The notes below the pieces were generated by a model. It was not told where the DNA came from. It made no database searches and saw nothing but the letters and a program-made list of their open reading frames with translations. Below, piece after piece: positions 1-49,574 of a stretch of 49,574 bases of DNA. Made by a program: the position numbers and the translations under genes. The stretch spans positions 1 to 49,574 of the IMG/VR virus record IMGVR_UViG_3300009702_000033, one strand, 5' to 3'. Numbering within the stretch: position 1 is the stretch's first letter; every line of letters starts with the position of its first letter. Source of the stretch: a virus.

Positions 1-26
1 ATATTTCATATCGCAATATGAAATAT
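1..26. repeat. 11-bp AT-rich perfect hairpin at window edge
   Basis: Positions 1-11 and 16-26 are perfect reverse complements around a CGCA loop. There is no T tract directly after it, so a terminator is not well supported. It lies upstream of the portal promoter and could belong to the end of the gene before this window. Positions 27-150 show no gene. Confidence 0.5.
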
Positions 27-152
27 ATATATAAAATCAGCTAGTTAGTATGTGGCCATTGATGGGAGAGGCGTAGGGCACAGTTGTAATTTGCGGACAT
101 TTGGAGGTTTGACAATTAACGACTTCATTTTTGCGTAGATACGTCGAATTAC

Positions 153-181
153 TTGATTTATGCTAAAATGACTTGTATAAT
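153..181 (+). promoter_or_regulatory. sigma70-like promoter of the portal gene
   Basis: TTGATT (153-158), a 17-base spacer and TATAAT (176-181). The predicted start near 188 gives a short leader with an AAAGGAG ribosome site (194-200) before the portal ATG at 207. Confidence 0.8.
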
Positions 182-206
182 ATTAAATACCTAAAGGAGT
201 AGCTTA

Positions 207-2177
207 ATGGCCGATGATAATGAAAATAATGAAAACAAAGGCTTTTTCTCAAGAATTAAAGATTATGCTAAAGCTACTATGGAAGAAAAAGTTCTTAAAG
301 TTCGTTTAGAACGTGAAGAATTACAAAAAGCACAAAAAGCCGCTAAAATGAACGAAGAAGACGATTTTAATGATGCTTTATATAGAAAATCAATATATCG
401 AGATCCATCTTATTCTGTAGGTGCTCAAGGTTGGCAAGAAAAGACTAATCGTTTAAGCTTTGAGCTTTTACGTCATATGGCTAATCAAAATACTACAGTA
501 ATGGGCATTATTCAAACTCGCCAAAATCAAGTTGCAGCATTTGCTAGACCTGTTAAAGGACCTTTTCAAAAAGGTTTTAAAATTGAATTAGTTAATGAAC
601 AATCTGAATTAGAAAGAATTAAACAACAATTATTTCCGGATGCATTTTCAAAAAAGAAATCTTCTAATTCAGATATTCAACAATCTGAAGATGCTAGAAA
701 TAAATTACAAAATGCCGATAATGATTTAACTTCTCAAGAAATTCAAGATTCAACAAAAGATGATTTAGATCCCACAAAACTATCTCAAAGAGAAATGGAA
801 AGACTAGCTCGTCAAGAATTAATGAAACAAACTAAAGATGATATTCAAAGCCTTACATCATTAGTTTTATCTTGTGGTTCATTAAAAGAACGTAGTTTTG
901 AATCTAAAAAATGGCACATGGATTCTTTATTAAGAGCAATTACTCGAGATACTTTAACTTTTGATTTATATGGAATTGAACGTATTGAAGATGAAGCCGG
1001 AAGATTACACCATTGGATTCCTGTTGACGGTTCCACTATTCGATATGCGACGCCTCAACTTAAACATTATAAAGATTATACATCAACTGAATTTAGTGAA
1101 AATATTCTTTTTCCTGAAAAAGAATTGGAAGCAATGAGAGATCCTAAAGAAGATATTCTCAAATTAGATAATGAAAAATTAGAAAATGATGAATATAAAT
1201 ATGTTCAAGTAGTACGAGGAAAAATTGAAAGAGCATTTACGCCATCAGAACTTGTAGTTGGAATGCGAAATCCCACTACAAATATTTATGCAAATGGTTA
1301 TTCTTTAGCTGAACTTGAATTATTGATTTCCGTTATTTCCTCTCATATTTTTACTGAAAATTATAATAAACTTTATTTTAGCAATGGATTTTCTGCTAAG
1401 GGTATTTTACACATTAAAGCAAATTTAACTCGTAGAAAACTTGAAACTTTGAGACTTCAATGGAAGCATATGGTTTCTGGAAATAGAAATTCTTTTCAAA
1501 CTCCTATTTTAGCTGGTATGGAAGAAGTTCAATGGATTCCCTTGACGCAAACTCATTCTGATATGGAATTTGATAGATGGCTTAATTATTTAATTAAAAG
1601 TATATGTATGGTATTCCAAATTGATCCAATTGAACTTGGATTTGGAATGAAAGAAGAAGGTGGATCAGGTTCTGGACTTGGAGGTGATAATACAAGTCAA
1701 AAAATTTCTCATTCTAAAGATAAAGGGTTAGTTCCTCTTATAAAACATATTGAAGCATTTTTAAATATGCATATTATTTCTAAACTTAATCCTAGATACG
1801 AATTAAAATTTGTAGGATTGGATGATGAAACTCAAACAGAAGCAACTGATCGAGAAGCAAAAGAAGTTAAATATCTTAGGACTTTAAATGAGTTAAGAGT
1901 AGAACATGGTTATGCTCCAATTGAAGGTGCCGATGATGTTATTTTAGATCCGACTTATTTTCAATGGTATTCTCAGTTTCATCCACAAGCGAAACAAAAT
2001 CAGCAACAAAATGGTGAAGTCGCTTCTCCTGAGATGTCTAATTTCTTCGAACAAGGAAAACAACCCAATCCTGAGAAAAATCCTGAAAAATCTATTGAAG
2101 GTGAAAATCCTAATGAATCTGAAAAAGGTTTAAATAAAAGTCTGGTAAGGATTGAACAGTATGAAATCGAAGAATAA
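207..2177 (+). CDS. phage portal protein
   Basis: Forms the dodecameric ring at the capsid vertex through which DNA is packaged and to which the tail attaches. The 656-residue protein has a charged N-terminus, then a portal-like region (HMANQNTTVMGIIQTRQNQVA around residues 90-110), a long charged insert rich in D, E, K and Q (about 150-210), and the mixed core with the MVFQIDPIELGFG segment typical of many portals near residues 470-480, followed by a disordered acidic tail. The start is fixed by AAAGGAG at 194-200. It precedes the minor head protein, the usual order. Recognition is from pattern and position, not alignment. Confidence 0.85.
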   Translation: MADDNENNENKGFFSRIKDYAKATMEEKVLKVRLEREELQKAQKAAKMNEEDDFNDALYRKSIYRDPSYSVGAQGWQEKTNRLSFELLRHMANQNTTVMGIIQTRQNQVAAFARPVKGPFQKGFKIELVNEQSELERIKQQLFPDAFSKKKSSNSDIQQSEDARNKLQNADNDLTSQEIQDSTKDDLDPTKLSQREMERLARQELMKQTKDDIQSLTSLVLSCGSLKERSFESKKWHMDSLLRAITRDTLTFDLYGIERIEDEAGRLHHWIPVDGSTIRYATPQLKHYKDYTSTEFSENILFPEKELEAMRDPKEDILKLDNEKLENDEYKYVQVVRGKIERAFTPSELVVGMRNPTTNIYANGYSLAELELLISVISSHIFTENYNKLYFSNGFSAKGILHIKANLTRRKLETLRLQWKHMVSGNRNSFQTPILAGMEEVQWIPLTQTHSDMEFDRWLNYLIKSICMVFQIDPIELGFGMKEEGGSGSGLGGDNTSQKISHSKDKGLVPLIKHIEAFLNMHIISKLNPRYELKFVGLDDETQTEATDREAKEVKYLRTLNELRVEHGYAPIEGADDVILDPTYFQWYSQFHPQAKQNQQQNGEVASPEMSNFFEQGKQPNPEKNPEKSIEGENPNESEKGLNKSLVRIEQYEIEE

Positions 2178-2391
2178 AAAAGTTCGAGTTAAGATTGAAA
2201 AAACTAAAAATCTTTCTCAAATTGAAGCAGAATCTCTTATTGTAAAAGCTTTAACATCTGATCCTCATAAAGATGAATTTATTGATAAAGGAAATCAACA
2301 CGCAGCTGAAGTATTAGAAAAAGCACATAAAAAAATATTTGATGAAATTATGAATGGTATTATGAATGAACTTGATAATGAGGAATTATAA
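2161..2391 (+). CDS. small hypothetical head-region protein
   Basis: A 76-residue charged protein lying between the portal and the head morphogenesis gene. It overlaps the portal end by 17 bases and its stop overlaps the next ATG by one base, which suggests translational coupling. I prefer ATG 2161 over TTG 2152 because AAGGA (2146-2150) is too close to the TTG. It looks mostly helical. No family recognised. Confidence 0.6.
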   Translation: MKSKNKKVRVKIEKTKNLSQIEAESLIVKALTSDPHKDEFIDKGNQHAAEVLEKAHKKIFDEIMNGIMNELDNEEL

Positions 2392-4322
2392 TGGCCGTTA
2401 TTAAAAATGATACAATTAATCGAATTCGTAATCTTATAGATAAAAAATATGCTAAATTATCTATTATGGTTCTTGGTCGTGAGAATGTAACTGAATCTCA
2501 AAGATCATTACAACCAAAAATGGACGGAGAACCTATTTTAGAAAAAGTTTATTATCATAATTATTTAAATGAAGAAAATGCTAAAGGGGCACCTAAAAAT
2601 GTTGCAGAGATGATTTCACAACAATCAATGGCAGGTGCATTGCCTTTAGGCGAAGCTCATACTATTTCAGTAAATTATCTAAATTCTAATCTTTTACAAC
2701 TAATAGAAAAGCATAAAGCTGAAGTAACTTCTCGACTCATTGGAATTATTAGAGATTCAAATAATCGTTATAAAAACAATGCTCTAACTGATCTTGATAG
2801 ACCAGAACAAATGGATTCTTTAGTTAAGCAATCAACTGTTCAACAATTAAAAAGAAAACTTAGAGATTATACTCATGATGCTAATAGAAATTGGAATAGA
2901 ATTGCTGTTACAGAAATATCGAATGCTGTAGGAATGGGGTCTGCCGATCATATTATTGCTCAAAATAAGGATAGTAAAGATGCTGAAGATATTTATACCT
3001 ACAGAATTAATCCTAATGATGGTGCAACATGTAAATATTGTAGAGCTTTTTATATAGATTTCGATGGTTCTCCAAAAGTATATAGAATGTCTACAATATT
3101 AAATAATGGTTCTAATTATGGAGTAAAAGCCCCCAGTTGGAAACCAGTTGCAGGAGCGACTCACCCCAATTGTTTTACCGAAAAAAATGTGAAAGTTTTA
3201 TCCAAAAACGGATGGAAATCTATGTGGAATTTGCATATAGGAGAAGAAGTACTAACTCACACTGGTAAATTTCGAAAAGTAACAGGAAAAATTGAAGCGG
3301 AATACAAAAATAAAGAAGCTTATGAAATTAAGTTTAATTACAATGATAGAACACAAAAAATAAGAGTGACTCCTGACCATAAGTTTTTAACCGATAAAGG
3401 TTGGGTTGAAGCTCAAAATTTATCTAAAAGAAATAAATTTATTAGATTAAAAGTACCATGTGCTGTTTGTGAAAAAGAAGTTAAATTTAAATCATCAAAA
3501 ACTTTTGATTTAGCTGCCACTTGTTCTAAGAATTGTTTTAAAAAATTAATGAAAAAACAAGCTTTAAAACAACATAGCACTATGTCCGAAGAAGATAAAC
3601 TTAAAAGAAATTCGGCTTGTTCCGATGGAACTAAAAAAGCTTATGATGAAGGTAGATTAGTTTCTCCATTTTCTGGAAATTACTGGACTAAAGAAAAACG
3701 AGAAGAACAAAGGTTTAAATTAAATTCTCGATTACCTGAAATGATGAAAAAATCAGCTGGAACTAGAATTTCTAAAAAACAAAAACTTGCTTTTGGTTGG
3801 CTTCTTAGTTTCTTTCCAAAAGATAAAATCGAATTAGAATACCAAGTAGGTAATTACTTTATAGATATTGCATTTCCAAATAAAAAAATAGCAGTTGAAA
3901 TTGATGGTATTTATCATGATGACGAAAGACGTAAAAAAGACAATGAAAGGGACCATTGGCTACAAAATCAAGGCTGGATAGTTCTCAGGTTTGGTTTCAA
4001 CTGTGAAAAAGAAGTTACTAAATCTAATATTTTAGAAGATTTATCTAGAATTATGTTTAATCATAATGAAAAATATGATTTTGAAGAAACTGAAATTATT
4101 TCTATAAGAAAAACAAGGACTTGTGATACTAACGGTAAAATTTACTGTATACAGGTAGATAAAGATGAATCTTTCATAACTAGGGGCATTGTTTCTCATA
4201 ATTGTAGAGACTCTCAGCTTATTGAATTAAAACCTGGCTGGAAAGTTCAATCAGGCGGTGCAGTTACTTGGATTGGTCTTGATAAATGGAAAGACTATAT
4301 TAAAGATAAAGTAACTGAATAA
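2391..4322 (+). CDS. minor head / morphogenesis protein (SPP1 gp7-like) interrupted by an intein
   Basis: The precursor is 643 residues; removing residues 261-604 leaves a 299-residue product of usual size. The host protein shows the gp7-like pattern: a helical region with TEISNAVGMGSADH (about 174-187), a CKYC pair (C214, C217) and the family's terminal HPNC-R motif, likely a zinc site. The intein begins at the Cys of that motif and the first residue after it is again Cys, so splicing regenerates HPNCRDSQ. In this family the protein helps portal incorporation and head assembly. Position directly after the portal supports the call. Confidence 0.85.
   Translation: MAVIKNDTINRIRNLIDKKYAKLSIMVLGRENVTESQRSLQPKMDGEPILEKVYYHNYLNEENAKGAPKNVAEMISQQSMAGALPLGEAHTISVNYLNSNLLQLIEKHKAEVTSRLIGIIRDSNNRYKNNALTDLDRPEQMDSLVKQSTVQQLKRKLRDYTHDANRNWNRIAVTEISNAVGMGSADHIIAQNKDSKDAEDIYTYRINPNDGATCKYCRAFYIDFDGSPKVYRMSTILNNGSNYGVKAPSWKPVAGATHPNCFTEKNVKVLSKNGWKSMWNLHIGEEVLTHTGKFRKVTGKIEAEYKNKEAYEIKFNYNDRTQKIRVTPDHKFLTDKGWVEAQNLSKRNKFIRLKVPCAVCEKEVKFKSSKTFDLAATCSKNCFKKLMKKQALKQHSTMSEEDKLKRNSACSDGTKKAYDEGRLVSPFSGNYWTKEKREEQRFKLNSRLPEMMKKSAGTRISKKQKLAFGWLLSFFPKDKIELEYQVGNYFIDIAFPNKKIAVEIDGIYHDDERRKKDNERDHWLQNQGWIVLRFGFNCEKEVTKSNILEDLSRIMFNHNEKYDFEETEIISIRKTRTCDTNGKIYCIQVDKDESFITRGIVSHNCRDSQLIELKPGWKVQSGGAVTWIGLDKWKDYIKDKVTE
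3171..4202 (+). mobile_element. intein with EDxHD (Vsr/DUF559-like) homing endonuclease domain
   Basis: Residues 261-604 of the precursor, 344 residues. Splicing block A begins at C261; block B is TPDH (327-330); block F contains YCIQVDKDESFITRG (585-599); block G ends in HN with Cys +1, so all class 1 intein residues are present. Between them lie a four-Cys knuckle (C357, C360, C378, C382), a basic linker and a nuclease core with strand-D-strand (YFIDIAF), then E503-x-D505 and H509-D510, the EDxHD arrangement. This is a homing intein inserted in an essential metal-binding motif of its host protein. It looks intact for both splicing and nuclease activity. Confidence 0.92.
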
Positions 4323-4351
4323 TTGACATATTTTACAGTTTTAGCTATAAT
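4323..4351 (+). promoter_or_regulatory. consensus sigma70 promoter, probably leaderless
   Basis: Perfect TTGACA (4323-4328), 17-base spacer and perfect TATAAT (4346-4351). The ATG of the next gene is at 4358, six bases after the -10 box, with no ribosome site between, so the transcript should begin at or beside the ATG. Confidence 0.85.
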
Positions 4352-4357
4352 TAAAAT

Positions 4358-4816
4358 ATGCCTAAAATTGATCTAAAAAAGCAATTTGCAACTAAATTAT
4401 TTGAATTACGAAAAAGCCAAAGACGATTTGAACTTATTTTAGAAATTGCTGAATATACTGAAGGCTTAAAAGATAAAGAATTTCCTGGACTTACTGAAGA
4501 AATCGCTAGTTTGTTTACGCAATTTGCTACTGGATTTTTAGAATCAAAAAATCCATTACAAGAAAATTTAATTAGAAACAATAGACAAACAAATAAAACT
4601 TTAAAAATTCAACCTAAAAATGATGATAACTCTATTTCAAATAAAGTTCAATTTATGCTTCAAAATAAACATTTTGAAAAGAAAGTAGTTCAATTTACTG
4701 TTAATAATGAAATATTGAGTGGACATGTTACAGGGGTTGATTCGCCATATATTATTTTTAAAACCGGAGATGGTAGAAGCATTAAAGCAAAACCAGAACA
4801 ATTAAAAATTATTTAA
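4358..4816 (+). CDS. hypothetical protein with possible Sm/Hfq-like C-terminal barrel
   Basis: 152 residues. The N-terminal 80 residues look helical. The C-terminal part (about 95-152) has five short alternating hydrophobic strands with spacing V-x-F-x-V-N...L-x-G-x-V...D...I-I-x-K...I...L-x-x-I, which resembles the small barrel of Sm-like or SH3-like proteins, including Hfq. That is a visual pattern match only. The gene has a consensus promoter and appears leaderless, a rare separate transcription start inside the head block. Function unknown; an RNA-binding role would be inference. Confidence 0.6.
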   Translation: MPKIDLKKQFATKLFELRKSQRRFELILEIAEYTEGLKDKEFPGLTEEIASLFTQFATGFLESKNPLQENLIRNNRQTNKTLKIQPKNDDNSISNKVQFMLQNKHFEKKVVQFTVNNEILSGHVTGVDSPYIIFKTGDGRSIKAKPEQLKII

Positions 4817-4828
4817 TAGGAGAATAAA

Positions 4829-5494
4829 ATGGCAAAAGGAAAAAAGAAAACCCCATATCAAAGTAATTCATTTCAAAATATGGTTGAAGAACGGGCCAAT
4901 CAAAAAGCAGTGGAACTGTTAAATAATGTTGTAGAACAAAAAATTTCTATAGCAATGGCTCAAGTTTCTCAAAGACTTTTATCAAATGTAGTTGAAATGC
5001 TTTATAGAATTCAATATCTCGAAGAAAAACTCAGTGTTAATAAAGAAGAAAAAGAAACTGCTATTTTAAATTATCAAGATGAAGCATGGGGTCTTCAACA
5101 AGTTAATCGACCTGCTGAAAAAGGTGATTTTTTACGAGTAACTTATAGTTTTACTTTCGATGGAAAAGAAGTTGTAAAAGAAAGACATGGAACAATTGAT
5201 AATTTATTGAAAGATCAATATTCACCAAATGATCTTCCTAAAGGACTTCATGAAGCATTATTAGGTAAAACTCCTGGTGAAGCTATTGAATATGCAGAAG
5301 ATATTTTGACAGGTGAAGAAGGTAAAACTCTTTCTGGAGTTTATAAAATTACTCTTGATAGAATTTCAGAAAAGAAAAATAAATTACAGGAGAAGACAAA
5401 TGAATCGACTACCGAATCAGTCACAAAACAAGCGACAAGTGAAGATTCTGGGCAAGCGGCTTCTACTGAAGAAACCACAACGCCAACAGAATAA
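4829..5494 (+). CDS. coiled-coil protein with FKBP-like domain
   Basis: 221 residues. Residues 20-75 are a helical coiled-coil-like region. Residues 98-183 resemble an FKBP-type peptidyl-prolyl isomerase: GDFLRVTYSFTFDGKEV, then LPKGLHEALLGKTPGEAIEY, which matches the family's GLxxALxGMxxGE hallmark. The tail (184-221) is low-complexity T, S and E. It has a good ribosome site (AGGAG, 4819-4823). With the GroES-like gene overlapping its end it may form a folding-helper pair for capsid or portal proteins. Isomerase activity is uncertain because aromatic pocket residues were not verified. Confidence 0.55.
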   Translation: MAKGKKKTPYQSNSFQNMVEERANQKAVELLNNVVEQKISIAMAQVSQRLLSNVVEMLYRIQYLEEKLSVNKEEKETAILNYQDEAWGLQQVNRPAEKGDFLRVTYSFTFDGKEVVKERHGTIDNLLKDQYSPNDLPKGLHEALLGKTPGEAIEYAEDILTGEEGKTLSGVYKITLDRISEKKNKLQEKTNESTTESVTKQATSEDSGQAASTEETTTPTE

Positions 5495-5693
5495 TGAAAA
5501 TTCATTATTTATTACACCTGATACTGTTACAAATTTAGGTGTAATAATTGGAATTGGCGAAGCTGTTGAAGATAAACGCCTTAATGTAGGAACTAAAGTT
5601 TATCATGATAAAAGAACTGAAAAAATTCAATTTGAAAATTCTGAAACAATTTTGATTTATGAAGATTCAGTTATTGGTATTGTAAAGGAATAA
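5400..5693 (+). CDS. GroES-like co-chaperonin, candidate
   Basis: 97 residues, starting inside the preceding gene and overlapping it by 95 bases in another frame. AGGAGA (5388-5393) six bases before ATG 5400 supports this start over earlier codons in the frame. Residues 35-97 match the cpn10 pattern: an opening loop-like basic stretch, GVIIGIGEAVEDKRLNVGTK, a Tyr-His segment, and a final strand set ending ILIYEDSVIGIVKE like the family's terminal DILAVxE. Phages such as T4 encode their own co-chaperonin (gp31) for capsid folding. The basic N-terminus (residues 1-30) is unusual for GroES. Confidence 0.55.
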   Translation: MNRLPNQSQNKRQVKILGKRLLLKKPQRQQNNENSLFITPDTVTNLGVIIGIGEAVEDKRLNVGTKVYHDKRTEKIQFENSETILIYEDSVIGIVKE

Positions 5694-6542
5694 ATGGCTA
5701 AAAGATCCAAAGATTCATCAGTAATAGAAAATTGGTTGATGTATGGTATTGATTTAGATCATAGGCGAATTGATTTTGGTTATTTAGATGGAGTTTCTCC
5801 ATATGACGACTCAGGTTCAAATTGATCTAATGATTTTTGGGAAGCTAATGTTAATTTAGCAATACGTGGCATTTTAAAAATGCTTGATTTTTCTAATGCT
5901 CCTATTGAAATTCATATGCGTTCTTGGGGTGGAAGTCCTCATGATATGTTAGCTTTGTATGATATGATTCAAGAATCATCTTGTAAATTTATATTTTATG
6001 GACGAGGAAAATTAATGTCAGCCGCTACATGGATAATGTGTGGATGTGATGAACGGTATGTTTCTAAACATACAAGAATTATGTTACATGATGGAAATGA
6101 TGAATTTATGGGAAAACAAACTGATTTTCAAATTTATGCAGATGAAGGCGCTCGTTATCAAACTATGCTAAATGAAATTTATGCCGAAAATAGTTTTTAT
6201 CCAAAGAAATTTTGGGATAATTTTGTTCGTAGAGATTTATATATTACGCCGGAAGAAGCAGTGAAAATGGGTCTTATTGAGAATATTATTCCTTATAAGA
6301 AACGAGGAAATTTTCGAAGAACTCGAGCACGGACATTTGCTAATGTTCCAACTAAGACAGCAGTTAAACGTTTAATAAATAAATTAGGAAGAAGAATTAA
6401 ATTGCCAGATAATATTGTTGTGGATGTAAGAATTCCTAAAGATCAATTTGAAAAAATTGATAACTATAATAATACGGAAAAAGAAGAAAATCTTTTGAAA
6501 GAAGCTGCTAATGAAATTGAACATAAAAAAGATTCTGAGTAA
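5694..6542 (+). pseudogene. ClpP-type serine protease gene with in-frame TGA at codon 44
   Basis: An ATG at 5694 directly follows the previous stop and opens a frame that meets TGA at 5823-5825, then continues open to 6542. The part before the stop already resembles the first ClpP strand (RRIDFGYLDGV), so it is probably coding. After the stop the fold is clear: IEIHMRSWGGSPHDM, nucleophile Ser in GKLMSAATW (codon 109 of the repaired frame), His in IMLHDG (132) and Asp in RRDLYIT (181), so the triad is intact. The first downstream in-frame ATG (5880) lacks a ribosome site and would lose the first helix. It may be a nonsense mutation, a readthrough gene or a sequence error. ClpP-like proteases act as head proteases in some phages. 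Confidence 0.75.
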
Positions 6543-7254
6543 TTATTTAAAAGAAAAACATAATGCTCCAAGAAAATCAAAAAAATTTGGCTTATCACCT
6601 TCAATAATTGGCGACGATTGTCTTCGTAAAATCTATTATTCATATTTCAAAATAGAGCAAGCTCCAAAAACTATATTAAATATTCTAGGTTTAGAAGGTG
6701 GAAATTCTCTGCATAATCATTTTCAAAAATGGCTTGGAGATGCCAAATTAGCCATAGATTATATAGATCCTGAAACTAAAGAAGTAAAAGTTGAATTTCC
6801 TATATCATTACCTGAATTAAAAATTAGAAAAGGCTATATTGATAGAGTGTTGGTATGGAATAATAAAATTTATCTAGTCGAGATTAAGTCCGTCGGTAAA
6901 GAAAAATTCATGTATTGTGTAAAACAACCTCAAAAAGATCATAAAGTTCAAGGAACTATTTATATTTTTGCTTTTGAAAATAATCTTTTGGATGGAAAAT
7001 ATGACCATATAAAAGCACTTAATAAATCAATGGTTGTTGAAGGAATCATATATCTTTATGTGAATCGAGATAATTTCAATATGAAAGAATTTTATGTTGA
7101 AAGAAATGAAAAAGATTTTTTAAAAATATGTAATAAAATCGATAACTTATCTAAATACATTGATAATAAAAAATTACCACCATTAACAAATGGAAAAATT
7201 TGCAAATATTGCCCTTATCTTGATTGGTGTAAAAATAATAAAAATATAAAGTAA
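6511..7254 (+). CDS. Cas4/AddB-like PD-(D/E)XK nuclease with four-Cys (Fe-S type) motif
   Basis: 247 residues. Nuclease core: GYID (D111), then VEIK (E124, K126) and a downstream Gln (Q147, QGTIYIFAF). Cysteines C37 and C231, C234, C240 reproduce the Cas4/AddB arrangement, one N-terminal Cys plus a C-terminal CxxCx5C, which binds a 4Fe-4S cluster in those families. Expected activity is on single-stranded ends or flaps. The start overlaps the ClpP-like gene by 32 bases. Its place among head genes is unusual; it might process DNA during packaging or recombination (inference). Confidence 0.8.
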   Translation: MKLNIKKILSNYLKEKHNAPRKSKKFGLSPSIIGDDCLRKIYYSYFKIEQAPKTILNILGLEGGNSLHNHFQKWLGDAKLAIDYIDPETKEVKVEFPISLPELKIRKGYIDRVLVWNNKIYLVEIKSVGKEKFMYCVKQPQKDHKVQGTIYIFAFENNLLDGKYDHIKALNKSMVVEGIIYLYVNRDNFNMKEFYVERNEKDFLKICNKIDNLSKYIDNKKLPPLTNGKICKYCPYLDWCKNNKNIK

Positions 7255-7316
7255 CTATTTTACCATAATTTATTTTCTTGAAATTCGTAAAAAATTCAAT
7301 TATGCTGTATACTGTT

Positions 7317-7520
7317 ATGAGAACTGATACAGAAATCAAATTATTAAATATTCGACAAAAATGTCTAAATACGATTAGACAAATGAAACGAAATCGAATA
7401 GTATCTGCGAATGAATATTTGCAAGTAAAAATATATATTGAAATCTGTAATGAAATGATAAATATATATAGAAAAAGATTGGAGCTTCTAAATGAAAAAA
7501 ACATTAAAATTGGTTTCTAA
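7317..7520 (+). CDS. small hypothetical protein
   Basis: 67 residues from ATG 7317 (MRTDTEIKLLN), basic and helical. A TTG at 7278 opens the same frame but has no ribosome site. TATACT at 7308-7313 lies three bases before the ATG, so a very short or absent leader is possible. Its end overlaps the next gene by 29 bases. No family recognised. Confidence 0.5.
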   Translation: MRTDTEIKLLNIRQKCLNTIRQMKRNRIVSANEYLQVKIYIEICNEMINIYRKRLELLNEKNIKIGF

Positions 7521-8523
7521 ACTTAGTTTGTTACTATTTATATTTGTTGCTTGTTTTACTCTAACTACACGGTTTACTAAACCTCTGCATTATACAGTTA
7601 CTTCTCCTAAAATTGGTAAAAAAGTTAATTTTTCATTAGAAAATTCTAGTAAATCTTCAAAGCCTAAACAAATATTTAGAATTTTACCTTATATCCCTAG
7701 TAAAATTAAAGAAAAAAGAATAGTATTAGAAAGAAAAAATACTTTGATATTTCGTGAAGTTGTTACAATGCAATCAGTATCTAGATTACAGATGAAATTG
7801 CTTAAATTAGATGCATCGCTTCCTAAAAATACACCTATTTTTTTAGTGCTGGATACACCCGGTGGAAGTGTAACCGCTGGAAGTACATTAATTGATATGA
7901 TTAATGCTATGGATCATGAAGTAGAAACAATTTCATTATTTTCTGCTTCAATGGGTTTTCATATTGTTCAAAATCTCGGAAAACGATATATTACTCCATC
8001 TGGAATTTTAATGAGTCATAGAATGAAGATTGTTGGTCTTGGTGGAGAAGTACCAGGTGAAGCCGTAGTTAGAATGAATTGGATGCTTAGAACTGCTTAT
8101 AAAATGGATGAACGAGTATCTAAACGCATTGGAATGCCAATTAAGAATTATAGAGAACTTATCAGAGATGAATATTGGGTAATTGGTCAAGATGCAGTAG
8201 ATGCTCATATGGCTGATTCCATAGCAAATGTCACATGTGGAAAAGATATGTTTGGAACTTATAAAGACAATGTAAGGACTTTTTTTGGTTCATTGAAACT
8301 TACTTGGTCTAATTGTCCATTAATTAGATATCCATTAAAAGTTAATTCTAATAATCTTTGGATATTTCGATCGAATAAAAATCATGTTTCTAAAGAAGAA
8401 TTGGAAGATATTATAATTAAACGAAAAATGGTTAAAGATTATATAAATACTTTTTTAACTAATAAAAAAGCATTTGTTAATGATTATATTTTAACTGGTA
8501 ATTATCGAAAAATTCTTAAATAA
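7492..8523 (+). CDS. membrane-anchored or exported ClpP/SppA-like serine protease
   Basis: 343 residues with GGAG seven bases before ATG 7492. Residues 7-25 form a hydrophobic signal or anchor (SLLLFIFVACF; the Cys does not sit in a good lipobox). The crotonase-like protease core is at 115-245: FLVLDTPGGSVTAG, nucleophile S153 in SASMG, H176 in LMSHR and D226 in RDEYW, so the triad looks complete. About 90 extra residues follow the core. A second ClpP-type gene lies 1 kb upstream. The signal-like segment suggests action at or beyond the inner membrane, unlike a capsid protease; the substrate is unknown. Confidence 0.75.
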   Translation: MKKTLKLVSKLSLLLFIFVACFTLTTRFTKPLHYTVTSPKIGKKVNFSLENSSKSSKPKQIFRILPYIPSKIKEKRIVLERKNTLIFREVVTMQSVSRLQMKLLKLDASLPKNTPIFLVLDTPGGSVTAGSTLIDMINAMDHEVETISLFSASMGFHIVQNLGKRYITPSGILMSHRMKIVGLGGEVPGEAVVRMNWMLRTAYKMDERVSKRIGMPIKNYRELIRDEYWVIGQDAVDAHMADSIANVTCGKDMFGTYKDNVRTFFGSLKLTWSNCPLIRYPLKVNSNNLWIFRSNKNHVSKEELEDIIIKRKMVKDYINTFLTNKKAFVNDYILTGNYRKILK

Positions 8524-8542
8524 TTTATTTTTTCTTTAAAAC

Positions 8543-8627
8543 TTGACAAAAATACTTAAGTTTGATAATTTAAGATTATCAAACACGGAGTCCAAACTTA
8601 ACTCCATAAATTATTACTGGAGTTATT
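8543..8627 (+). promoter_or_regulatory. promoter and foldable leader that can hide the ribosome site
   Basis: TTGACA (8543-8548) with GATAAT (8564-8569, 15-base spacing). A 10-bp inverted repeat, 8560-8569 with 8575-8584, overlaps the -10 box. Segment 8556-8564 is also complementary to 8593-8601. AACTCC (8600-8605) pairs perfectly with GGAGTT (8619-8624), which contains the ribosome site of the next gene, while ACTCC can instead pair with GGAGT at 8587-8591. The pairings are mutually exclusive, as in a translational switch. No known riboswitch class recognised. Confidence 0.6.
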
Positions 8628-9101
8628 ATGGACGAATCTCTTAAGAAAAAAGCAATAGAAAAATTAAAAAATGTAAAACCTAGAAATTATTGGAATACAA
8701 CAGGTGCTGATAAAGAAACATTTCCAATAAAACCCAATCCTAAAAATATACCTAAAAAAATAACTAAAAAAGATATTCATGGAAATGTCAAAGTCCGCAT
8801 ACCTGTAGAACCTGAAAATGAATGGTGGATTGATTCAAAAATTGATAATTATGATTTTTGGGTATGGATTGCCAGAAATTCAACCTCAGATGGCAAAATA
8901 GAACCAATGCAGCAATCTGAAATAGGTAAGATGTTCGGTTGTTCCGCTACTAAAATTCATTTTATAATCAAACATACCATTGAAAAGCTTAAAGCTAATG
9001 GATATCATTTAATCTTAGCCGATTATTTATCAGAAAATCTACAAAGTAAATCAATTAGTGCTAATACTTCAAATTATGACAACAATTCTGATTTGGAATA
9101 A
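8628..9101 (+). CDS. small protein with sigma70 region-4-like helix-turn-helix
   Basis: 157 residues. Residues 94-123 (MQQSEIGKMFGCSATKIHFI, then a helix KHTIEKLK) resemble the region 4 helix-turn-helix of sigma factors, where the usual form is TQQEIAxxLGVSxxxVxxIExxALxKL. The N-terminal 60 residues are basic and proline-rich and the tail is S/N-rich. No sigma region 2 is visible, so it may be an atypical sigma-like or anti-terminator protein. It sits behind the structured leader at 8543-8627 and just before the capsid genes, a plausible place for a late-gene regulator (inference). Confidence 0.5.
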   Translation: MDESLKKKAIEKLKNVKPRNYWNTTGADKETFPIKPNPKNIPKKITKKDIHGNVKVRIPVEPENEWWIDSKIDNYDFWVWIARNSTSDGKIEPMQQSEIGKMFGCSATKIHFIIKHTIEKLKANGYHLILADYLSENLQSKSISANTSNYDNNSDLE

Positions 9102-9116
9102 TTTTTAATTAAAGAA

Positions 9117-10007
9117 TTGCCCTCTAACGTGATAGAATTAAAGAAGTTTAAAGGTCGAGGAACGGAAGGAATTGGAAAAGGAGTTTTTCGACTTATGGAT
9201 ACTAAATTTAAAACAGTTTTACCTGTTGAATTTGAAAAGACTGAGAGTGGTGATTGGCGTGTATATGGCCTTGCATCTACTCCTAAATTAGATCAACAAG
9301 GTGAGATTGTAAACGTTCACGGCTTAGATCTTGCTCCTATTTCTCAAGGAAAAGGTATATTTAATTTTGACCATCAAAAAGGTCCTGAAAATACCGTCGG
9401 AATTATTGATACTTATCAAAAAGATGAAAATGGCCTTTATTTAGGCGGATATCTCTTCAAAAATCACGATAGAGCTAAATCGATTTATCAGATTATGAGT
9501 TCTTTAAAGAAAGAAGATCGCGGTCGAATGGGTATGTCAATTGAAGGTATTATAAAAAAACGTACTGGTAATGAAAGTAAAGTTATCGATAAAGCTGTAA
9601 TAACAGCTTGTGCATTAACTATGAATCCAGTAAATCAAGAAACTTATGTTGATTTAGCTAAATCTTTAGGTGCTGCTGAACAAATTGTATTTGATTTCGG
9701 TAACTTAGTGATCGATGAAAGTTTAATTAAAGCATTAGGTGTAGGTGCTGGATATGCAACAACTACTCCAAGTAATCTATCAGGTGGAGATGCTTTAGCT
9801 ACAGAAGAATTCGGTGATCGTAAAGAAAAAGATAAAAAGAAAAAGCGAAAATTGAAGAATTTGACAGCTCCTATGGCTAAAGGAATGATAATTGAGACAC
9901 TTGATAAACTTCAAGATCTTTATCCTAATCTTTCTCGACAAGTATTATGGGAATTGTTCAAAGAAAGATTAAACACAAAATTTCCTGAATTAAACTTAGG
10001 AAAATAA
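9117..10007 (+). CDS. prohead maturation protease (HK97/U35-like)
   Basis: 296 residues from TTG 9117; GTG 9129 or ATG 9195 are alternatives because no strong ribosome site decides the start. Protease core: VYGLASTPKLDQQGEIV (49-65), catalytic His candidate H86 in FNFDHQKG, Ser candidate S141 in GMSIEG, and the family's CALTMNPVN segment (165-173). It cleaves scaffold and capsid N-termini during head maturation. The C-terminal region (206-231) is strikingly similar to residues 26-51 of the capsid protein, followed by a lysine-rich segment. It is placed before scaffold and capsid genes as expected. Confidence 0.8.
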   Translation: MPSNVIELKKFKGRGTEGIGKGVFRLMDTKFKTVLPVEFEKTESGDWRVYGLASTPKLDQQGEIVNVHGLDLAPISQGKGIFNFDHQKGPENTVGIIDTYQKDENGLYLGGYLFKNHDRAKSIYQIMSSLKKEDRGRMGMSIEGIIKKRTGNESKVIDKAVITACALTMNPVNQETYVDLAKSLGAAEQIVFDFGNLVIDESLIKALGVGAGYATTTPSNLSGGDALATEEFGDRKEKDKKKKRKLKNLTAPMAKGMIIETLDKLQDLYPNLSRQVLWELFKERLNTKFPELNLGK

Positions 10008-10059
10008 AAGAAAAATATAATTTAGGTTAAACTATACTGAGTAAGTAAAGGAGACAAAC

Positions 10060-10281
10060 ATGGCAGACAAAGGAAGATTACAAGGTGCTGATATTTCGAT
10101 TAAAACGAATACAGTTAAACCTAAGTCAGCTACACAAGCAATATTGCTTAAACAAGATGAAATCATCGATGCACTTAAAGCTCTTGCAGCTAAATTAGAT
10201 GCAGATTCTGGTGATACAGGCGGAGATAGTGATTATGCCGCAAGTATCAGTGATGCACTTGCAAAGATTAAATTAAGATAA
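10060..10281 (+). CDS. small hypothetical capsid-region protein
   Basis: 73 residues, with AAAGGAG (10047-10053) before the ATG and a TATACT-like box at 10033-10038. Basic at the N-terminus, helical middle (ILLKQDEIIDALKALAAKL) and a Gly/Asp stretch. It lies between protease and scaffold-like genes, so it could be an assembly or decoration protein. No family recognised. Confidence 0.65.
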   Translation: MADKGRLQGADISIKTNTVKPKSATQAILLKQDEIIDALKALAAKLDADSGDTGGDSDYAASISDALAKIKLR

Positions 10282-10297
10282 GTTTAGGAGGCTCATA

Positions 10298-10447
10298 ATG
10301 GATGCTGAAAAGAACGAAAAAATAGAAAAATCAATTGATGAACAGATTGATGCCTTCTTCACAGAACCTGTCGAAGAAGTTGTTACAAAAGCTGAGGAAA
10401 CCACTGAAGAAGAAACTGTGGAAAAAGCAAAACATGCTATTTCTTAA
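10298..10447 (+). CDS. short acidic ORF, likely N-terminal part of the scaffold-like gene
   Basis: 49 residues from ATG 10298 with an excellent TAGGAGG ribosome site (10285-10291). It ends at TAA 10445-10447, after which the same frame stays open into the 236-residue ORF at 10466. Composition (acidic, T/E/K-rich) is the same on both sides of the stop. Either a short peptide coupled to the next gene, or one scaffold gene split by a nonsense codon or read through. Confidence 0.6.
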   Translation: MDAEKNEKIEKSIDEQIDAFFTEPVEEVVTKAEETTEEETVEKAKHAIS

Positions 10448-10465
10448 ATTATCGGTGAAGGTCCT

Positions 10466-11176
10466 ATGTCTTCTTCAAAAGGAAATCTTGATCCTGCTCC
10501 TGCTAAAACTTCAGATGAATCTTTAAGTGAATTAAAAGAAAAGACTGAAGATGATGAAAAAGCTGGTAAGAAACGAGGACGTCCTGACGATATTTCTTCT
10601 TGGGAAACTCGACCTGCTGACGGAGGCACTGATAATCGTCAATATGATGCCGAAATTGCTTCTTCTTCAACAGATGCAAGTAAACCAGAAGATTCTCAAG
10701 TTAAATTTCCTGAAATGACTATGAAGAAATCTGAAACTGAAGATAATGTCACTCTTAGCAAAGAAGAATATGAAAAGCTAAAGAAAACATTTGAAGATTC
10801 TGAAAAAGCTAAAGAAGATGAAAAATTAGCTAAAGCTAAACAAGAACAAACTGATTTGATTAAATCTGCTGTTTCTGAAGCTACTGCTGATCTTCGTGAA
10901 AAGCTTGAAAAAGCTAATGTTACGATTGAAAAACTTGCTAGTCGACCTCGACAACAAAAGTCAATTTCATCTGTAGCTGTTATTGAAAAAGGTGGCTATG
11001 AATCGACTCAATCTGAACAACCTCAGACTTTCAAAAAGTCGGAAGTATTGGATGTAATTGAGGTTTTGGTTAAATCGAAAGATTTGACTATGGAACAAGC
11101 TATCGAATATGAAACTACTGGAACTATTGTTAATAGTGAAGCTAGACGAAAAGTCGAAAGAGCACTAAAACAATAA
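10466..11176 (+). CDS. scaffold-like head protein
   Basis: 236 residues, highly charged with a long coiled coil (about 95-165) and an RGRP AT-hook-like motif near residue 38. Position between protease and major capsid protein, and the composition, suit a scaffolding protein. The ATG at 10466 has only a weak AAGG at four bases, whereas the in-frame upstream ORF has a strong site, so expression may depend on readthrough or reinitiation across TAA 10445. Function is inferred from position and composition. Confidence 0.65.
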   Translation: MSSSKGNLDPAPAKTSDESLSELKEKTEDDEKAGKKRGRPDDISSWETRPADGGTDNRQYDAEIASSSTDASKPEDSQVKFPEMTMKKSETEDNVTLSKEEYEKLKKTFEDSEKAKEDEKLAKAKQEQTDLIKSAVSEATADLREKLEKANVTIEKLASRPRQQKSISSVAVIEKGGYESTQSEQPQTFKKSEVLDVIEVLVKSKDLTMEQAIEYETTGTIVNSEARRKVERALKQ

Positions 11177-11200
11177 TTTTGAAAAGAAATTTTAACAAAT

Positions 11201-11223
11201 AAGTATAGTATATTTCTATACTT
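11201..11223 (+). promoter_or_regulatory. 8-bp hairpin in the capsid gene leader
   Basis: 11201-11208 and 11216-11223 are perfect reverse complements around a 7-base loop, followed by TTTT. It lies in the 125-base gap before the capsid gene and could be a weak attenuator, an RNA processing site or a 5' stabiliser. A TATAGT box within it has TTGAAA 19 bases upstream, so a promoter is possible. The rest of the gap holds no gene. Confidence 0.5.
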
Positions 11224-11301
11224 TTACGCTTTAACGCTAAGCCAACAAAACGTCTACGAACAGAAGACAAGAAATATCCAAAACAATTGGAGAAAATAAA
11301 A

Positions 11302-12726
11302 ATGTATAACGATTATCCTCAAGATCTTACTGGATTCGGACAAGCATCCGCACAAGAAATTGAGAACCTTCAAAAGGCTTTGTCTATTGGCTCTGAATAT
11401 GCATCAAATACGCCCGCTAATATTTCTGGTGGTGCCGCACTTGCTGTTGAAGATCTAGATAGAACCCTTAAGCTGGTTACTTATTCTATGGATCAAATCC
11501 GTCTTTGGAAAGATATTCCAAAAGAAAAAGTCATGCAAACTGTGCATGAATACAACGTTCAAAATAGTTATGGTCAAGAAGTCCCTGTGTTCTTCCAAAT
11601 GGGTGGCACACCTTCTCAAACTGATGCAGATTACAATCGTGATGTTGCAGTAGTTAAGTACCTCGGTACTCATGGACAAGTTCAACACAATTTGACCTTG
11701 ATTCAAGCTGCTCACGGACCTGTTGTAGCTCGTGAAGTCAAGAACAAGACTATTGAACTATTAGCTCGCAACGAACGAGCAATGTTTGAAGCGGATTCTT
11801 CTATCAATTCACTTGAATATGATGGGATTGAAGCTCAAATTCAACTAAAAGAAGATGAAGCAAAATATAAGTCTACTGCATTTGCTGGTTATGAAACTGA
11901 CAATGATGACTCTGTTATCCTTGATGCTCGTGATCGAGAAAATGCACTACTTGATGAAGATCTTTGCGAAGATGCTTGTTTGCGTAACGTAAATAACTTC
12001 GGTCAAGCTATGGATATGTATCTAGCTACAGATGTTCACTCTGACTTTTCTAAAGCATTTTATGCTAAAGAAGTTGTTAGACCTGGTGATCGAACTGCAG
12101 CTGGTTACTTAGTTCCTGAATTTGCTGGTTCTTTGAATTTCCGATTTAAGAGAAATCTCTTTAATCGTGCACGTAAGCGACCTCTAACAAGTACAGTTTC
12201 AGCATCTAGTGCTCCTACTACAGGTGCATCTACTACTCCTGCTGATGCAGCTAGTCAATTTGCTGCAGGTGATGCTGGTGACTATTCCTATAGAGTTAGC
12301 GCAGTTTTTTCAGACGGAGAAACTCTTCCTTCTGCTAATACTGGCGCTATCACAGTTGCTGCCGGTGATAAGGTTACTTTAGTATTGAATTATGCTGGTT
12401 CTCCAGTTTATTTCAATATCTTTAGATCGCCTAAGGCATCTACTTCTGATGAACAATTCATCGGTCGTGTTGCTCCTGCCGGAACTGGATCTGCTCATGA
12501 TATTGACTTTAATAAGAAAGCCCCAGGACGTAGTTCTGCATTCTTGTTGATGAATGATCCTGATGCACTTTGCTTTAAGCAACTTGGAAGCATGATTAAA
12601 TATGATCTTGCTGTAACAGATACTAGCTATAAATGGCTACAATTACTTTACGGTATGATCGTAATTCAAGCACCTCGTAAGCACATTATTATTGAGAATC
12701 TACAAACTAGTAGAGATCTCGCTTAA
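11302..12726 (+). CDS. major capsid protein with inserted Ig/FN3-like domain
   Basis: 474 residues from ATG 11302, chosen because TTGGAGA (11287-11293) is its ribosome site. The region after about residue 50 (DLDRTLKLVTYSMDQIRLWK DIP, then HEYN) matches capsid proteins of large myoviruses as I know them. Residues 26-51 precede it and are shared with the protease tail, probably a delta-like N-terminal region. Residues 325-408 look like an FN3/Ig domain inserted near the C-terminus (YSYRVSAVFSDGETLPS, later VYFNIFRS), probably on the capsid surface. The codons are less AT-biased at third positions than neighbours, as for a highly expressed gene. A strong terminator follows. Confidence 0.85.
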   Translation: MYNDYPQDLTGFGQASAQEIENLQKALSIGSEYASNTPANISGGAALAVEDLDRTLKLVTYSMDQIRLWKDIPKEKVMQTVHEYNVQNSYGQEVPVFFQMGGTPSQTDADYNRDVAVVKYLGTHGQVQHNLTLIQAAHGPVVAREVKNKTIELLARNERAMFEADSSINSLEYDGIEAQIQLKEDEAKYKSTAFAGYETDNDDSVILDARDRENALLDEDLCEDACLRNVNNFGQAMDMYLATDVHSDFSKAFYAKEVVRPGDRTAAGYLVPEFAGSLNFRFKRNLFNRARKRPLTSTVSASSAPTTGASTTPADAASQFAAGDAGDYSYRVSAVFSDGETLPSANTGAITVAAGDKVTLVLNYAGSPVYFNIFRSPKASTSDEQFIGRVAPAGTGSAHDIDFNKKAPGRSSAFLLMNDPDALCFKQLGSMIKYDLAVTDTSYKWLQLLYGMIVIQAPRKHIIIENLQTSRDLA

Positions 12727-12770
12727 TAATTCCAAAAACATAGACTAATAAAAAGTTTATGTATTTTTAG

Positions 12771-12804
12771 ACCCCTTGGGAGAAATTCCAAGGGGTTTTC
12801 TTTT
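12771..12804 (+). terminator. rho-independent terminator after the capsid gene
   Basis: CCCCTTGG (12772-12779) pairs with CCAAGGGG (12788-12795), followed by TTTTCTTTT. It closes the head operon. Positions 12805-12897 show no gene. Confidence 0.95.
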
Positions 12805-12897
12805 AATATTTATATAACAGAAATTCAGCCAGGGACTCTATTATTTCAGAGATGAATGAGGTGAAGTAAGGTAACACCTAAACAAGTCGAAGAATTT

Positions 12898-13066
12898 ATG
12901 GAAAAAAGAATGCCTCGAAAAATCAAAAAAAAGTGACTATAAACAAGATCTTTTTAAGCGCCTTGAAAGCCCAGAATATGCTGAAGCTTATCTAAACTCG
13001 GCCTTAAATGAATGCTTAGAGGATGGCTATATAAGTGGGCTATATATGCTCTTAATTATAAAATAA
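12898..13066 (+). pseudogene. frame-disrupted HigA/Xre-type antitoxin-like sequence
   Basis: From ATG 12898 the frame reads MEKRMPRKIKKK and stops at TGA 12934. Skipping one base in the run of eight A (12925-12932) opens SDYKQDLFKRLESPEYAEAY then LNSALNE, the N-terminal hallmark of addiction-module antidote proteins (D/E-rich, DPEYAxxYLNAALE). That frame ends at 13064. A second shift near 13040 would continue into ALNYKIMIKLGMAEI in the frame of the next gene, which resembles the following antitoxin helices. Two compensating indels, sequence error in the homopolymer, or slippage would all explain it. Confidence 0.5.
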
Positions 13067-13080
13067 TGATAAAATTGGGT

Positions 13081-13452
13081 ATGGCCGAAATCATCAATAT
13101 AGAATATAAAAAAAATAAGCGATTGATTGATAGAGCTATTAAGAAGGGCTGGATTGAAGAATTGAAGATTGATGGTCATGATTATCTAAAAGTCTCGTTA
13201 GAAGGCAATCTGGCTCTTTCTAAGGCCATTCAATTACTGTTTTGGACACATAAAATATATAAAACACCAGAATATCGAGATAAACCAATTTTTTCATCTT
13301 TATATAATTATGCTAAAAGTTGGCTCGATGAATTTGACAGACAGCCTGTATTGATGATTATAACGTTAATCCCAGAATTAGAGAATCTTAATATCTATAC
13401 TATAGAAGATCTGGAATATATGGTAAATGCTATTATAATGGCCGAATTTTAA
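13081..13452 (+). CDS. hypothetical protein downstream of antitoxin-like remnant
   Basis: 123 residues from ATG 13081; the frame is open back to 13012 and shares its frame with ATG 12898. No clear ribosome site, so this may be the 3' part of a longer disrupted gene rather than an independent one. Residues 85-120 are hydrophobic and helical. No family recognised. Confidence 0.45.
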   Translation: MAEIINIEYKKNKRLIDRAIKKGWIEELKIDGHDYLKVSLEGNLALSKAIQLLFWTHKIYKTPEYRDKPIFSSLYNYAKSWLDEFDRQPVLMIITLIPELENLNIYTIEDLEYMVNAIIMAEF

Positions 13453-13484
13453 AAATTCTAATTAAATCAATAAGTTAGTCGCTA

Positions 13485-13513
13485 TTGACTAATATATAGT
13501 TTTCTACTATACT
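13485..13513 (+). promoter_or_regulatory. ATGGAGG promoter cassette, copy 1
   Basis: TTGACT (13485-13490), 17-base spacer, TATACT (13508-13513), six bases, then ATGGAGG at 13520. The predicted transcript begins at or near that ATG, so GGAGG lies at the very 5' end. Nearly the same sequence recurs at 13896. Confidence 0.85.
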
Positions 13514-13534
13514 TTAAGTATGGAGGGAAACAAT

Positions 13535-13750
13535 ATGTTTTTAGAACTAGTAAGTGGAAAAAGTTACACAAGTCAATTAGTTCAATCTTTCATGAATGGT
13601 TTATTGAGTGAAAAAGAAAGTCGAGCTTGGAGGAAGCGAAAAGATGGTCTTTTAGAAGATATCACAGGGAATGTATTTACCATTGATCTTAAAGTAACTG
13701 GTAATGAAGTTAAAGTTTATTTAAAACAAATTCAAATTCTAAATTTTTAA
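13535..13750 (+). CDS. small hypothetical protein
   Basis: 71 residues from ATG 13535, eight bases after GGAGG. The ATG at 13520 is in frame (MEGNNM...) and sits at the predicted transcript start, so a leaderless form five residues longer is possible. The protein has a short basic helix (ESRAWRKRKD) and C-terminal strands. No family recognised. Confidence 0.6.
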   Translation: MFLELVSGKSYTSQLVQSFMNGLLSEKESRAWRKRKDGLLEDITGNVFTIDLKVTGNEVKVYLKQIQILNF

Positions 13751-13759
13751 GGAGAAAAT

Positions 13760-13903
13760 ATGAATACTTATGATATTGAAATTAATTACCCAAATCGTTT
13801 AAAAATGTATGCTTTTAATCAGACTGAAGATCAATTAAAAGAATTAGATTCAGAAGATGTTGAAATTATTAAAATTATTAAATATAATAACCCTATTGAT
13901 TAA
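13760..13903 (+). CDS. very small hypothetical protein
   Basis: 47 residues, preceded by AAGGAG (13749-13754). Begins MNTYDIEINYPNRLKMYAF and ends in a helix-strand tail KIIKYNNPID. The stop overlaps the -35 box of the next promoter. Probably co-transcribed with the gene before it. No family recognised. Confidence 0.55.
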   Translation: MNTYDIEINYPNRLKMYAFNQTEDQLKELDSEDVEIIKIIKYNNPID

Positions 13904-13924
13904 TATATAGTTTTTTAGTATATT
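13896..13924 (+). promoter_or_regulatory. ATGGAGG promoter cassette, copy 2
   Basis: TTGATT (13896-13901), 17-base spacer, TATATT (13919-13924), six bases, then ATGGAGG at 13931. Spacer and flanks are nearly identical to copy 1, which suggests duplication. Confidence 0.8.
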
Positions 13925-13942
13925 TTAAGTATGGAGGCAATT

Positions 13943-14116
13943 ATGAAAGTGTTTTGTTTATATAATGATGGAGATCATATTGGATGCTTTAAAACTTATC
14001 AAGAAGCTTATTTAGAATTGAAAAAACGAAATTGTAGATATCTTGAAATTGTCGAGGAAGACTATTCCTCATCATGTAGTTGTGGAAATTATGCTATTGA
14101 CAAAACTGAAGTCTAG
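13943..14116 (+). CDS. small hypothetical protein with CxC
   Basis: 57 residues from ATG 13943; in-frame ATG 13931 (MEAIM...) at the predicted transcript start is the alternative. Contains KTYQEAYLELKKRN and a Cys pair in SSSCSCGNYAID. No family recognised. Confidence 0.6.
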   Translation: MKVFCLYNDGDHIGCFKTYQEAYLELKKRNCRYLEIVEEDYSSSCSCGNYAIDKTEV

Positions 14117-14125
14117 AAGTATAGT
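14097..14125 (+). promoter_or_regulatory. ATGGAGG promoter cassette, copy 3
   Basis: TTGACA (14097-14102, inside the end of the preceding gene), 17-base spacer, TATAGT (14120-14125), six bases, ATGGAGG at 14132. Confidence 0.8.
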
Positions 14126-14143
14126 AAAGATATGGAGGGATTT

Positions 14144-14314
14144 ATGAAAACAGGATATGACAAATCAATTAACTATGATTATGACTATCAATATGCCGCC
14201 GAATTTTTAGATGAACAATTAGGAAGAAATGCAACTGATGCTGAAATTCAAGAATTCATTGAAATTCAAGAAGCACGAATTCTCGATGCTTTTGAATATA
14301 CCGAAGAAAGATAA
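14144..14314 (+). CDS. small acidic hypothetical protein
   Basis: 56 residues from ATG 14144; ATG 14132 in frame (MEGFM...) is the leaderless alternative. Acidic and helical (AAEFLDEQLGRNATDAEIQE). No family recognised; small acidic phage proteins often bind host factors, but that is only a general expectation. Confidence 0.6.
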   Translation: MKTGYDKSINYDYDYQYAAEFLDEQLGRNATDAEIQEFIEIQEARILDAFEYTEER

Positions 14315-14323
14315 TAAAGAAAA

Positions 14324-14965
14324 ATGAAAGTTACAAATCTTAGAAAAGGTTTAATTCATATATTCTACAAAAATAATCGAGAATTGGCTAAAAATATTCT
14401 TAGATTCCAAGAACATTATGAATCACCTAATCAAGAATTTGTCGATCGACCATTTACTCTAGGTGAGTATCGTGAATGGTATAGAAAAAAATTTAATGCA
14501 TTTACTTATTATGATGATTGGGATGGTTTTAATATTCCAGGATATATATTTAATGATTTTAAAGACGGTTTATTTGATCCATTGACTAAAGGTGAACAAA
14601 ATATATTGGAAACTATTAAAGGAAGACGGAATAACTTTTATGTGATTGCAACTAGTTCAAATAGTCATCTTAATACAATGGATCATGAAATATGTCATGC
14701 TTTGTGGTATTTAGAACCTACTTACAAAAGAGCAACAATTCGATTAATTAATAAGTATCGAAATGAATTATCAAGTCTTTTTAAATTTTTAAAAGATAAT
14801 GGTTATAACGATCAAGTATTACTTGATGAAGCACATGCCTATTCAAGTGCTGATTATGAATGGCTAAAAAAGAAAAATATTCAAGTTCCTGAATTATTAC
14901 ATAATGAACTTCGAAATATTCTGAAAGGATTTAAATATGGAATTAATAAAAACAATATATTGTGA
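14324..14965 (+). CDS. HExxH protein, putative zinc peptidase-like
   Basis: 213 residues. H121-E-I-C-H125 in TMDHEICHALWYL is an HExxH zinc motif inside a helix, and DEAHAY near residue 170 could supply a third ligand. No signal peptide. The ribosome site is weak (AAAGAAA). The motif gives a zincin-like fold as the best guess; a peptidase role is not proven and the exact family is not recognised. It starts the run of tightly packed small genes that follows. Confidence 0.55.
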   Translation: MKVTNLRKGLIHIFYKNNRELAKNILRFQEHYESPNQEFVDRPFTLGEYREWYRKKFNAFTYYDDWDGFNIPGYIFNDFKDGLFDPLTKGEQNILETIKGRRNNFYVIATSSNSHLNTMDHEICHALWYLEPTYKRATIRLINKYRNELSSLFKFLKDNGYNDQVLLDEAHAYSSADYEWLKKKNIQVPELLHNELRNILKGFKYGINKNNIL

Positions 14966-15107
14966 TTGTGGAAATTATCATAAAATTTATGATTATGATA
15001 TTCCTGGCGAATTCCCATGCACATGTGGAAAAATAATTGACCCGGAAATTGAAGAAGAATATGATACAAGTTTAGGTTTTCCTAGACTAATAAAGGAAAC
15101 AAAATGA
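14937..15107 (+). CDS. small zinc-ribbon-like protein
   Basis: 56 residues, overlapping the previous gene by 29 bases and the next by four (ATGA). AAAGGA (14924-14929) precedes the ATG. Two Cys pairs, YCDCGN and FPCTCGK, separated by about 18 residues, look like a metal knuckle. Acidic tail. Confidence 0.65.
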   Translation: MELIKTIYCDCGNYHKIYDYDIPGEFPCTCGKIIDPEIEEEYDTSLGFPRLIKETK

Positions 15108-15325
15108 CTTCAATAAATTTTAAAACAAAAACAGGATATCAAAAAGATGGCATTGGAATTGATATTATTCCAATGATTGGAATGTATATGCTTTATGCAT
15201 ATAATGCTAACATTACTCATCAGGGAAGACCTAGTGATGAGCGACCTAATTATCGAAAAGTTGGACAATTTCCTACTAGAAAAGAAGCAGAGAAAGCTGT
15301 TCTAAGAATTATTAATGAGGTTTAA
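15104..15325 (+). CDS. small hypothetical protein
   Basis: 73 residues, start overlapping the previous stop as ATGA, with AAGGAAA upstream. Strand-rich with a C-terminal helix (RKEAEKAVLRIINEV), a double-stranded-RNA-binding-like or ferredoxin-like size but without a motif I can name. Confidence 0.6.
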   Translation: MTSINFKTKTGYQKDGIGIDIIPMIGMYMLYAYNANITHQGRPSDERPNYRKVGQFPTRKEAEKAVLRIINEV

Positions 15326-15404
15326 TCGAGAGTTTAGAGGAATAATTAAAGTTCAAATTACTGAAGTTGAAATTGCAGAAGAAGGAAAATTAAATGAACT
15401 GTAA
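15315..15404 (+). CDS. possible 29-residue peptide
   Basis: ATG 15315 overlaps the end of the previous gene and its stop overlaps the next start, filling the gap exactly (MRFNREFRGIIKVQITEVEI...). Codon choice is like neighbours. Its support is the overlap pattern only. Confidence 0.35.
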   Translation: MRFNREFRGIIKVQITEVEIAEEGKLNEL

Positions 15405-15603
15405 ATTTTGTAAGATAGATATGAAAAATATGCGTAGGACACAAATTTATATAGATCCTAATAATAAAAATAATAAATTTTGTTCATCTGAATGTTATAT
15501 ATCATTTGCTAATAGTAAAATAAGCGAAATTTTTCTACTTTATAATTCTAAAGGAGAAAAGAAAAGATTGGAAGAACTTAAGAAAGAAAGAGGATTTTTT
15601 TAA
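15394..15603 (+). CDS. small zinc-finger protein
   Basis: 69 residues; AGAAGGAAA precedes the ATG. Cys residues as MNCKFCKIDM and FCSSECYISFAN give CxxC...CxxxC, an FCS/MYM or HNH-like knuckle of the kind that often binds nucleic acid or protein. Lysine-rich C-terminal helix. Confidence 0.65.
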   Translation: MNCKFCKIDMKNMRRTQIYIDPNNKNNKFCSSECYISFANSKISEIFLLYNSKGEKKRLEELKKERGFF

Positions 15604-15632
15604 TTGACTAAAGTAGAGAATATTGGTATACT
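15604..15632 (+). promoter_or_regulatory. ATGGAGG promoter cassette, copy 4
   Basis: TTGACT (15604-15609), 17-base spacer, TATACT (15627-15632), six bases, ATGGAGG at 15639. Same geometry as the copies at 13485, 13896 and 14097. Confidence 0.85.
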
Positions 15633-15650
15633 TTATATATGGAGGATGTT

Positions 15651-15833
15651 ATGAAAGTGATTGATTTTAAATCTAAGAGATTCGAGAAACTCCAACGAGA
15701 AGCTAAAATTAATGATATTTACTGGCAAATGAAAATTGAAGAAATGAGTCGTCAAGTTGAACGATTATTCAGTGGATATTCTTGTAGTAGTATACAATCA
15801 ATGAAAGATGAAAATCATATAAAAGGAAATTGA
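15651..15833 (+). CDS. small hypothetical protein
   Basis: 60 residues from ATG 15651; in-frame ATG 15639 (MEDVM...) is the leaderless alternative. Basic N-terminus and one helix (WQMKIEEMSRQVERL). Ends in TGA overlapping a TTG of the next gene. No family recognised. Confidence 0.6.
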   Translation: MKVIDFKSKRFEKLQREAKINDIYWQMKIEEMSRQVERLFSGYSCSSIQSMKDENHIKGN

Positions 15834-15841
15834 GAAATATA

Positions 15842-16288
15842 ATGTATAAAGAAAAACGACATGATATTAGAATTCCTTTATTAAATGAAAGATTTTCTAT
15901 TAAAACAATAAGTCTTTTTAATAATCAAGATATTGAACCGCATTATTATCAAATTGCAGATATTTCAGAAAATGGAATATTCGTTAAAATTCAAAAAAAT
16001 GAAAAGAATTTTAAACCGCATCAATTAGTTAATGTATATATTACTCTTCCTGGAGATCTAGATCAATTAATATTGATGGGGCGCGTCTGTAGAGTAAACT
16101 GGGCAATAAGACCAAAAGTTAAAAATTATCAATTAGGATTTGCAGTTAAATTTGAACCAATGTCTTCAGGTTATAAAAAAATTTGGGATGCTTATAGAAT
16201 CTATTTAAGAAACAAACAAATAATTAATGTCTCAAAAAGAATTATTAGTGAATTCCTTGGTAATAAAACACCGGAAACTATAAAATGA
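15842..16288 (+). CDS. PilZ-domain protein, likely c-di-GMP binder
   Basis: 148 residues from ATG 15842; TTG 15830 in the same frame is an alternative start. Both PilZ signatures are present: R6-x3-R10 (KRHDIR) and D40-x-S42-x-x-G45 (ADISENG), followed by the expected strands (LILMGRVCRVNWAI, YQLGFAVKF). PilZ domains bind cyclic di-GMP in bacterial motility and surface-growth control. A phage copy could sense or intercept the host signal (inference). Overlaps the Rrf2-like gene by four bases (ATGA). Confidence 0.9.
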   Translation: MYKEKRHDIRIPLLNERFSIKTISLFNNQDIEPHYYQIADISENGIFVKIQKNEKNFKPHQLVNVYITLPGDLDQLILMGRVCRVNWAIRPKVKNYQLGFAVKFEPMSSGYKKIWDAYRIYLRNKQIINVSKRIISEFLGNKTPETIK

Positions 16289-16614
16289 AATTAAATAGAG
16301 AATATGAAATTTGTTTAGATATTTATCAGTATCTCAATGATAAACCGACGAAATGTCAAGAATTGGCTGATAAACTTAGAACAAGTGGGAATCATCTTCA
16401 CGGTTTAACTAGACTTCTTAGATTAAAAGGTTTAGTTCGAATTTTAAAAGGTCCTAAAGGTGGAATAATGAAACCAGATCATAAAGTTTCTGCATTAGAT
16501 GTTTATCTTGCTATTAATAATAATTTACCGCAAAATAAAATGTCTGAAGCGCCTTCTAGTAAAGTTTCAAATAGCATTCTTACTCTACTAGATGCTACAA
16601 TACTTGTAGAATAA
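16285..16614 (+). CDS. Rrf2-family-like winged-helix regulator
   Basis: 109 residues. The pattern fits Rrf2 proteins: an N-terminal helix pair, recognition helix region GNHLHGLTRLLRLKGLV, wing GPKGGIMKPDHKVSALDVYL, close to the family's RGxxGGYxLARxxxxIxxxDV. The cluster-binding cysteines of IscR are absent, so it would not be an Fe-S sensor. Translationally coupled to the PilZ gene, making a possible signalling and regulation pair. Confidence 0.75.
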   Translation: MKLNREYEICLDIYQYLNDKPTKCQELADKLRTSGNHLHGLTRLLRLKGLVRILKGPKGGIMKPDHKVSALDVYLAINNNLPQNKMSEAPSSKVSNSILTLLDATILVE

Positions 16615-16677
16615 TAAAAAGATGAATGAAGAGAGCTGTGAATATTGGTTTCCTTACTTTTTAAATTTGGAGAAAAT

Positions 16678-17088
16678 ATGAAAAAAACGTGCCCAAAATG
16701 CTATAAATATGCTGAAAAATATTTTTATTTCAATATGAATTTTTATTGGAAATGCACTAATAAAAACTGTCCTGTTTTAGATATAGAGCATATTGAAGAT
16801 AAAAAACCAAGTTGGATTGAACCTGAAGAAGAAAAGACTGAAATTAAATCAGATACTGCTGATTTATCAAGTTCCTATTTTTTAAGAGATGATGATGATT
16901 CGATGTTTATCACTCAAGTTACTCTATATATTGAATCTTTAGGTTATCAAGTTTATAACTCGATATTTAGACCTGACGGACTTCTTATTATTATAACAAC
17001 TGGTTTTCTTTTAGATCAATGTGATATAACAAAAATTAAATTAAAGTTTCCACAAATAACTAATGTCCAAAATTCAATTACAATCTGA
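16678..17088 (+). CDS. zinc-ribbon protein
   Basis: 136 residues from ATG 16678, supported by GGAG at 16669-16672. N-terminal ribbon CPKC (C5, C8 region) and CTNKNC, then an acidic linker and a C-terminal alpha-beta region. Overlaps the next gene by 26 bases. Function unknown. Confidence 0.65.
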   Translation: MKKTCPKCYKYAEKYFYFNMNFYWKCTNKNCPVLDIEHIEDKKPSWIEPEEEKTEIKSDTADLSSSYFLRDDDDSMFITQVTLYIESLGYQVYNSIFRPDGLLIIITTGFLLDQCDITKIKLKFPQITNVQNSITI

Positions 17089-17338
17089 ATCTGAAGCAAC
17101 TAAACAAGCTTTACTCCTTTGTGGCTTTCGCAATATGGGTCAATCATTTGTTCATGAAAATTACTCTATTCAAGTTTATATTCCGATTTCACAAACTGAA
17201 ACTTTTTATTTAGCCAAAAGTTATATGAATTATTATGTATTTAATCCAATTCCAAATAAAGAAGAACGCTTGATTTATTATCGTACAGCGCGTAGATTAG
17301 AGAAATATGAAAAAAATTGGCTAGACAGTCAAAAATAG
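17063..17338 (+). CDS. small hypothetical protein
   Basis: 91 residues from ATG 17063 inside the previous gene end. Alternates strands and helices (SIQVYIPISQTETFYLAKSY). No motif recognised. Confidence 0.55.
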   Translation: MSKIQLQSESEATKQALLLCGFRNMGQSFVHENYSIQVYIPISQTETFYLAKSYMNYYVFNPIPNKEERLIYYRTARRLEKYEKNWLDSQK

Positions 17339-17344
17339 TATAAT
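17317..17344 (+). promoter_or_regulatory. possible promoter
   Basis: TTGGCT (17317-17322), 16-base spacer, TATAAT (17339-17344), with an ATG again six bases later (17351). That ATG opens only a four-codon frame (M-G-K-K-stop). The stretch 17345-17439 is otherwise without a clear gene. Confidence 0.5.
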
Positions 17345-17439
17345 ATTTGAATGGGTAAAAAATGAGACTTTAAAGGCACTGATAAAATGAATACATGTAC
17401 CATGTTATATTTTTCAGAATTAAAATACCAGTGCCGAAT

Positions 17440-17697
17440 ATGCCGTATATTGTATTTTATAGAGCTTTTATTGAATTCGAAAAGAATCAAATTTTTGATG
17501 AATTTGTTGAACAATTTGAATCTAGAGGTAATTTTGTGGATATAATTCCAATTGTACTTAATGGAAAACGTTGCGATTTTACTTATCATGATACACTTGA
17601 AAAAGCTCAAAAATTTTGTATAAAACTTGGATTTGTGATTAATCCTTATACACAACAAGAAGCTGCATGGGCTGGAAAGTTATTTCGCGTTAAATAA
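17440..17697 (+). CDS. small hypothetical protein
   Basis: 85 residues from ATG 17440; ATG 17395 extends the frame by 15 residues. Neither start has a good ribosome site. Contains IPIVLNGKRCDFTYHDTLE. No family recognised. Confidence 0.5.
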   Translation: MPYIVFYRAFIEFEKNQIFDEFVEQFESRGNFVDIIPIVLNGKRCDFTYHDTLEKAQKFCIKLGFVINPYTQQEAAWAGKLFRVK

Positions 17698-17705
17698 TAT
17701 GAGTT

Positions 17706-18062
17706 ATGAAACATTTAAAGAATAAAATCAAAGAGTTACTCGATCTTACTCAATTTAAATCAAATGATATTCAATTAAAACAACTTAAAGAATTTCTTAA
17801 AGAAGAATTTCTTCCTGATAAAAAACCATTAGATATTTCGACAAATGATCTTCTTCAAATACGTGATTTAGCTATAAAAAATTGGTTACAAATGAAAAAC
17901 AATACTACAATGAATTCTAAACTTATTATTGATAATCCAGATCTTTATCAAGCTTATTGTTATTTTCAGGCTATTTACTGTTTTTTAAGAGGAAAAGGTC
18001 TCATGTTTCATGATATTCGAATCGGCGATCAGAAAGATGAAAATGAAAGAAACAAGTCTTAA
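17706..18062 (+). CDS. hypothetical helical protein
   Basis: 118 residues, mainly helical and charged (MKHLKNKIKELLDL...). No motif recognised. Its end lies just before an extended -10 promoter. Confidence 0.6.
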   Translation: MKHLKNKIKELLDLTQFKSNDIQLKQLKEFLKEEFLPDKKPLDISTNDLLQIRDLAIKNWLQMKNNTTMNSKLIIDNPDLYQAYCYFQAIYCFLRGKGLMFHDIRIGDQKDENERNKS

Positions 18063-18064
18063 CC

Positions 18065-18073
18065 TGTTATAAT
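18065..18073 (+). promoter_or_regulatory. extended -10 promoter
   Basis: TGTTATAAT (18065-18073) is a perfect extended -10 element; no good -35 box. It precedes an AAGGAAA site and ATG 18096. Confidence 0.7.
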
Positions 18074-18095
18074 CGAATTAGAAAGGAAATTAGAT

Positions 18096-18365
18096 ATGGC
18101 ATGGATTAAAAGTAAATGCGGAAAATTTGAACTTGAATTCAAAAATCTCAAGCCTGAAGATATGTCTGAAGGTTGGGAAGCTGATCCAAATAATCTTCCA
18201 AATGGTGCACGACGATTGAAAGAAACCTCTAAAGCTGAAGCTAAAGAAGAACCTAAAGCCGAAGAACCTAAAAAGGAGGAACCTAAAGAAGAAGCGCCTA
18301 GATCTGAAAAGAAACGAGGCAGACCACGTAAAAAGAAGGAAGAAGATAAGGATGAAGATCAATAA
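18096..18365 (+). CDS. small charged protein
   Basis: 89 residues. The first 35 residues are folded-looking (MAWIKSKCGKFELEFKNLK), then a KAEAKEEPKAEEPK-type repeat and a basic end KKRGRPRKKK that resembles an AT-hook (RGRP). It might bind DNA. Overlaps the next gene by 14 bases. Confidence 0.6.
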   Translation: MAWIKSKCGKFELEFKNLKPEDMSEGWEADPNNLPNGARRLKETSKAEAKEEPKAEEPKKEEPKEEAPRSEKKRGRPRKKKEEDKDEDQ

Positions 18366-18648
18366 TAAAATATTTGAGACAGATTCTGTCGATCTCGCAG
18401 CTTATTTGACGATGAATGATTTGAGATATTTAGGTTATACTACTGATCTAGATTCTTTAAATGAGCGTTATAAAGGCGTGTTAAGATTTGAAGATCCTCG
18501 TGGTATTGCCAAGGATTTAGAAAGAGCTTTTTTGAACTCTGATTATAAGAAATATAGAGATTTAAACAAGTATTTTTTAAGAGAAGTTCATAAAGCAACT
18601 AAAAATAAAAATTTTGGAGAAACATATGACAAACAGAACAGGTCCTAA
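18352..18648 (+). CDS. hypothetical protein
   Basis: 98 residues; AAGG directly precedes the ATG. Helical with charged patches. Overlaps the next gene by 23 bases. No family recognised. Confidence 0.6.
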   Translation: MKINNKIFETDSVDLAAYLTMNDLRYLGYTTDLDSLNERYKGVLRFEDPRGIAKDLERAFLNSDYKKYRDLNKYFLREVHKATKNKNFGETYDKQNRS

Positions 18649-18973
18649 TAGGGTTATACAACAACAACATTTGGATGATAGTGGATGTCAAAAAGTATCT
18701 AGTGTTCTTTCTGTCGGTAAATTATATTCAAATGATATTACTAATGTTCAAAAAGTCGGCACTGGAAATGTTTTAAGAGTTACTATTGCAGCAGCAACCG
18801 TCTTTGCATTTTCCGATAATTCTGATGCATTAAATTCAGAAACTGTAAGTACTTCAACTGCAGATCCATTTTTTGCTATTAGCTTATCAAGTTCTGGAAC
18901 ATATGAAATTGCTACACCAGCAAAATTTATAAAAGCAAGTACAAATCCAAGTAGAATTGAATTAATTCAATAA
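18626..18973 (+). CDS. small virion beta-structured protein
   Basis: 115 residues from ATG 18626, chosen over 18614 because GGAG (18617-18620) precedes it. Thr/Ser/Ala-rich strands (VLRVTIAAATVFAF, FFAISLSSSGTYEI) like the C-terminal modules of the fibre-like proteins downstream. Reading continues in frame past its TAA into the next gene. Confidence 0.6.
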   Translation: MTNRTGPNRVIQQQHLDDSGCQKVSSVLSVGKLYSNDITNVQKVGTGNVLRVTIAAATVFAFSDNSDALNSETVSTSTADPFFAISLSSSGTYEIATPAKFIKASTNPSRIELIQ

Positions 18974-18985
18974 TTAGAGTATATC

Positions 18986-19297
18986 ATTGCATATAGAACT
19001 ATTTGTGAGATCCTAGAAGAAGCTCGTAAATGTCATGAAACTAGGAATTATTCTTATTTACCTGGAATCATTGAAGAATTACAAAATGCTGGAAATCGCA
19101 TGGAAGCCGCCCTTTGGCAGCAAAAGGATATTACACGTCTAAGAGACGAGTACAAAGAACTTAAAGGTGAAAAGAAAGATCTTGAAAAGGAAATAGAAGC
19201 CTTAGAAAAGAAAAAATCCGAATTAACGGGTAAAGAACCTGAAAAGAAATCCAAATCAAAACGCCTTAGTCATGATATTGACTGGGACGATATTTAA
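18986..19297 (+). CDS. helical hypothetical protein without a normal start codon
   Basis: The frame opens right after TAA 18971-18973 and runs to 19297. Coding-like sequence begins well before the first ATG (19100): YRTICEILEEARKC, YSYLPGIIEEL, NRMEAALWQQKD. I recognise this as a helical protein type seen in phage structural regions. The best upstream start is ATT 18986; ATG 19100 would give only 65 residues. Lysine-rich coiled coil at the end. ATT initiation, readthrough from the preceding gene or a base error are the options. Confidence 0.6.
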   Translation: MAYRTICEILEEARKCHETRNYSYLPGIIEELQNAGNRMEAALWQQKDITRLRDEYKELKGEKKDLEKEIEALEKKKSELTGKEPEKKSKSKRLSHDIDWDDI

Positions 19298-19372
19298 GCC
19301 CAAATTTAGTTAAATGCTAGAATAGAACCATACTCTCAGGAATGGTCTTGAGTTTTAAGGATTGGAAAAGGC

Positions 19373-20218
19373 ATGGCTTTCGAAAAAAGATGGCGTTCTA
19401 TTGCACCTAGAAATCTTACTGCTAATGGAACTACAAGTGGAATTATAACTTTAGTCACTACTCGTGATATTAGAGTCAAACAAATTTTAAATCTTTATTC
19501 CAATACTGAACAACAAATCCAAGTACAAGTTCAAGAAGTCGTTTCTGAAACTCAGTTAAGGGTAAGTGATGTTAATGGAAAAATAAATGATTCTAAAGAC
19601 ATTTCTGCTTATTTAACGGCTGATATAGCAACTATTGAAGCCACCATTCAAAGAAGACCACCCATTCCTTTAACTGAACATGAAAGGGCTGTTTATGAAG
19701 AAGAACCTGTAGTTGCTAAAAGAGTTTATTTAGTCGATGAATATGGCGATCCTTACTTATCAAATAATCCTTTTCCAGTTCAATTAAGTGATGGAAGTAT
19801 CAACATAGAATCATTAAATGCCCAATTAGATGTTCATTTATCTGATATTGGAAGTGATTACGATGCAACCAGAATTGGAGATGGAACCGATCTTTTAGCA
19901 ATTAATCCAGATGGTTCAATTAATGTAGTTTCGAATAATTCTGACGTTAAAACGCCAACTATAGATAATGTAGTAGTTACTACAGCAAATACTGAAGAAT
20001 CTTATAATTTTCCTATAGGAACTAAAAGATTTGCATTAATGCCTAGAAGTCCTACTAAAATGCAAATAGCATATAACTCAGGTGAAACGAATTCTAATTA
20101 TATTTCAGTAAGATATGGTAAACACTATGAAGAAAAAAATGTTAATATATCTAATGGGTTAGTGCTATATTTTGAATTAAGCAAACCCGCAATTATAGAA
20201 ATCCTTTATTGGATTTAA
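19373..20218 (+). CDS. virion structural or tail-fibre-associated protein
   Basis: 281 residues. N-terminal half strand-rich, middle with a GDGTDLLAINPDGSINV segment, and a C-terminal beta domain (FALMPRSPTKMQIAY to the end) of the type repeated in the two next proteins. Likely surface-exposed. No enzymatic motif. Confidence 0.65.
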   Translation: MAFEKRWRSIAPRNLTANGTTSGIITLVTTRDIRVKQILNLYSNTEQQIQVQVQEVVSETQLRVSDVNGKINDSKDISAYLTADIATIEATIQRRPPIPLTEHERAVYEEEPVVAKRVYLVDEYGDPYLSNNPFPVQLSDGSINIESLNAQLDVHLSDIGSDYDATRIGDGTDLLAINPDGSINVVSNNSDVKTPTIDNVVVTTANTEESYNFPIGTKRFALMPRSPTKMQIAYNSGETNSNYISVRYGKHYEEKNVNISNGLVLYFELSKPAIIEILYWI

Positions 20219-20228
20219 GGAGTGTTAA

Positions 20229-21209
20229 ATGAGTTTTAAAGGACAATTATTTTTTGATCCTACTGATATTGCAAATATTGATAATGATTATGATTCAATT
20301 GCATCTTATTTAATCGGTGGCGATAAAGCAATTTTAGATAAAGAAAATGATACGGCATTTGTTTCAAATGATCGTGGTCTTAGTATGTTGGCTGTTCGTA
20401 AAGATTCGGTTACTGCACTAGCTGGTAGTGATGGTGATTGGTCTTTTCTTCAAGTTGATGCTAATGGTCGATTACGTGTTGATGCAGAAGTTTCAGTATC
20501 AACTGGTTCAGATAAAGCTGAAGATTCAGCTAGTGCAGATGGTGATATTGGTACTTATATTTTAGCAGTTCGAGCCGATTCTAGGCCGACTAATGCTAAT
20601 ACAAGTGCAGATGGCGATTTTGCTTCTTTATTTGTTAATGCAAGTGGTGAATTATGGGTTAAAGATGCAGATACACTAGCTGAATTGGTCACAATGGATA
20701 CAACATTGAATTCTATTTTAGCCGATACATCTAGTATCGACACAAGTATTGGAGCTCTTGATAAAGCAGAGGATTCTGTCCATGCTTCAGGAGATCACGG
20801 TATTATGGCCTTGGCAGTTAGAAATGATGCAGGAACTGCTCTTGCTGCTGATGGTGATTATATCCCTTTTAGCATTGATTCTAGTGGCGCTTTACGCGTT
20901 GTAGATTCAAATGCTGGGGCTACTATACCAAATACAGCACTTGAGAATAAAGTTGTTGCTATATCAACTACAGCTGCACAAATTGATGCTTCTCCATTAT
21001 CTTCAAGAAAGAAAATCATGATTCAAAATGATGGCAATAGACCAGTATTTATCGGTAAATCTGATGTTACAGCAGATACAACTGCTGCAACTGGTGGATT
21101 GCGATTAAATAGAGGCTCTGTTCTTGAATTAGAATTAGGACCTGCAGTTGGTATCTTTGGTGTAACTGCTAATGGATCGTCAAACATTAGAGTAATTGAA
21201 TTAGCATAA
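20229..21209 (+). CDS. repeat-containing virion protein, fibre-like
   Basis: 326 residues; AAGGAG (20217-20222) is the ribosome site. Three imperfect repeats at residues 41-86, 97-146 and 179-226, each with LAVR, then DGD 13-16 residues later, then an ASGxLxV-type strand. The C-terminus (about 235-326) is a beta-sandwich-like domain (KIMIQNDGNRPVFIGKS). Such repeats occur in structural proteins of marine and other environmental phages. Host-contact role is inference. Confidence 0.7.
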   Translation: MSFKGQLFFDPTDIANIDNDYDSIASYLIGGDKAILDKENDTAFVSNDRGLSMLAVRKDSVTALAGSDGDWSFLQVDANGRLRVDAEVSVSTGSDKAEDSASADGDIGTYILAVRADSRPTNANTSADGDFASLFVNASGELWVKDADTLAELVTMDTTLNSILADTSSIDTSIGALDKAEDSVHASGDHGIMALAVRNDAGTALAADGDYIPFSIDSSGALRVVDSNAGATIPNTALENKVVAISTTAAQIDASPLSSRKKIMIQNDGNRPVFIGKSDVTADTTAATGGLRLNRGSVLELELGPAVGIFGVTANGSSNIRVIELA

Positions 21210-21213
21210 TCTA

Positions 21214-21242
21214 TTGACTTAGATAGACAATTCAGTTATAAT
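21214..21242 (+). promoter_or_regulatory. sigma70 promoter firing into a terminator stem
   Basis: TTGACT (21214-21219), 17-base spacer, perfect TATAAT (21237-21242). The expected start, about seven bases on, falls at the end of the G run that forms the 5' arm of the terminator at 21244. Confidence 0.85.
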
Positions 21243-21243
21243 A

Positions 21244-21277
21244 GGGGGGAGTTAAAAGACTCCCCCCTTTTATTTTT
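21244..21277 (+). terminator. strong rho-independent terminator overlapping a promoter
   Basis: GGGGGGAGT (21244-21252) pairs with ACTCCCCCC (21259-21267), loop TAAAAG, then TTTTATTTTT. It stops transcripts from the upstream genes. Transcripts from the promoter at 21214 should lack most of the 5' arm and so escape. Confidence 0.95.
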
Positions 21278-21292
21278 AAGTTAGGAGAAATA

Positions 21293-21541
21293 ATGTTTAC
21301 AGATAGAGAATTAAAATACCTTAAAAATATCTTAAATATTTTAAATATGGCTAAGTTTGACGTAAAAGGAGATGAAATTTTACCCATCGCTACTTCTATG
21401 ACAATGCTTCAAACATCTATTATTCCAAAAATGGAAAAAATGGTGGAACAATCTGAAGTAAATCAAGAACTTATGTCTGCAAAATCCCCCGTGAAAAAAG
21501 AGCCATCTAAAAAATCATCTAAAACAAAGACAGGTAAATAA
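21293..21541 (+). CDS. small hypothetical protein
   Basis: 82 residues, TAGGAGA site upstream. Helical (REL KYLKNILNILNM) with a basic lysine-rich tail. First gene after the promoter-terminator junction; its stop overlaps the next ATG. Confidence 0.65.
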   Translation: MFTDRELKYLKNILNILNMAKFDVKGDEILPIATSMTMLQTSIIPKMEKMVEQSEVNQELMSAKSPVKKEPSKKSSKTKTGK

Positions 21542-21864
21542 TGGGATTTTCTAACGGCGGGGAATTTGATGATGTTTTAAATGACGCGTATGTGTCAGCT
21601 AGAGTAACAATAGGTAATGCCTATGAAACTTTAGCAAAAGTGGGCACAAATCCCTTAGAAGGAAGGGAAACTATAACAATTACAAATGTAGGTAATAAAA
21701 CCGTATATTTTGGTCCTAGTGGATTTAGCTCATCCAATGCTACAGATGGAGAACCCTTACGAAGAAAACAAACTGTTACAATTTCAGCAGGCTATTCCGT
21801 CGGGATATATCTCAGGTGCGCTAATAATAACTCTACAGATGTAATTATTCAGGAGTGGGCATAG
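21541..21864 (+). CDS. small virion beta-domain protein
   Basis: 107 residues. The pattern ETITITNVGNKTVYFGPSG ... VGIYLRC ... DVIIQEWA parallels the C-terminal domain of the repeat protein upstream, so it is probably a single-domain relative. From here to about 24270 the codon choice changes, with many ATA, GGG and CAG codons. Confidence 0.65.
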   Translation: MGFSNGGEFDDVLNDAYVSARVTIGNAYETLAKVGTNPLEGRETITITNVGNKTVYFGPSGFSSSNATDGEPLRRKQTVTISAGYSVGIYLRCANNNSTDVIIQEWA

Positions 21865-23102
21865 TGTCATCAAACGGGAGTAAAATAAATAAAACTCCAG
21901 TAGCTGAATCAATCCCTTTTGATAACTCCGCTAATGGATTCACTGCGGATGATGTCCAAGCAGCAATAGAAGAAGCCGGTGGAGACATATCAAAACTAGA
22001 AGCAATAGAAGTTATTAACACAAGTGCGGTGACAATGACTACATCTTGGCAAGATATATCAATGGAGGTTGAAAGATCAAGTAATCCTATATATTTACAC
22101 GTGTCGAATAGTCCAGAAATTACGGTTACACAGGCAAACAGATATTTAGTAATATATAATGCGGGCATTCAGACTACAAATGCTAACTTGAGAAGCCAAA
22201 CTGAAGCCAAATTAGTATTAAATGGATTAGATATTAAATTTTCAGGCTCTGAAATATATAATAGAAATAAAAATCAAGGTGGCGGTAACTCTTCAAGATC
22301 ATTTATCTTAGATCTAGATGCCAATGATGTTATTAAACTTCAAGCGCGTAGACAATCTGGTGGTAATACACAGAAAACTATACCTGGGCAATCTAGTATA
22401 ACAATTATTAAATTGGCTGGAAAAAAGGGAGATAAAGGTGACAAGGGGGATCAAGGTATTCCTGGCCAGGGCTCATCTGTAATTATAAAAGATAGCGGTA
22501 CATTAATTTCTGGAGGTCCCTTTACAACATTAAATTTTGACCAAAATTTAACTGCCACAGATAATGGATCTGGAGAAGTTTTAATAGAGGCTGCCCAGAA
22601 CACAGTTAAATATAGGCAGTATTTACAATATATGAAACTGGGTGAACTAAATTTTGACCAGTATTTAGTGTCTTATAGGGATGATGACGACAATCCTAGG
22701 TCTGGAAGCCAATCGAATGGATTTCAATTTAAACAATCTGGTCCTATATTGACAACATTCAGTGGAACTATAATTAAAGCTAATTTCGCTATAAAAGGTA
22801 TTGCGCAATCCACTGGCACACCTGCGTCCACAGTTACGATAAGATTTGAACTTTGGAGCGTTGGATTTCAAGGACAGGGCACTAAACTGTCGGATATAGA
22901 CGTGCCTATTGATACTTCTACATTTACAGTAGGTAACTTTTTTAATTCTTTTGTAGATACAGATTATAAAGGATCTAAAATATTAAATATAAGTGTCCCA
23001 GAAAATACACTTGTTGCCTTGAAATTTAATTCAATAACTGGGAATGCAAATGCCGTGACTATACGGGAAGTTGTTGCTACACTTACATTGGAGGAAATTT
23101 AA
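21864..23102 (+). CDS. tail fibre / receptor-binding-type protein with collagen-like segment
   Basis: 412 residues from GTG 21864, placed by AGGAG at 21851-21855; the GTG overlaps the previous stop. Residues 19-35 (FDNSANGFTADDVQAAIEE) are a common fibre segment. A short Gly-x-y run (GKKGDKGDKGDQGIPGQG, about 190-207) suggests a trimeric collagen-like shaft. The C-terminal half is beta-rich and probably the tip domain. Acquired-looking codon usage fits a modular fibre gene. Confidence 0.7.
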   Translation: MSSNGSKINKTPVAESIPFDNSANGFTADDVQAAIEEAGGDISKLEAIEVINTSAVTMTTSWQDISMEVERSSNPIYLHVSNSPEITVTQANRYLVIYNAGIQTTNANLRSQTEAKLVLNGLDIKFSGSEIYNRNKNQGGGNSSRSFILDLDANDVIKLQARRQSGGNTQKTIPGQSSITIIKLAGKKGDKGDKGDQGIPGQGSSVIIKDSGTLISGGPFTTLNFDQNLTATDNGSGEVLIEAAQNTVKYRQYLQYMKLGELNFDQYLVSYRDDDDNPRSGSQSNGFQFKQSGPILTTFSGTIIKANFAIKGIAQSTGTPASTVTIRFELWSVGFQGQGTKLSDIDVPIDTSTFTVGNFFNSFVDTDYKGSKILNISVPENTLVALKFNSITGNANAVTIREVVATLTLEEI

Positions 23103-23764
23103 TGCTCAAAATCAACAATCAAACAGATGGAATATTGGTTTTTGGAGACATAACTGAAAGTATACCGGCGAGTGGAAATGTAAATATTTCTCCAGATAAA
23201 GAATTTAAGTGGGCCAATAGCCAAGACGTACTAGTTTCTATAACAAATGGTGATATAAAGATTGAAAGAAATGGCGTAGAATATACAGATTATTCTGACC
23301 AGGTAAACGCGCTAAAAAATCTATCCTCGGATGTTAATATTATATCTAATAATTCTGAGCAGCAACCTTTTGCATCAAAAATATTATCCAATGGAAAACG
23401 GTTATTTAGGCGCAAACATGGTATTGCGCAAGTAATACCTGCTAATTCAAGTGCTGTCATTTCTATGACAGTTCCCTATGCCTCATGTAAAATTAATAAG
23501 GCGGAAATAGTTAACTGCAGCGCCGGAGATATGGTCGATTTTAAGATCTACGACACATCTGCAGGAACTATTAGCGGAATCACTGATCATATGCTAAATC
23601 AATTTGGATTTTCTGTAGTTATGCCTGACAATTTTTATGAAGATGAGTCAAATTATGATGCCGATCTTATTCAGGATATGAAGGTAAAATTTACGTATAC
23701 TAACAATAGTAATTTAGATAGAAACATAGGAATTAACGTGACATTTCACGAGATTGTAGGATAA
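23102..23764 (+). CDS. hypothetical virion or fibre-associated protein
   Basis: 220 residues, start overlapping the previous stop, GGAGG six bases upstream. Strand-rich with a C-terminal region resembling a virion beta domain (VIPANSSAVISMTVPYASCKI). Part of the same block of altered codon use. Confidence 0.6.
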   Translation: MLKINNQTDGILVFGDITESIPASGNVNISPDKEFKWANSQDVLVSITNGDIKIERNGVEYTDYSDQVNALKNLSSDVNIISNNSEQQPFASKILSNGKRLFRRKHGIAQVIPANSSAVISMTVPYASCKINKAEIVNCSAGDMVDFKIYDTSAGTISGITDHMLNQFGFSVVMPDNFYEDESNYDADLIQDMKVKFTYTNNSNLDRNIGINVTFHEIVG

Positions 23765-23766
23765 AT

Positions 23767-24273
23767 ATGAAAATAGTAAAAATAGGTTTCTCAAAACCAA
23801 CTTATAAAGCTAAACCTTTCCCTATATTTAGTTGGCTAATCCGATTATTTGAAGGAACTCCATACTCCCACGTATATATAGAGTTTAGCAGCAAATATTT
23901 GAATAGAGACCTTGTATATGAAGCTGCTGGACTATGTGTGCATTTCGCAGGTGGAAAATTATTCCATACCCAAGTACATGTAATTAGAGAGTTTAAAATC
24001 CAAGTATCGGACGCAGCATACAAAAGAGCCTTACAATTTGCTATTGACAATACTGAGAAACCATATGGGGTTATTCAGGTATTGGGATTAGCATATGTTG
24101 TAGTTATGAGAAGACTAGGCAAACGTGTAAAAAACCCATTGGGCGATGGCAAGGCCAGCTATGTATGTTCTGAAATAGTGGCCAGAATGGTTCCATCATT
24201 GAAAAAAGAATTTAAAGGTCGTATGGATACAGTAACTCCAAGGGATATCTATGAAAAACTTACTGATATTTAG
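23767..24273 (+). CDS. YiiX/NlpC-P60-like papain-fold hydrolase
   Basis: 168 residues. A His in TPYSHVYIEF and a Cys in SYVCSEIVARM occur in the circularly permuted order of YiiX-type papain-like enzymes, with His before Cys. Such enzymes cleave amides or thioesters in cell wall or lipid contexts. The lipoprotein gene overlapping its end and the coiled-coil membrane protein downstream suggest a lysis or entry role (inference). Confidence 0.7.
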   Translation: MKIVKIGFSKPTYKAKPFPIFSWLIRLFEGTPYSHVYIEFSSKYLNRDLVYEAAGLCVHFAGGKLFHTQVHVIREFKIQVSDAAYKRALQFAIDNTEKPYGVIQVLGLAYVVVMRRLGKRVKNPLGDGKASYVCSEIVARMVPSLKKEFKGRMDTVTPRDIYEKLTDI

Positions 24274-24454
24274 CCTTGCATTCATATTATCTGGGTGTGT
24301 CGAATCCCCGAAGCCTAATCCCAGCCTTAAATCTAAGGTTGAACAGCTACAGACAGAATTAAATTCGGCTAAAAATAAACTTAAAGCTGCTGAATTGATT
24401 TATTGTATTTCTAATCAAATATTAAATTTTACAAGAAATTTACAAGAGATTTAA
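24251..24454 (+). CDS. small lipoprotein with coiled coil
   Basis: 67 residues. Signal and lipobox LSGC (Cys 16), then SPKPNPSLKSKVEQLQTELN, a short coiled coil. Size and type recall an outer-membrane spanin subunit (Rz1-like), but the Pro content is low. Overlaps the enzyme gene by 23 bases and the minus-strand gene by 26 bases at its end. Confidence 0.7.
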   Translation: MKNLLIFSLAFILSGCVESPKPNPSLKSKVEQLQTELNSAKNKLKAAELIYCISNQILNFTRNLQEI

Positions 24455-24818
24455 GATTTTCTAAATCAGCAAAACTCATTTTACCTTCACCAATATCATC
24501 AACTTTAATTTCAATCTTTTTTACATCAATTTTAATTTGTAGAAGTTGCTCAAATTCTTTTAAATATTCTTCATCTTTTTCTATATCGAAATCTAATTTC
24601 CCATTTTTCTTAATTTTGAGCTTAGGCTTTTTATTCTTAAGTTTTTCAATATACTTTTTTCTTAATTCAAAATTGAGTTCTTGGAACTTCTTAAATTCTT
24701 CATCAACTTGAGCCATCAGAGTTTTAAGTTCCCAAGTTTTTTTTATAGGAAGATCTTGTTGAGCTAATTTACGAAATGCAGCAAAAAATCCAGGTTTTAA
24801 AAAATCTTTAATTTCCAT
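24429..24818 (-). CDS. hypothetical DUF1617-like protein on the minus strand
   Basis: 129 residues, lysine and glutamate rich: LAQQDLPIKKTWELKTLMAQ, long charged helix, and an end DIGEGKMSFADLENLKSLVNF, the layout I know from DUF1617 phage proteins. Transcribed opposite to its neighbours from its own leaderless-type promoter (24825-24853). Its 3' end overlaps the lipoprotein gene antisense. Confidence 0.6.
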   Translation of the reverse strand: MEIKDFLKPGFFAAFRKLAQQDLPIKKTWELKTLMAQVDEEFKKFQELNFELRKKYIEKLKNKKPKLKIKKNGKLDFDIEKDEEYLKEFEQLLQIKIDVKKIEIKVDDIGEGKMSFADLENLKSLVNFL

Positions 24819-24824
24819 ACTTTA

Positions 24825-24853
24825 ATTTTATTCAATTATTCAAATATTGTCAA
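24825..24853 (-). promoter_or_regulatory. minus-strand promoter, leaderless type
   Basis: On the minus strand: TTGACA (24853-24848), 17 bases, TAAAAT (24830-24825), six bases, ATG at 24818. No ribosome site. Same geometry as several plus-strand genes. Confidence 0.8.
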
Positions 24854-24873
24854 GAAAATAGCTATTTAGAGCA

Positions 24874-24882
24874 TGATATACT
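24874..24882 (+). promoter_or_regulatory. extended -10 promoter
   Basis: TGATATACT (24874-24882). It lies back to back with the minus-strand promoter. Leader of about 22 bases with TAGGAG before ATG 24912. Confidence 0.65.
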
Positions 24883-24911
24883 ATTACTATTAATAATAAA
24901 TAGGAGTTTAA

Positions 24912-25322
24912 ATGGATAATGAAGTTTTAAAAGAATTAATTAATGAATTAAAAGACTTTCGATCAGAATGTAATGAAAAAATCGATTCTTTGAATGAAAA
25001 AGTCTCTAATTTTTCAATTAATCAAGCTTTAATTCGTAAAGACATTGAATTCATGAAAGAAGAAGATAAACAACAGAATAAGCTGTTAGATGAACATATT
25101 GAAGGTATTGACCAAATTCATGAATATAATACACAAAATCTTAAAGAATTTAGTGAAAAAATGGAAAACGAACGAAATGAACTTAAAGAAGAAATTGAAA
25201 AACTTAAAGCTCCCAGAAAATGGATAAAAGGTACAATGTGGTTATTAACTGCATTAGGTATTATATCTGGAGCAATTTATGCAATTATTCGAATTATTCA
25301 ATTTTTTAAAATCATCATTTAA
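24912..25322 (+). CDS. coiled-coil protein with C-terminal membrane anchor (XhlA/holin-accessory-like)
   Basis: 136 residues: an 80-residue coiled coil followed by one membrane segment (TMWLLTALGIISGAIYAI, about 110-127) and a short basic end. This layout is like XhlA-type lysis accessory proteins. Near the YiiX-like enzyme and lipoprotein, so perhaps part of the lysis set. Confidence 0.6.
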   Translation: MDNEVLKELINELKDFRSECNEKIDSLNEKVSNFSINQALIRKDIEFMKEEDKQQNKLLDEHIEGIDQIHEYNTQNLKEFSEKMENERNELKEEIEKLKAPRKWIKGTMWLLTALGIISGAIYAIIRIIQFFKIII

Positions 25323-25339
25323 GCACTTATCTCTTCAAG

Positions 25340-25348
25340 TGATATAAT
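25340..25348 (+). promoter_or_regulatory. extended -10 promoter with inverted repeat
   Basis: TGATATAAT (25340-25348), perfect extended -10. CACTT (25324-25328) and AAGTG (25337-25341) form an inverted repeat overlapping it, a possible operator. ATG 25368 follows a TAGGAGA site. Confidence 0.7.
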
Positions 25349-25367
25349 TTAAAAATAGGAGATTTAT

Positions 25368-25748
25368 ATGTTTGCTGCCCATTTACTGAATTCTGATGCT
25401 GAATTAAATACTTTTTTTGAAATTCAAAGTTTAGAATTTGTTCCAGGAACTCAAATAGTTTTAGCACTTAAATTATATAATGTGCAAAAAAATCTTCGTT
25501 ATATTCCACCTGTTACTTCAATTTTAAAGATTTATATGCAAAAGACTGATGGAACTGAATTAGAAAAAACAATGGCAATTATAGATGCCGATGATAGATC
25601 GATGTGGAATGTTACATTGACAAGTGCTGATACTACTGATTTAATAGGTGGAAATATCCGTTTTGAATTAGATCCTAATGGAAATGGAAGCGTAATTGAA
25701 AAAGGACTAATTGTTAATGCCTTGTCTAAGCTTAGCGTGGAGTGTTAA
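25368..25748 (+). CDS. hypothetical structural protein
   Basis: 126 residues, beta-rich (GTQIVLALKLYNVQKNLRYI; WNVTLTSADTTDLIGGNIRFEL). Resembles small baseplate or fibre-associated phage proteins of Ig-like type, such as BppU-like N-domains, but the match is loose. First gene of the connector block. Confidence 0.6.
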   Translation: MFAAHLLNSDAELNTFFEIQSLEFVPGTQIVLALKLYNVQKNLRYIPPVTSILKIYMQKTDGTELEKTMAIIDADDRSMWNVTLTSADTTDLIGGNIRFELDPNGNGSVIEKGLIVNALSKLSVEC

Positions 25749-25984
25749 TGTCATTAAAATTTACATTTAAAGATAATATGAATAAAGATGAACAACAATT
25801 TGTGTCAATTGTTGATAGATTAAATAGTGAATGTACTGATTCGAGATTATTGACTGATTCAAATGTATTAGTTGTAATGAATGAATTATATATTTATTTC
25901 AATTTGAAAAATAATAAAAAGTTCATTTTTTATAATAAAAGCCGCGATAAAGATGGCTATGCAAAAATGTGGTTTGAGGCTTAA
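25748..25984 (+). CDS. small hypothetical protein
   Basis: 78 residues from ATG 25748 (GGAG at 25738-25741); overlaps the previous stop by one base. No motif recognised. Confidence 0.6.
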   Translation: MSLKFTFKDNMNKDEQQFVSIVDRLNSECTDSRLLTDSNVLVVMNELYIYFNLKNNKKFIFYNKSRDKDGYAKMWFEA

Positions 25985-25985
25985 T

Positions 25986-26822
25986 ATGACAGAAAATGAT
26001 GGAATTGTAAGTTGTAATAATATTACAAAACGTTTAGAGTCTTTAATTACTGTTGATAAATTAAAGGCAAAATGGCTTTTTGGTGTAAATATCATTGATA
26101 ATGCTGGTAATTCAATGCCAGATTCTACGCTTCAAGAATATATTAATACTGCAGTTTCAATGCTTGAGCATGATTTAGATATTCCTATTAGTCCTAGAAA
26201 AATTCGAGAAGAAAAGGATTATTTTGCTAATGATTATTGGGAATGGGGTTATTTTCAATTAAACAATTATCCAGTTATTAGTGTCGAATCAATTCGAGTC
26301 GAATATTTAGCCGAAAAGAATCCAGATACAGGTGAGATTGTGCCTGTGAATGTTTTAGATATTCCGCCTGAATGGTATCGATTAAGACAACATGACGGAT
26401 TAATTAGATTAATTCCAAATAATAGATTTCCTGCAAATCTCCAAATTGATGCGGGTGGATCATTTTTTCCCGAGTTATTTAGACGACATTCAATGGTCCC
26501 TCAATTGTGGGGAATTGAATATACGGCAGGGTTTGAAGGTGGAAAAATTCCAGTTTTGATTAATACTGCAATTGGTTTAATAGCAGGAATTATGGCTTTA
26601 AATATCGCAGGAGATTTGATCTTAGGAGCAGGTATTGCAGGTTCTAGTTTAAGTTTAGATGGTTTATCTCAAAGTATTCAAACTACTTCATCTGCTGAAA
26701 ATCATGGTTATTCTGCTAAAGTAAAAGAATATCAATCTATTTTGTTTGGAGATCCTAGAAATCCTGGTATTTTAAAGTCACTACGCCAGTTTTATCAAGG
26801 AGAACGGCTTAACATAATTTAA
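25986..26822 (+). CDS. head-tail connector/adaptor-like protein
   Basis: 278 residues from ATG 25986 with GAGG upstream; an ATG at 25953 is further out. Pattern of phage connectors: an initial helix pair (DSTLQEYINTAVSMLEHDLD), then IPISPRKIREEKDYFANDYW, NNYPVISVESIRV, WYRLRQHDGLIRLIP and WGIEYTAGFEGGKIP. A C-terminal helical region follows. Binds the portal to continue the channel. Confidence 0.75.
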   Translation: MTENDGIVSCNNITKRLESLITVDKLKAKWLFGVNIIDNAGNSMPDSTLQEYINTAVSMLEHDLDIPISPRKIREEKDYFANDYWEWGYFQLNNYPVISVESIRVEYLAEKNPDTGEIVPVNVLDIPPEWYRLRQHDGLIRLIPNNRFPANLQIDAGGSFFPELFRRHSMVPQLWGIEYTAGFEGGKIPVLINTAIGLIAGIMALNIAGDLILGAGIAGSSLSLDGLSQSIQTTSSAENHGYSAKVKEYQSILFGDPRNPGILKSLRQFYQGERLNII

Positions 26823-26831
26823 GGCTATAAA

Positions 26832-28703
26832 ATGAATAATAATGACGAAATTCTACAATCTATTATCGAAGGGCTCCAAGATTCCTCTCAGGCGCGTTTA
26901 AATCGTCTTCTTAGGGGTAAGGGTACCCTTGAGCAAGAAAAGCCCGTTAGAATCCTATCTAAAGCGTCTGAAGCATCTAAATTAACAACTGAACAATTAA
27001 AAGAAATGGTTAAAGAACATGAAAGATTAATACATAGGATGCATACTACTACTAGAAAAGATGATAAAAAAGAACTCGCTATTCAAGCTAAAGAATTAGA
27101 AGGTTATAAAAGAGAATTAAAACGAAGACTTAACAAAGCTGATGGTACTTATTTTGTAAATTGTGCTGTGCTTTCATTTGATGGATCTAAAATCCTGCTA
27201 GGATGCCGTAGAGAAGATGGAATTTGGACAGGTCCAGGCGGAAGATCTAATGAAGGTGAAACTCCTAAAGAAGCTGCTCTTAGAGAAATGTCAGAAGAAA
27301 CTGGGATTGTTGCTAAACCTGAACAACTTATTGAATTGTCTACACTTACTGGAAAAGGTAATAAACCTGTGTTTTGTTTTTTATTGAGACTTTCTCAAAA
27401 TACTGAATTTACAGTATTAGCTGATCCTGATAAAGAAATTTCAGCTTGGGGCTGGTATTCCACTTCTCAACCATTACCTGAACCTATGGATAAGATTCGT
27501 CATAGAACTGCAATGAATGGAATTATGACAAATAAATCTCGTAGATCCTTAGGTAAAGCACTTTCAATAAATGAAGAAAATCAAGGAATTAGTTTAGATT
27601 CAAATGATTTTTCTATTGATGAATTAGCTGCTAAAAATCATCCTATGCTCAGTCAACTTCATTTAATGCTTGATGGAATGAATTATGGAGATGCTCCACG
27701 TCAAATGACATTAGAAAATGGTTATACTTTAACTCTTTCTAGAGATTCCGATGGTATTTATTCCGGTAGTGTTAAAAGGGCAATTAATGATGATTTAGGT
27801 TCAGAAGATCGAGCATTTAATATTGAAAAAATGCATATTCCTGGAATTGTCCAAACATTGAAAGCGCGCGGCTATATTAATGATATTGCTCAAGATTCGC
27901 AAATTGTGAATGAAGAAAATGATTCTCAAGCTGATGCCGAATTAGGTGAACAAGTTGAAGATATGGTTGAAGATCATGAAGCTGAATGGGAAGGACAAGA
28001 AGGAACTCCTGCTGAACAAGATGCAGATGCCCAGGAATTTGAACAAGTTGAAGATCTTGTAGAACAGCATGAATCAATGCAAAGAGAAGAATTATCTGAA
28101 ATTTTAGATGCCCTTCAAGATCGAGGTCTTAATGAAATCCATATTCATTTCCATAAGGCTTTAGAAGCATTATCAGATGAAACTCTACAAAAAGTTAAAG
28201 AATTGTCCATTGGTACTATGAGAGAATGGGGTGGAATTAAATATCAAAAATTAGCTAATAATCATTGGCAAAAAGTTCCTGAAAATAATCATGAAAAAAA
28301 GTCTAATGAAGATAATTTTAAAAAGGAGAAAATCAATGAAACTACTAAAGAAAATGTTAAAGAAACTAAAAAAGAAAATGAAAAAGCTTCTTCAAAATCT
28401 GAAAAAGAAAGTAAAGAAACTTCTGAAAAAAAGCCCAAGAAAGAAGAAATGCAAAAATGCACGGAAGCCAAGAAAGAAGAGTCGATAGAAAAAAAGAAAT
28501 TAGCCAAGGCAGAAGCTCTTAGAAAAGATCTATTTACTGCAATTGGAAATAATTTAGGAAGAACGTATAATATTCCTAAAGAAGGATTTATAAACTCAGA
28601 AGAAGAATATCTGCATGGCCAATCAATACCTTTAGAAGAAAAATCAGGAAGTCAAATTAGATCACCTAAAAGTATGGATGAAACTTATGTCAAAAAAACC
28701 TAA
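26832..28703 (+). CDS. virion-region protein containing a Nudix hydrolase domain
   Basis: 623 residues. N-terminal helices (1-100), then a Nudix domain at about 105-230 with a perfect Nudix box: G137-x5-E143-x7-R151-E-M-x-E155-E156-x-G158-I. The rest is acidic (repeats around VEDLVEQHE), then a lysine-glutamate low-complexity segment (about 480-560) and a C-terminal tail. Nudix enzymes cleave nucleoside diphosphate-linked compounds. Fusion to long virion-like regions suggests the enzyme could be packaged (inference). The next gene overlaps by 26 bases. Confidence 0.8.
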   Translation: MNNNDEILQSIIEGLQDSSQARLNRLLRGKGTLEQEKPVRILSKASEASKLTTEQLKEMVKEHERLIHRMHTTTRKDDKKELAIQAKELEGYKRELKRRLNKADGTYFVNCAVLSFDGSKILLGCRREDGIWTGPGGRSNEGETPKEAALREMSEETGIVAKPEQLIELSTLTGKGNKPVFCFLLRLSQNTEFTVLADPDKEISAWGWYSTSQPLPEPMDKIRHRTAMNGIMTNKSRRSLGKALSINEENQGISLDSNDFSIDELAAKNHPMLSQLHLMLDGMNYGDAPRQMTLENGYTLTLSRDSDGIYSGSVKRAINDDLGSEDRAFNIEKMHIPGIVQTLKARGYINDIAQDSQIVNEENDSQADAELGEQVEDMVEDHEAEWEGQEGTPAEQDADAQEFEQVEDLVEQHESMQREELSEILDALQDRGLNEIHIHFHKALEALSDETLQKVKELSIGTMREWGGIKYQKLANNHWQKVPENNHEKKSNEDNFKKEKINETTKENVKETKKENEKASSKSEKESKETSEKKPKKEEMQKCTEAKKEESIEKKKLAKAEALRKDLFTAIGNNLGRTYNIPKEGFINSEEEYLHGQSIPLEEKSGSQIRSPKSMDETYVKKT

Positions 28704-29673
28704 AGATTTAAATTCAACAAAAGTCATCGATGCATTTAAAAAATTTAAAGATGATAGAAAAGTATCTGATATTATCGAGCAGTTTTACGGTGAATGGTGG
28801 CAAAATGAAGCACTAGGAAAAATTGCACCTGAACAATATATGAAAAATCAGGCCATTTGGAAACGAGCTATGGATTATCATAAGCTTAAAAATCGAAAAT
28901 TAGAAGTTTTAGTGATTCACGGAAGCCCACGTAGTAATAGTGATATAACTTGTGCACATGAACTTAGTAATTCTCAACTTTTATTAGAAAAAGGTTTAGA
29001 AGCAATCGAAGATAATGAGGATATTAATATTGAACGAATTAATCTTAGAGAGTACAATATATCGCCATGTAATGGTTGTGTATCGACTGCATCTGCTTTA
29101 TGTGGAGCATCTTGTGATTGTTTTCCATTAGATCCAATGAAAGATCTTTATCCAAAATTTCTTATATCAGATGTAATATTATTGTCTACTGGAGTTAATC
29201 AAAGTATGCCTAGTTCTAGAGTAAAAATAATGATGGATAGAATGATATCTTTGGACGGTGGATTTTGGAGAACTGAATTCAATATAAAAAATGCTGAATT
29301 TAGAACAAAAATGATTGAACTTTCCAAAGATGGAAATATCGAATATGCTCAAAGGATGTTCGGCAGAGTGGCTGCTTATTTTATTTCCAGTAAAGATCAA
29401 AATAATCCATATGGAAATTACAATTATATTAAAAATGTAGCGGAAATGATGAAAAGTAGTTTTGATGATTATGGCATTTTTCATTCAAAAGAATATTATG
29501 CATCTGCTAGTTCTAAATGGTACGAAGATTATTCTCACGATAAAAGACGTTTAAATGACAATACTAAAGCACATGATTTTGCTAAGAAAGTTATATTAGA
29601 AGCCGTTAAATTGGCAGAAAAATATAGGATTAATCCACCCGAATTTAAACCAGGCCGGAAGAATCGAACCTAA
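28678..29673 (+). CDS. flavodoxin-fold NAD(P)H:FMN oxidoreductase-like protein with Cys cluster
   Basis: 331 residues; ATG 28687 is an alternative start. A 70-residue helical N-terminal extension precedes the Rossmann-like domain: LEVLVIHGSPRSNSD (phosphate loop of FMN binding), then SPCNGCVSTASALCGASCDC with cysteines at 131, 134, 142, 146 and 148. This recalls iron-sulfur flavoproteins (compact Cys motif binding 4Fe-4S next to FMN) and related reductases. Then ISDVILLSTGVNQSMPSSRVK. It directly precedes the IscA-like gene (stop/start overlap). Confidence 0.8.
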   Translation: MKLMSKKPKDLNSTKVIDAFKKFKDDRKVSDIIEQFYGEWWQNEALGKIAPEQYMKNQAIWKRAMDYHKLKNRKLEVLVIHGSPRSNSDITCAHELSNSQLLLEKGLEAIEDNEDINIERINLREYNISPCNGCVSTASALCGASCDCFPLDPMKDLYPKFLISDVILLSTGVNQSMPSSRVKIMMDRMISLDGGFWRTEFNIKNAEFRTKMIELSKDGNIEYAQRMFGRVAAYFISSKDQNNPYGNYNYIKNVAEMMKSSFDDYGIFHSKEYYASASSKWYEDYSHDKRRLNDNTKAHDFAKKVILEAVKLAEKYRINPPEFKPGRKNRT

Positions 29674-29990
29674 TGAAACTTACTGAAAGCGCTGCTAATA
29701 AAATAAAAGAACTTATGAATAAGGAATCAGATGCGCTTTATCTTAGAATTAGTATTAAAACCGGTGGTTGTTCTGGATTTACTTATAAATTAGATTTCCA
29801 AAAAGACAAAAGTAAATATGATATTGAAATGTCTTTAAATGATATAAAAGTAATAATGGATCCTAAATCAGAGATGTTTTTAAAAGAAACTACTTTGGAT
29901 TATCAAGATGGTCTTAACACTGCTAGATTTGTTTATAAGAACAAATTAGCATCAAAGAAGTGCAGTTGTGGTATATCTTTTGCAGTTTAA
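29673..29990 (+). CDS. A-type iron-sulfur cluster carrier (IscA/ErpA/HesB family)
   Basis: 105 residues, full length for the family. All three cluster ligands are present: C33 in KTGGCSGFTY and C97, C99 in KKCSCGISF, like Cys35/99/101 of IscA. These proteins accept and deliver Fe-S clusters to client enzymes. Start overlaps the flavoprotein stop (TAATG), so the two are translationally coupled. Candidate clients in this window are the flavoprotein and the four-Cys Cas4-like nuclease. Confidence 0.9.
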   Translation: MKLTESAANKIKELMNKESDALYLRISIKTGGCSGFTYKLDFQKDKSKYDIEMSLNDIKVIMDPKSEMFLKETTLDYQDGLNTARFVYKNKLASKKCSCGISFAV

Positions 29991-30000
29991 ATGGTTAAAA

Positions 30001-30029
30001 TTAAGATAATCTATAACTTGCGGTATAAT
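30001..30029 (+). promoter_or_regulatory. promoter, leaderless type
   Basis: TTAAGA (30001-30006), 17 bases, TATAAT (30024-30029), six bases, ATG 30036. No ribosome site before the ATG. Confidence 0.7.
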
Positions 30030-30035
30030 TAAGCA

Positions 30036-31799
30036 ATGGATATCAGAGAACAAATTGATAGCGAAATGGATGAAATGGCTGAGAAACTTGAAAAAGCTAT
30101 GAAGAAAACTTTAGATGACGAATCTGAAGATGGAAATGATCGTAGTGCGCCATATAAGTTAGATAATCCAGATGAAAGCAAGCCAAAGATTACACTTCCT
30201 GAGAGTGCTATTAAACATAAAAAGAAAGAAGAATCTCAAAAAAAGGAAACAAAAATGAATAAATCTGTAAATAACATGATTGCTGAGATTTTAGCTAAAG
30301 CAGAAGAATTGGGCAAAGAAGAGTTTAAAAAAGCTGTTTCTCAAATGACATCCAACCAACAAAGATTAATTGGTAAGATTCTTGAAAAGGCAGCACCTAA
30401 AGGTGTAGATGAAGCGAAATATAAACGCTGTAAAGAAGAAGTTGAAGCTAAACAAGGTAAAAAAGTTAATCCTTATGCTATTTGTGCAGCTTCACTTAAA
30501 AAGGGTGAAATGGAAGCTGCCGATAAAGAAGCTGAAAATCACAAAGATCTTTATCAGCATCTTCCTGAAAAATGGTCAGATGAAATGGAAAAAGGTTATG
30601 TTGGATTTAATAAGTTAGTCGGTAAACTTAAAAATAGAAAAGGCGTCAGCAACCCTAAAGCTGTAGCCGCTGCTATTGGTCGTAAAAAATATGGAAAACA
30701 AGCATTTCAACATGCTGCTGCTGAAGGAAAACATATGAAGAAATCAGAAGAATTAAATAAAGCATCTACATATGATGGTAATATTGAAGTTCCAGAACCT
30801 AAAAATGTTAAAGATCTTCCACAAAAAGATGTTAAACGCGGTAATCAATATGAATTGGGTGACCGAAACGATGAAGAAATAATGAAGGAAAAAGATAGTA
30901 CTGTTCGTCATCAAGGTGATAATAGTCCTGAAGGATTTGAAGGACAGGAAATTACAGACCCTAAACCACAACAAGATTTGGAGAAACAAACAATGAGAAA
31001 ATCAATGGATGAACTATTCGCAAGTGAAGAAGGAATTGAAAAACTAGTTAATCGAGCTTTCGAAAAAGGTCTTACTTCTGAAGAACTTCAAGAAAAAATT
31101 GAAAAAGCTGGTTATGCAAAAATGTGTAAAAAGTGTGGCGCTATGCTAGCAAAAAAGAAAATGATGAAAATGGGTGAATCCGAGATGATTGATGAAGACA
31201 AGAAAATGGATGAAGATAAGAAGATGAAGAAAATGGATGAATCCAAGAAAGACATCGATCCTAAGCCTGCTAGTAATGCGGATGATCCTGTAAATGATCC
31301 TAAGAAGACGAAAAAAATGAAAAAAGAAGAAGACAAATCTAAGAAAGACATCGATCCTAAACCGGCTACTGTAGCTGTTAATTCAATGAAGAAAATGGAA
31401 AAATCCGTTCAATGGAATGATTGGAATTCCGATGCTCTTGGTTCTTCTGCCAAACGAGGTCGCAATGCGCATTACAATGTAGTTGATACCATAGAAAAGG
31501 CTGAACAAATTAAAACTGAACGTCTTGAAAAAGGTGATTATCTTAATGTAGAATCTCAAGATGAGAAACTTGCTAAATCCGAAGGTGAAGCTAATAAAAC
31601 TGATTTGAATGATATTATCGAAAAAGGATTAGATCAATCTCAAGATGAAATTATTAACAAAGCAAGAATTGCATTCACTAAATCAAGTGGAGCATTTAAA
31701 GTTAATAGCTTTAAAGATGAAGATCTATTTAAATCTTTAAATTTGACATCCGATGAAGCTGCTAAAATTCTTGGAGAATCCAAAGAAGATTCTGAATAA
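30036..31799 (+). CDS. large charged virion-region protein
   Basis: 587 residues, very rich in Lys, Glu and Asp. Contains a globular-looking part (about 125-225: YKRCKEEVEAKQGKKVNPYA, KYGKQAFQHAAAE), a four-residue Cys pair MCKKCGAM near 365, and repeated SKKDIDPKPA blocks (near 408 and 437). Apparently leaderless from the promoter at 30001. Could be an internal head or connector-associated protein; no family recognised. Confidence 0.65.
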   Translation: MDIREQIDSEMDEMAEKLEKAMKKTLDDESEDGNDRSAPYKLDNPDESKPKITLPESAIKHKKKEESQKKETKMNKSVNNMIAEILAKAEELGKEEFKKAVSQMTSNQQRLIGKILEKAAPKGVDEAKYKRCKEEVEAKQGKKVNPYAICAASLKKGEMEAADKEAENHKDLYQHLPEKWSDEMEKGYVGFNKLVGKLKNRKGVSNPKAVAAAIGRKKYGKQAFQHAAAEGKHMKKSEELNKASTYDGNIEVPEPKNVKDLPQKDVKRGNQYELGDRNDEEIMKEKDSTVRHQGDNSPEGFEGQEITDPKPQQDLEKQTMRKSMDELFASEEGIEKLVNRAFEKGLTSEELQEKIEKAGYAKMCKKCGAMLAKKKMMKMGESEMIDEDKKMDEDKKMKKMDESKKDIDPKPASNADDPVNDPKKTKKMKKEEDKSKKDIDPKPATVAVNSMKKMEKSVQWNDWNSDALGSSAKRGRNAHYNVVDTIEKAEQIKTERLEKGDYLNVESQDEKLAKSEGEANKTDLNDIIEKGLDQSQDEIINKARIAFTKSSGAFKVNSFKDEDLFKSLNLTSDEAAKILGESKEDSE

Positions 31800-31810
31800 A
31801 GGAGTTTCTC

Positions 31811-32608
31811 GTGGCAAAGAAACGTAGTACTCCACCAAGTTGGAAGCCACGAACAAATAAAGTTCTGCCTGCTTCTAATTTCAATAATACTGGTCGTGTA
31901 AATTTACGCGTTCAAGACTTTGATAGACTTTTGCAACAAAAAGGTGTAAGAGTCAATGTCTATAGAAGTATGTTTTGTCCCAATGTAAAATCGATAGATG
32001 GTTCAGAACATGATATAGAATGCCCGCTTTGTTCAGGTTCTCAATTCATAGATCTAGATCCAATTGTTACATTAGCATTTCTAAATACTCAAAGTAATGA
32101 AAACCCTGAACTTCCTGAAGGTATTCATGGTACTGATATAATTTATGCAACATTTGCTAGAGGTATAGAACTTCAATATATGACACTTATTGAATTATGT
32201 GATTTTGATGATGTTTATTTTCAAAGAATTCAAAGACAATCTGGTCAAACGGATAAGCTTAAATATAGAGCTTCATGTATAAATGTTGTAGTTACTGGAG
32301 ATGGTACAAGATATTATCAAGATAATGATTTCAATCTAGATCAAAATGGCAATATTAAATGGAAGATTGGAAAAGGCCCTTCCGAACATGTTATTTATTC
32401 TATACATTATCAAATGAAAAAACAATTTAGAGCAATTAAATCTCAGCATGTAGAAAGATATACTCAACTTCAAACTTCAGAAGGAATCGAAATGGTTAAA
32501 CTTCCTGAGCAATGGATTCTTCAAAAGGATTATTTAGTTGAGCGTAAAGATCTAGGAACAGGCGATGCTCTAAGTGAAGATCAAATCTATGATCCAGTTA
32601 CTAGCTAA
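31811..32608 (+). CDS. zinc-knuckle structural protein, head-tail joining region
   Basis: 265 residues starting at GTG 31811 (AAAGGAG at 31798-31804). C56, H68, C71 and C74 (FCPN ... HDIECPLC) look like a zinc site; the rest is beta-rich. Typical of a neck or connector protein by position. No named family. Confidence 0.7.
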   Translation: MAKKRSTPPSWKPRTNKVLPASNFNNTGRVNLRVQDFDRLLQQKGVRVNVYRSMFCPNVKSIDGSEHDIECPLCSGSQFIDLDPIVTLAFLNTQSNENPELPEGIHGTDIIYATFARGIELQYMTLIELCDFDDVYFQRIQRQSGQTDKLKYRASCINVVVTGDGTRYYQDNDFNLDQNGNIKWKIGKGPSEHVIYSIHYQMKKQFRAIKSQHVERYTQLQTSEGIEMVKLPEQWILQKDYLVERKDLGTGDALSEDQIYDPVTS

Positions 32609-32723
32609 TAATTAGAGTCAATACACCAGCATTTATAATGCCACCAAAAACGGGCATAATCAACGTTTCAGCAGCAGGGCATGCTGTGGCTTAGGCCATT
32701 GAAGAAAATCCCGATTAAATAAC

Positions 32724-32757
32724 ATTTTGTCCATTTTTTCGATTAAATGGACAAAAT
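32724..32757. terminator. two-way terminator between convergent genes
   Basis: 32724-32736 and 32745-32757 are perfect 13-base complements (ATTTTGTCCATTT type) with A/T runs on both sides, so it can end transcription from both directions. It separates the connector gene (ends 32608) from the minus-strand lipoprotein gene. The stretch 32609-32723 holds no convincing gene. Confidence 0.85.
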
Positions 32758-32763
32758 ATTCAT

Positions 32764-33081
32764 TTATTTTCTTTCATTTCTTTCTCGTTCAATTTCTTTA
32801 TAATCAATTCCCCAATAAAGTTGTTCTCGTTCTTTCATTATTCTTACTCTATGAAAATCACAATTTTTATAAGTTTCGAGAATTTTAATTTCTTTAGGAA
32901 AATTAGAATTTTTATAAACTTGTGGGTCTATATCTTCCCCAGATAAAATACATTCTTTTCCTTTGAAATTATAGAAATGAGTTTTATTGGGATTTTCTAT
33001 ATAAATTAAACGAAGTTGCCGATCTTTGACGGTACAACCGACTAAAAGTAAACTTACAATTAATAATATAATTATTTTCAT
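32764..33081 (-). CDS. small lipoprotein
   Basis: 105 residues with signal KIIILLIVSLLLVGC; Cys 16 in a good lipobox. The mature part has several Cys and Lys residues (ECILSGEDIDPQVY). Likely made in infected or lysogenic cells and placed in an outer or inner membrane; phage lipoproteins can block superinfection, which is inference here. Confidence 0.8.
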   Translation of the reverse strand: MKIIILLIVSLLLVGCTVKDRQLRLIYIENPNKTHFYNFKGKECILSGEDIDPQVYKNSNFPKEIKILETYKNCDFHRVRIMKEREQLYWGIDYKEIERERNERK

Positions 33082-33302
33082 TAATTTTTTCTCATGAGCG
33101 TTACTTTGATACCAGTTTCAGTTAATTCCAAACAAATAGGGTAATTTTTATTGTTTTTAATTTCAATATCAACATTTGAGAACATTGAATTTACTGGATA
33201 TCCGGCGCCTTTAAATGCTATTCTTCCGCCTGATTCTAATAGATGCTTTTTAGGAATTTCTCCATGTTCAAGCATTTCTTTGTATCTTTTCATATAACTC
33301 AT
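33081..33302 (-). CDS. small hypothetical protein
   Basis: 73 residues, translated just before the lipoprotein (one-base overlap), with AAGGAGG before the ATG. Basic start, then strands (VDIEIKNNKNYPICLELTET). Same operon as the lipoprotein. Confidence 0.65.
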   Translation of the reverse strand: MSYMKRYKEMLEHGEIPKKHLLESGGRIAFKGAGYPVNSMFSNVDIEIKNNKNYPICLELTETGIKVTLMRKN

Positions 33303-33330
33303 TTAATCCTCCTTAATTGGTCACAATTCA

Positions 33331-33359
33331 ATTGTTTCAGATAAATAAGTCTTTGTCAA
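33331..33359 (-). promoter_or_regulatory. promoter of the minus-strand lipoprotein operon
   Basis: On the minus strand: perfect TTGACA (33359-33354), 17 bases, AACAAT (33336-33331). In the 175-base divergent gap up to 33477 there is also an 8-bp inverted repeat, 33404-33411 with 33428-33435, a possible operator. Confidence 0.65.
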
Positions 33360-33477
33360 TTAATGCCTTGACAGAATATCAATGCCATGAGAAGCTATAA
33401 ATATCAATATCTTATTTATAATTAAATGATATTGAGATTGATAATCTATTCTTTAAATAGACATGATAAAATAAATC

Positions 33478-34266
33478 ATGGCAAAAAATGGAGAATTCAT
33501 CATAGATATTAATTATGATGAATTAAAAACTAAATTAGGCAAAGCCGCTGATTCTACAATTGCTGAGATTGAATCAGCTGTTAAAGGAATTGCAGATGCT
33601 GCATATGCCAATATAGTTTCAATAGCTCAAAGTAAACTAAAGAAAACGAGACTCGATTATCTTAAAGGTCTTAAATTCGCAACAGTAAGAAAAAATCAAT
33701 ATGTAATTTCATTGGATGGAGTTTTTCCAAATTCTATCGAAGATGGCTGGAGCCCTTATTCAATGAAAGAAAAATTACTAGGATCAACAAAGACTGTACA
33801 AGCTGGTTCTAGAGCAGGTCAACCTTGGGTTCAAAAGGGTAAAAAAGGACAAAGATATGCCCATGTTCCATTTGAACAACAGCCTTTTTCAAAAGTCGGA
33901 AATGCAGGTGATTTAGGCGCATTGATTAAAAAACTTACAACAGTAAATAAAAAAGGAAAAGAACAAAAATTTACAAGTATTTTTAAAGATGAATTTAATA
34001 AACCTATACAAGGGAAAGCTGCATCTATTCGAGGTACTGGTATTAAATATGCCGAAAATATAACTAAATATCAAAAAACATATGTGAATCAAAAGACAGG
34101 AAAACAAACAACTAGTTCAGTTTATTTAACTTTTAAAACTATATCCGATCTTTCTCCTGCTGAAGCTTGGATGAATAAAGGTTTTGCTGGTTTACATGCA
34201 TTTGATAAAACCGAGAAATATGTAGAAGAACAGATAAATATCATTCTAAACTCATTAATGAAGTAA
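33478..34266 (+). CDS. tail completion / HK97 gp10-like neck protein
   Basis: 262 residues. Helical start followed by a basic region (KKTRLDYLKGLKFATVRKNQ) and PYSMKEKLLG..., an order seen in phage head-tail closure proteins. No ribosome site; TAAAAT five bases before the ATG suggests a leaderless start. The assignment rests on position and general pattern. Confidence 0.55.
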   Translation: MAKNGEFIIDINYDELKTKLGKAADSTIAEIESAVKGIADAAYANIVSIAQSKLKKTRLDYLKGLKFATVRKNQYVISLDGVFPNSIEDGWSPYSMKEKLLGSTKTVQAGSRAGQPWVQKGKKGQRYAHVPFEQQPFSKVGNAGDLGALIKKLTTVNKKGKEQKFTSIFKDEFNKPIQGKAASIRGTGIKYAENITKYQKTYVNQKTGKQTTSSVYLTFKTISDLSPAEAWMNKGFAGLHAFDKTEKYVEEQINIILNSLMK

Positions 34267-34303
34267 AATATAAATAAGATACAATGGAAAGGAGAATAAT
34301 AAT

Positions 34304-35248
34304 ATGGCTTGGATTCTATCTGAACTTGTCATCGAAAGTAGTATTAGAGAAGGTCTTGCAAATGTCCGAAATGATTTAACTATTGTAGATGACGTTTTTG
34401 ACCAACTTTTAAGCTTGCCAGTATCTCCTAAATATGGAACAACTGAAATAACTAAAATAAAAAATTTAGTAGCCAAATCTCTTCCAATTATTCATTTATT
34501 TCCAGCAGCAGAATCTAAAGTCCCTTGTATTTCAATTCAACTTCTTTCTGCTCAGGAATTTGAAAGACATGATGTATTGGATGATTTTGCCGCCGATCAA
34601 GAAAGAGATATGACGGCTGCTGAATTAAATGCCCAAATTATAGTCGATCCGGTTTTAATTATAAATTATGATACTTATTCTGGAATTGTATTAATTGATG
34701 ACTCAGTTGATTTAACAAATGTTCATGCAAATCAAATACTTGTGGATGCTAATAATAATGAATTTGAAATTTTAGGCGGAGTTAATAATGATTTGGGCTC
34801 AAAACAAGTTATTATTCAAAAACAAGCCGATTTGACCATTGGAACGGGATCAATTAAAACAATATTTGATATGATTCAAACCGAACTTAGAGCTAATATT
34901 GAACATGAAACAATAATTATTGGAATTCATTCCAAAGAAGCTTTAACGACTAAGTATTTGTATACTTTAATTAAATATTTCTTAGAAAGTAGGAAAATAG
35001 ACCTCATTAGACGAGGATTTACTTTGCCCACATATGAAGGCTCTGATTTTACTAGAAATGCCGAATATCAGGCAGATTATGTCTATACAAGATATTTAAC
35101 AATTCGTGGTCGTATTGAGAATACTTGGACTTCAGATAAAGTTACTCCTATTGACCTTATTGACTTGGATTTACGTGTCGAAAAGGATATAGCTACAAAT
35201 GAAGAGCTAAATTTAGAAGATCAGACTATAAAAGTTACCGATAATTAA
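34304..35248 (+). CDS. neck / tail terminator-like protein
   Basis: 314 residues; AAAGGAGA before ATG. Contains LSAQEFERHDVLDDFAADQE and a C-terminal domain (KYFLESRKIDLIRRGFTLPT, YVYTRYLTIRGRIENTW) with the look of a baseplate or tail terminator fold. It comes just upstream of the sheath, where terminator or connector genes usually sit. Confidence 0.55.
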   Translation: MAWILSELVIESSIREGLANVRNDLTIVDDVFDQLLSLPVSPKYGTTEITKIKNLVAKSLPIIHLFPAAESKVPCISIQLLSAQEFERHDVLDDFAADQERDMTAAELNAQIIVDPVLIINYDTYSGIVLIDDSVDLTNVHANQILVDANNNEFEILGGVNNDLGSKQVIIQKQADLTIGTGSIKTIFDMIQTELRANIEHETIIIGIHSKEALTTKYLYTLIKYFLESRKIDLIRRGFTLPTYEGSDFTRNAEYQADYVYTRYLTIRGRIENTWTSDKVTPIDLIDLDLRVEKDIATNEELNLEDQTIKVTDN

Positions 35249-35292
35249 TTTCAATTTAAAGCAAATTTCATCATTAAGGTAAAATATAATAT

Positions 35293-35547
35293 ATGAGTGG
35301 AAGAAAGAAAAAGAAAGCTCGTGAAAATGCTGATAAAGAAATTACAATTCAGGCTTCTTTAGAAACAAAATCAGATTCAAAAAAGAAAGAAGAATCCAAT
35401 AAAATGCCATTTGATGCGTGGTTTGGTGTTAAACTAGGACGTAAGAAGGCATGGCTTCGGGAAGCCATTAGAATGCATATGAAAGCATCAGGACTCTCGA
35501 ATATTGAAAGTGAAGAAAAATTTGATAAAGCTTATTCTAAGTTTTAA
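35293..35547 (+). CDS. small basic hypothetical protein
   Basis: 84 residues, lysine-rich start, then a helix (AWLREAIRMHMKASGLSN). A TATAAT box lies only two bases before the ATG and TAAAAT (35280-35285) seven bases before, so another short-leader start. No family recognised. Confidence 0.6.
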   Translation: MSGRKKKKARENADKEITIQASLETKSDSKKKEESNKMPFDAWFGVKLGRKKAWLREAIRMHMKASGLSNIESEEKFDKAYSKF

Positions 35548-35568
35548 AAGAAGGTAAGGAGAATAAAT

Positions 35569-37416
35569 ATGGCAATTAAAGTAGCTTTTGGTGGACAATC
35601 AATTCGTAAACCTGGCTCATATTCCAAATCGACAGTTGATAATACAAGGGGACGTCAACTTGGTGATAATGGAACAATCTTTTTGATTGGAGAATCTACT
35701 CTCGGAGCACCTGGAGATGCTGAAGGAATTCAAAGTTTCACTGCATCACAACTTCCTGATTTAATAGCAAAATATGGTTCTGGACCGTTGGTTGACTGTG
35801 CTAAAGCCGCAGTTCAAGCACCTAGTCTAAGTCCTAATATTGCTGGCGCCGATGAAGTTTTAGTATGGAAAACAAATAGTACAACTCAAGCATCATTGAC
35901 TCTTCAAAATGGAAGTTCTGAAGATATCATTATTCTTAAAGATCGAGCTTGGGGCTCAGCTGGTAATCAAATCGCAGTTACAATTGCAAATGGTTCTAGT
36001 TCAAATCAAAAATCTATGACAGTTTCTCAAAATAACACAACTGAATCACTTGGTGAAAATGATGCAATTGCTCAATTGAGTGTTCAATATACTGGTCCAG
36101 GTTCAGCCTGTTCTTTGTCTATCTCTGCAACAAAAGTTCTTACAACTGTTTGTACTGGAGATACTTCTAGTAATCTAAGCTTAACTTTGTCTGATTTTAC
36201 AATGGCAACATTAGCTCATTTTATTAATAATCAAGCGAATTATACAGCAACAGTTTTAAATACTCAGACTGGACATGTTAAATCCGCAACTGAACTTGAT
36301 AAAGTTGATATTACTGATGTTAAACCTACTGCAAGTAATCTTTATAGACTTCAACAAGAAATTGTCGATTTAATTAATGAAAACAGTGAATTAGTTGAAG
36401 CTTCTTTAGCTTCTCCTCAAAATGAAGGCGTTCCTGCTAACCTAACAAGTGAAAGTTTAACTGGTGGATCAAAAGGCGCATCTATTAATTCTGACTTTAG
36501 TAATGGATTGGCTAAATCTCTTAGCGAAAGTTATGAAGTTGCAGTTCCTTGTATTTCTCAAGATGCAAGTGACGATATTAATTTGAATGTAACAAATTCA
36601 AATTCAACTTATACGATTGCATCTGTTCTTTCTGCTCTTAGTTCGCATTTAATCCTTCGTGGAAATACAAAGAATCGAAAAGAAGCTCAAGGAATGGCAG
36701 GATTTAGAGATTCTGATAAATCTAACTGGTATGCAGAAGCTCAAACATTGGCAGCTTTTCGAATCCAATTAGCTGGACAAGATGTCCTTTGGCAAGGTGT
36801 AGATGGCAACTTGAGTTGGAAACAACCGCATGTTTTAGCTGCACTATTAGCCGGAGCAAGACTTGGTTCTGAAGTTGGTGAACCTTTAACTTATAAATTT
36901 ATCAATGTATCTGGGATTGGACATGCTGTAGATCCTGATACTGGAATTTCAGCTGGCAATTTTGATCCTAATACTGATGTTGATGATGCTATTGATGCCG
37001 GTGTTACTTTCTTAGAAAAACCTGCGACTGGCGGATTTCGTGTTGTTGTAGATAATACTACATATGGAGCAGATGAAAACTTTGTGTTTAATCGAGGTTC
37101 TGTAATTGAAGCTGCTGATTTTGTAGCTAAAACACTTCGACAACAAACAGAAGCTATATTCATTGGTAATAAAATTTCAAATGGTCAAGCTTCTTCTATT
37201 AAAACATTTATTAGAGGATTATTGCTTCAATTGAACGATCCTAGTCGTCAAATCATTACTAGCTCTTTAGATGCTCCTAATGGATTTCGCGAAGATACCT
37301 TTGTAGTCACGATTAGTGGTAATACTGCAAGAGTTCAAATTGAAGTTAAACCGGTTCAAGGACTCGACTTCGTGTTGATAGACCTTACACTTGGTGATAT
37401 TTCACAAAGTGCATAA
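35569..37416 (+). CDS. contractile tail sheath protein
   Basis: 615 residues; AAGGAGA upstream. Starts with the sheath-like handle IRKPGSYSKSTVDNTRG and later a Gly-rich core; C-terminal third (from about 490) has the conserved sheath domain ending FVVTISGNTARVQIEVKPVQ GLDFVLIDLTL. Residues 100-400 are a variable beta-rich insertion. The order sheath, then tube, then chaperone and tape measure confirms a contractile tail. Confidence 0.85.
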   Translation: MAIKVAFGGQSIRKPGSYSKSTVDNTRGRQLGDNGTIFLIGESTLGAPGDAEGIQSFTASQLPDLIAKYGSGPLVDCAKAAVQAPSLSPNIAGADEVLVWKTNSTTQASLTLQNGSSEDIIILKDRAWGSAGNQIAVTIANGSSSNQKSMTVSQNNTTESLGENDAIAQLSVQYTGPGSACSLSISATKVLTTVCTGDTSSNLSLTLSDFTMATLAHFINNQANYTATVLNTQTGHVKSATELDKVDITDVKPTASNLYRLQQEIVDLINENSELVEASLASPQNEGVPANLTSESLTGGSKGASINSDFSNGLAKSLSESYEVAVPCISQDASDDINLNVTNSNSTYTIASVLSALSSHLILRGNTKNRKEAQGMAGFRDSDKSNWYAEAQTLAAFRIQLAGQDVLWQGVDGNLSWKQPHVLAALLAGARLGSEVGEPLTYKFINVSGIGHAVDPDTGISAGNFDPNTDVDDAIDAGVTFLEKPATGGFRVVVDNTTYGADENFVFNRGSVIEAADFVAKTLRQQTEAIFIGNKISNGQASSIKTFIRGLLLQLNDPSRQIITSSLDAPNGFREDTFVVTISGNTARVQIEVKPVQGLDFVLIDLTLGDISQSA

Positions 37417-37428
37417 TAATTAAGTATT

Positions 37429-37458
37429 TGGGTCCGTTGGTTAACCCCTTCGGACCCA
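37429..37458. terminator. two-way terminator, overlaps end of homing endonuclease gene
   Basis: TGGGTCCG (37429-37436) pairs with CGGACCCA (37451-37458); loop of 14 bases; T-rich on the plus side and A/T on the minus side. It ends the sheath operon and the opposing endonuclease transcript, whose last codons lie in it. Confidence 0.8.
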
Positions 37459-38967
37459 TCTTCTTTTACCACAATCCCAAATTCGGTAAAGCCCATTCTT
37501 CCAACACCATTCCCATTCTTTTTCATTCTTAGGACAACCTGTTAGCGATTTTCGTTTGCTTTGTTTTGAGTAAGCATTTCCAGATGAATCACAATAGAAA
37601 TAATCAGGCTTAAGCTCTTCTTGTAGTTCAAATCCTGCATTCTTATACATATTACCGGATGGACTATATCTGTTATCAGACCATGTAATTAGATCGCCAG
37701 GAATCCGTTTTAAGAGCTTTTCTAGACCACCAACGATGTTGTAGTCGGAAAAACAAACTCTATTCAATACAGAGCATTCTGAGCCCTTTCTATGATGATT
37801 TCCAATAGATATCGCCATTACAATTTCGTTATTGTATTTAAGCCCTAAATAGGTATGACTAGGAGCACCGCCCTGTAAGTGATGTAGTTCTATGAACTGT
37901 CTTAAAAGAACTTTATCTTCTATAACCTTACATTTACGAGCATATATTCGTTGTTTTGGAGTGATAAGTTTTACAATAAATTTAGATAGACTGTCTCTGG
38001 CAAGTGACCATTCATGTTCCCAAATTGTATATAGATTAATACCTTGAGATAAACATTCCTTATGCTTCCAAGCGTGCTTTGTTTTATCATCAATAAAACG
38101 TTCAGAATGCCATATAAGACCGTTAAATTCAAATGCTATATTTAGTTCGGGTAGGTAAATATCAAGTTCTTTACCGTTAAGAATCTTTCTATCATTTTCA
38201 ATAATTTGCCCTGTATAATTTTGTCTAATTAATTCAACTATTTGCTTTTCTGGAATAGAATATTTAGTGTTTGTTCTAACTAAATCATCTCTATCAATAT
38301 GTATAAGAGCTTTAATTAATGTACTACCATCAGTGCCGAAGTGAGCTTCTATATCAGCATGATTTGCAAATAAGCCAGTTGTTTCAATTCTTTGTGCTAC
38401 TTTATTACAAAAGTCATCGTAACTTTTGCATTCGTTTCTCTTGAGTAATTTAGCTCGCAGGGGACTTCCATGTCCGTACTTTTTAATCATCTTATTGCTT
38501 AGATTAAGTTTTCTATTAGGTAATTGATTTATGTGGTCTACTCCGTATTTATCTCTGGTAGTATTAATAATCTTTTCTTTAACTGATTCAAGCCTAAATG
38601 GATTATCTGTTTGATATTTATCTTTAAAAGCTTTCCTAGCAACGCCTATTGAACCTTCTTTCCCGTATTTTTCGATACTAGTCTTTTTAGCTTTAGCTTT
38701 AATTACATTGGATTGCATTGGATTTTTAACGCCATATCTAGAAAGCATTGTTTTCTCGTATTTGTCTTTTGAATTCAATGCGCCTTTCCGTGCTGAACAT
38801 GAGAAACAAAGGTGAGTACCTTTCTTATTTACTTGCTTTTTTAAATTATTTAGAATAACAACACTTCGATATTCACACTCAGAACATATTGAAACTATTC
38901 TATCTCTGGTCTTTAGATTTTCAGGTTTAGCATTGAATTTTGGATCTAGATATTTTTTCCAACTCAT
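37441..38967 (-). CDS. freestanding homing endonuclease, Vsr-like nuclease with NUMOD-type repeats
   Basis: 508 residues from ATG 38967 (AAGGCGG upstream). N-terminal zinc-binding Cys (CSECEYRS, CFSCSARKG), then repeated KYGVKNPMQ and KYGVDHINQ modules used for DNA recognition, a nuclease core KELDIYLPELNIAFEFNG and LIWHSE, matching the EDxHD/Vsr-like fold of phage Hef-type enzymes, and a C-terminal domain (GGLEKLLKRIPGDLITWSDN). It lies opposite to the tail operon between sheath and the next gene, and has its own TATAAT box (minus strand, 38994-38989). Related in nuclease type to the intein at 3171. Confidence 0.88.
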   Translation of the reverse strand: MSWKKYLDPKFNAKPENLKTRDRIVSICSECEYRSVVILNNLKKQVNKKGTHLCFSCSARKGALNSKDKYEKTMLSRYGVKNPMQSNVIKAKAKKTSIEKYGKEGSIGVARKAFKDKYQTDNPFRLESVKEKIINTTRDKYGVDHINQLPNRKLNLSNKMIKKYGHGSPLRAKLLKRNECKSYDDFCNKVAQRIETTGLFANHADIEAHFGTDGSTLIKALIHIDRDDLVRTNTKYSIPEKQIVELIRQNYTGQIIENDRKILNGKELDIYLPELNIAFEFNGLIWHSERFIDDKTKHAWKHKECLSQGINLYTIWEHEWSLARDSLSKFIVKLITPKQRIYARKCKVIEDKVLLRQFIELHHLQGGAPSHTYLGLKYNNEIVMAISIGNHHRKGSECSVLNRVCFSDYNIVGGLEKLLKRIPGDLITWSDNRYSPSGNMYKNAGFELQEELKPDYFYCDSSGNAYSKQSKRKSLTGCPKNEKEWEWCWKNGLYRIWDCGKRRWVRRG

Positions 38968-38988
38968 AATTTTCCGCCTTGTACTGAT

Positions 38989-38994
38989 ATTATA
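38989..38994 (-). promoter_or_regulatory. -10 box of the homing endonuclease gene
   Basis: TATAAT on the minus strand, about 22 bases before the ATG. The -35 region is weak. Confidence 0.5.
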
Positions 38995-39028
38995 GCACAA
39001 TAATTAAATTATAATCAAGTAATATTGA

Positions 39029-39034
39029 TACAAT
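39029..39034 (+). promoter_or_regulatory. -10 box, leaderless type
   Basis: TACAAT exactly six bases before ATG 39041, with no ribosome site. The -35 is unclear. Confidence 0.5.
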
Positions 39035-39040
39035 TAAGTA

Positions 39041-39466
39041 ATGAATAAAGACCAGATAAACATTATGCAAGCTCGACAAGAGCAAATGGAAAAGTCTCAA
39101 CAAGTTTTTCATATGATGAAACCTTATCTTGAACAAGAACTTCAAAATCGCTTAATGAGTAAATCAATCATAAAAGTTGCTAGACCTATTAGATTAATTG
39201 TTGAAAGAATTAGTAAATCTGCAACAGGCGGCCATTGTGGTTTTGGACAAGATATTATTCCAGCTGGTAGTGAATTAACATATGAAGGACAGGAATTGAG
39301 TCAATTATATTTTTCTGATCAAAATGGCAAAGAATATGCTGTTCATACAGGGATGCAATTAGATGTAGGGCAACCCATGGCTGTTAATAATAGTGGTTAT
39401 ATTGGTCTTTTGACTTCAACCGATATTTTTACAAGTGTAAAAGAACAAATTTTAACTCAAAACTAA
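39041..39466 (+). CDS. hypothetical tail-region protein
   Basis: 141 residues. Helical first half (MNKDQINIMQARQEQMEKSQ), beta-rich second half with a GGHCGFGQDIIPAGSELTY segment. Between sheath and tube, separated from the sheath by the inserted endonuclease. Possibly leaderless. Function unknown. Confidence 0.65.
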   Translation: MNKDQINIMQARQEQMEKSQQVFHMMKPYLEQELQNRLMSKSIIKVARPIRLIVERISKSATGGHCGFGQDIIPAGSELTYEGQELSQLYFSDQNGKEYAVHTGMQLDVGQPMAVNNSGYIGLLTSTDIFTSVKEQILTQN

Positions 39467-39508
39467 TAAAGTGTTAAAATATATTAAAGAGGAATTAAGG
39501 AGAATAAT

Positions 39509-39916
39509 ATGGCAAGAACTAAAACAGGCTCAAGATTAGCGATTAAACTGAATGGTACAAAGATTGCCTTTGCGTCTGATTTTACAGTTAATCATCAGAA
39601 TACACTTCAAGATATTGATGTTTTAGATCAATTGGAAGTCGGTGAACTCGCAGAAGTCGCACATAAAGTTAATGGTACAATCAATTTATTTAAAGTTGAT
39701 GAAAATGCAGCTCAGTTATTCGGATTTGATCCTCGAAATATCGATGATCTTTTAAGCCAAGCTGAACTCGTATTAGAAGTATATGATCGAGAAAATGACA
39801 AAGTGGTTTATGAAATCACTGGAGTCAAATTCGAAGGTGGGTCAGGTTCTGTCAACGCTAGAGGCGTATGGCAAGGAACTTGGAATTATAGAGGTAAAAT
39901 CGGTCACGGACTATAA
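39509..39916 (+). CDS. tail tube protein
   Basis: 135 residues; AAGGAGA upstream. Compact beta-barrel pattern with NGTKIAFASDFTVNHQNTLQ, HKVNGTINLFKVDENAAQL and a repeated GSVNARGVWQGTWNY end, as in myovirus tube proteins. Follows the sheath as expected and is closed by a strong terminator. Confidence 0.8.
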   Translation: MARTKTGSRLAIKLNGTKIAFASDFTVNHQNTLQDIDVLDQLEVGELAEVAHKVNGTINLFKVDENAAQLFGFDPRNIDDLLSQAELVLEVYDRENDKVVYEITGVKFEGGSGSVNARGVWQGTWNYRGKIGHGL

Positions 39917-39947
39917 AAAGTTTTTACAATTTCATCCTTCCCTCCTC

Positions 39948-39986
39948 GACCACGGTTCCTTAGTTGAACCGTGGTCTTTTTATTTT
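39948..39986 (+). terminator. rho-independent terminator after the tube gene
   Basis: GACCACGGTTC (39948-39958) pairs with GAACCGTGGTC (39966-39976), then TTTTTATTTT. Confidence 0.95.
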
Positions 39987-40050
39987 AATCCATTTTGAGC
40001 TAATAATAGCGTTTCTAAGAGCAAAATAAGACCTCCTGCAACCAAAGACA

Positions 40051-40078
40051 TTAACTTCGATTAAAAATCCGTTATAAT
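40051..40078 (+). promoter_or_regulatory. possible promoter without an assigned gene
   Basis: TTAACT (40051-40056), 16-base spacer, TATAAT (40073-40078), flanked by a 7-bp inverted repeat TCGATTA/TAATCGA. No plus-strand gene follows; the transcript would run antisense to the HNH gene, so it might make a small RNA. Nothing else seen in 39987-40170. Confidence 0.4.
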
Positions 40079-40170
40079 CGATTCTGAGGCGTTTGAGAGG
40101 GTTTCTTGATCTATCATTTGAATAATGAGTAATATTTAATGAAATTAAAGGAAATTCTCAATGTAGACAT

Positions 40171-40524
40171 TTACTTAGAAGTATGATGATTTTTAGCTCC
40201 TAAATAACAATTTTCTGAATTAGATATCCATCGAATATTATTTAATTTATAACCTTTAGAAGAATCGATACGATCAATTGAAGGCGAATTTATTAATTTA
40301 AAACCTGATTTTTTCCATCTTTTAAAAAGTTTCAAAAAACATGGATCAGTTTTAGACCATTTAATAAAATCTTCTTTAGAACAAATTGATTTTCCTACAT
40401 AAAGTTTTTTGGTTCTTTCACGAGTTTCATTATTGCCTTTAACTCTACCTTTCATTTTTTGATAAGTTAAACGAATTTTTCCATTAAATGTTCTTCTGTA
40501 CATTTGTTTATAAGATAATTTCAT
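40171..40524 (-). CDS. HNH-type homing endonuclease-like protein
   Basis: 117 residues; GGAGGG before the ATG. Motif SIDRIDSSKGYKLNNIRWIS then SEN is the well-known tail of small phage HNH proteins (xDRIDNxKGYxxxNIRWVT), and the N-terminal KMKGRVKGNN region is typical. Cysteines are few, so the metal-binding form is compact. Likely a small selfish endonuclease. Confidence 0.8.
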   Translation of the reverse strand: MKLSYKQMYRRTFNGKIRLTYQKMKGRVKGNNETRERTKKLYVGKSICSKEDFIKWSKTDPCFLKLFKRWKKSGFKLINSPSIDRIDSSKGYKLNNIRWISNSENCYLGAKNHHTSK

Positions 40525-40545
40525 TATCCCTCCAGAAAAGTAGCT

Positions 40546-40818
40546 TTATGTAGATTTACTTGTGCTTTCGATCATTTTTATAGTATCCATTAAAGCTGTA
40601 TTAAGATCCAAAATGGCAGGTTGTAATCGTTTCCAATATAATTTAGGCATGAATGGAAGCGTACAAATACATAAAATTAAAAATGGAGCTAAACAAATTG
40701 AAACTAATAAAAAAGAAAATAAAGCTAATAAAACACGAAATGGATTTAACATATTCTTTTTTGGTTTTTTTCTATTTTTAATATTTATAATATTTCCCAT
40801 TGAAAATAATTCTCTCAT
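40546..40818 (-). CDS. small membrane protein
   Basis: 90 residues with one long or two short hydrophobic segments (NPFRVLLALFSFLLVSICL; FLILCICTLPF), basic N-terminus inside. A methionine start at residue 7 (MGNII) is possible. Could be a superinfection or lysis-related protein; no family known to me. Confidence 0.65.
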   Translation of the reverse strand: MRELFSMGNIINIKNRKKPKKNMLNPFRVLLALFSFLLVSICLAPFLILCICTLPFMPKLYWKRLQPAILDLNTALMDTIKMIESTSKST

Positions 40819-40854
40819 TTAAAGAAAATTTTGTCAATATGTTATATTATAAAT

Positions 40855-41072
40855 TCACCTGGAAAAGGTGAGTGATACATACTAGCCCCAGATTATTCTG
40901 GGAGAATGCTTTCAAATTGTATGACTGATCGAGAGTGGTCCTGAGTAGAGTAAATTAATATGGTCTTTAAATAAGAAATTCGCGCAATGTGAGTGAAGTG
41001 ACCAAATCTCACCTTTAGATACTCTAAAGGGAAAGCCGTCGATACTAGGCTTGACTGGTAGGAGAGACTACT
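40855..41072 (+). ncRNA. candidate structured RNA, class not recognised
   Basis: A 218-base non-coding stretch, richer in G+C than its flanks, with an extended -10-like TGTTATATT at 40840-40848. Hairpins: 40856-40860 with 40866-40870; 40887-40892 with 40897-40902; 40989-40993 with 41008-41012; 41012-41019 with 41023-41030 (8 bp); 41033-41037 with 41048-41052; 41058-41061 with 41068-41071. GGTGAG near 40867 can also pair with CTCACC near 41008. No long ORF on either strand. It does not match tRNA, tmRNA, RNase P, 6S, group I or known riboswitch cores that I can recall. Confidence 0.55.
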
Positions 41073-41110
41073 TTATATTGACTTTCTAATTATATTATGA
41101 GATTATTTAG

Positions 41111-41116
41111 TATAAT
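41111..41116 (+). promoter_or_regulatory. -10 box, leaderless type
   Basis: TATAAT, six bases, then ATG 41123. TTGACT at 41078-41083 is too far to be its -35 at normal spacing. Confidence 0.55.
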
Positions 41117-41122
41117 TATAAA

Positions 41123-41236
41123 ATGAAAGATATTTTAATTAAAATTATAATTTACCCAATTACAGCATTAGTTTTTGTTTATTGGGCATTATTAATCTAC
41201 TTTTTAATTGATGGAGTTATAGAAAGATTTATGTAA
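41123..41236 (+). CDS. 37-residue single-span membrane peptide
   Basis: Starts MKDILIKIIIYPITALVFVY and continues WALLIYFLIDGVIERFM: one hydrophobic helix with a basic N-terminal side. Stop overlaps the next ATG by one base, so it is coupled to the exonuclease gene. Small phage membrane peptides include holins and exclusion factors. Confidence 0.6.
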   Translation: MKDILIKIIIYPITALVFVYWALLIYFLIDGVIERFM

Positions 41237-41808
41237 TGATGCCAAATCCGCGATATATTGCATTTGATACTGAAACAGGCGGATTAGATCCTAAAAAGCA
41301 TTCACTTTTAACTGCTTATTTTGTTGCTTTAGATAATAAACTCAATATAGTTGATGAATTGGAACTTGCAGTAAAGGATTCAGAAAATGGATATATCGTT
41401 ACAGCGAGTGCTCTTGCTGTTAATAAGATTAATCTTATAAAACATGATGAAGTTGCTATTGAAAAGAAAGAAGCTGCTAATAGACTTAAATTTTTCATTG
41501 AAAGAATGACTGAAATGAATGGAGGGAATAAACTTATTCCCATTGCTCATAATATAGAATTCGATATGAATTTTATTAATAATCAATTACTTTCTAATTT
41601 TACTAAATTAATTTCACATCGAAAAATGTGCACTTCAGTTATAACTAGATTTCTTTCTTTAAGTGAAGAAATTCCTAAGAATGTGGGAGGAAGTTTATCC
41701 AAAATAGCTAAAAGAATGGGAATTAAATTTAATAAAGATGGTCCGCATAATGCAAAATCTGACGTTGAAGTTACAGTTAAACTATTAAAAGCTTATTTAG
41801 GCTGGTAG
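41236..41808 (+). CDS. DEDDh 3'-5' exonuclease (DnaQ-like)
   Basis: 190 residues (ATG 41239 is also possible). Exo I: D11 and E13 in AFDTETGG; Exo II: D110 in AHNIEFDMNF; Exo III: H171 and D176 in PHNAKSDVEVT, so the DEDDh set is complete. Expected to trim single-stranded DNA or RNA ends as a stand-alone proofreading or RNase T-like enzyme. It sits in a cargo island rather than with replication genes. Confidence 0.88.
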   Translation: MMPNPRYIAFDTETGGLDPKKHSLLTAYFVALDNKLNIVDELELAVKDSENGYIVTASALAVNKINLIKHDEVAIEKKEAANRLKFFIERMTEMNGGNKLIPIAHNIEFDMNFINNQLLSNFTKLISHRKMCTSVITRFLSLSEEIPKNVGGSLSKIAKRMGIKFNKDGPHNAKSDVEVTVKLLKAYLGW

Positions 41809-41824
41809 TAATTTAAGGGATAAT

Positions 41825-42595
41825 ATGAACTTAGAATTGATTGATATAAAAGAAGATGGATTTGAATACAAATTTTCAGATTCCTTAAAGGATACAGGGG
41901 TCGCATTGATTAAACCTGATATTAATTTAAAACCGATTCTAGAAGACTTTTATACTGAATGGAAAATATTCTTCAATTCTGACATAAAAATTCGTTATAA
42001 ACGAAAAGAAAATGAACAAAATGGATATTTTGGATTTGGTTTTGAAAAAGCTAAAGATAGTCTAGTCTTTGATCTTAAAGAATTTTATCATCTTTATGGT
42101 GATAAAGATATACCATTTGGTATAGATCAACCAACTAGAATACTTACTTATTATTTAACTTTACTTGGAAATGAATTACTTATAGCTCTACAAAAAGTAA
42201 TGCCTAATGAAATAAAAAATGAATTATTTAAACCTCTTCCTAAAATGATTAAAAATACAATGCAAAATCTTTTTAGAATTATTTATTATCCTCCTTTATC
42301 AGGAACTGAACAAGAAGAAGTTATTCGAACTGCTCCACATGAAAATATAAATTTAATTACTCTTTTACCGGCAGCAAATGAATCAGGATTACAAGTTTTA
42401 ACTAAAGAAGATACTTGGTATGAAGTACCCACAGAATGTGGAACTATTATAATTAATGTCGGTGATATGCTTCAAGAAGCTACTTGTGGATATTATAAAT
42501 CAATAACTCATCAAGTGGTTAATCCTAAGGGAGATGCTAGACAAAAATCTCGACTATCCTCACTTATGTTTATTAATGCTCGATCAAATGATTAA
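41825..42595 (+). CDS. 2OG-Fe(II)-oxygenase-like protein (isopenicillin N synthase type) with altered metal motif
   Basis: 256 residues. The family fold is clear: IIYYPPLSG (153-160), then H172-E-N174 INLITLLPA, where the usual H-x-D metal pair is H-E-N, then VINVGDMLQ-type strand (IIINVGDMLQEATCGYYKS), distal H229 and the 2OG-binding R243-x-S245. The Asp-to-Asn change at N174 removes one iron ligand, so the enzyme may bind iron poorly, act by a halogenase-like variant, or be a non-catalytic relative. Follows the exonuclease by 17 bases. Confidence 0.8.
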   Translation: MNLELIDIKEDGFEYKFSDSLKDTGVALIKPDINLKPILEDFYTEWKIFFNSDIKIRYKRKENEQNGYFGFGFEKAKDSLVFDLKEFYHLYGDKDIPFGIDQPTRILTYYLTLLGNELLIALQKVMPNEIKNELFKPLPKMIKNTMQNLFRIIYYPPLSGTEQEEVIRTAPHENINLITLLPAANESGLQVLTKEDTWYEVPTECGTIIINVGDMLQEATCGYYKSITHQVVNPKGDARQKSRLSSLMFINARSND

Positions 42596-42601
42596 AAAAC
42601 T

Positions 42602-42928
42602 CTAAAAATTAAATATACTTTCAATTTCTTTTCTTACATTAACTTGATGAATTTCATTTTCATTAAGTTTATTTTTTAATAAAGATAATTCTTTAATTTG
42701 TCGGTCTATATTCCTATTCCAACCTTTTTTAAGGAATCTTTTAAGTTCTCGTTCATATTCATTTTGATCTTTGAAACTTATTTTTTCTTCAAATATTGAT
42801 TTAGTAATCCAATTAGATTCAAATCTTGCTAGATCTAAATTTTTAAGTTTCTCTTGCATTTTTCTTCTATTACAAAAAATTTCAAATCCATTATTTTCAT
42901 AATAAACGACCCAAACATCTTTTTTCAT
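42602..42928 (-). CDS. hypothetical protein
   Basis: 108 residues, highly charged, helical C-terminus. Begins with a strand (MKKDVWVVYYENNGFEIF). Immediately follows the phosphoesterase gene in the same operon (one-base overlap). Unrecognised. Confidence 0.6.
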   Translation of the reverse strand: MKKDVWVVYYENNGFEIFCNRRKMQEKLKNLDLARFESNWITKSIFEEKISFKDQNEYERELKRFLKKGWNRNIDRQIKELSLLKNKLNENEIHQVNVRKEIESIFNF

Positions 42929-43569
42929 TATTCTACCTCAATCTCAAAAACAATAGGTTCATTAACTAATTGATATTTTTCATTTACTTGTGAACCATTT
43001 AAACATAATGTATCGTCGATTTTACTTGCACCTTTAGCTTCATGAATATGCCCAGATAATAAATATTTAGGTTGAAGTTCTTTCACTTTTTTTAAAAGAA
43101 ATTTACAACCGGCTGAAATTCTTTCAGTTGTTTTATCTAGAACACCATATGCAGGACCATGAGAAACTAAAATATCACATTTTTGAATTTTTTGTACTTT
43201 ATTATATAATTCATCGGATCCGCGTGGAAGCATAAACGACCATAATCCAAATTCAGGGGTCCAAGAATAAACTGAAATTTTTAATCCATTAGGGAATTGA
43301 ATTAAACCTTCACTTGCAACAATTACCGAATCTAAAATTTCATTACATTTATTTGGATAATTTTGAAAAGGGGAATCATGGTTTCCAGGAACAATAATTA
43401 AATATTTAAAATCTAATGTTTTCAACCATTCATTGAATTCAATAACTTCTTTAATGTCACCTATTTTGCATATATCTCCACCATGAATAAATATATCTCC
43501 TTTAGGAAGATTAATCTCCTCATGTTGACCATGTGTATCGCTAATAAAAACAACTTTTAATTTTTTCAT
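42928..43569 (-). CDS. calcineurin-like metallophosphoesterase
   Basis: 213 residues. Dimetal motifs in order: D11-x-H13 (SDTHGQ), GGDI (30-33), GNHD (62-65), LVSHGPAYG and SGHIHEAKG. Complete set, so likely active on phosphoester substrates such as nucleotides, RNA ends or cyclic nucleotides; phages use relatives as 2',3'-phosphatases and cNMP hydrolases. The substrate cannot be read from sequence. Encoded with two hypothetical genes on the minus strand. Confidence 0.85.
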   Translation of the reverse strand: MKKLKVVFISDTHGQHEEINLPKGDIFIHGGDICKIGDIKEVIEFNEWLKTLDFKYLIIVPGNHDSPFQNYPNKCNEILDSVIVASEGLIQFPNGLKISVYSWTPEFGLWSFMLPRGSDELYNKVQKIQKCDILVSHGPAYGVLDKTTERISAGCKFLLKKVKELQPKYLLSGHIHEAKGASKIDDTLCLNGSQVNEKYQLVNEPIVFEIEVE

Positions 43570-43582
43570 AATTTAATTCCTT

Positions 43583-43891
43583 TTATGCTTTATTTTTTTG
43601 CGCTTGATACAAATGACTTTTGCTACTGTAATTCTTTGATTTTATTTGTAATTTTCTCTTTTTCCATTGTTTTTCAAGTTTTCTTTTATATTTATATGCC
43701 TTATATTTACTATTAAATGTCTCACCTACTATTTTATTAGTTTTTTTATTATATACTGCCCAACTTAAGTTTATTTGTTTAGGTTTTATATAAAAACCAG
43801 TATTTGTATAAACATGTATTCCTTGCCATGCACTAAACCATATTTTAATTTGATGCACTTTATAATGTAGATTTGGTCTTTTTAAATACAT
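43583..43891 (-). CDS. small basic hypothetical protein
   Basis: 102 residues, very rich in Lys, Asn and aromatic residues (FNSKYKAYKYKRKLEKQWKK). First gene of the minus-strand operon. Might bind nucleic acid; no family recognised. Confidence 0.55.
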   Translation of the reverse strand: MYLKRPNLHYKVHQIKIWFSAWQGIHVYTNTGFYIKPKQINLSWAVYNKKTNKIVGETFNSKYKAYKYKRKLEKQWKKRKLQIKSKNYSSKSHLYQAQKNKA

Positions 43892-44025
43892 TATTTACTA
43901 TTTTAACCTAATTTTGTGTAAGAATAAAAATCATTATTAAACAAGTTAAAGATTCTATAAAAAGCAAGTATTACATTGAATAATAGCCGATATTCTAGCA
44001 TTTATGTACTCCTTATGATATAATC

Positions 44026-44034
44026 ATTTTAACA
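44026..44034 (+). promoter_or_regulatory. extended -10 promoter of the tail chaperone and tape operon
   Basis: TGATATAAT (44026-44034), then a short hairpin (ACAG/CTGT) and TAGGAGA before ATG 44081. In the gap 43892-44080 nothing else was seen. Confidence 0.7.
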
Positions 44035-44080
44035 GTTTTTGCTGTAAAAATCAAGATTTAGAAGAAGATAGGAGAATAAA

Positions 44081-44485
44081 ATGGATACATCTAAGTTGCC
44101 AAAAGAACTTCCTTCGTTCACCAAAGAAATTGAAATCAATACAATTGGCAATATAACAAATCAAGAATATAATGGTAAATTTACTTATAAAATTCCTAAT
44201 ACTCGTGCTAGAAGTAATATTTCTAAATTAGAAGCTAGAATGAATGAAGGTCTTACATTAGATCAAACTACATCTATTCTTCATTATATGCTTGCATATT
44301 TAAGATTTACTATATTAGAAGATGAATCTGAACACATTCTTCCAAAATGGTGGCAAGAATCTGATTATGGATATGATCTATACGATACTAATGTAGTAAC
44401 TGAATTATATCTAGAATGTAATGAATATGAGAATGAATTTAATGAAAAAGTCTTTGGAAAACCAGAAGAATCAAAAGAAGATTAA
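44081..44485 (+). CDS. tail assembly chaperone (gpG-like)
   Basis: 134 residues, acidic, helical with LPSFTKEIEINTIGNIT and an aromatic-rich end. It precedes a second overlapping frame and the tape measure, the standard place of a gpG/gpGT pair. It coats the tape measure during tail assembly. Confidence 0.7.
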   Translation: MDTSKLPKELPSFTKEIEINTIGNITNQEYNGKFTYKIPNTRARSNISKLEARMNEGLTLDQTTSILHYMLAYLRFTILEDESEHILPKWWQESDYGYDLYDTNVVTELYLECNEYENEFNEKVFGKPEESKED

Positions 44486-44882
44486 AAATTCTGATCCTCT
44501 TTTTAAAATTCAATATATGGGTTATTTTCTGGCAGGACTTGATTTTGACAGAAAAGATATAAATTACAATGATTTTGTAAGATTAGCTAAATTCCATATA
44601 TGCGAAAAAAGAAAACTTTTGATGAAAGATCCTATCTGGAAGTTGTATAAAGATGAAGAAATCTTACTTGAATATTATGCAATACTATATAGAGAGAATA
44701 AACGGCTTAGAGATGATTTTGAGCTGATTTTAAATGGATTTGATCCTAACGATTTTGATTGGATGGATGAAATGGTTAAGAAAAATAAGGAAGAAATCGA
44801 TAAAAAACGCAAAGAATTAAGCATTTTAGATACTGATTTAGACTTCGATCCAGAGAAGGAAGATACGAATGGCAAGAAATGA
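44421..44882 (+). CDS. tail assembly chaperone second part (gpT-like), probable +1 frameshift product
   Basis: Overlaps the preceding gene by 65 bases in the +1 frame and the tape measure by 14. Residues from about 20 look helical (YMGYFLAGLDFDRKDINY). ATG codons at 44421, 44427 and 44442 lack ribosome sites, so translation by frameshift from the gpG-like gene is likelier. The slip would be +1 (equivalent to -2), unlike the -1 shift of lambda. The exact slip site is not obvious. Confidence 0.65.
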   Translation: MNMRMNLMKKSLENQKNQKKIKNSDPLFKIQYMGYFLAGLDFDRKDINYNDFVRLAKFHICEKRKLLMKDPIWKLYKDEEILLEYYAILYRENKRLRDDFELILNGFDPNDFDWMDEMVKKNKEEIDKKRKELSILDTDLDFDPEKEDTNGKK

Positions 44883-47022
44883 AATCAAAATTGGCGCCGA
44901 TGTAAGTTCAATTAAAAAATCAATTAATGATATTTCAAGAACAATTGATAGTGGTTTAGGCCGTAAGACTTCCATAAAATTATTTGATGACAAAACATTA
45001 TCATTTATTAAATCAGGTGCTAAAGATGCAATCAAAGCTCTTACTGGGCAAATGGATGATCTCAAAAAACAATCTGAAAAATATACTAAAGAATTAAATA
45101 AATCTAATCTTTCTGAAAAAGCAAGTATTAAACTTAAAAAAGAATTATTAGCAACTACATCGAAAATATATCAAACTGAAAAAGAAATTAATGGACTTCA
45201 ACAATCTACACAAAATATAGTTTCCGGTAGAAGAGGAAGATTCTCTAAAATAGGTGGAATTGTAAATAAAATTCCTGGAATGGGCGGAGGCCTTTTTGGT
45301 GGAATTTCAAATATGCTTATGGGTTTAGGCCCAATGGGTTTATTAGCAGGTGGTGCTTTAGCTGCAGGAGGCTTTGGTCTTTCAAGAACAATGAGCGGTT
45401 ATAATGCTTTTAAACCTACTGTTAATGCCAGATTGGCTTTGAGAGGAAGAGGTCTTATAAATCCGACTGGAAGAAATAATTATTTGCAAAATAGACTAGG
45501 ATTAAATCCTTCAGAAGTTCAACAATCCCAAATGCAATCGATTAATACATTTGGAATAAATAATAGTGAAATGAATAATACCAATTTTAAAAGTCGAATG
45601 AAATTTCTTCGAGCATTTGGTGTTAATTCTTCTCAATATTCTTCTGCTTTTGCTGGTGCAACTCAAAATATGGGTTTTAATCGAATAAATAGAACAGAAG
45701 AAGAATTTAGAGCAACAATTATTTCTAAAAAGCTTGAAGGGGCGCTTGATCCTTATTTAGATACACTAACGAAGATTTTATCAGATATCAATCAAGATGG
45801 TGTAACTTTAACAACTCCTGCTATTAATGCGATAGCAAGTATTGCTGGTAAAGGTAATAAAATTTCTCCGCAAGCTGTGGCAGCTACAATGGGTGGCTTA
45901 GATAAAAATATAAGAAATGCTACTGGTGAAAATTTAGCTTTTTATATGCAAGCTTTTCAAAGACAAGGGTTAGGAAAAGGCTCATTAGGTGGTTTAAGCT
46001 TAATCGCAAGAACAGGTTTATTTGGTATTAATAATAAAGCAATGACAGATCGATTATCTTCTATGTATAAACCTAAAGAAGTTAATCAAATATCTGGTTT
46101 ATTTAAAAATTTAGGATTATCTGGTGGCCCAGAACTTGTTCAAAAAAGAGCAAAAGGAATCATGGATGAATTAAGATTCAGAATGGGTAATAAAAAAGCC
46201 ATTCCTAAAAATGCTTTTGATTTGATGCAACTTAGTGGTTTATTACAAATTAAAAATCCTGAAAAAGCAATAGAAGCTAAAGGTGTACTTGAAAAATTAG
46301 AAAAAGGTGGATTATCTAAACAGGGTCAAGAAAAATATAAAAAAGAATTAAGTGAATTACAAATGGGGGCTGATGAAAGAGTAAATAAAAAATTAGATAA
46401 AATAATGTCGGGTCCAGGTGGAACATTAAAAATTTATGATGCCGAGAGTGCAGCTGCCAAAGAAATATTAGGTGAAAAAGTCGCACCTGGTATTGCAAAA
46501 ATGGGAAGCATATTAATACATATTGATAAATTAATATCTTCAATTCCTGGAATGGGTAAATCATTTGAAGAAAATCAAATTAAAGATTTAAGTAAAAAAC
46601 CATTAAATGAAATTTTTACTGAACCTGATATTAATTTAAGAAATTCAGCTTTAAAAGAAAAAGCGACAAATATGGGAACCGAATTACCTTTATCTAAAAC
46701 GGAAGCAATGGGATTAAGCGGACAAAGTTCTGTAAAAGCTGATAATTATAAAAAAGAATTAGCATATCAAAAAGAAACACTTCAAAATAAATTAAGTAGT
46801 TTGCATGGTGAAAAACATGCAGAACAATATCCAATTATAATTAAAGCTATTCAAAAAATTGATGAATTAACTAGTGCGATTAATGGTAATATAAATCCTT
46901 CAACAAATCACCTTGATACACTTGATAAAATTTTTAAAGCAATACAATTTCAAAATGATAAACTTTCGAATAAAGCTAATTCAAAACCACATTCGAAACT
47001 TAATAAATTATATAGTGAATAA
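44869..47022 (+). CDS. tail tape measure protein
   Basis: 717 residues; AAGGAAG lies just before the ATG. Long helical N-terminus with coiled coil, a Gly-rich hydrophobic stretch (about 125-170: GGLFGGISNMLMGLGPMG LLAGGALAAGG), and a helical C-terminus. At 0.15 nm per residue it predicts a tail near 108 nm. Short for a myovirus tape measure but in range. Confidence 0.82.
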   Translation: MARNEIKIGADVSSIKKSINDISRTIDSGLGRKTSIKLFDDKTLSFIKSGAKDAIKALTGQMDDLKKQSEKYTKELNKSNLSEKASIKLKKELLATTSKIYQTEKEINGLQQSTQNIVSGRRGRFSKIGGIVNKIPGMGGGLFGGISNMLMGLGPMGLLAGGALAAGGFGLSRTMSGYNAFKPTVNARLALRGRGLINPTGRNNYLQNRLGLNPSEVQQSQMQSINTFGINNSEMNNTNFKSRMKFLRAFGVNSSQYSSAFAGATQNMGFNRINRTEEEFRATIISKKLEGALDPYLDTLTKILSDINQDGVTLTTPAINAIASIAGKGNKISPQAVAATMGGLDKNIRNATGENLAFYMQAFQRQGLGKGSLGGLSLIARTGLFGINNKAMTDRLSSMYKPKEVNQISGLFKNLGLSGGPELVQKRAKGIMDELRFRMGNKKAIPKNAFDLMQLSGLLQIKNPEKAIEAKGVLEKLEKGGLSKQGQEKYKKELSELQMGADERVNKKLDKIMSGPGGTLKIYDAESAAAKEILGEKVAPGIAKMGSILIHIDKLISSIPGMGKSFEENQIKDLSKKPLNEIFTEPDINLRNSALKEKATNMGTELPLSKTEAMGLSGQSSVKADNYKKELAYQKETLQNKLSSLHGEKHAEQYPIIIKAIQKIDELTSAINGNINPSTNHLDTLDKIFKAIQFQNDKLSNKANSKPHSKLNKLYSE

Positions 47023-47023
47023 A

Positions 47024-48718
47024 ATGAGTAATAAAGTTTTAAATAACAATCCACAATGCCAAATAATTTGGTTTAATTGGACAAAAGAAGAAAATTGGAA
47101 TATAAGTGAAAGTTTTAATAATTTAAAAGAATTATCTGAAAGTATTGCTTATGATATAAGCAATCATTTATTTTATTTTTCATTTACTAAAGATAAATCT
47201 TCGCCATCTGGTTATTTTACAATGCATTTGGATAATAGTAGAGATTGGAAAAATGTACTTAAACCGGGAGAATGGTTTATTGCTCTTATGTCACAAGAAG
47301 GAAATTTATTTGTAAAAGATAAAAATGAAGATATAAATAAAAATTTTCCATCTGATTTAAAAGCTATATTTGAATTTGATAGTAAAAAAATTGATGAAAA
47401 TAAAAAAAGAAGTCTAATTAGTGGGTTAAAAAAAGGACCACAACAAATTGATGGAAAAAAAGTAAGGGCAGTTTGTTATGTTGATAGAGTCGCTGTTTCA
47501 GTTTCAACTGGAGCCAATGGCGAACTTATAACCTATTATGAAGTATCTGGTCGAGATTATGGTTGTATATATGAAGATACTGAAATTTGGCTGAATTGGT
47601 TACAATTAGAAAGAATAACTGTAGATAATCTAACTGCTTATTTAACATCTAAAAATGGGGCATTTTTACAAATTAATGATTTTTTAAAATTTTTACATGA
47701 TTTTTTTCTAGGATTTAGAAATAATGAAAAAATGGAATCGGCACTTAAAAAAACAGGATTTCCTGAAATTATGGGAAATCAATGGGTTATGCCTAATAAA
47801 TTAGTTAATTATTTAAATCAAAGTTTTAATAAAAATCCTTTATATGGTGAAATAAAAAATTTATTAAATTTCGATCAAACAATATTGACATTGGCATTAA
47901 CATTTACTTTATCTTCTTTATCTGGTCGATGTTGGGATAAATTAAAAGAATATTCACTTGATGCATTCCATGAATTATTTGTAGAATTATCTGAAGATGG
48001 TCAAATGCAATTACATTTTAGACCAATTCCATGGGCTTTTAATAAAGAAAAATATCCAACTGCAGCTCCTTATATAAAAACTTATAAACAATTAGCAAAT
48101 GAAAGTGATATTTCTATAGATTCAAGTTTAATAATTAATTATAATTTAGGTGAAGATTCTCATAATAGATATAATCATTTTTTTGTAATACCAGCAATTG
48201 CTAATATAAATAGAGAAGATGCAATTTCTTTATTATTTAATAAAGAAAGAAAAGATGGAACTACATTCCCTTATGGAATTTTTTCAAGTATTGCAAGAAA
48301 TGGTTTAAGATTAAAACATTTTGAAGTAAATAGTTTTGCACTTGCCTTTGTAAAAAAAGATAAAAATAAATCAGGCGATGTTGATAAAAATTTATTAAAA
48401 GAATATAATGAAATATCTTTGGATTATTGGAAAAATGCATTTTTATTTGAATCAGGTTCAATTCAAATCATTGGACAAAATAATATAAAATTAGGTAAAG
48501 TTTTAAAATTTGATGAAACTCTAGATTATGACCCAAATAAAGTTTTTTATATCGAAGGTTATACAGATGAATTTATTGTTAATCAAAATGGTTCAACTGA
48601 ATGGACTCAAACTATAAATGTTACAAGAGGAATTGAAACTATAAATTTAAATAAAACTTTTGGTTTATCAAGAAGAAATTTTACAAATAAAAATAGAGAT
48701 GATTATTTAGGTGAATAA
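47024..48718 (+). CDS. baseplate hub/tail protein (late-control-D-like)
   Basis: 564 residues from ATG 47024, one base after the tape measure stop; the open frame further upstream is inside the tape gene. Middle region (KKVRAVCYVDRVAVSVSTGA, TYYEVSGRDYG) resembles the ring-forming domain of gpD/gp27-type hub proteins, followed by an all-beta/alpha body. Followed directly by a spike gene as in many contractile tails. Confidence 0.6.
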   Translation: MSNKVLNNNPQCQIIWFNWTKEENWNISESFNNLKELSESIAYDISNHLFYFSFTKDKSSPSGYFTMHLDNSRDWKNVLKPGEWFIALMSQEGNLFVKDKNEDINKNFPSDLKAIFEFDSKKIDENKKRSLISGLKKGPQQIDGKKVRAVCYVDRVAVSVSTGANGELITYYEVSGRDYGCIYEDTEIWLNWLQLERITVDNLTAYLTSKNGAFLQINDFLKFLHDFFLGFRNNEKMESALKKTGFPEIMGNQWVMPNKLVNYLNQSFNKNPLYGEIKNLLNFDQTILTLALTFTLSSLSGRCWDKLKEYSLDAFHELFVELSEDGQMQLHFRPIPWAFNKEKYPTAAPYIKTYKQLANESDISIDSSLIINYNLGEDSHNRYNHFFVIPAIANINREDAISLLFNKERKDGTTFPYGIFSSIARNGLRLKHFEVNSFALAFVKKDKNKSGDVDKNLLKEYNEISLDYWKNAFLFESGSIQIIGQNNIKLGKVLKFDETLDYDPNKVFYIEGYTDEFIVNQNGSTEWTQTINVTRGIETINLNKTFGLSRRNFTNKNRDDYLGE

Positions 48719-49574
48719 TGAAAAGATCAGATGGCTCTATAGAATCCAGTAACTTACCCTTCTATAGTTCTAAATTTAGTAAATTAGAACAAAATATCTA
48801 TAGATGTATGGTTATAAATGTATATTTTATTGATGATGAACAAAATCTAACAAATGGTTCATTAAATCAAGAAGTTTTATATGATTGTATTGTAATTGGT
48901 GGAAAATTAAATGGTCATATATTAACAAATGTAAAAGATTCAAGAATGTTAGGTGGTCAATATAATTATTCTGAAAAAGTTTGGAGAGCATCCAGTAATA
49001 AATCTTTTCTACCTGAAAATGGCGGTAAAAAAATCGCAGAACAAGATGGCGATATTGTGTATGTTGGTTTTTTAGATGGAAATACAAATTTCCCAATAAT
49101 TTTAGGCGGCAGTTTAAATAATCAAGATATGAGTCAAACTGGTGCTAAAAAAGATAAAGGTCCTCGTCTTTTATTTCAATACAATGGAATCAATGTACTT
49201 ATTGATAAAAATGGCCAATTATATGTAACTAGAAAACAAGGTGAATATAAATCAGACCTTGAAGCATTTGTTCCAACTGAAAAAAAACCTCATTCTAAAG
49301 TAAGTTTTGAAGATAAAATAATTAAAATTGAAGATGATAATGACAATGTAGTAATTATTGATTCTGAAAATCAAAAAATTACAATTACTTCGAAAAAAGA
49401 AATTGATTTAACTTCAGATATCATCAAAATGATTGCTAATACAAAATTTTCAATAGAAACAAAAACGGTTAATATTACAGCTGAAACCGTGAGTATCGAT
49501 GCAAATACTACAACAACATCTGGAACTACATTATTAGCAGGTGGAGGACTCGGGGTTGCAAGATTGGGTGATAG
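48718..49574 (+). CDS. baseplate spike (gpV-like), truncated by window end
   Basis: Partial: 285 codons visible, no stop before the window edge. OB-fold region: GDIVYVGFLDGNTNFPIILG (about 118-137), followed by a run of strand repeats (KEIDLTSDIIKMIANTKFSI, TVNITAETVSIDAN) like a trimeric beta-helix. Together this fits a gpV-type membrane-piercing spike. Start overlaps the hub stop. Confidence 0.75.
   Translation, partial: MKRSDGSIESSNLPFYSSKFSKLEQNIYRCMVINVYFIDDEQNLTNGSLNQEVLYDCIVIGGKLNGHILTNVKDSRMLGGQYNYSEKVWRASSNKSFLPENGGKKIAEQDGDIVYVGFLDGNTNFPIILGGSLNNQDMSQTGAKKDKGPRLLFQYNGINVLIDKNGQLYVTRKQGEYKSDLEAFVPTEKKPHSKVSFEDKIIKIEDDNDNVVIIDSENQKITITSKKEIDLTSDIIKMIANTKFSIETKTVNITAETVSIDANTTTTSGTTLLAGGGLGVARLGD

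Follow-up and report, generated by a model that had tools for sequence, protein, structure and literature searches.

Four small genes of an uncultured virus are preceded by promoters whose transcripts are predicted to open with an AUG that runs directly into a Shine-Dalgarno core, GGAGG, with a second AUG a few bases further on. The question raised by this locus is whether the first AUG (AUG1) is a start codon in its own right, used alongside the second (AUG2), or an incidental feature of a very compact leader. The window, which is the whole stretch of DNA analysed here, is an IMG/VR virus record of 49,574 bases with 31% GC. Its genes include those for portal, head protease, major capsid and tail sheath proteins together with related ones, and a search of the window found no tRNA genes. 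The capsid and sheath proteins show identities of about 25-30% to SPO1-like and other myovirus proteins; among the capsid matches are phages of the SPO1-like type and of Bacteroides, about 30% identical, which gave no host assignment. Uncultured contigs are closer relatives, with capsid identities of 56-77% and portal identities of 44-51%. These were reached through a portal search and capsid alignment, a search with the single capsid protein having found none, and gene order is shared by the window and G001/L137-L138. A DNA search of annotated phages with the cassette region found no relative. One related contig belongs to an Omnitrophota MAG, possibly through contamination.

Layout of the four promoter cassettes

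All four cassettes lie on the + strand and share one arrangement, comprising a -35 element, 17 bp, a -10 element, exactly 6 bp, ATGGAGG, a further 5 or 8 bp and an in-frame ATG. An earlier note on this DNA had located them at 13485, 13896, 14097 and 15604, and each was recovered there as an exact pattern match, with the 17-base spacer and the six bases before ATGGAGG holding in 4/4 copies; the 'four to eight' bases that it gave between GGAGG and the second ATG are in fact 8, 5, 5 and 5. Cassette 1 (13485..13526, +; TTGACT-17-TATACT-6-ATGGAGG, matched exactly) has its first ATG at 13520, opening an ORF of 76 aa (13520..13750, +) that begins MEGNNM, with AUG2 in frame at 13535 after the 8-bp spacing. 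The spacing is 5 bp in the other three, again in frame. Cassette 2 (13896..13937, +; TTGATT-17-TATATT-6-ATGGAGG) opens at ATG 13931 an ORF of 61 aa (13931..14116, +; MEAIM) with AUG2 at 13943. Cassette 3 (14097..14138, +; TTGACA-17-TATAGT-6-ATGGAGG), which overlaps the end of the preceding ORF, opens at ATG 14132 an ORF of 60 aa (14132..14314, +; MEGFM) with AUG2 at 14144, and cassette 4 (15604..15645, +; TTGACT-17-TATACT-6-ATGGAGG) opens at ATG 15639 an ORF of 64 aa (15639..15833, +; MEDVM) with AUG2 at 15651. The distance from AUG1 to AUG2 is therefore 12 nt in copies 2-4 and 15 nt in copy 1. The claim that the two ATGs share a frame is borne out in every copy, and no stop codon intervenes in any of the four (4/4).

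The cassettes drive small ORFs in a block that is separated from the major capsid gene by an intrinsic terminator (12769..12798, +), formed of a 13-pair stem and a T run and situated 3' of that gene. The block ends with a PilZ-domain gene (15830-16288), which follows directly on the cassette 4 ORF and is syntenic in L137, the nearest relative. The suggestion of an 'early-gene' start finds no support in this setting of small ORFs between capsid and tail genes, behind a terminator. Comparison of the four cassette proteins with Pfam, PHROGs and NCBIfam gave no convincing or useful match, so that gene function offers no help in reading the cassettes. Copies 1 and 2, which had been thought to look duplicated from their shared spacer, are identical at 38/42 positions overall and at 15/17 in the spacer, the other pairs being identical at 27-31/42. 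This likeness indicates that copies 1 and 2 arose by duplication and that at least one duplication has spread the cassettes. The spacing in copies 1 and 2 differs by a net 3 nt (8 vs 5), and the frame is thereby preserved.

The cassettes are a real, non-random feature of the window. Four are present in the real sequence, compared with none in 60 dinucleotide-type shuffles. Of 18 near-consensus promoters with a 17-bp spacing, six (6/18) are followed at exactly 6 bp by the start ATG of an ORF of 50 aa or more; every other distance is represented by at most two promoters, and in the shuffles no such promoter preceded an ORF start by 6 bp. Similarly, a -10 hexamer lies 6 bp before the ATG at about 9-10 ORF starts in the window (nine when counted at 50 aa or more, ignoring the -35), compared with 0-3 at other distances. 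One of these starts, ATG 17395, is probably there by chance, its -35 being poor. The in-frame relation on its own is weak evidence: with a 5-bp spacing common to three copies, and a pair of duplicates among the four, agreement in 4/4 counts for far less than it would if the events were independent.

Start codons at the predicted transcript start

The earlier note had overlooked the same 6-bp geometry at ATG 4358, 24818 (- strand), 30036 and 39041, where there is no Shine-Dalgarno site upstream and the -10 places the predicted +1 on the start codon. The first of these leaderless-type starts (4323..4360, +) reads TTGACA-17-TATAAT-6-ATG, with both hexamers perfect; the second (24816..24853, -) reads TTGACA-17-TAAAAT-6-ATG, with a flank, TTAAAGTATGGA, that resembles the cassettes; the third (30001..30038, +) reads TTAAGA-17-TATAAT-6-ATG. 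A possible fourth (39026..39043, +) has an extended -10, TG-A-TACAAT, at 6 bp from the ATG, and no -35 match. The start at 4358 is backed by the N-termini of orthologues (MSKID or similar), and the L137 orthologue keeps the arrangement as TTGACA-17-TACGCT-6-ATG. For gene 24818, the L138 orthologue aligns from residue 1, in agreement with the phrog_1401 offset, but is Shine-Dalgarno-led. These comparisons support the start codons of 4358 and 24818 as genuine, with weaker support for 30036 and 39041. The orthologues of 30036 in L138 and L141 are also Shine-Dalgarno-led, suggesting that leaders have been gained or lost at the same genes.

The geometry extends to related phages. In capsid-bearing relatives a -10 lies at 6 bp in 17/592 ORF starts, compared with 0-9 at other distances. 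Orthologues of the gene at 9117-10007 have the -10/6 bp/ATG arrangement in L142, L150, L153, L157, L167, L168 and L169; in the window itself this gene has GGAG ahead of ATG 9195. The pattern TTGANN-17-TANNNT-6-ATG gave four matches in the five nearest whole records, mostly unconvincing by eye, one of them being the start of the 4358 orthologue. Since the phage and its clade put plain AUG starts at this same +1 position, ribosomes of the host very probably start at AUGs on mRNA 5' ends, a competence read here from the leaderless-type genes. The earlier proposal put the 5' end of each cassette transcript on an ATG that runs into the ribosome site, GGAGG, of another ATG in the same frame. It is partly supported: the promoter geometry agrees with it, and it is strengthened by the genes of the same phage with an identical -10/6 bp/ATG arrangement and no Shine-Dalgarno site.

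The preferred interpretation, to which we give an even chance, is that in each cassette an AUG in the leaderless position is joined to a Shine-Dalgarno site with its own AUG in the same frame, allowing a dual start. Each copy would be a compact host-type (sigma-70/sigma-A-like) promoter, with the transcript predicted to begin at the A of AUGGAGG. The mRNA would then read 5'-AUGGAGG-N5/8-AUG, its leader of 12 or 15 nt comprising AUG1 and the Shine-Dalgarno core up to AUG2. A ribosome could start at AUG1 in leaderless mode, giving a protein longer by 4 or 5 residues, or at AUG2 in Shine-Dalgarno mode. As the two AUGs are in one frame, either start would yield the same protein body, and a ribosome bound at AUG1 would not be wasted. 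From the geometry we infer that transcription starts on that A, and use of AUG1 on the cassettes is a further inference; the dominant product is expected to come from AUG2, and two products from each cassette are possible.

The main rival is an ultra-short ordinary leader, in which transcription starts at or near the A, GGAGG serves AUG2, and AUG1 is incidental and unused, being just the +1 purine followed by T beside the Shine-Dalgarno core. This is a serious contender, although its probability is put below even. Promoters equally compact, with AGGAGG in place of an AUG at +1, do occur in the relatives, at L137 14676 and L157 14367; that of the L137 small-ORF block reads TTGACT-16-TATACT-6-AGGAGG-6-ATG. 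It leaves unexplained, however, the leaderless-type genes of identical geometry in the same phage, and the occurrence of AT before GGAGG at all four promoter-linked sites in the window but at 0/5 of the other gene-start GGAGG sites. The converse view makes AUG1 the sole real start, so that these would be plain leaderless genes with GGAGG in codons 2-3 and AUG2 an internal methionine. The spacing is indeed identical to that of the leaderless-type genes 4358, 24818 and 30036, yet a full GGAGG and a second ATG at 5-8 bp are found in all four copies, and this view is considered improbable.

The shared frame in other viruses

Further copies outside the window, whose absence the earlier note had named as counting against its reading, do exist. 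Three pattern scans of IMG/VR, in which frame was scored between ATGGAGG and the next start, located the cassette in over 300 viral sequences among the matches listed; the exact TTWAAGTATGGAGG version was found nowhere in IMG/VR. The proportion in frame, among the matches listed, was 17/57 at GC below 40%, 15/71 at 40-50%, 26/40 at 50-55% and 28/31 at 55% or more; with each protein cluster counted once, the respective figures were 15.2/45, 14.2/54, 21.5/35 and 26.5/29. For GC of at least 55%, an AVGGAGG control at the same promoter position was in frame in 10/21 cases (p ~0.001 vs ATGGAGG), and other GGAGG starts in the same DNA in 61/162 (p ~5e-8). When all matches listed at GC below 50% were pooled, 32/128 were in frame (25%, no above-chance excess), against 77/324 in the control, and the commonest spacing was 7 bp, which is out of frame. 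On these figures, high-GC phages keep AUG1 in frame and low-GC phages as a whole do not, and the frame rule is real in some phage groups without being universal. The window itself, at 31% GC, falls in the low-GC class without frame preference. High GC is a stand-in for host type only, and no close annotated phage was found for the high-GC cassette contigs.

These figures bear on the rivals in different ways. The disregard of frame by low-GC cassettes favours an ultra-short leader, which nevertheless leaves the strong in-frame bias of high-GC phages unexplained. Use of AUG1 alone is hard to reconcile with the high-GC cassettes, where 27 have, at a distance suited to a ribosome site, a further start in the same frame and five are leaderless-like without one (among matches listed); about one in ten of random leaderless genes would be expected, by estimate, to have such a start.

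One genome, G017 (150 kb; 46% GC in the locus examined), departs from the pattern. It has 29 promoters with an ATG at +1, compared with none in a reversed control, and most of these apparently belong to leaderless genes; its three ATGGAGG cassettes are nevertheless all out of frame (3/3), with an ATGA overlap at the end of two. These cassettes rule out a general rule that phages rich in leaderless genes have both AUGs in one frame. G017 also has AAGGAGA/GGAGG leaders that begin at +1 beside its leaderless genes, a further point in favour of an ultra-short leader. Outside G017, extra +1-ATG promoters number 41 in 2.45 Mb of in-frame contigs vs 8 in 1.15 Mb of out-of-frame contigs, a contrast that is reversed when G017 is added. 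The wider generalisation of the dual start is offered tentatively, at somewhat less than even probability: phages of hosts proficient on 5'-terminal AUGs may share a hybrid signal in which a +1 AUG is fused to a Shine-Dalgarno core, with AUG2 12-15 nt on, selection for a common frame and two N-terminal isoforms.

Known systems and significance

In E. coli, AUGs at the mRNA 5' end that precede a Shine-Dalgarno start have been shown to bind 70S ribosomes, to be translatable and to be able to affect the downstream gene (Beck, Fleming and Janssen 2016, PMC4965119). The cassettes resemble these 5'-uAUG mRNAs in having a terminal AUG, at a 5' end that is predicted here, followed by a Shine-Dalgarno-led start (GGAGG, with ATG at 5, 5, 5 and 8 bp). 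The two ORFs of the E. coli set are in different frames or the uORF ends upstream, whereas AUG1 of the cassettes is in frame with no stop. There is thus no separate upstream ORF, and the cassette is a variant rather than the published E. coli type. Likewise, the ptrB leader as described there is 26 nt, whereas the cassette AUG abuts GGAGG and the gene start is 12-15 nt away; and, unlike the E. coli set in the same source, the cassette recurs four times as a promoter unit in one phage. As has been proposed for ptrB, the 5'-AUG could also be a landing (standby) site, at which a 70S ribosome binds AUG1 and moves to AUG2, leaving AUG1 untranslated. Mutation of the ptrB 5'-uAUG lowers downstream expression to <8%, reportedly independently of uORF translation (PMC4965119). 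A standby site needs no shared frame, yet the frame is shared in high-GC phages and in the window, and a separation of 12 nt would probably not leave room for two ribosomes bound separately; this possibility is judged very unlikely, the least probable of those considered.

Leaderless genes with a -10 adjoining the ORF have been described in mycobacteria (PMC4633059) and Deinococcus-Thermus (PMC12340547). Several genes here fit that description, with a -10 about 6 bp before the ATG and the predicted +1 on the start codon; the cassettes differ from them in the added Shine-Dalgarno core and second in-frame AUG. The SAS/ESAS elements of cluster K mycobacteriophages are, like the cassettes, repeated promoter and ribosome-site modules before phage genes (PMC3203893, PMC11373665). 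SAS is a 13-bp sequence, GGGATAGGAGCCC, with inverted repeats upstream in half of the cases, and its descriptions mention no AUG in frame at a predicted +1, in contrast to the cassettes (PMC3203893, PMC11373665); no match to the 13-bp sequence was present in the cassettes. A literature text search for AUGGAGG, of incomplete coverage, found no paper on such a cassette by titles and abstracts. Leaderless mRNA and E. coli 5'-uAUGs are the known precedents for this in-frame joining of a 5'-terminal AUG to a Shine-Dalgarno start. The comparative support for frame selection, as read from sequence, was unexpected, appearing in some phages and in others not at all.

Should AUG1 be used, both bacterial routes of initiation would be served by a single short leader, and the start-codon annotation of many phage genes would be wrong by 4-5 residues. 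The way in which leaderless and Shine-Dalgarno initiation compete on a single mRNA could also be studied on the cassettes, which make a small, natural test bed. Moreover, the in-frame bias in high-GC phages, set against its absence at low GC, may read out the leaderless translation of the host from sequence alone, and such a readout could help in assigning hosts to uncultured phages.

Other genes of the window and a weak host lead

The head-region protein of 643 aa encoded at 2391-4322 carries an intein at approximately residues 261-604 (Pfam Intein_splicing and intein_Cterm), within which lies a DUF559/MTES_1575-like nuclease domain, and most of this stretch is missing from the closest relatives. 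A long ORF at 37441-39000 (minus), homing-endonuclease-like according to PHROGs, lies on the strand opposite to that of its neighbours and has a promoter, TTGATT-18-TATAAT. In addition, a gene for a PilZ domain protein (15830-16288) is located in the phage structural region and is conserved in L137, the locus of the nearest relative; binding of c-di-GMP by its product is possible. With regard to the host, a related phage region (L178) is found within a 100-kb contig, and the Candidatus Omnitrophota bin of this contig provides a weak lead.

Leaderless-type starts in relatives and in a second phage

The head-region ORF at 9117-10007 is listed with a TTG start at 9117, but homology suggests that the true start is the ATG at 9195. 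In its orthologues in seven loci of related phages (L142, L150, L153, L157, L167, L168 and L169), TATAAT or TAAAAT is present exactly 6 bp before the ATG, which suggests that this structural-region gene may be expressed leaderless in several relatives.

In the 150-kb phage G017 (L065; IMGVR_UViG_3300005683_000050), there are dozens of TTGACAAA promoters, 29 of which place an ATG exactly at +1, while at others a Shine-Dalgarno site begins at or near +1 (example loci L502 and L503). Both predicted start modes would coexist among the TTGACAAA promoters of one phage.
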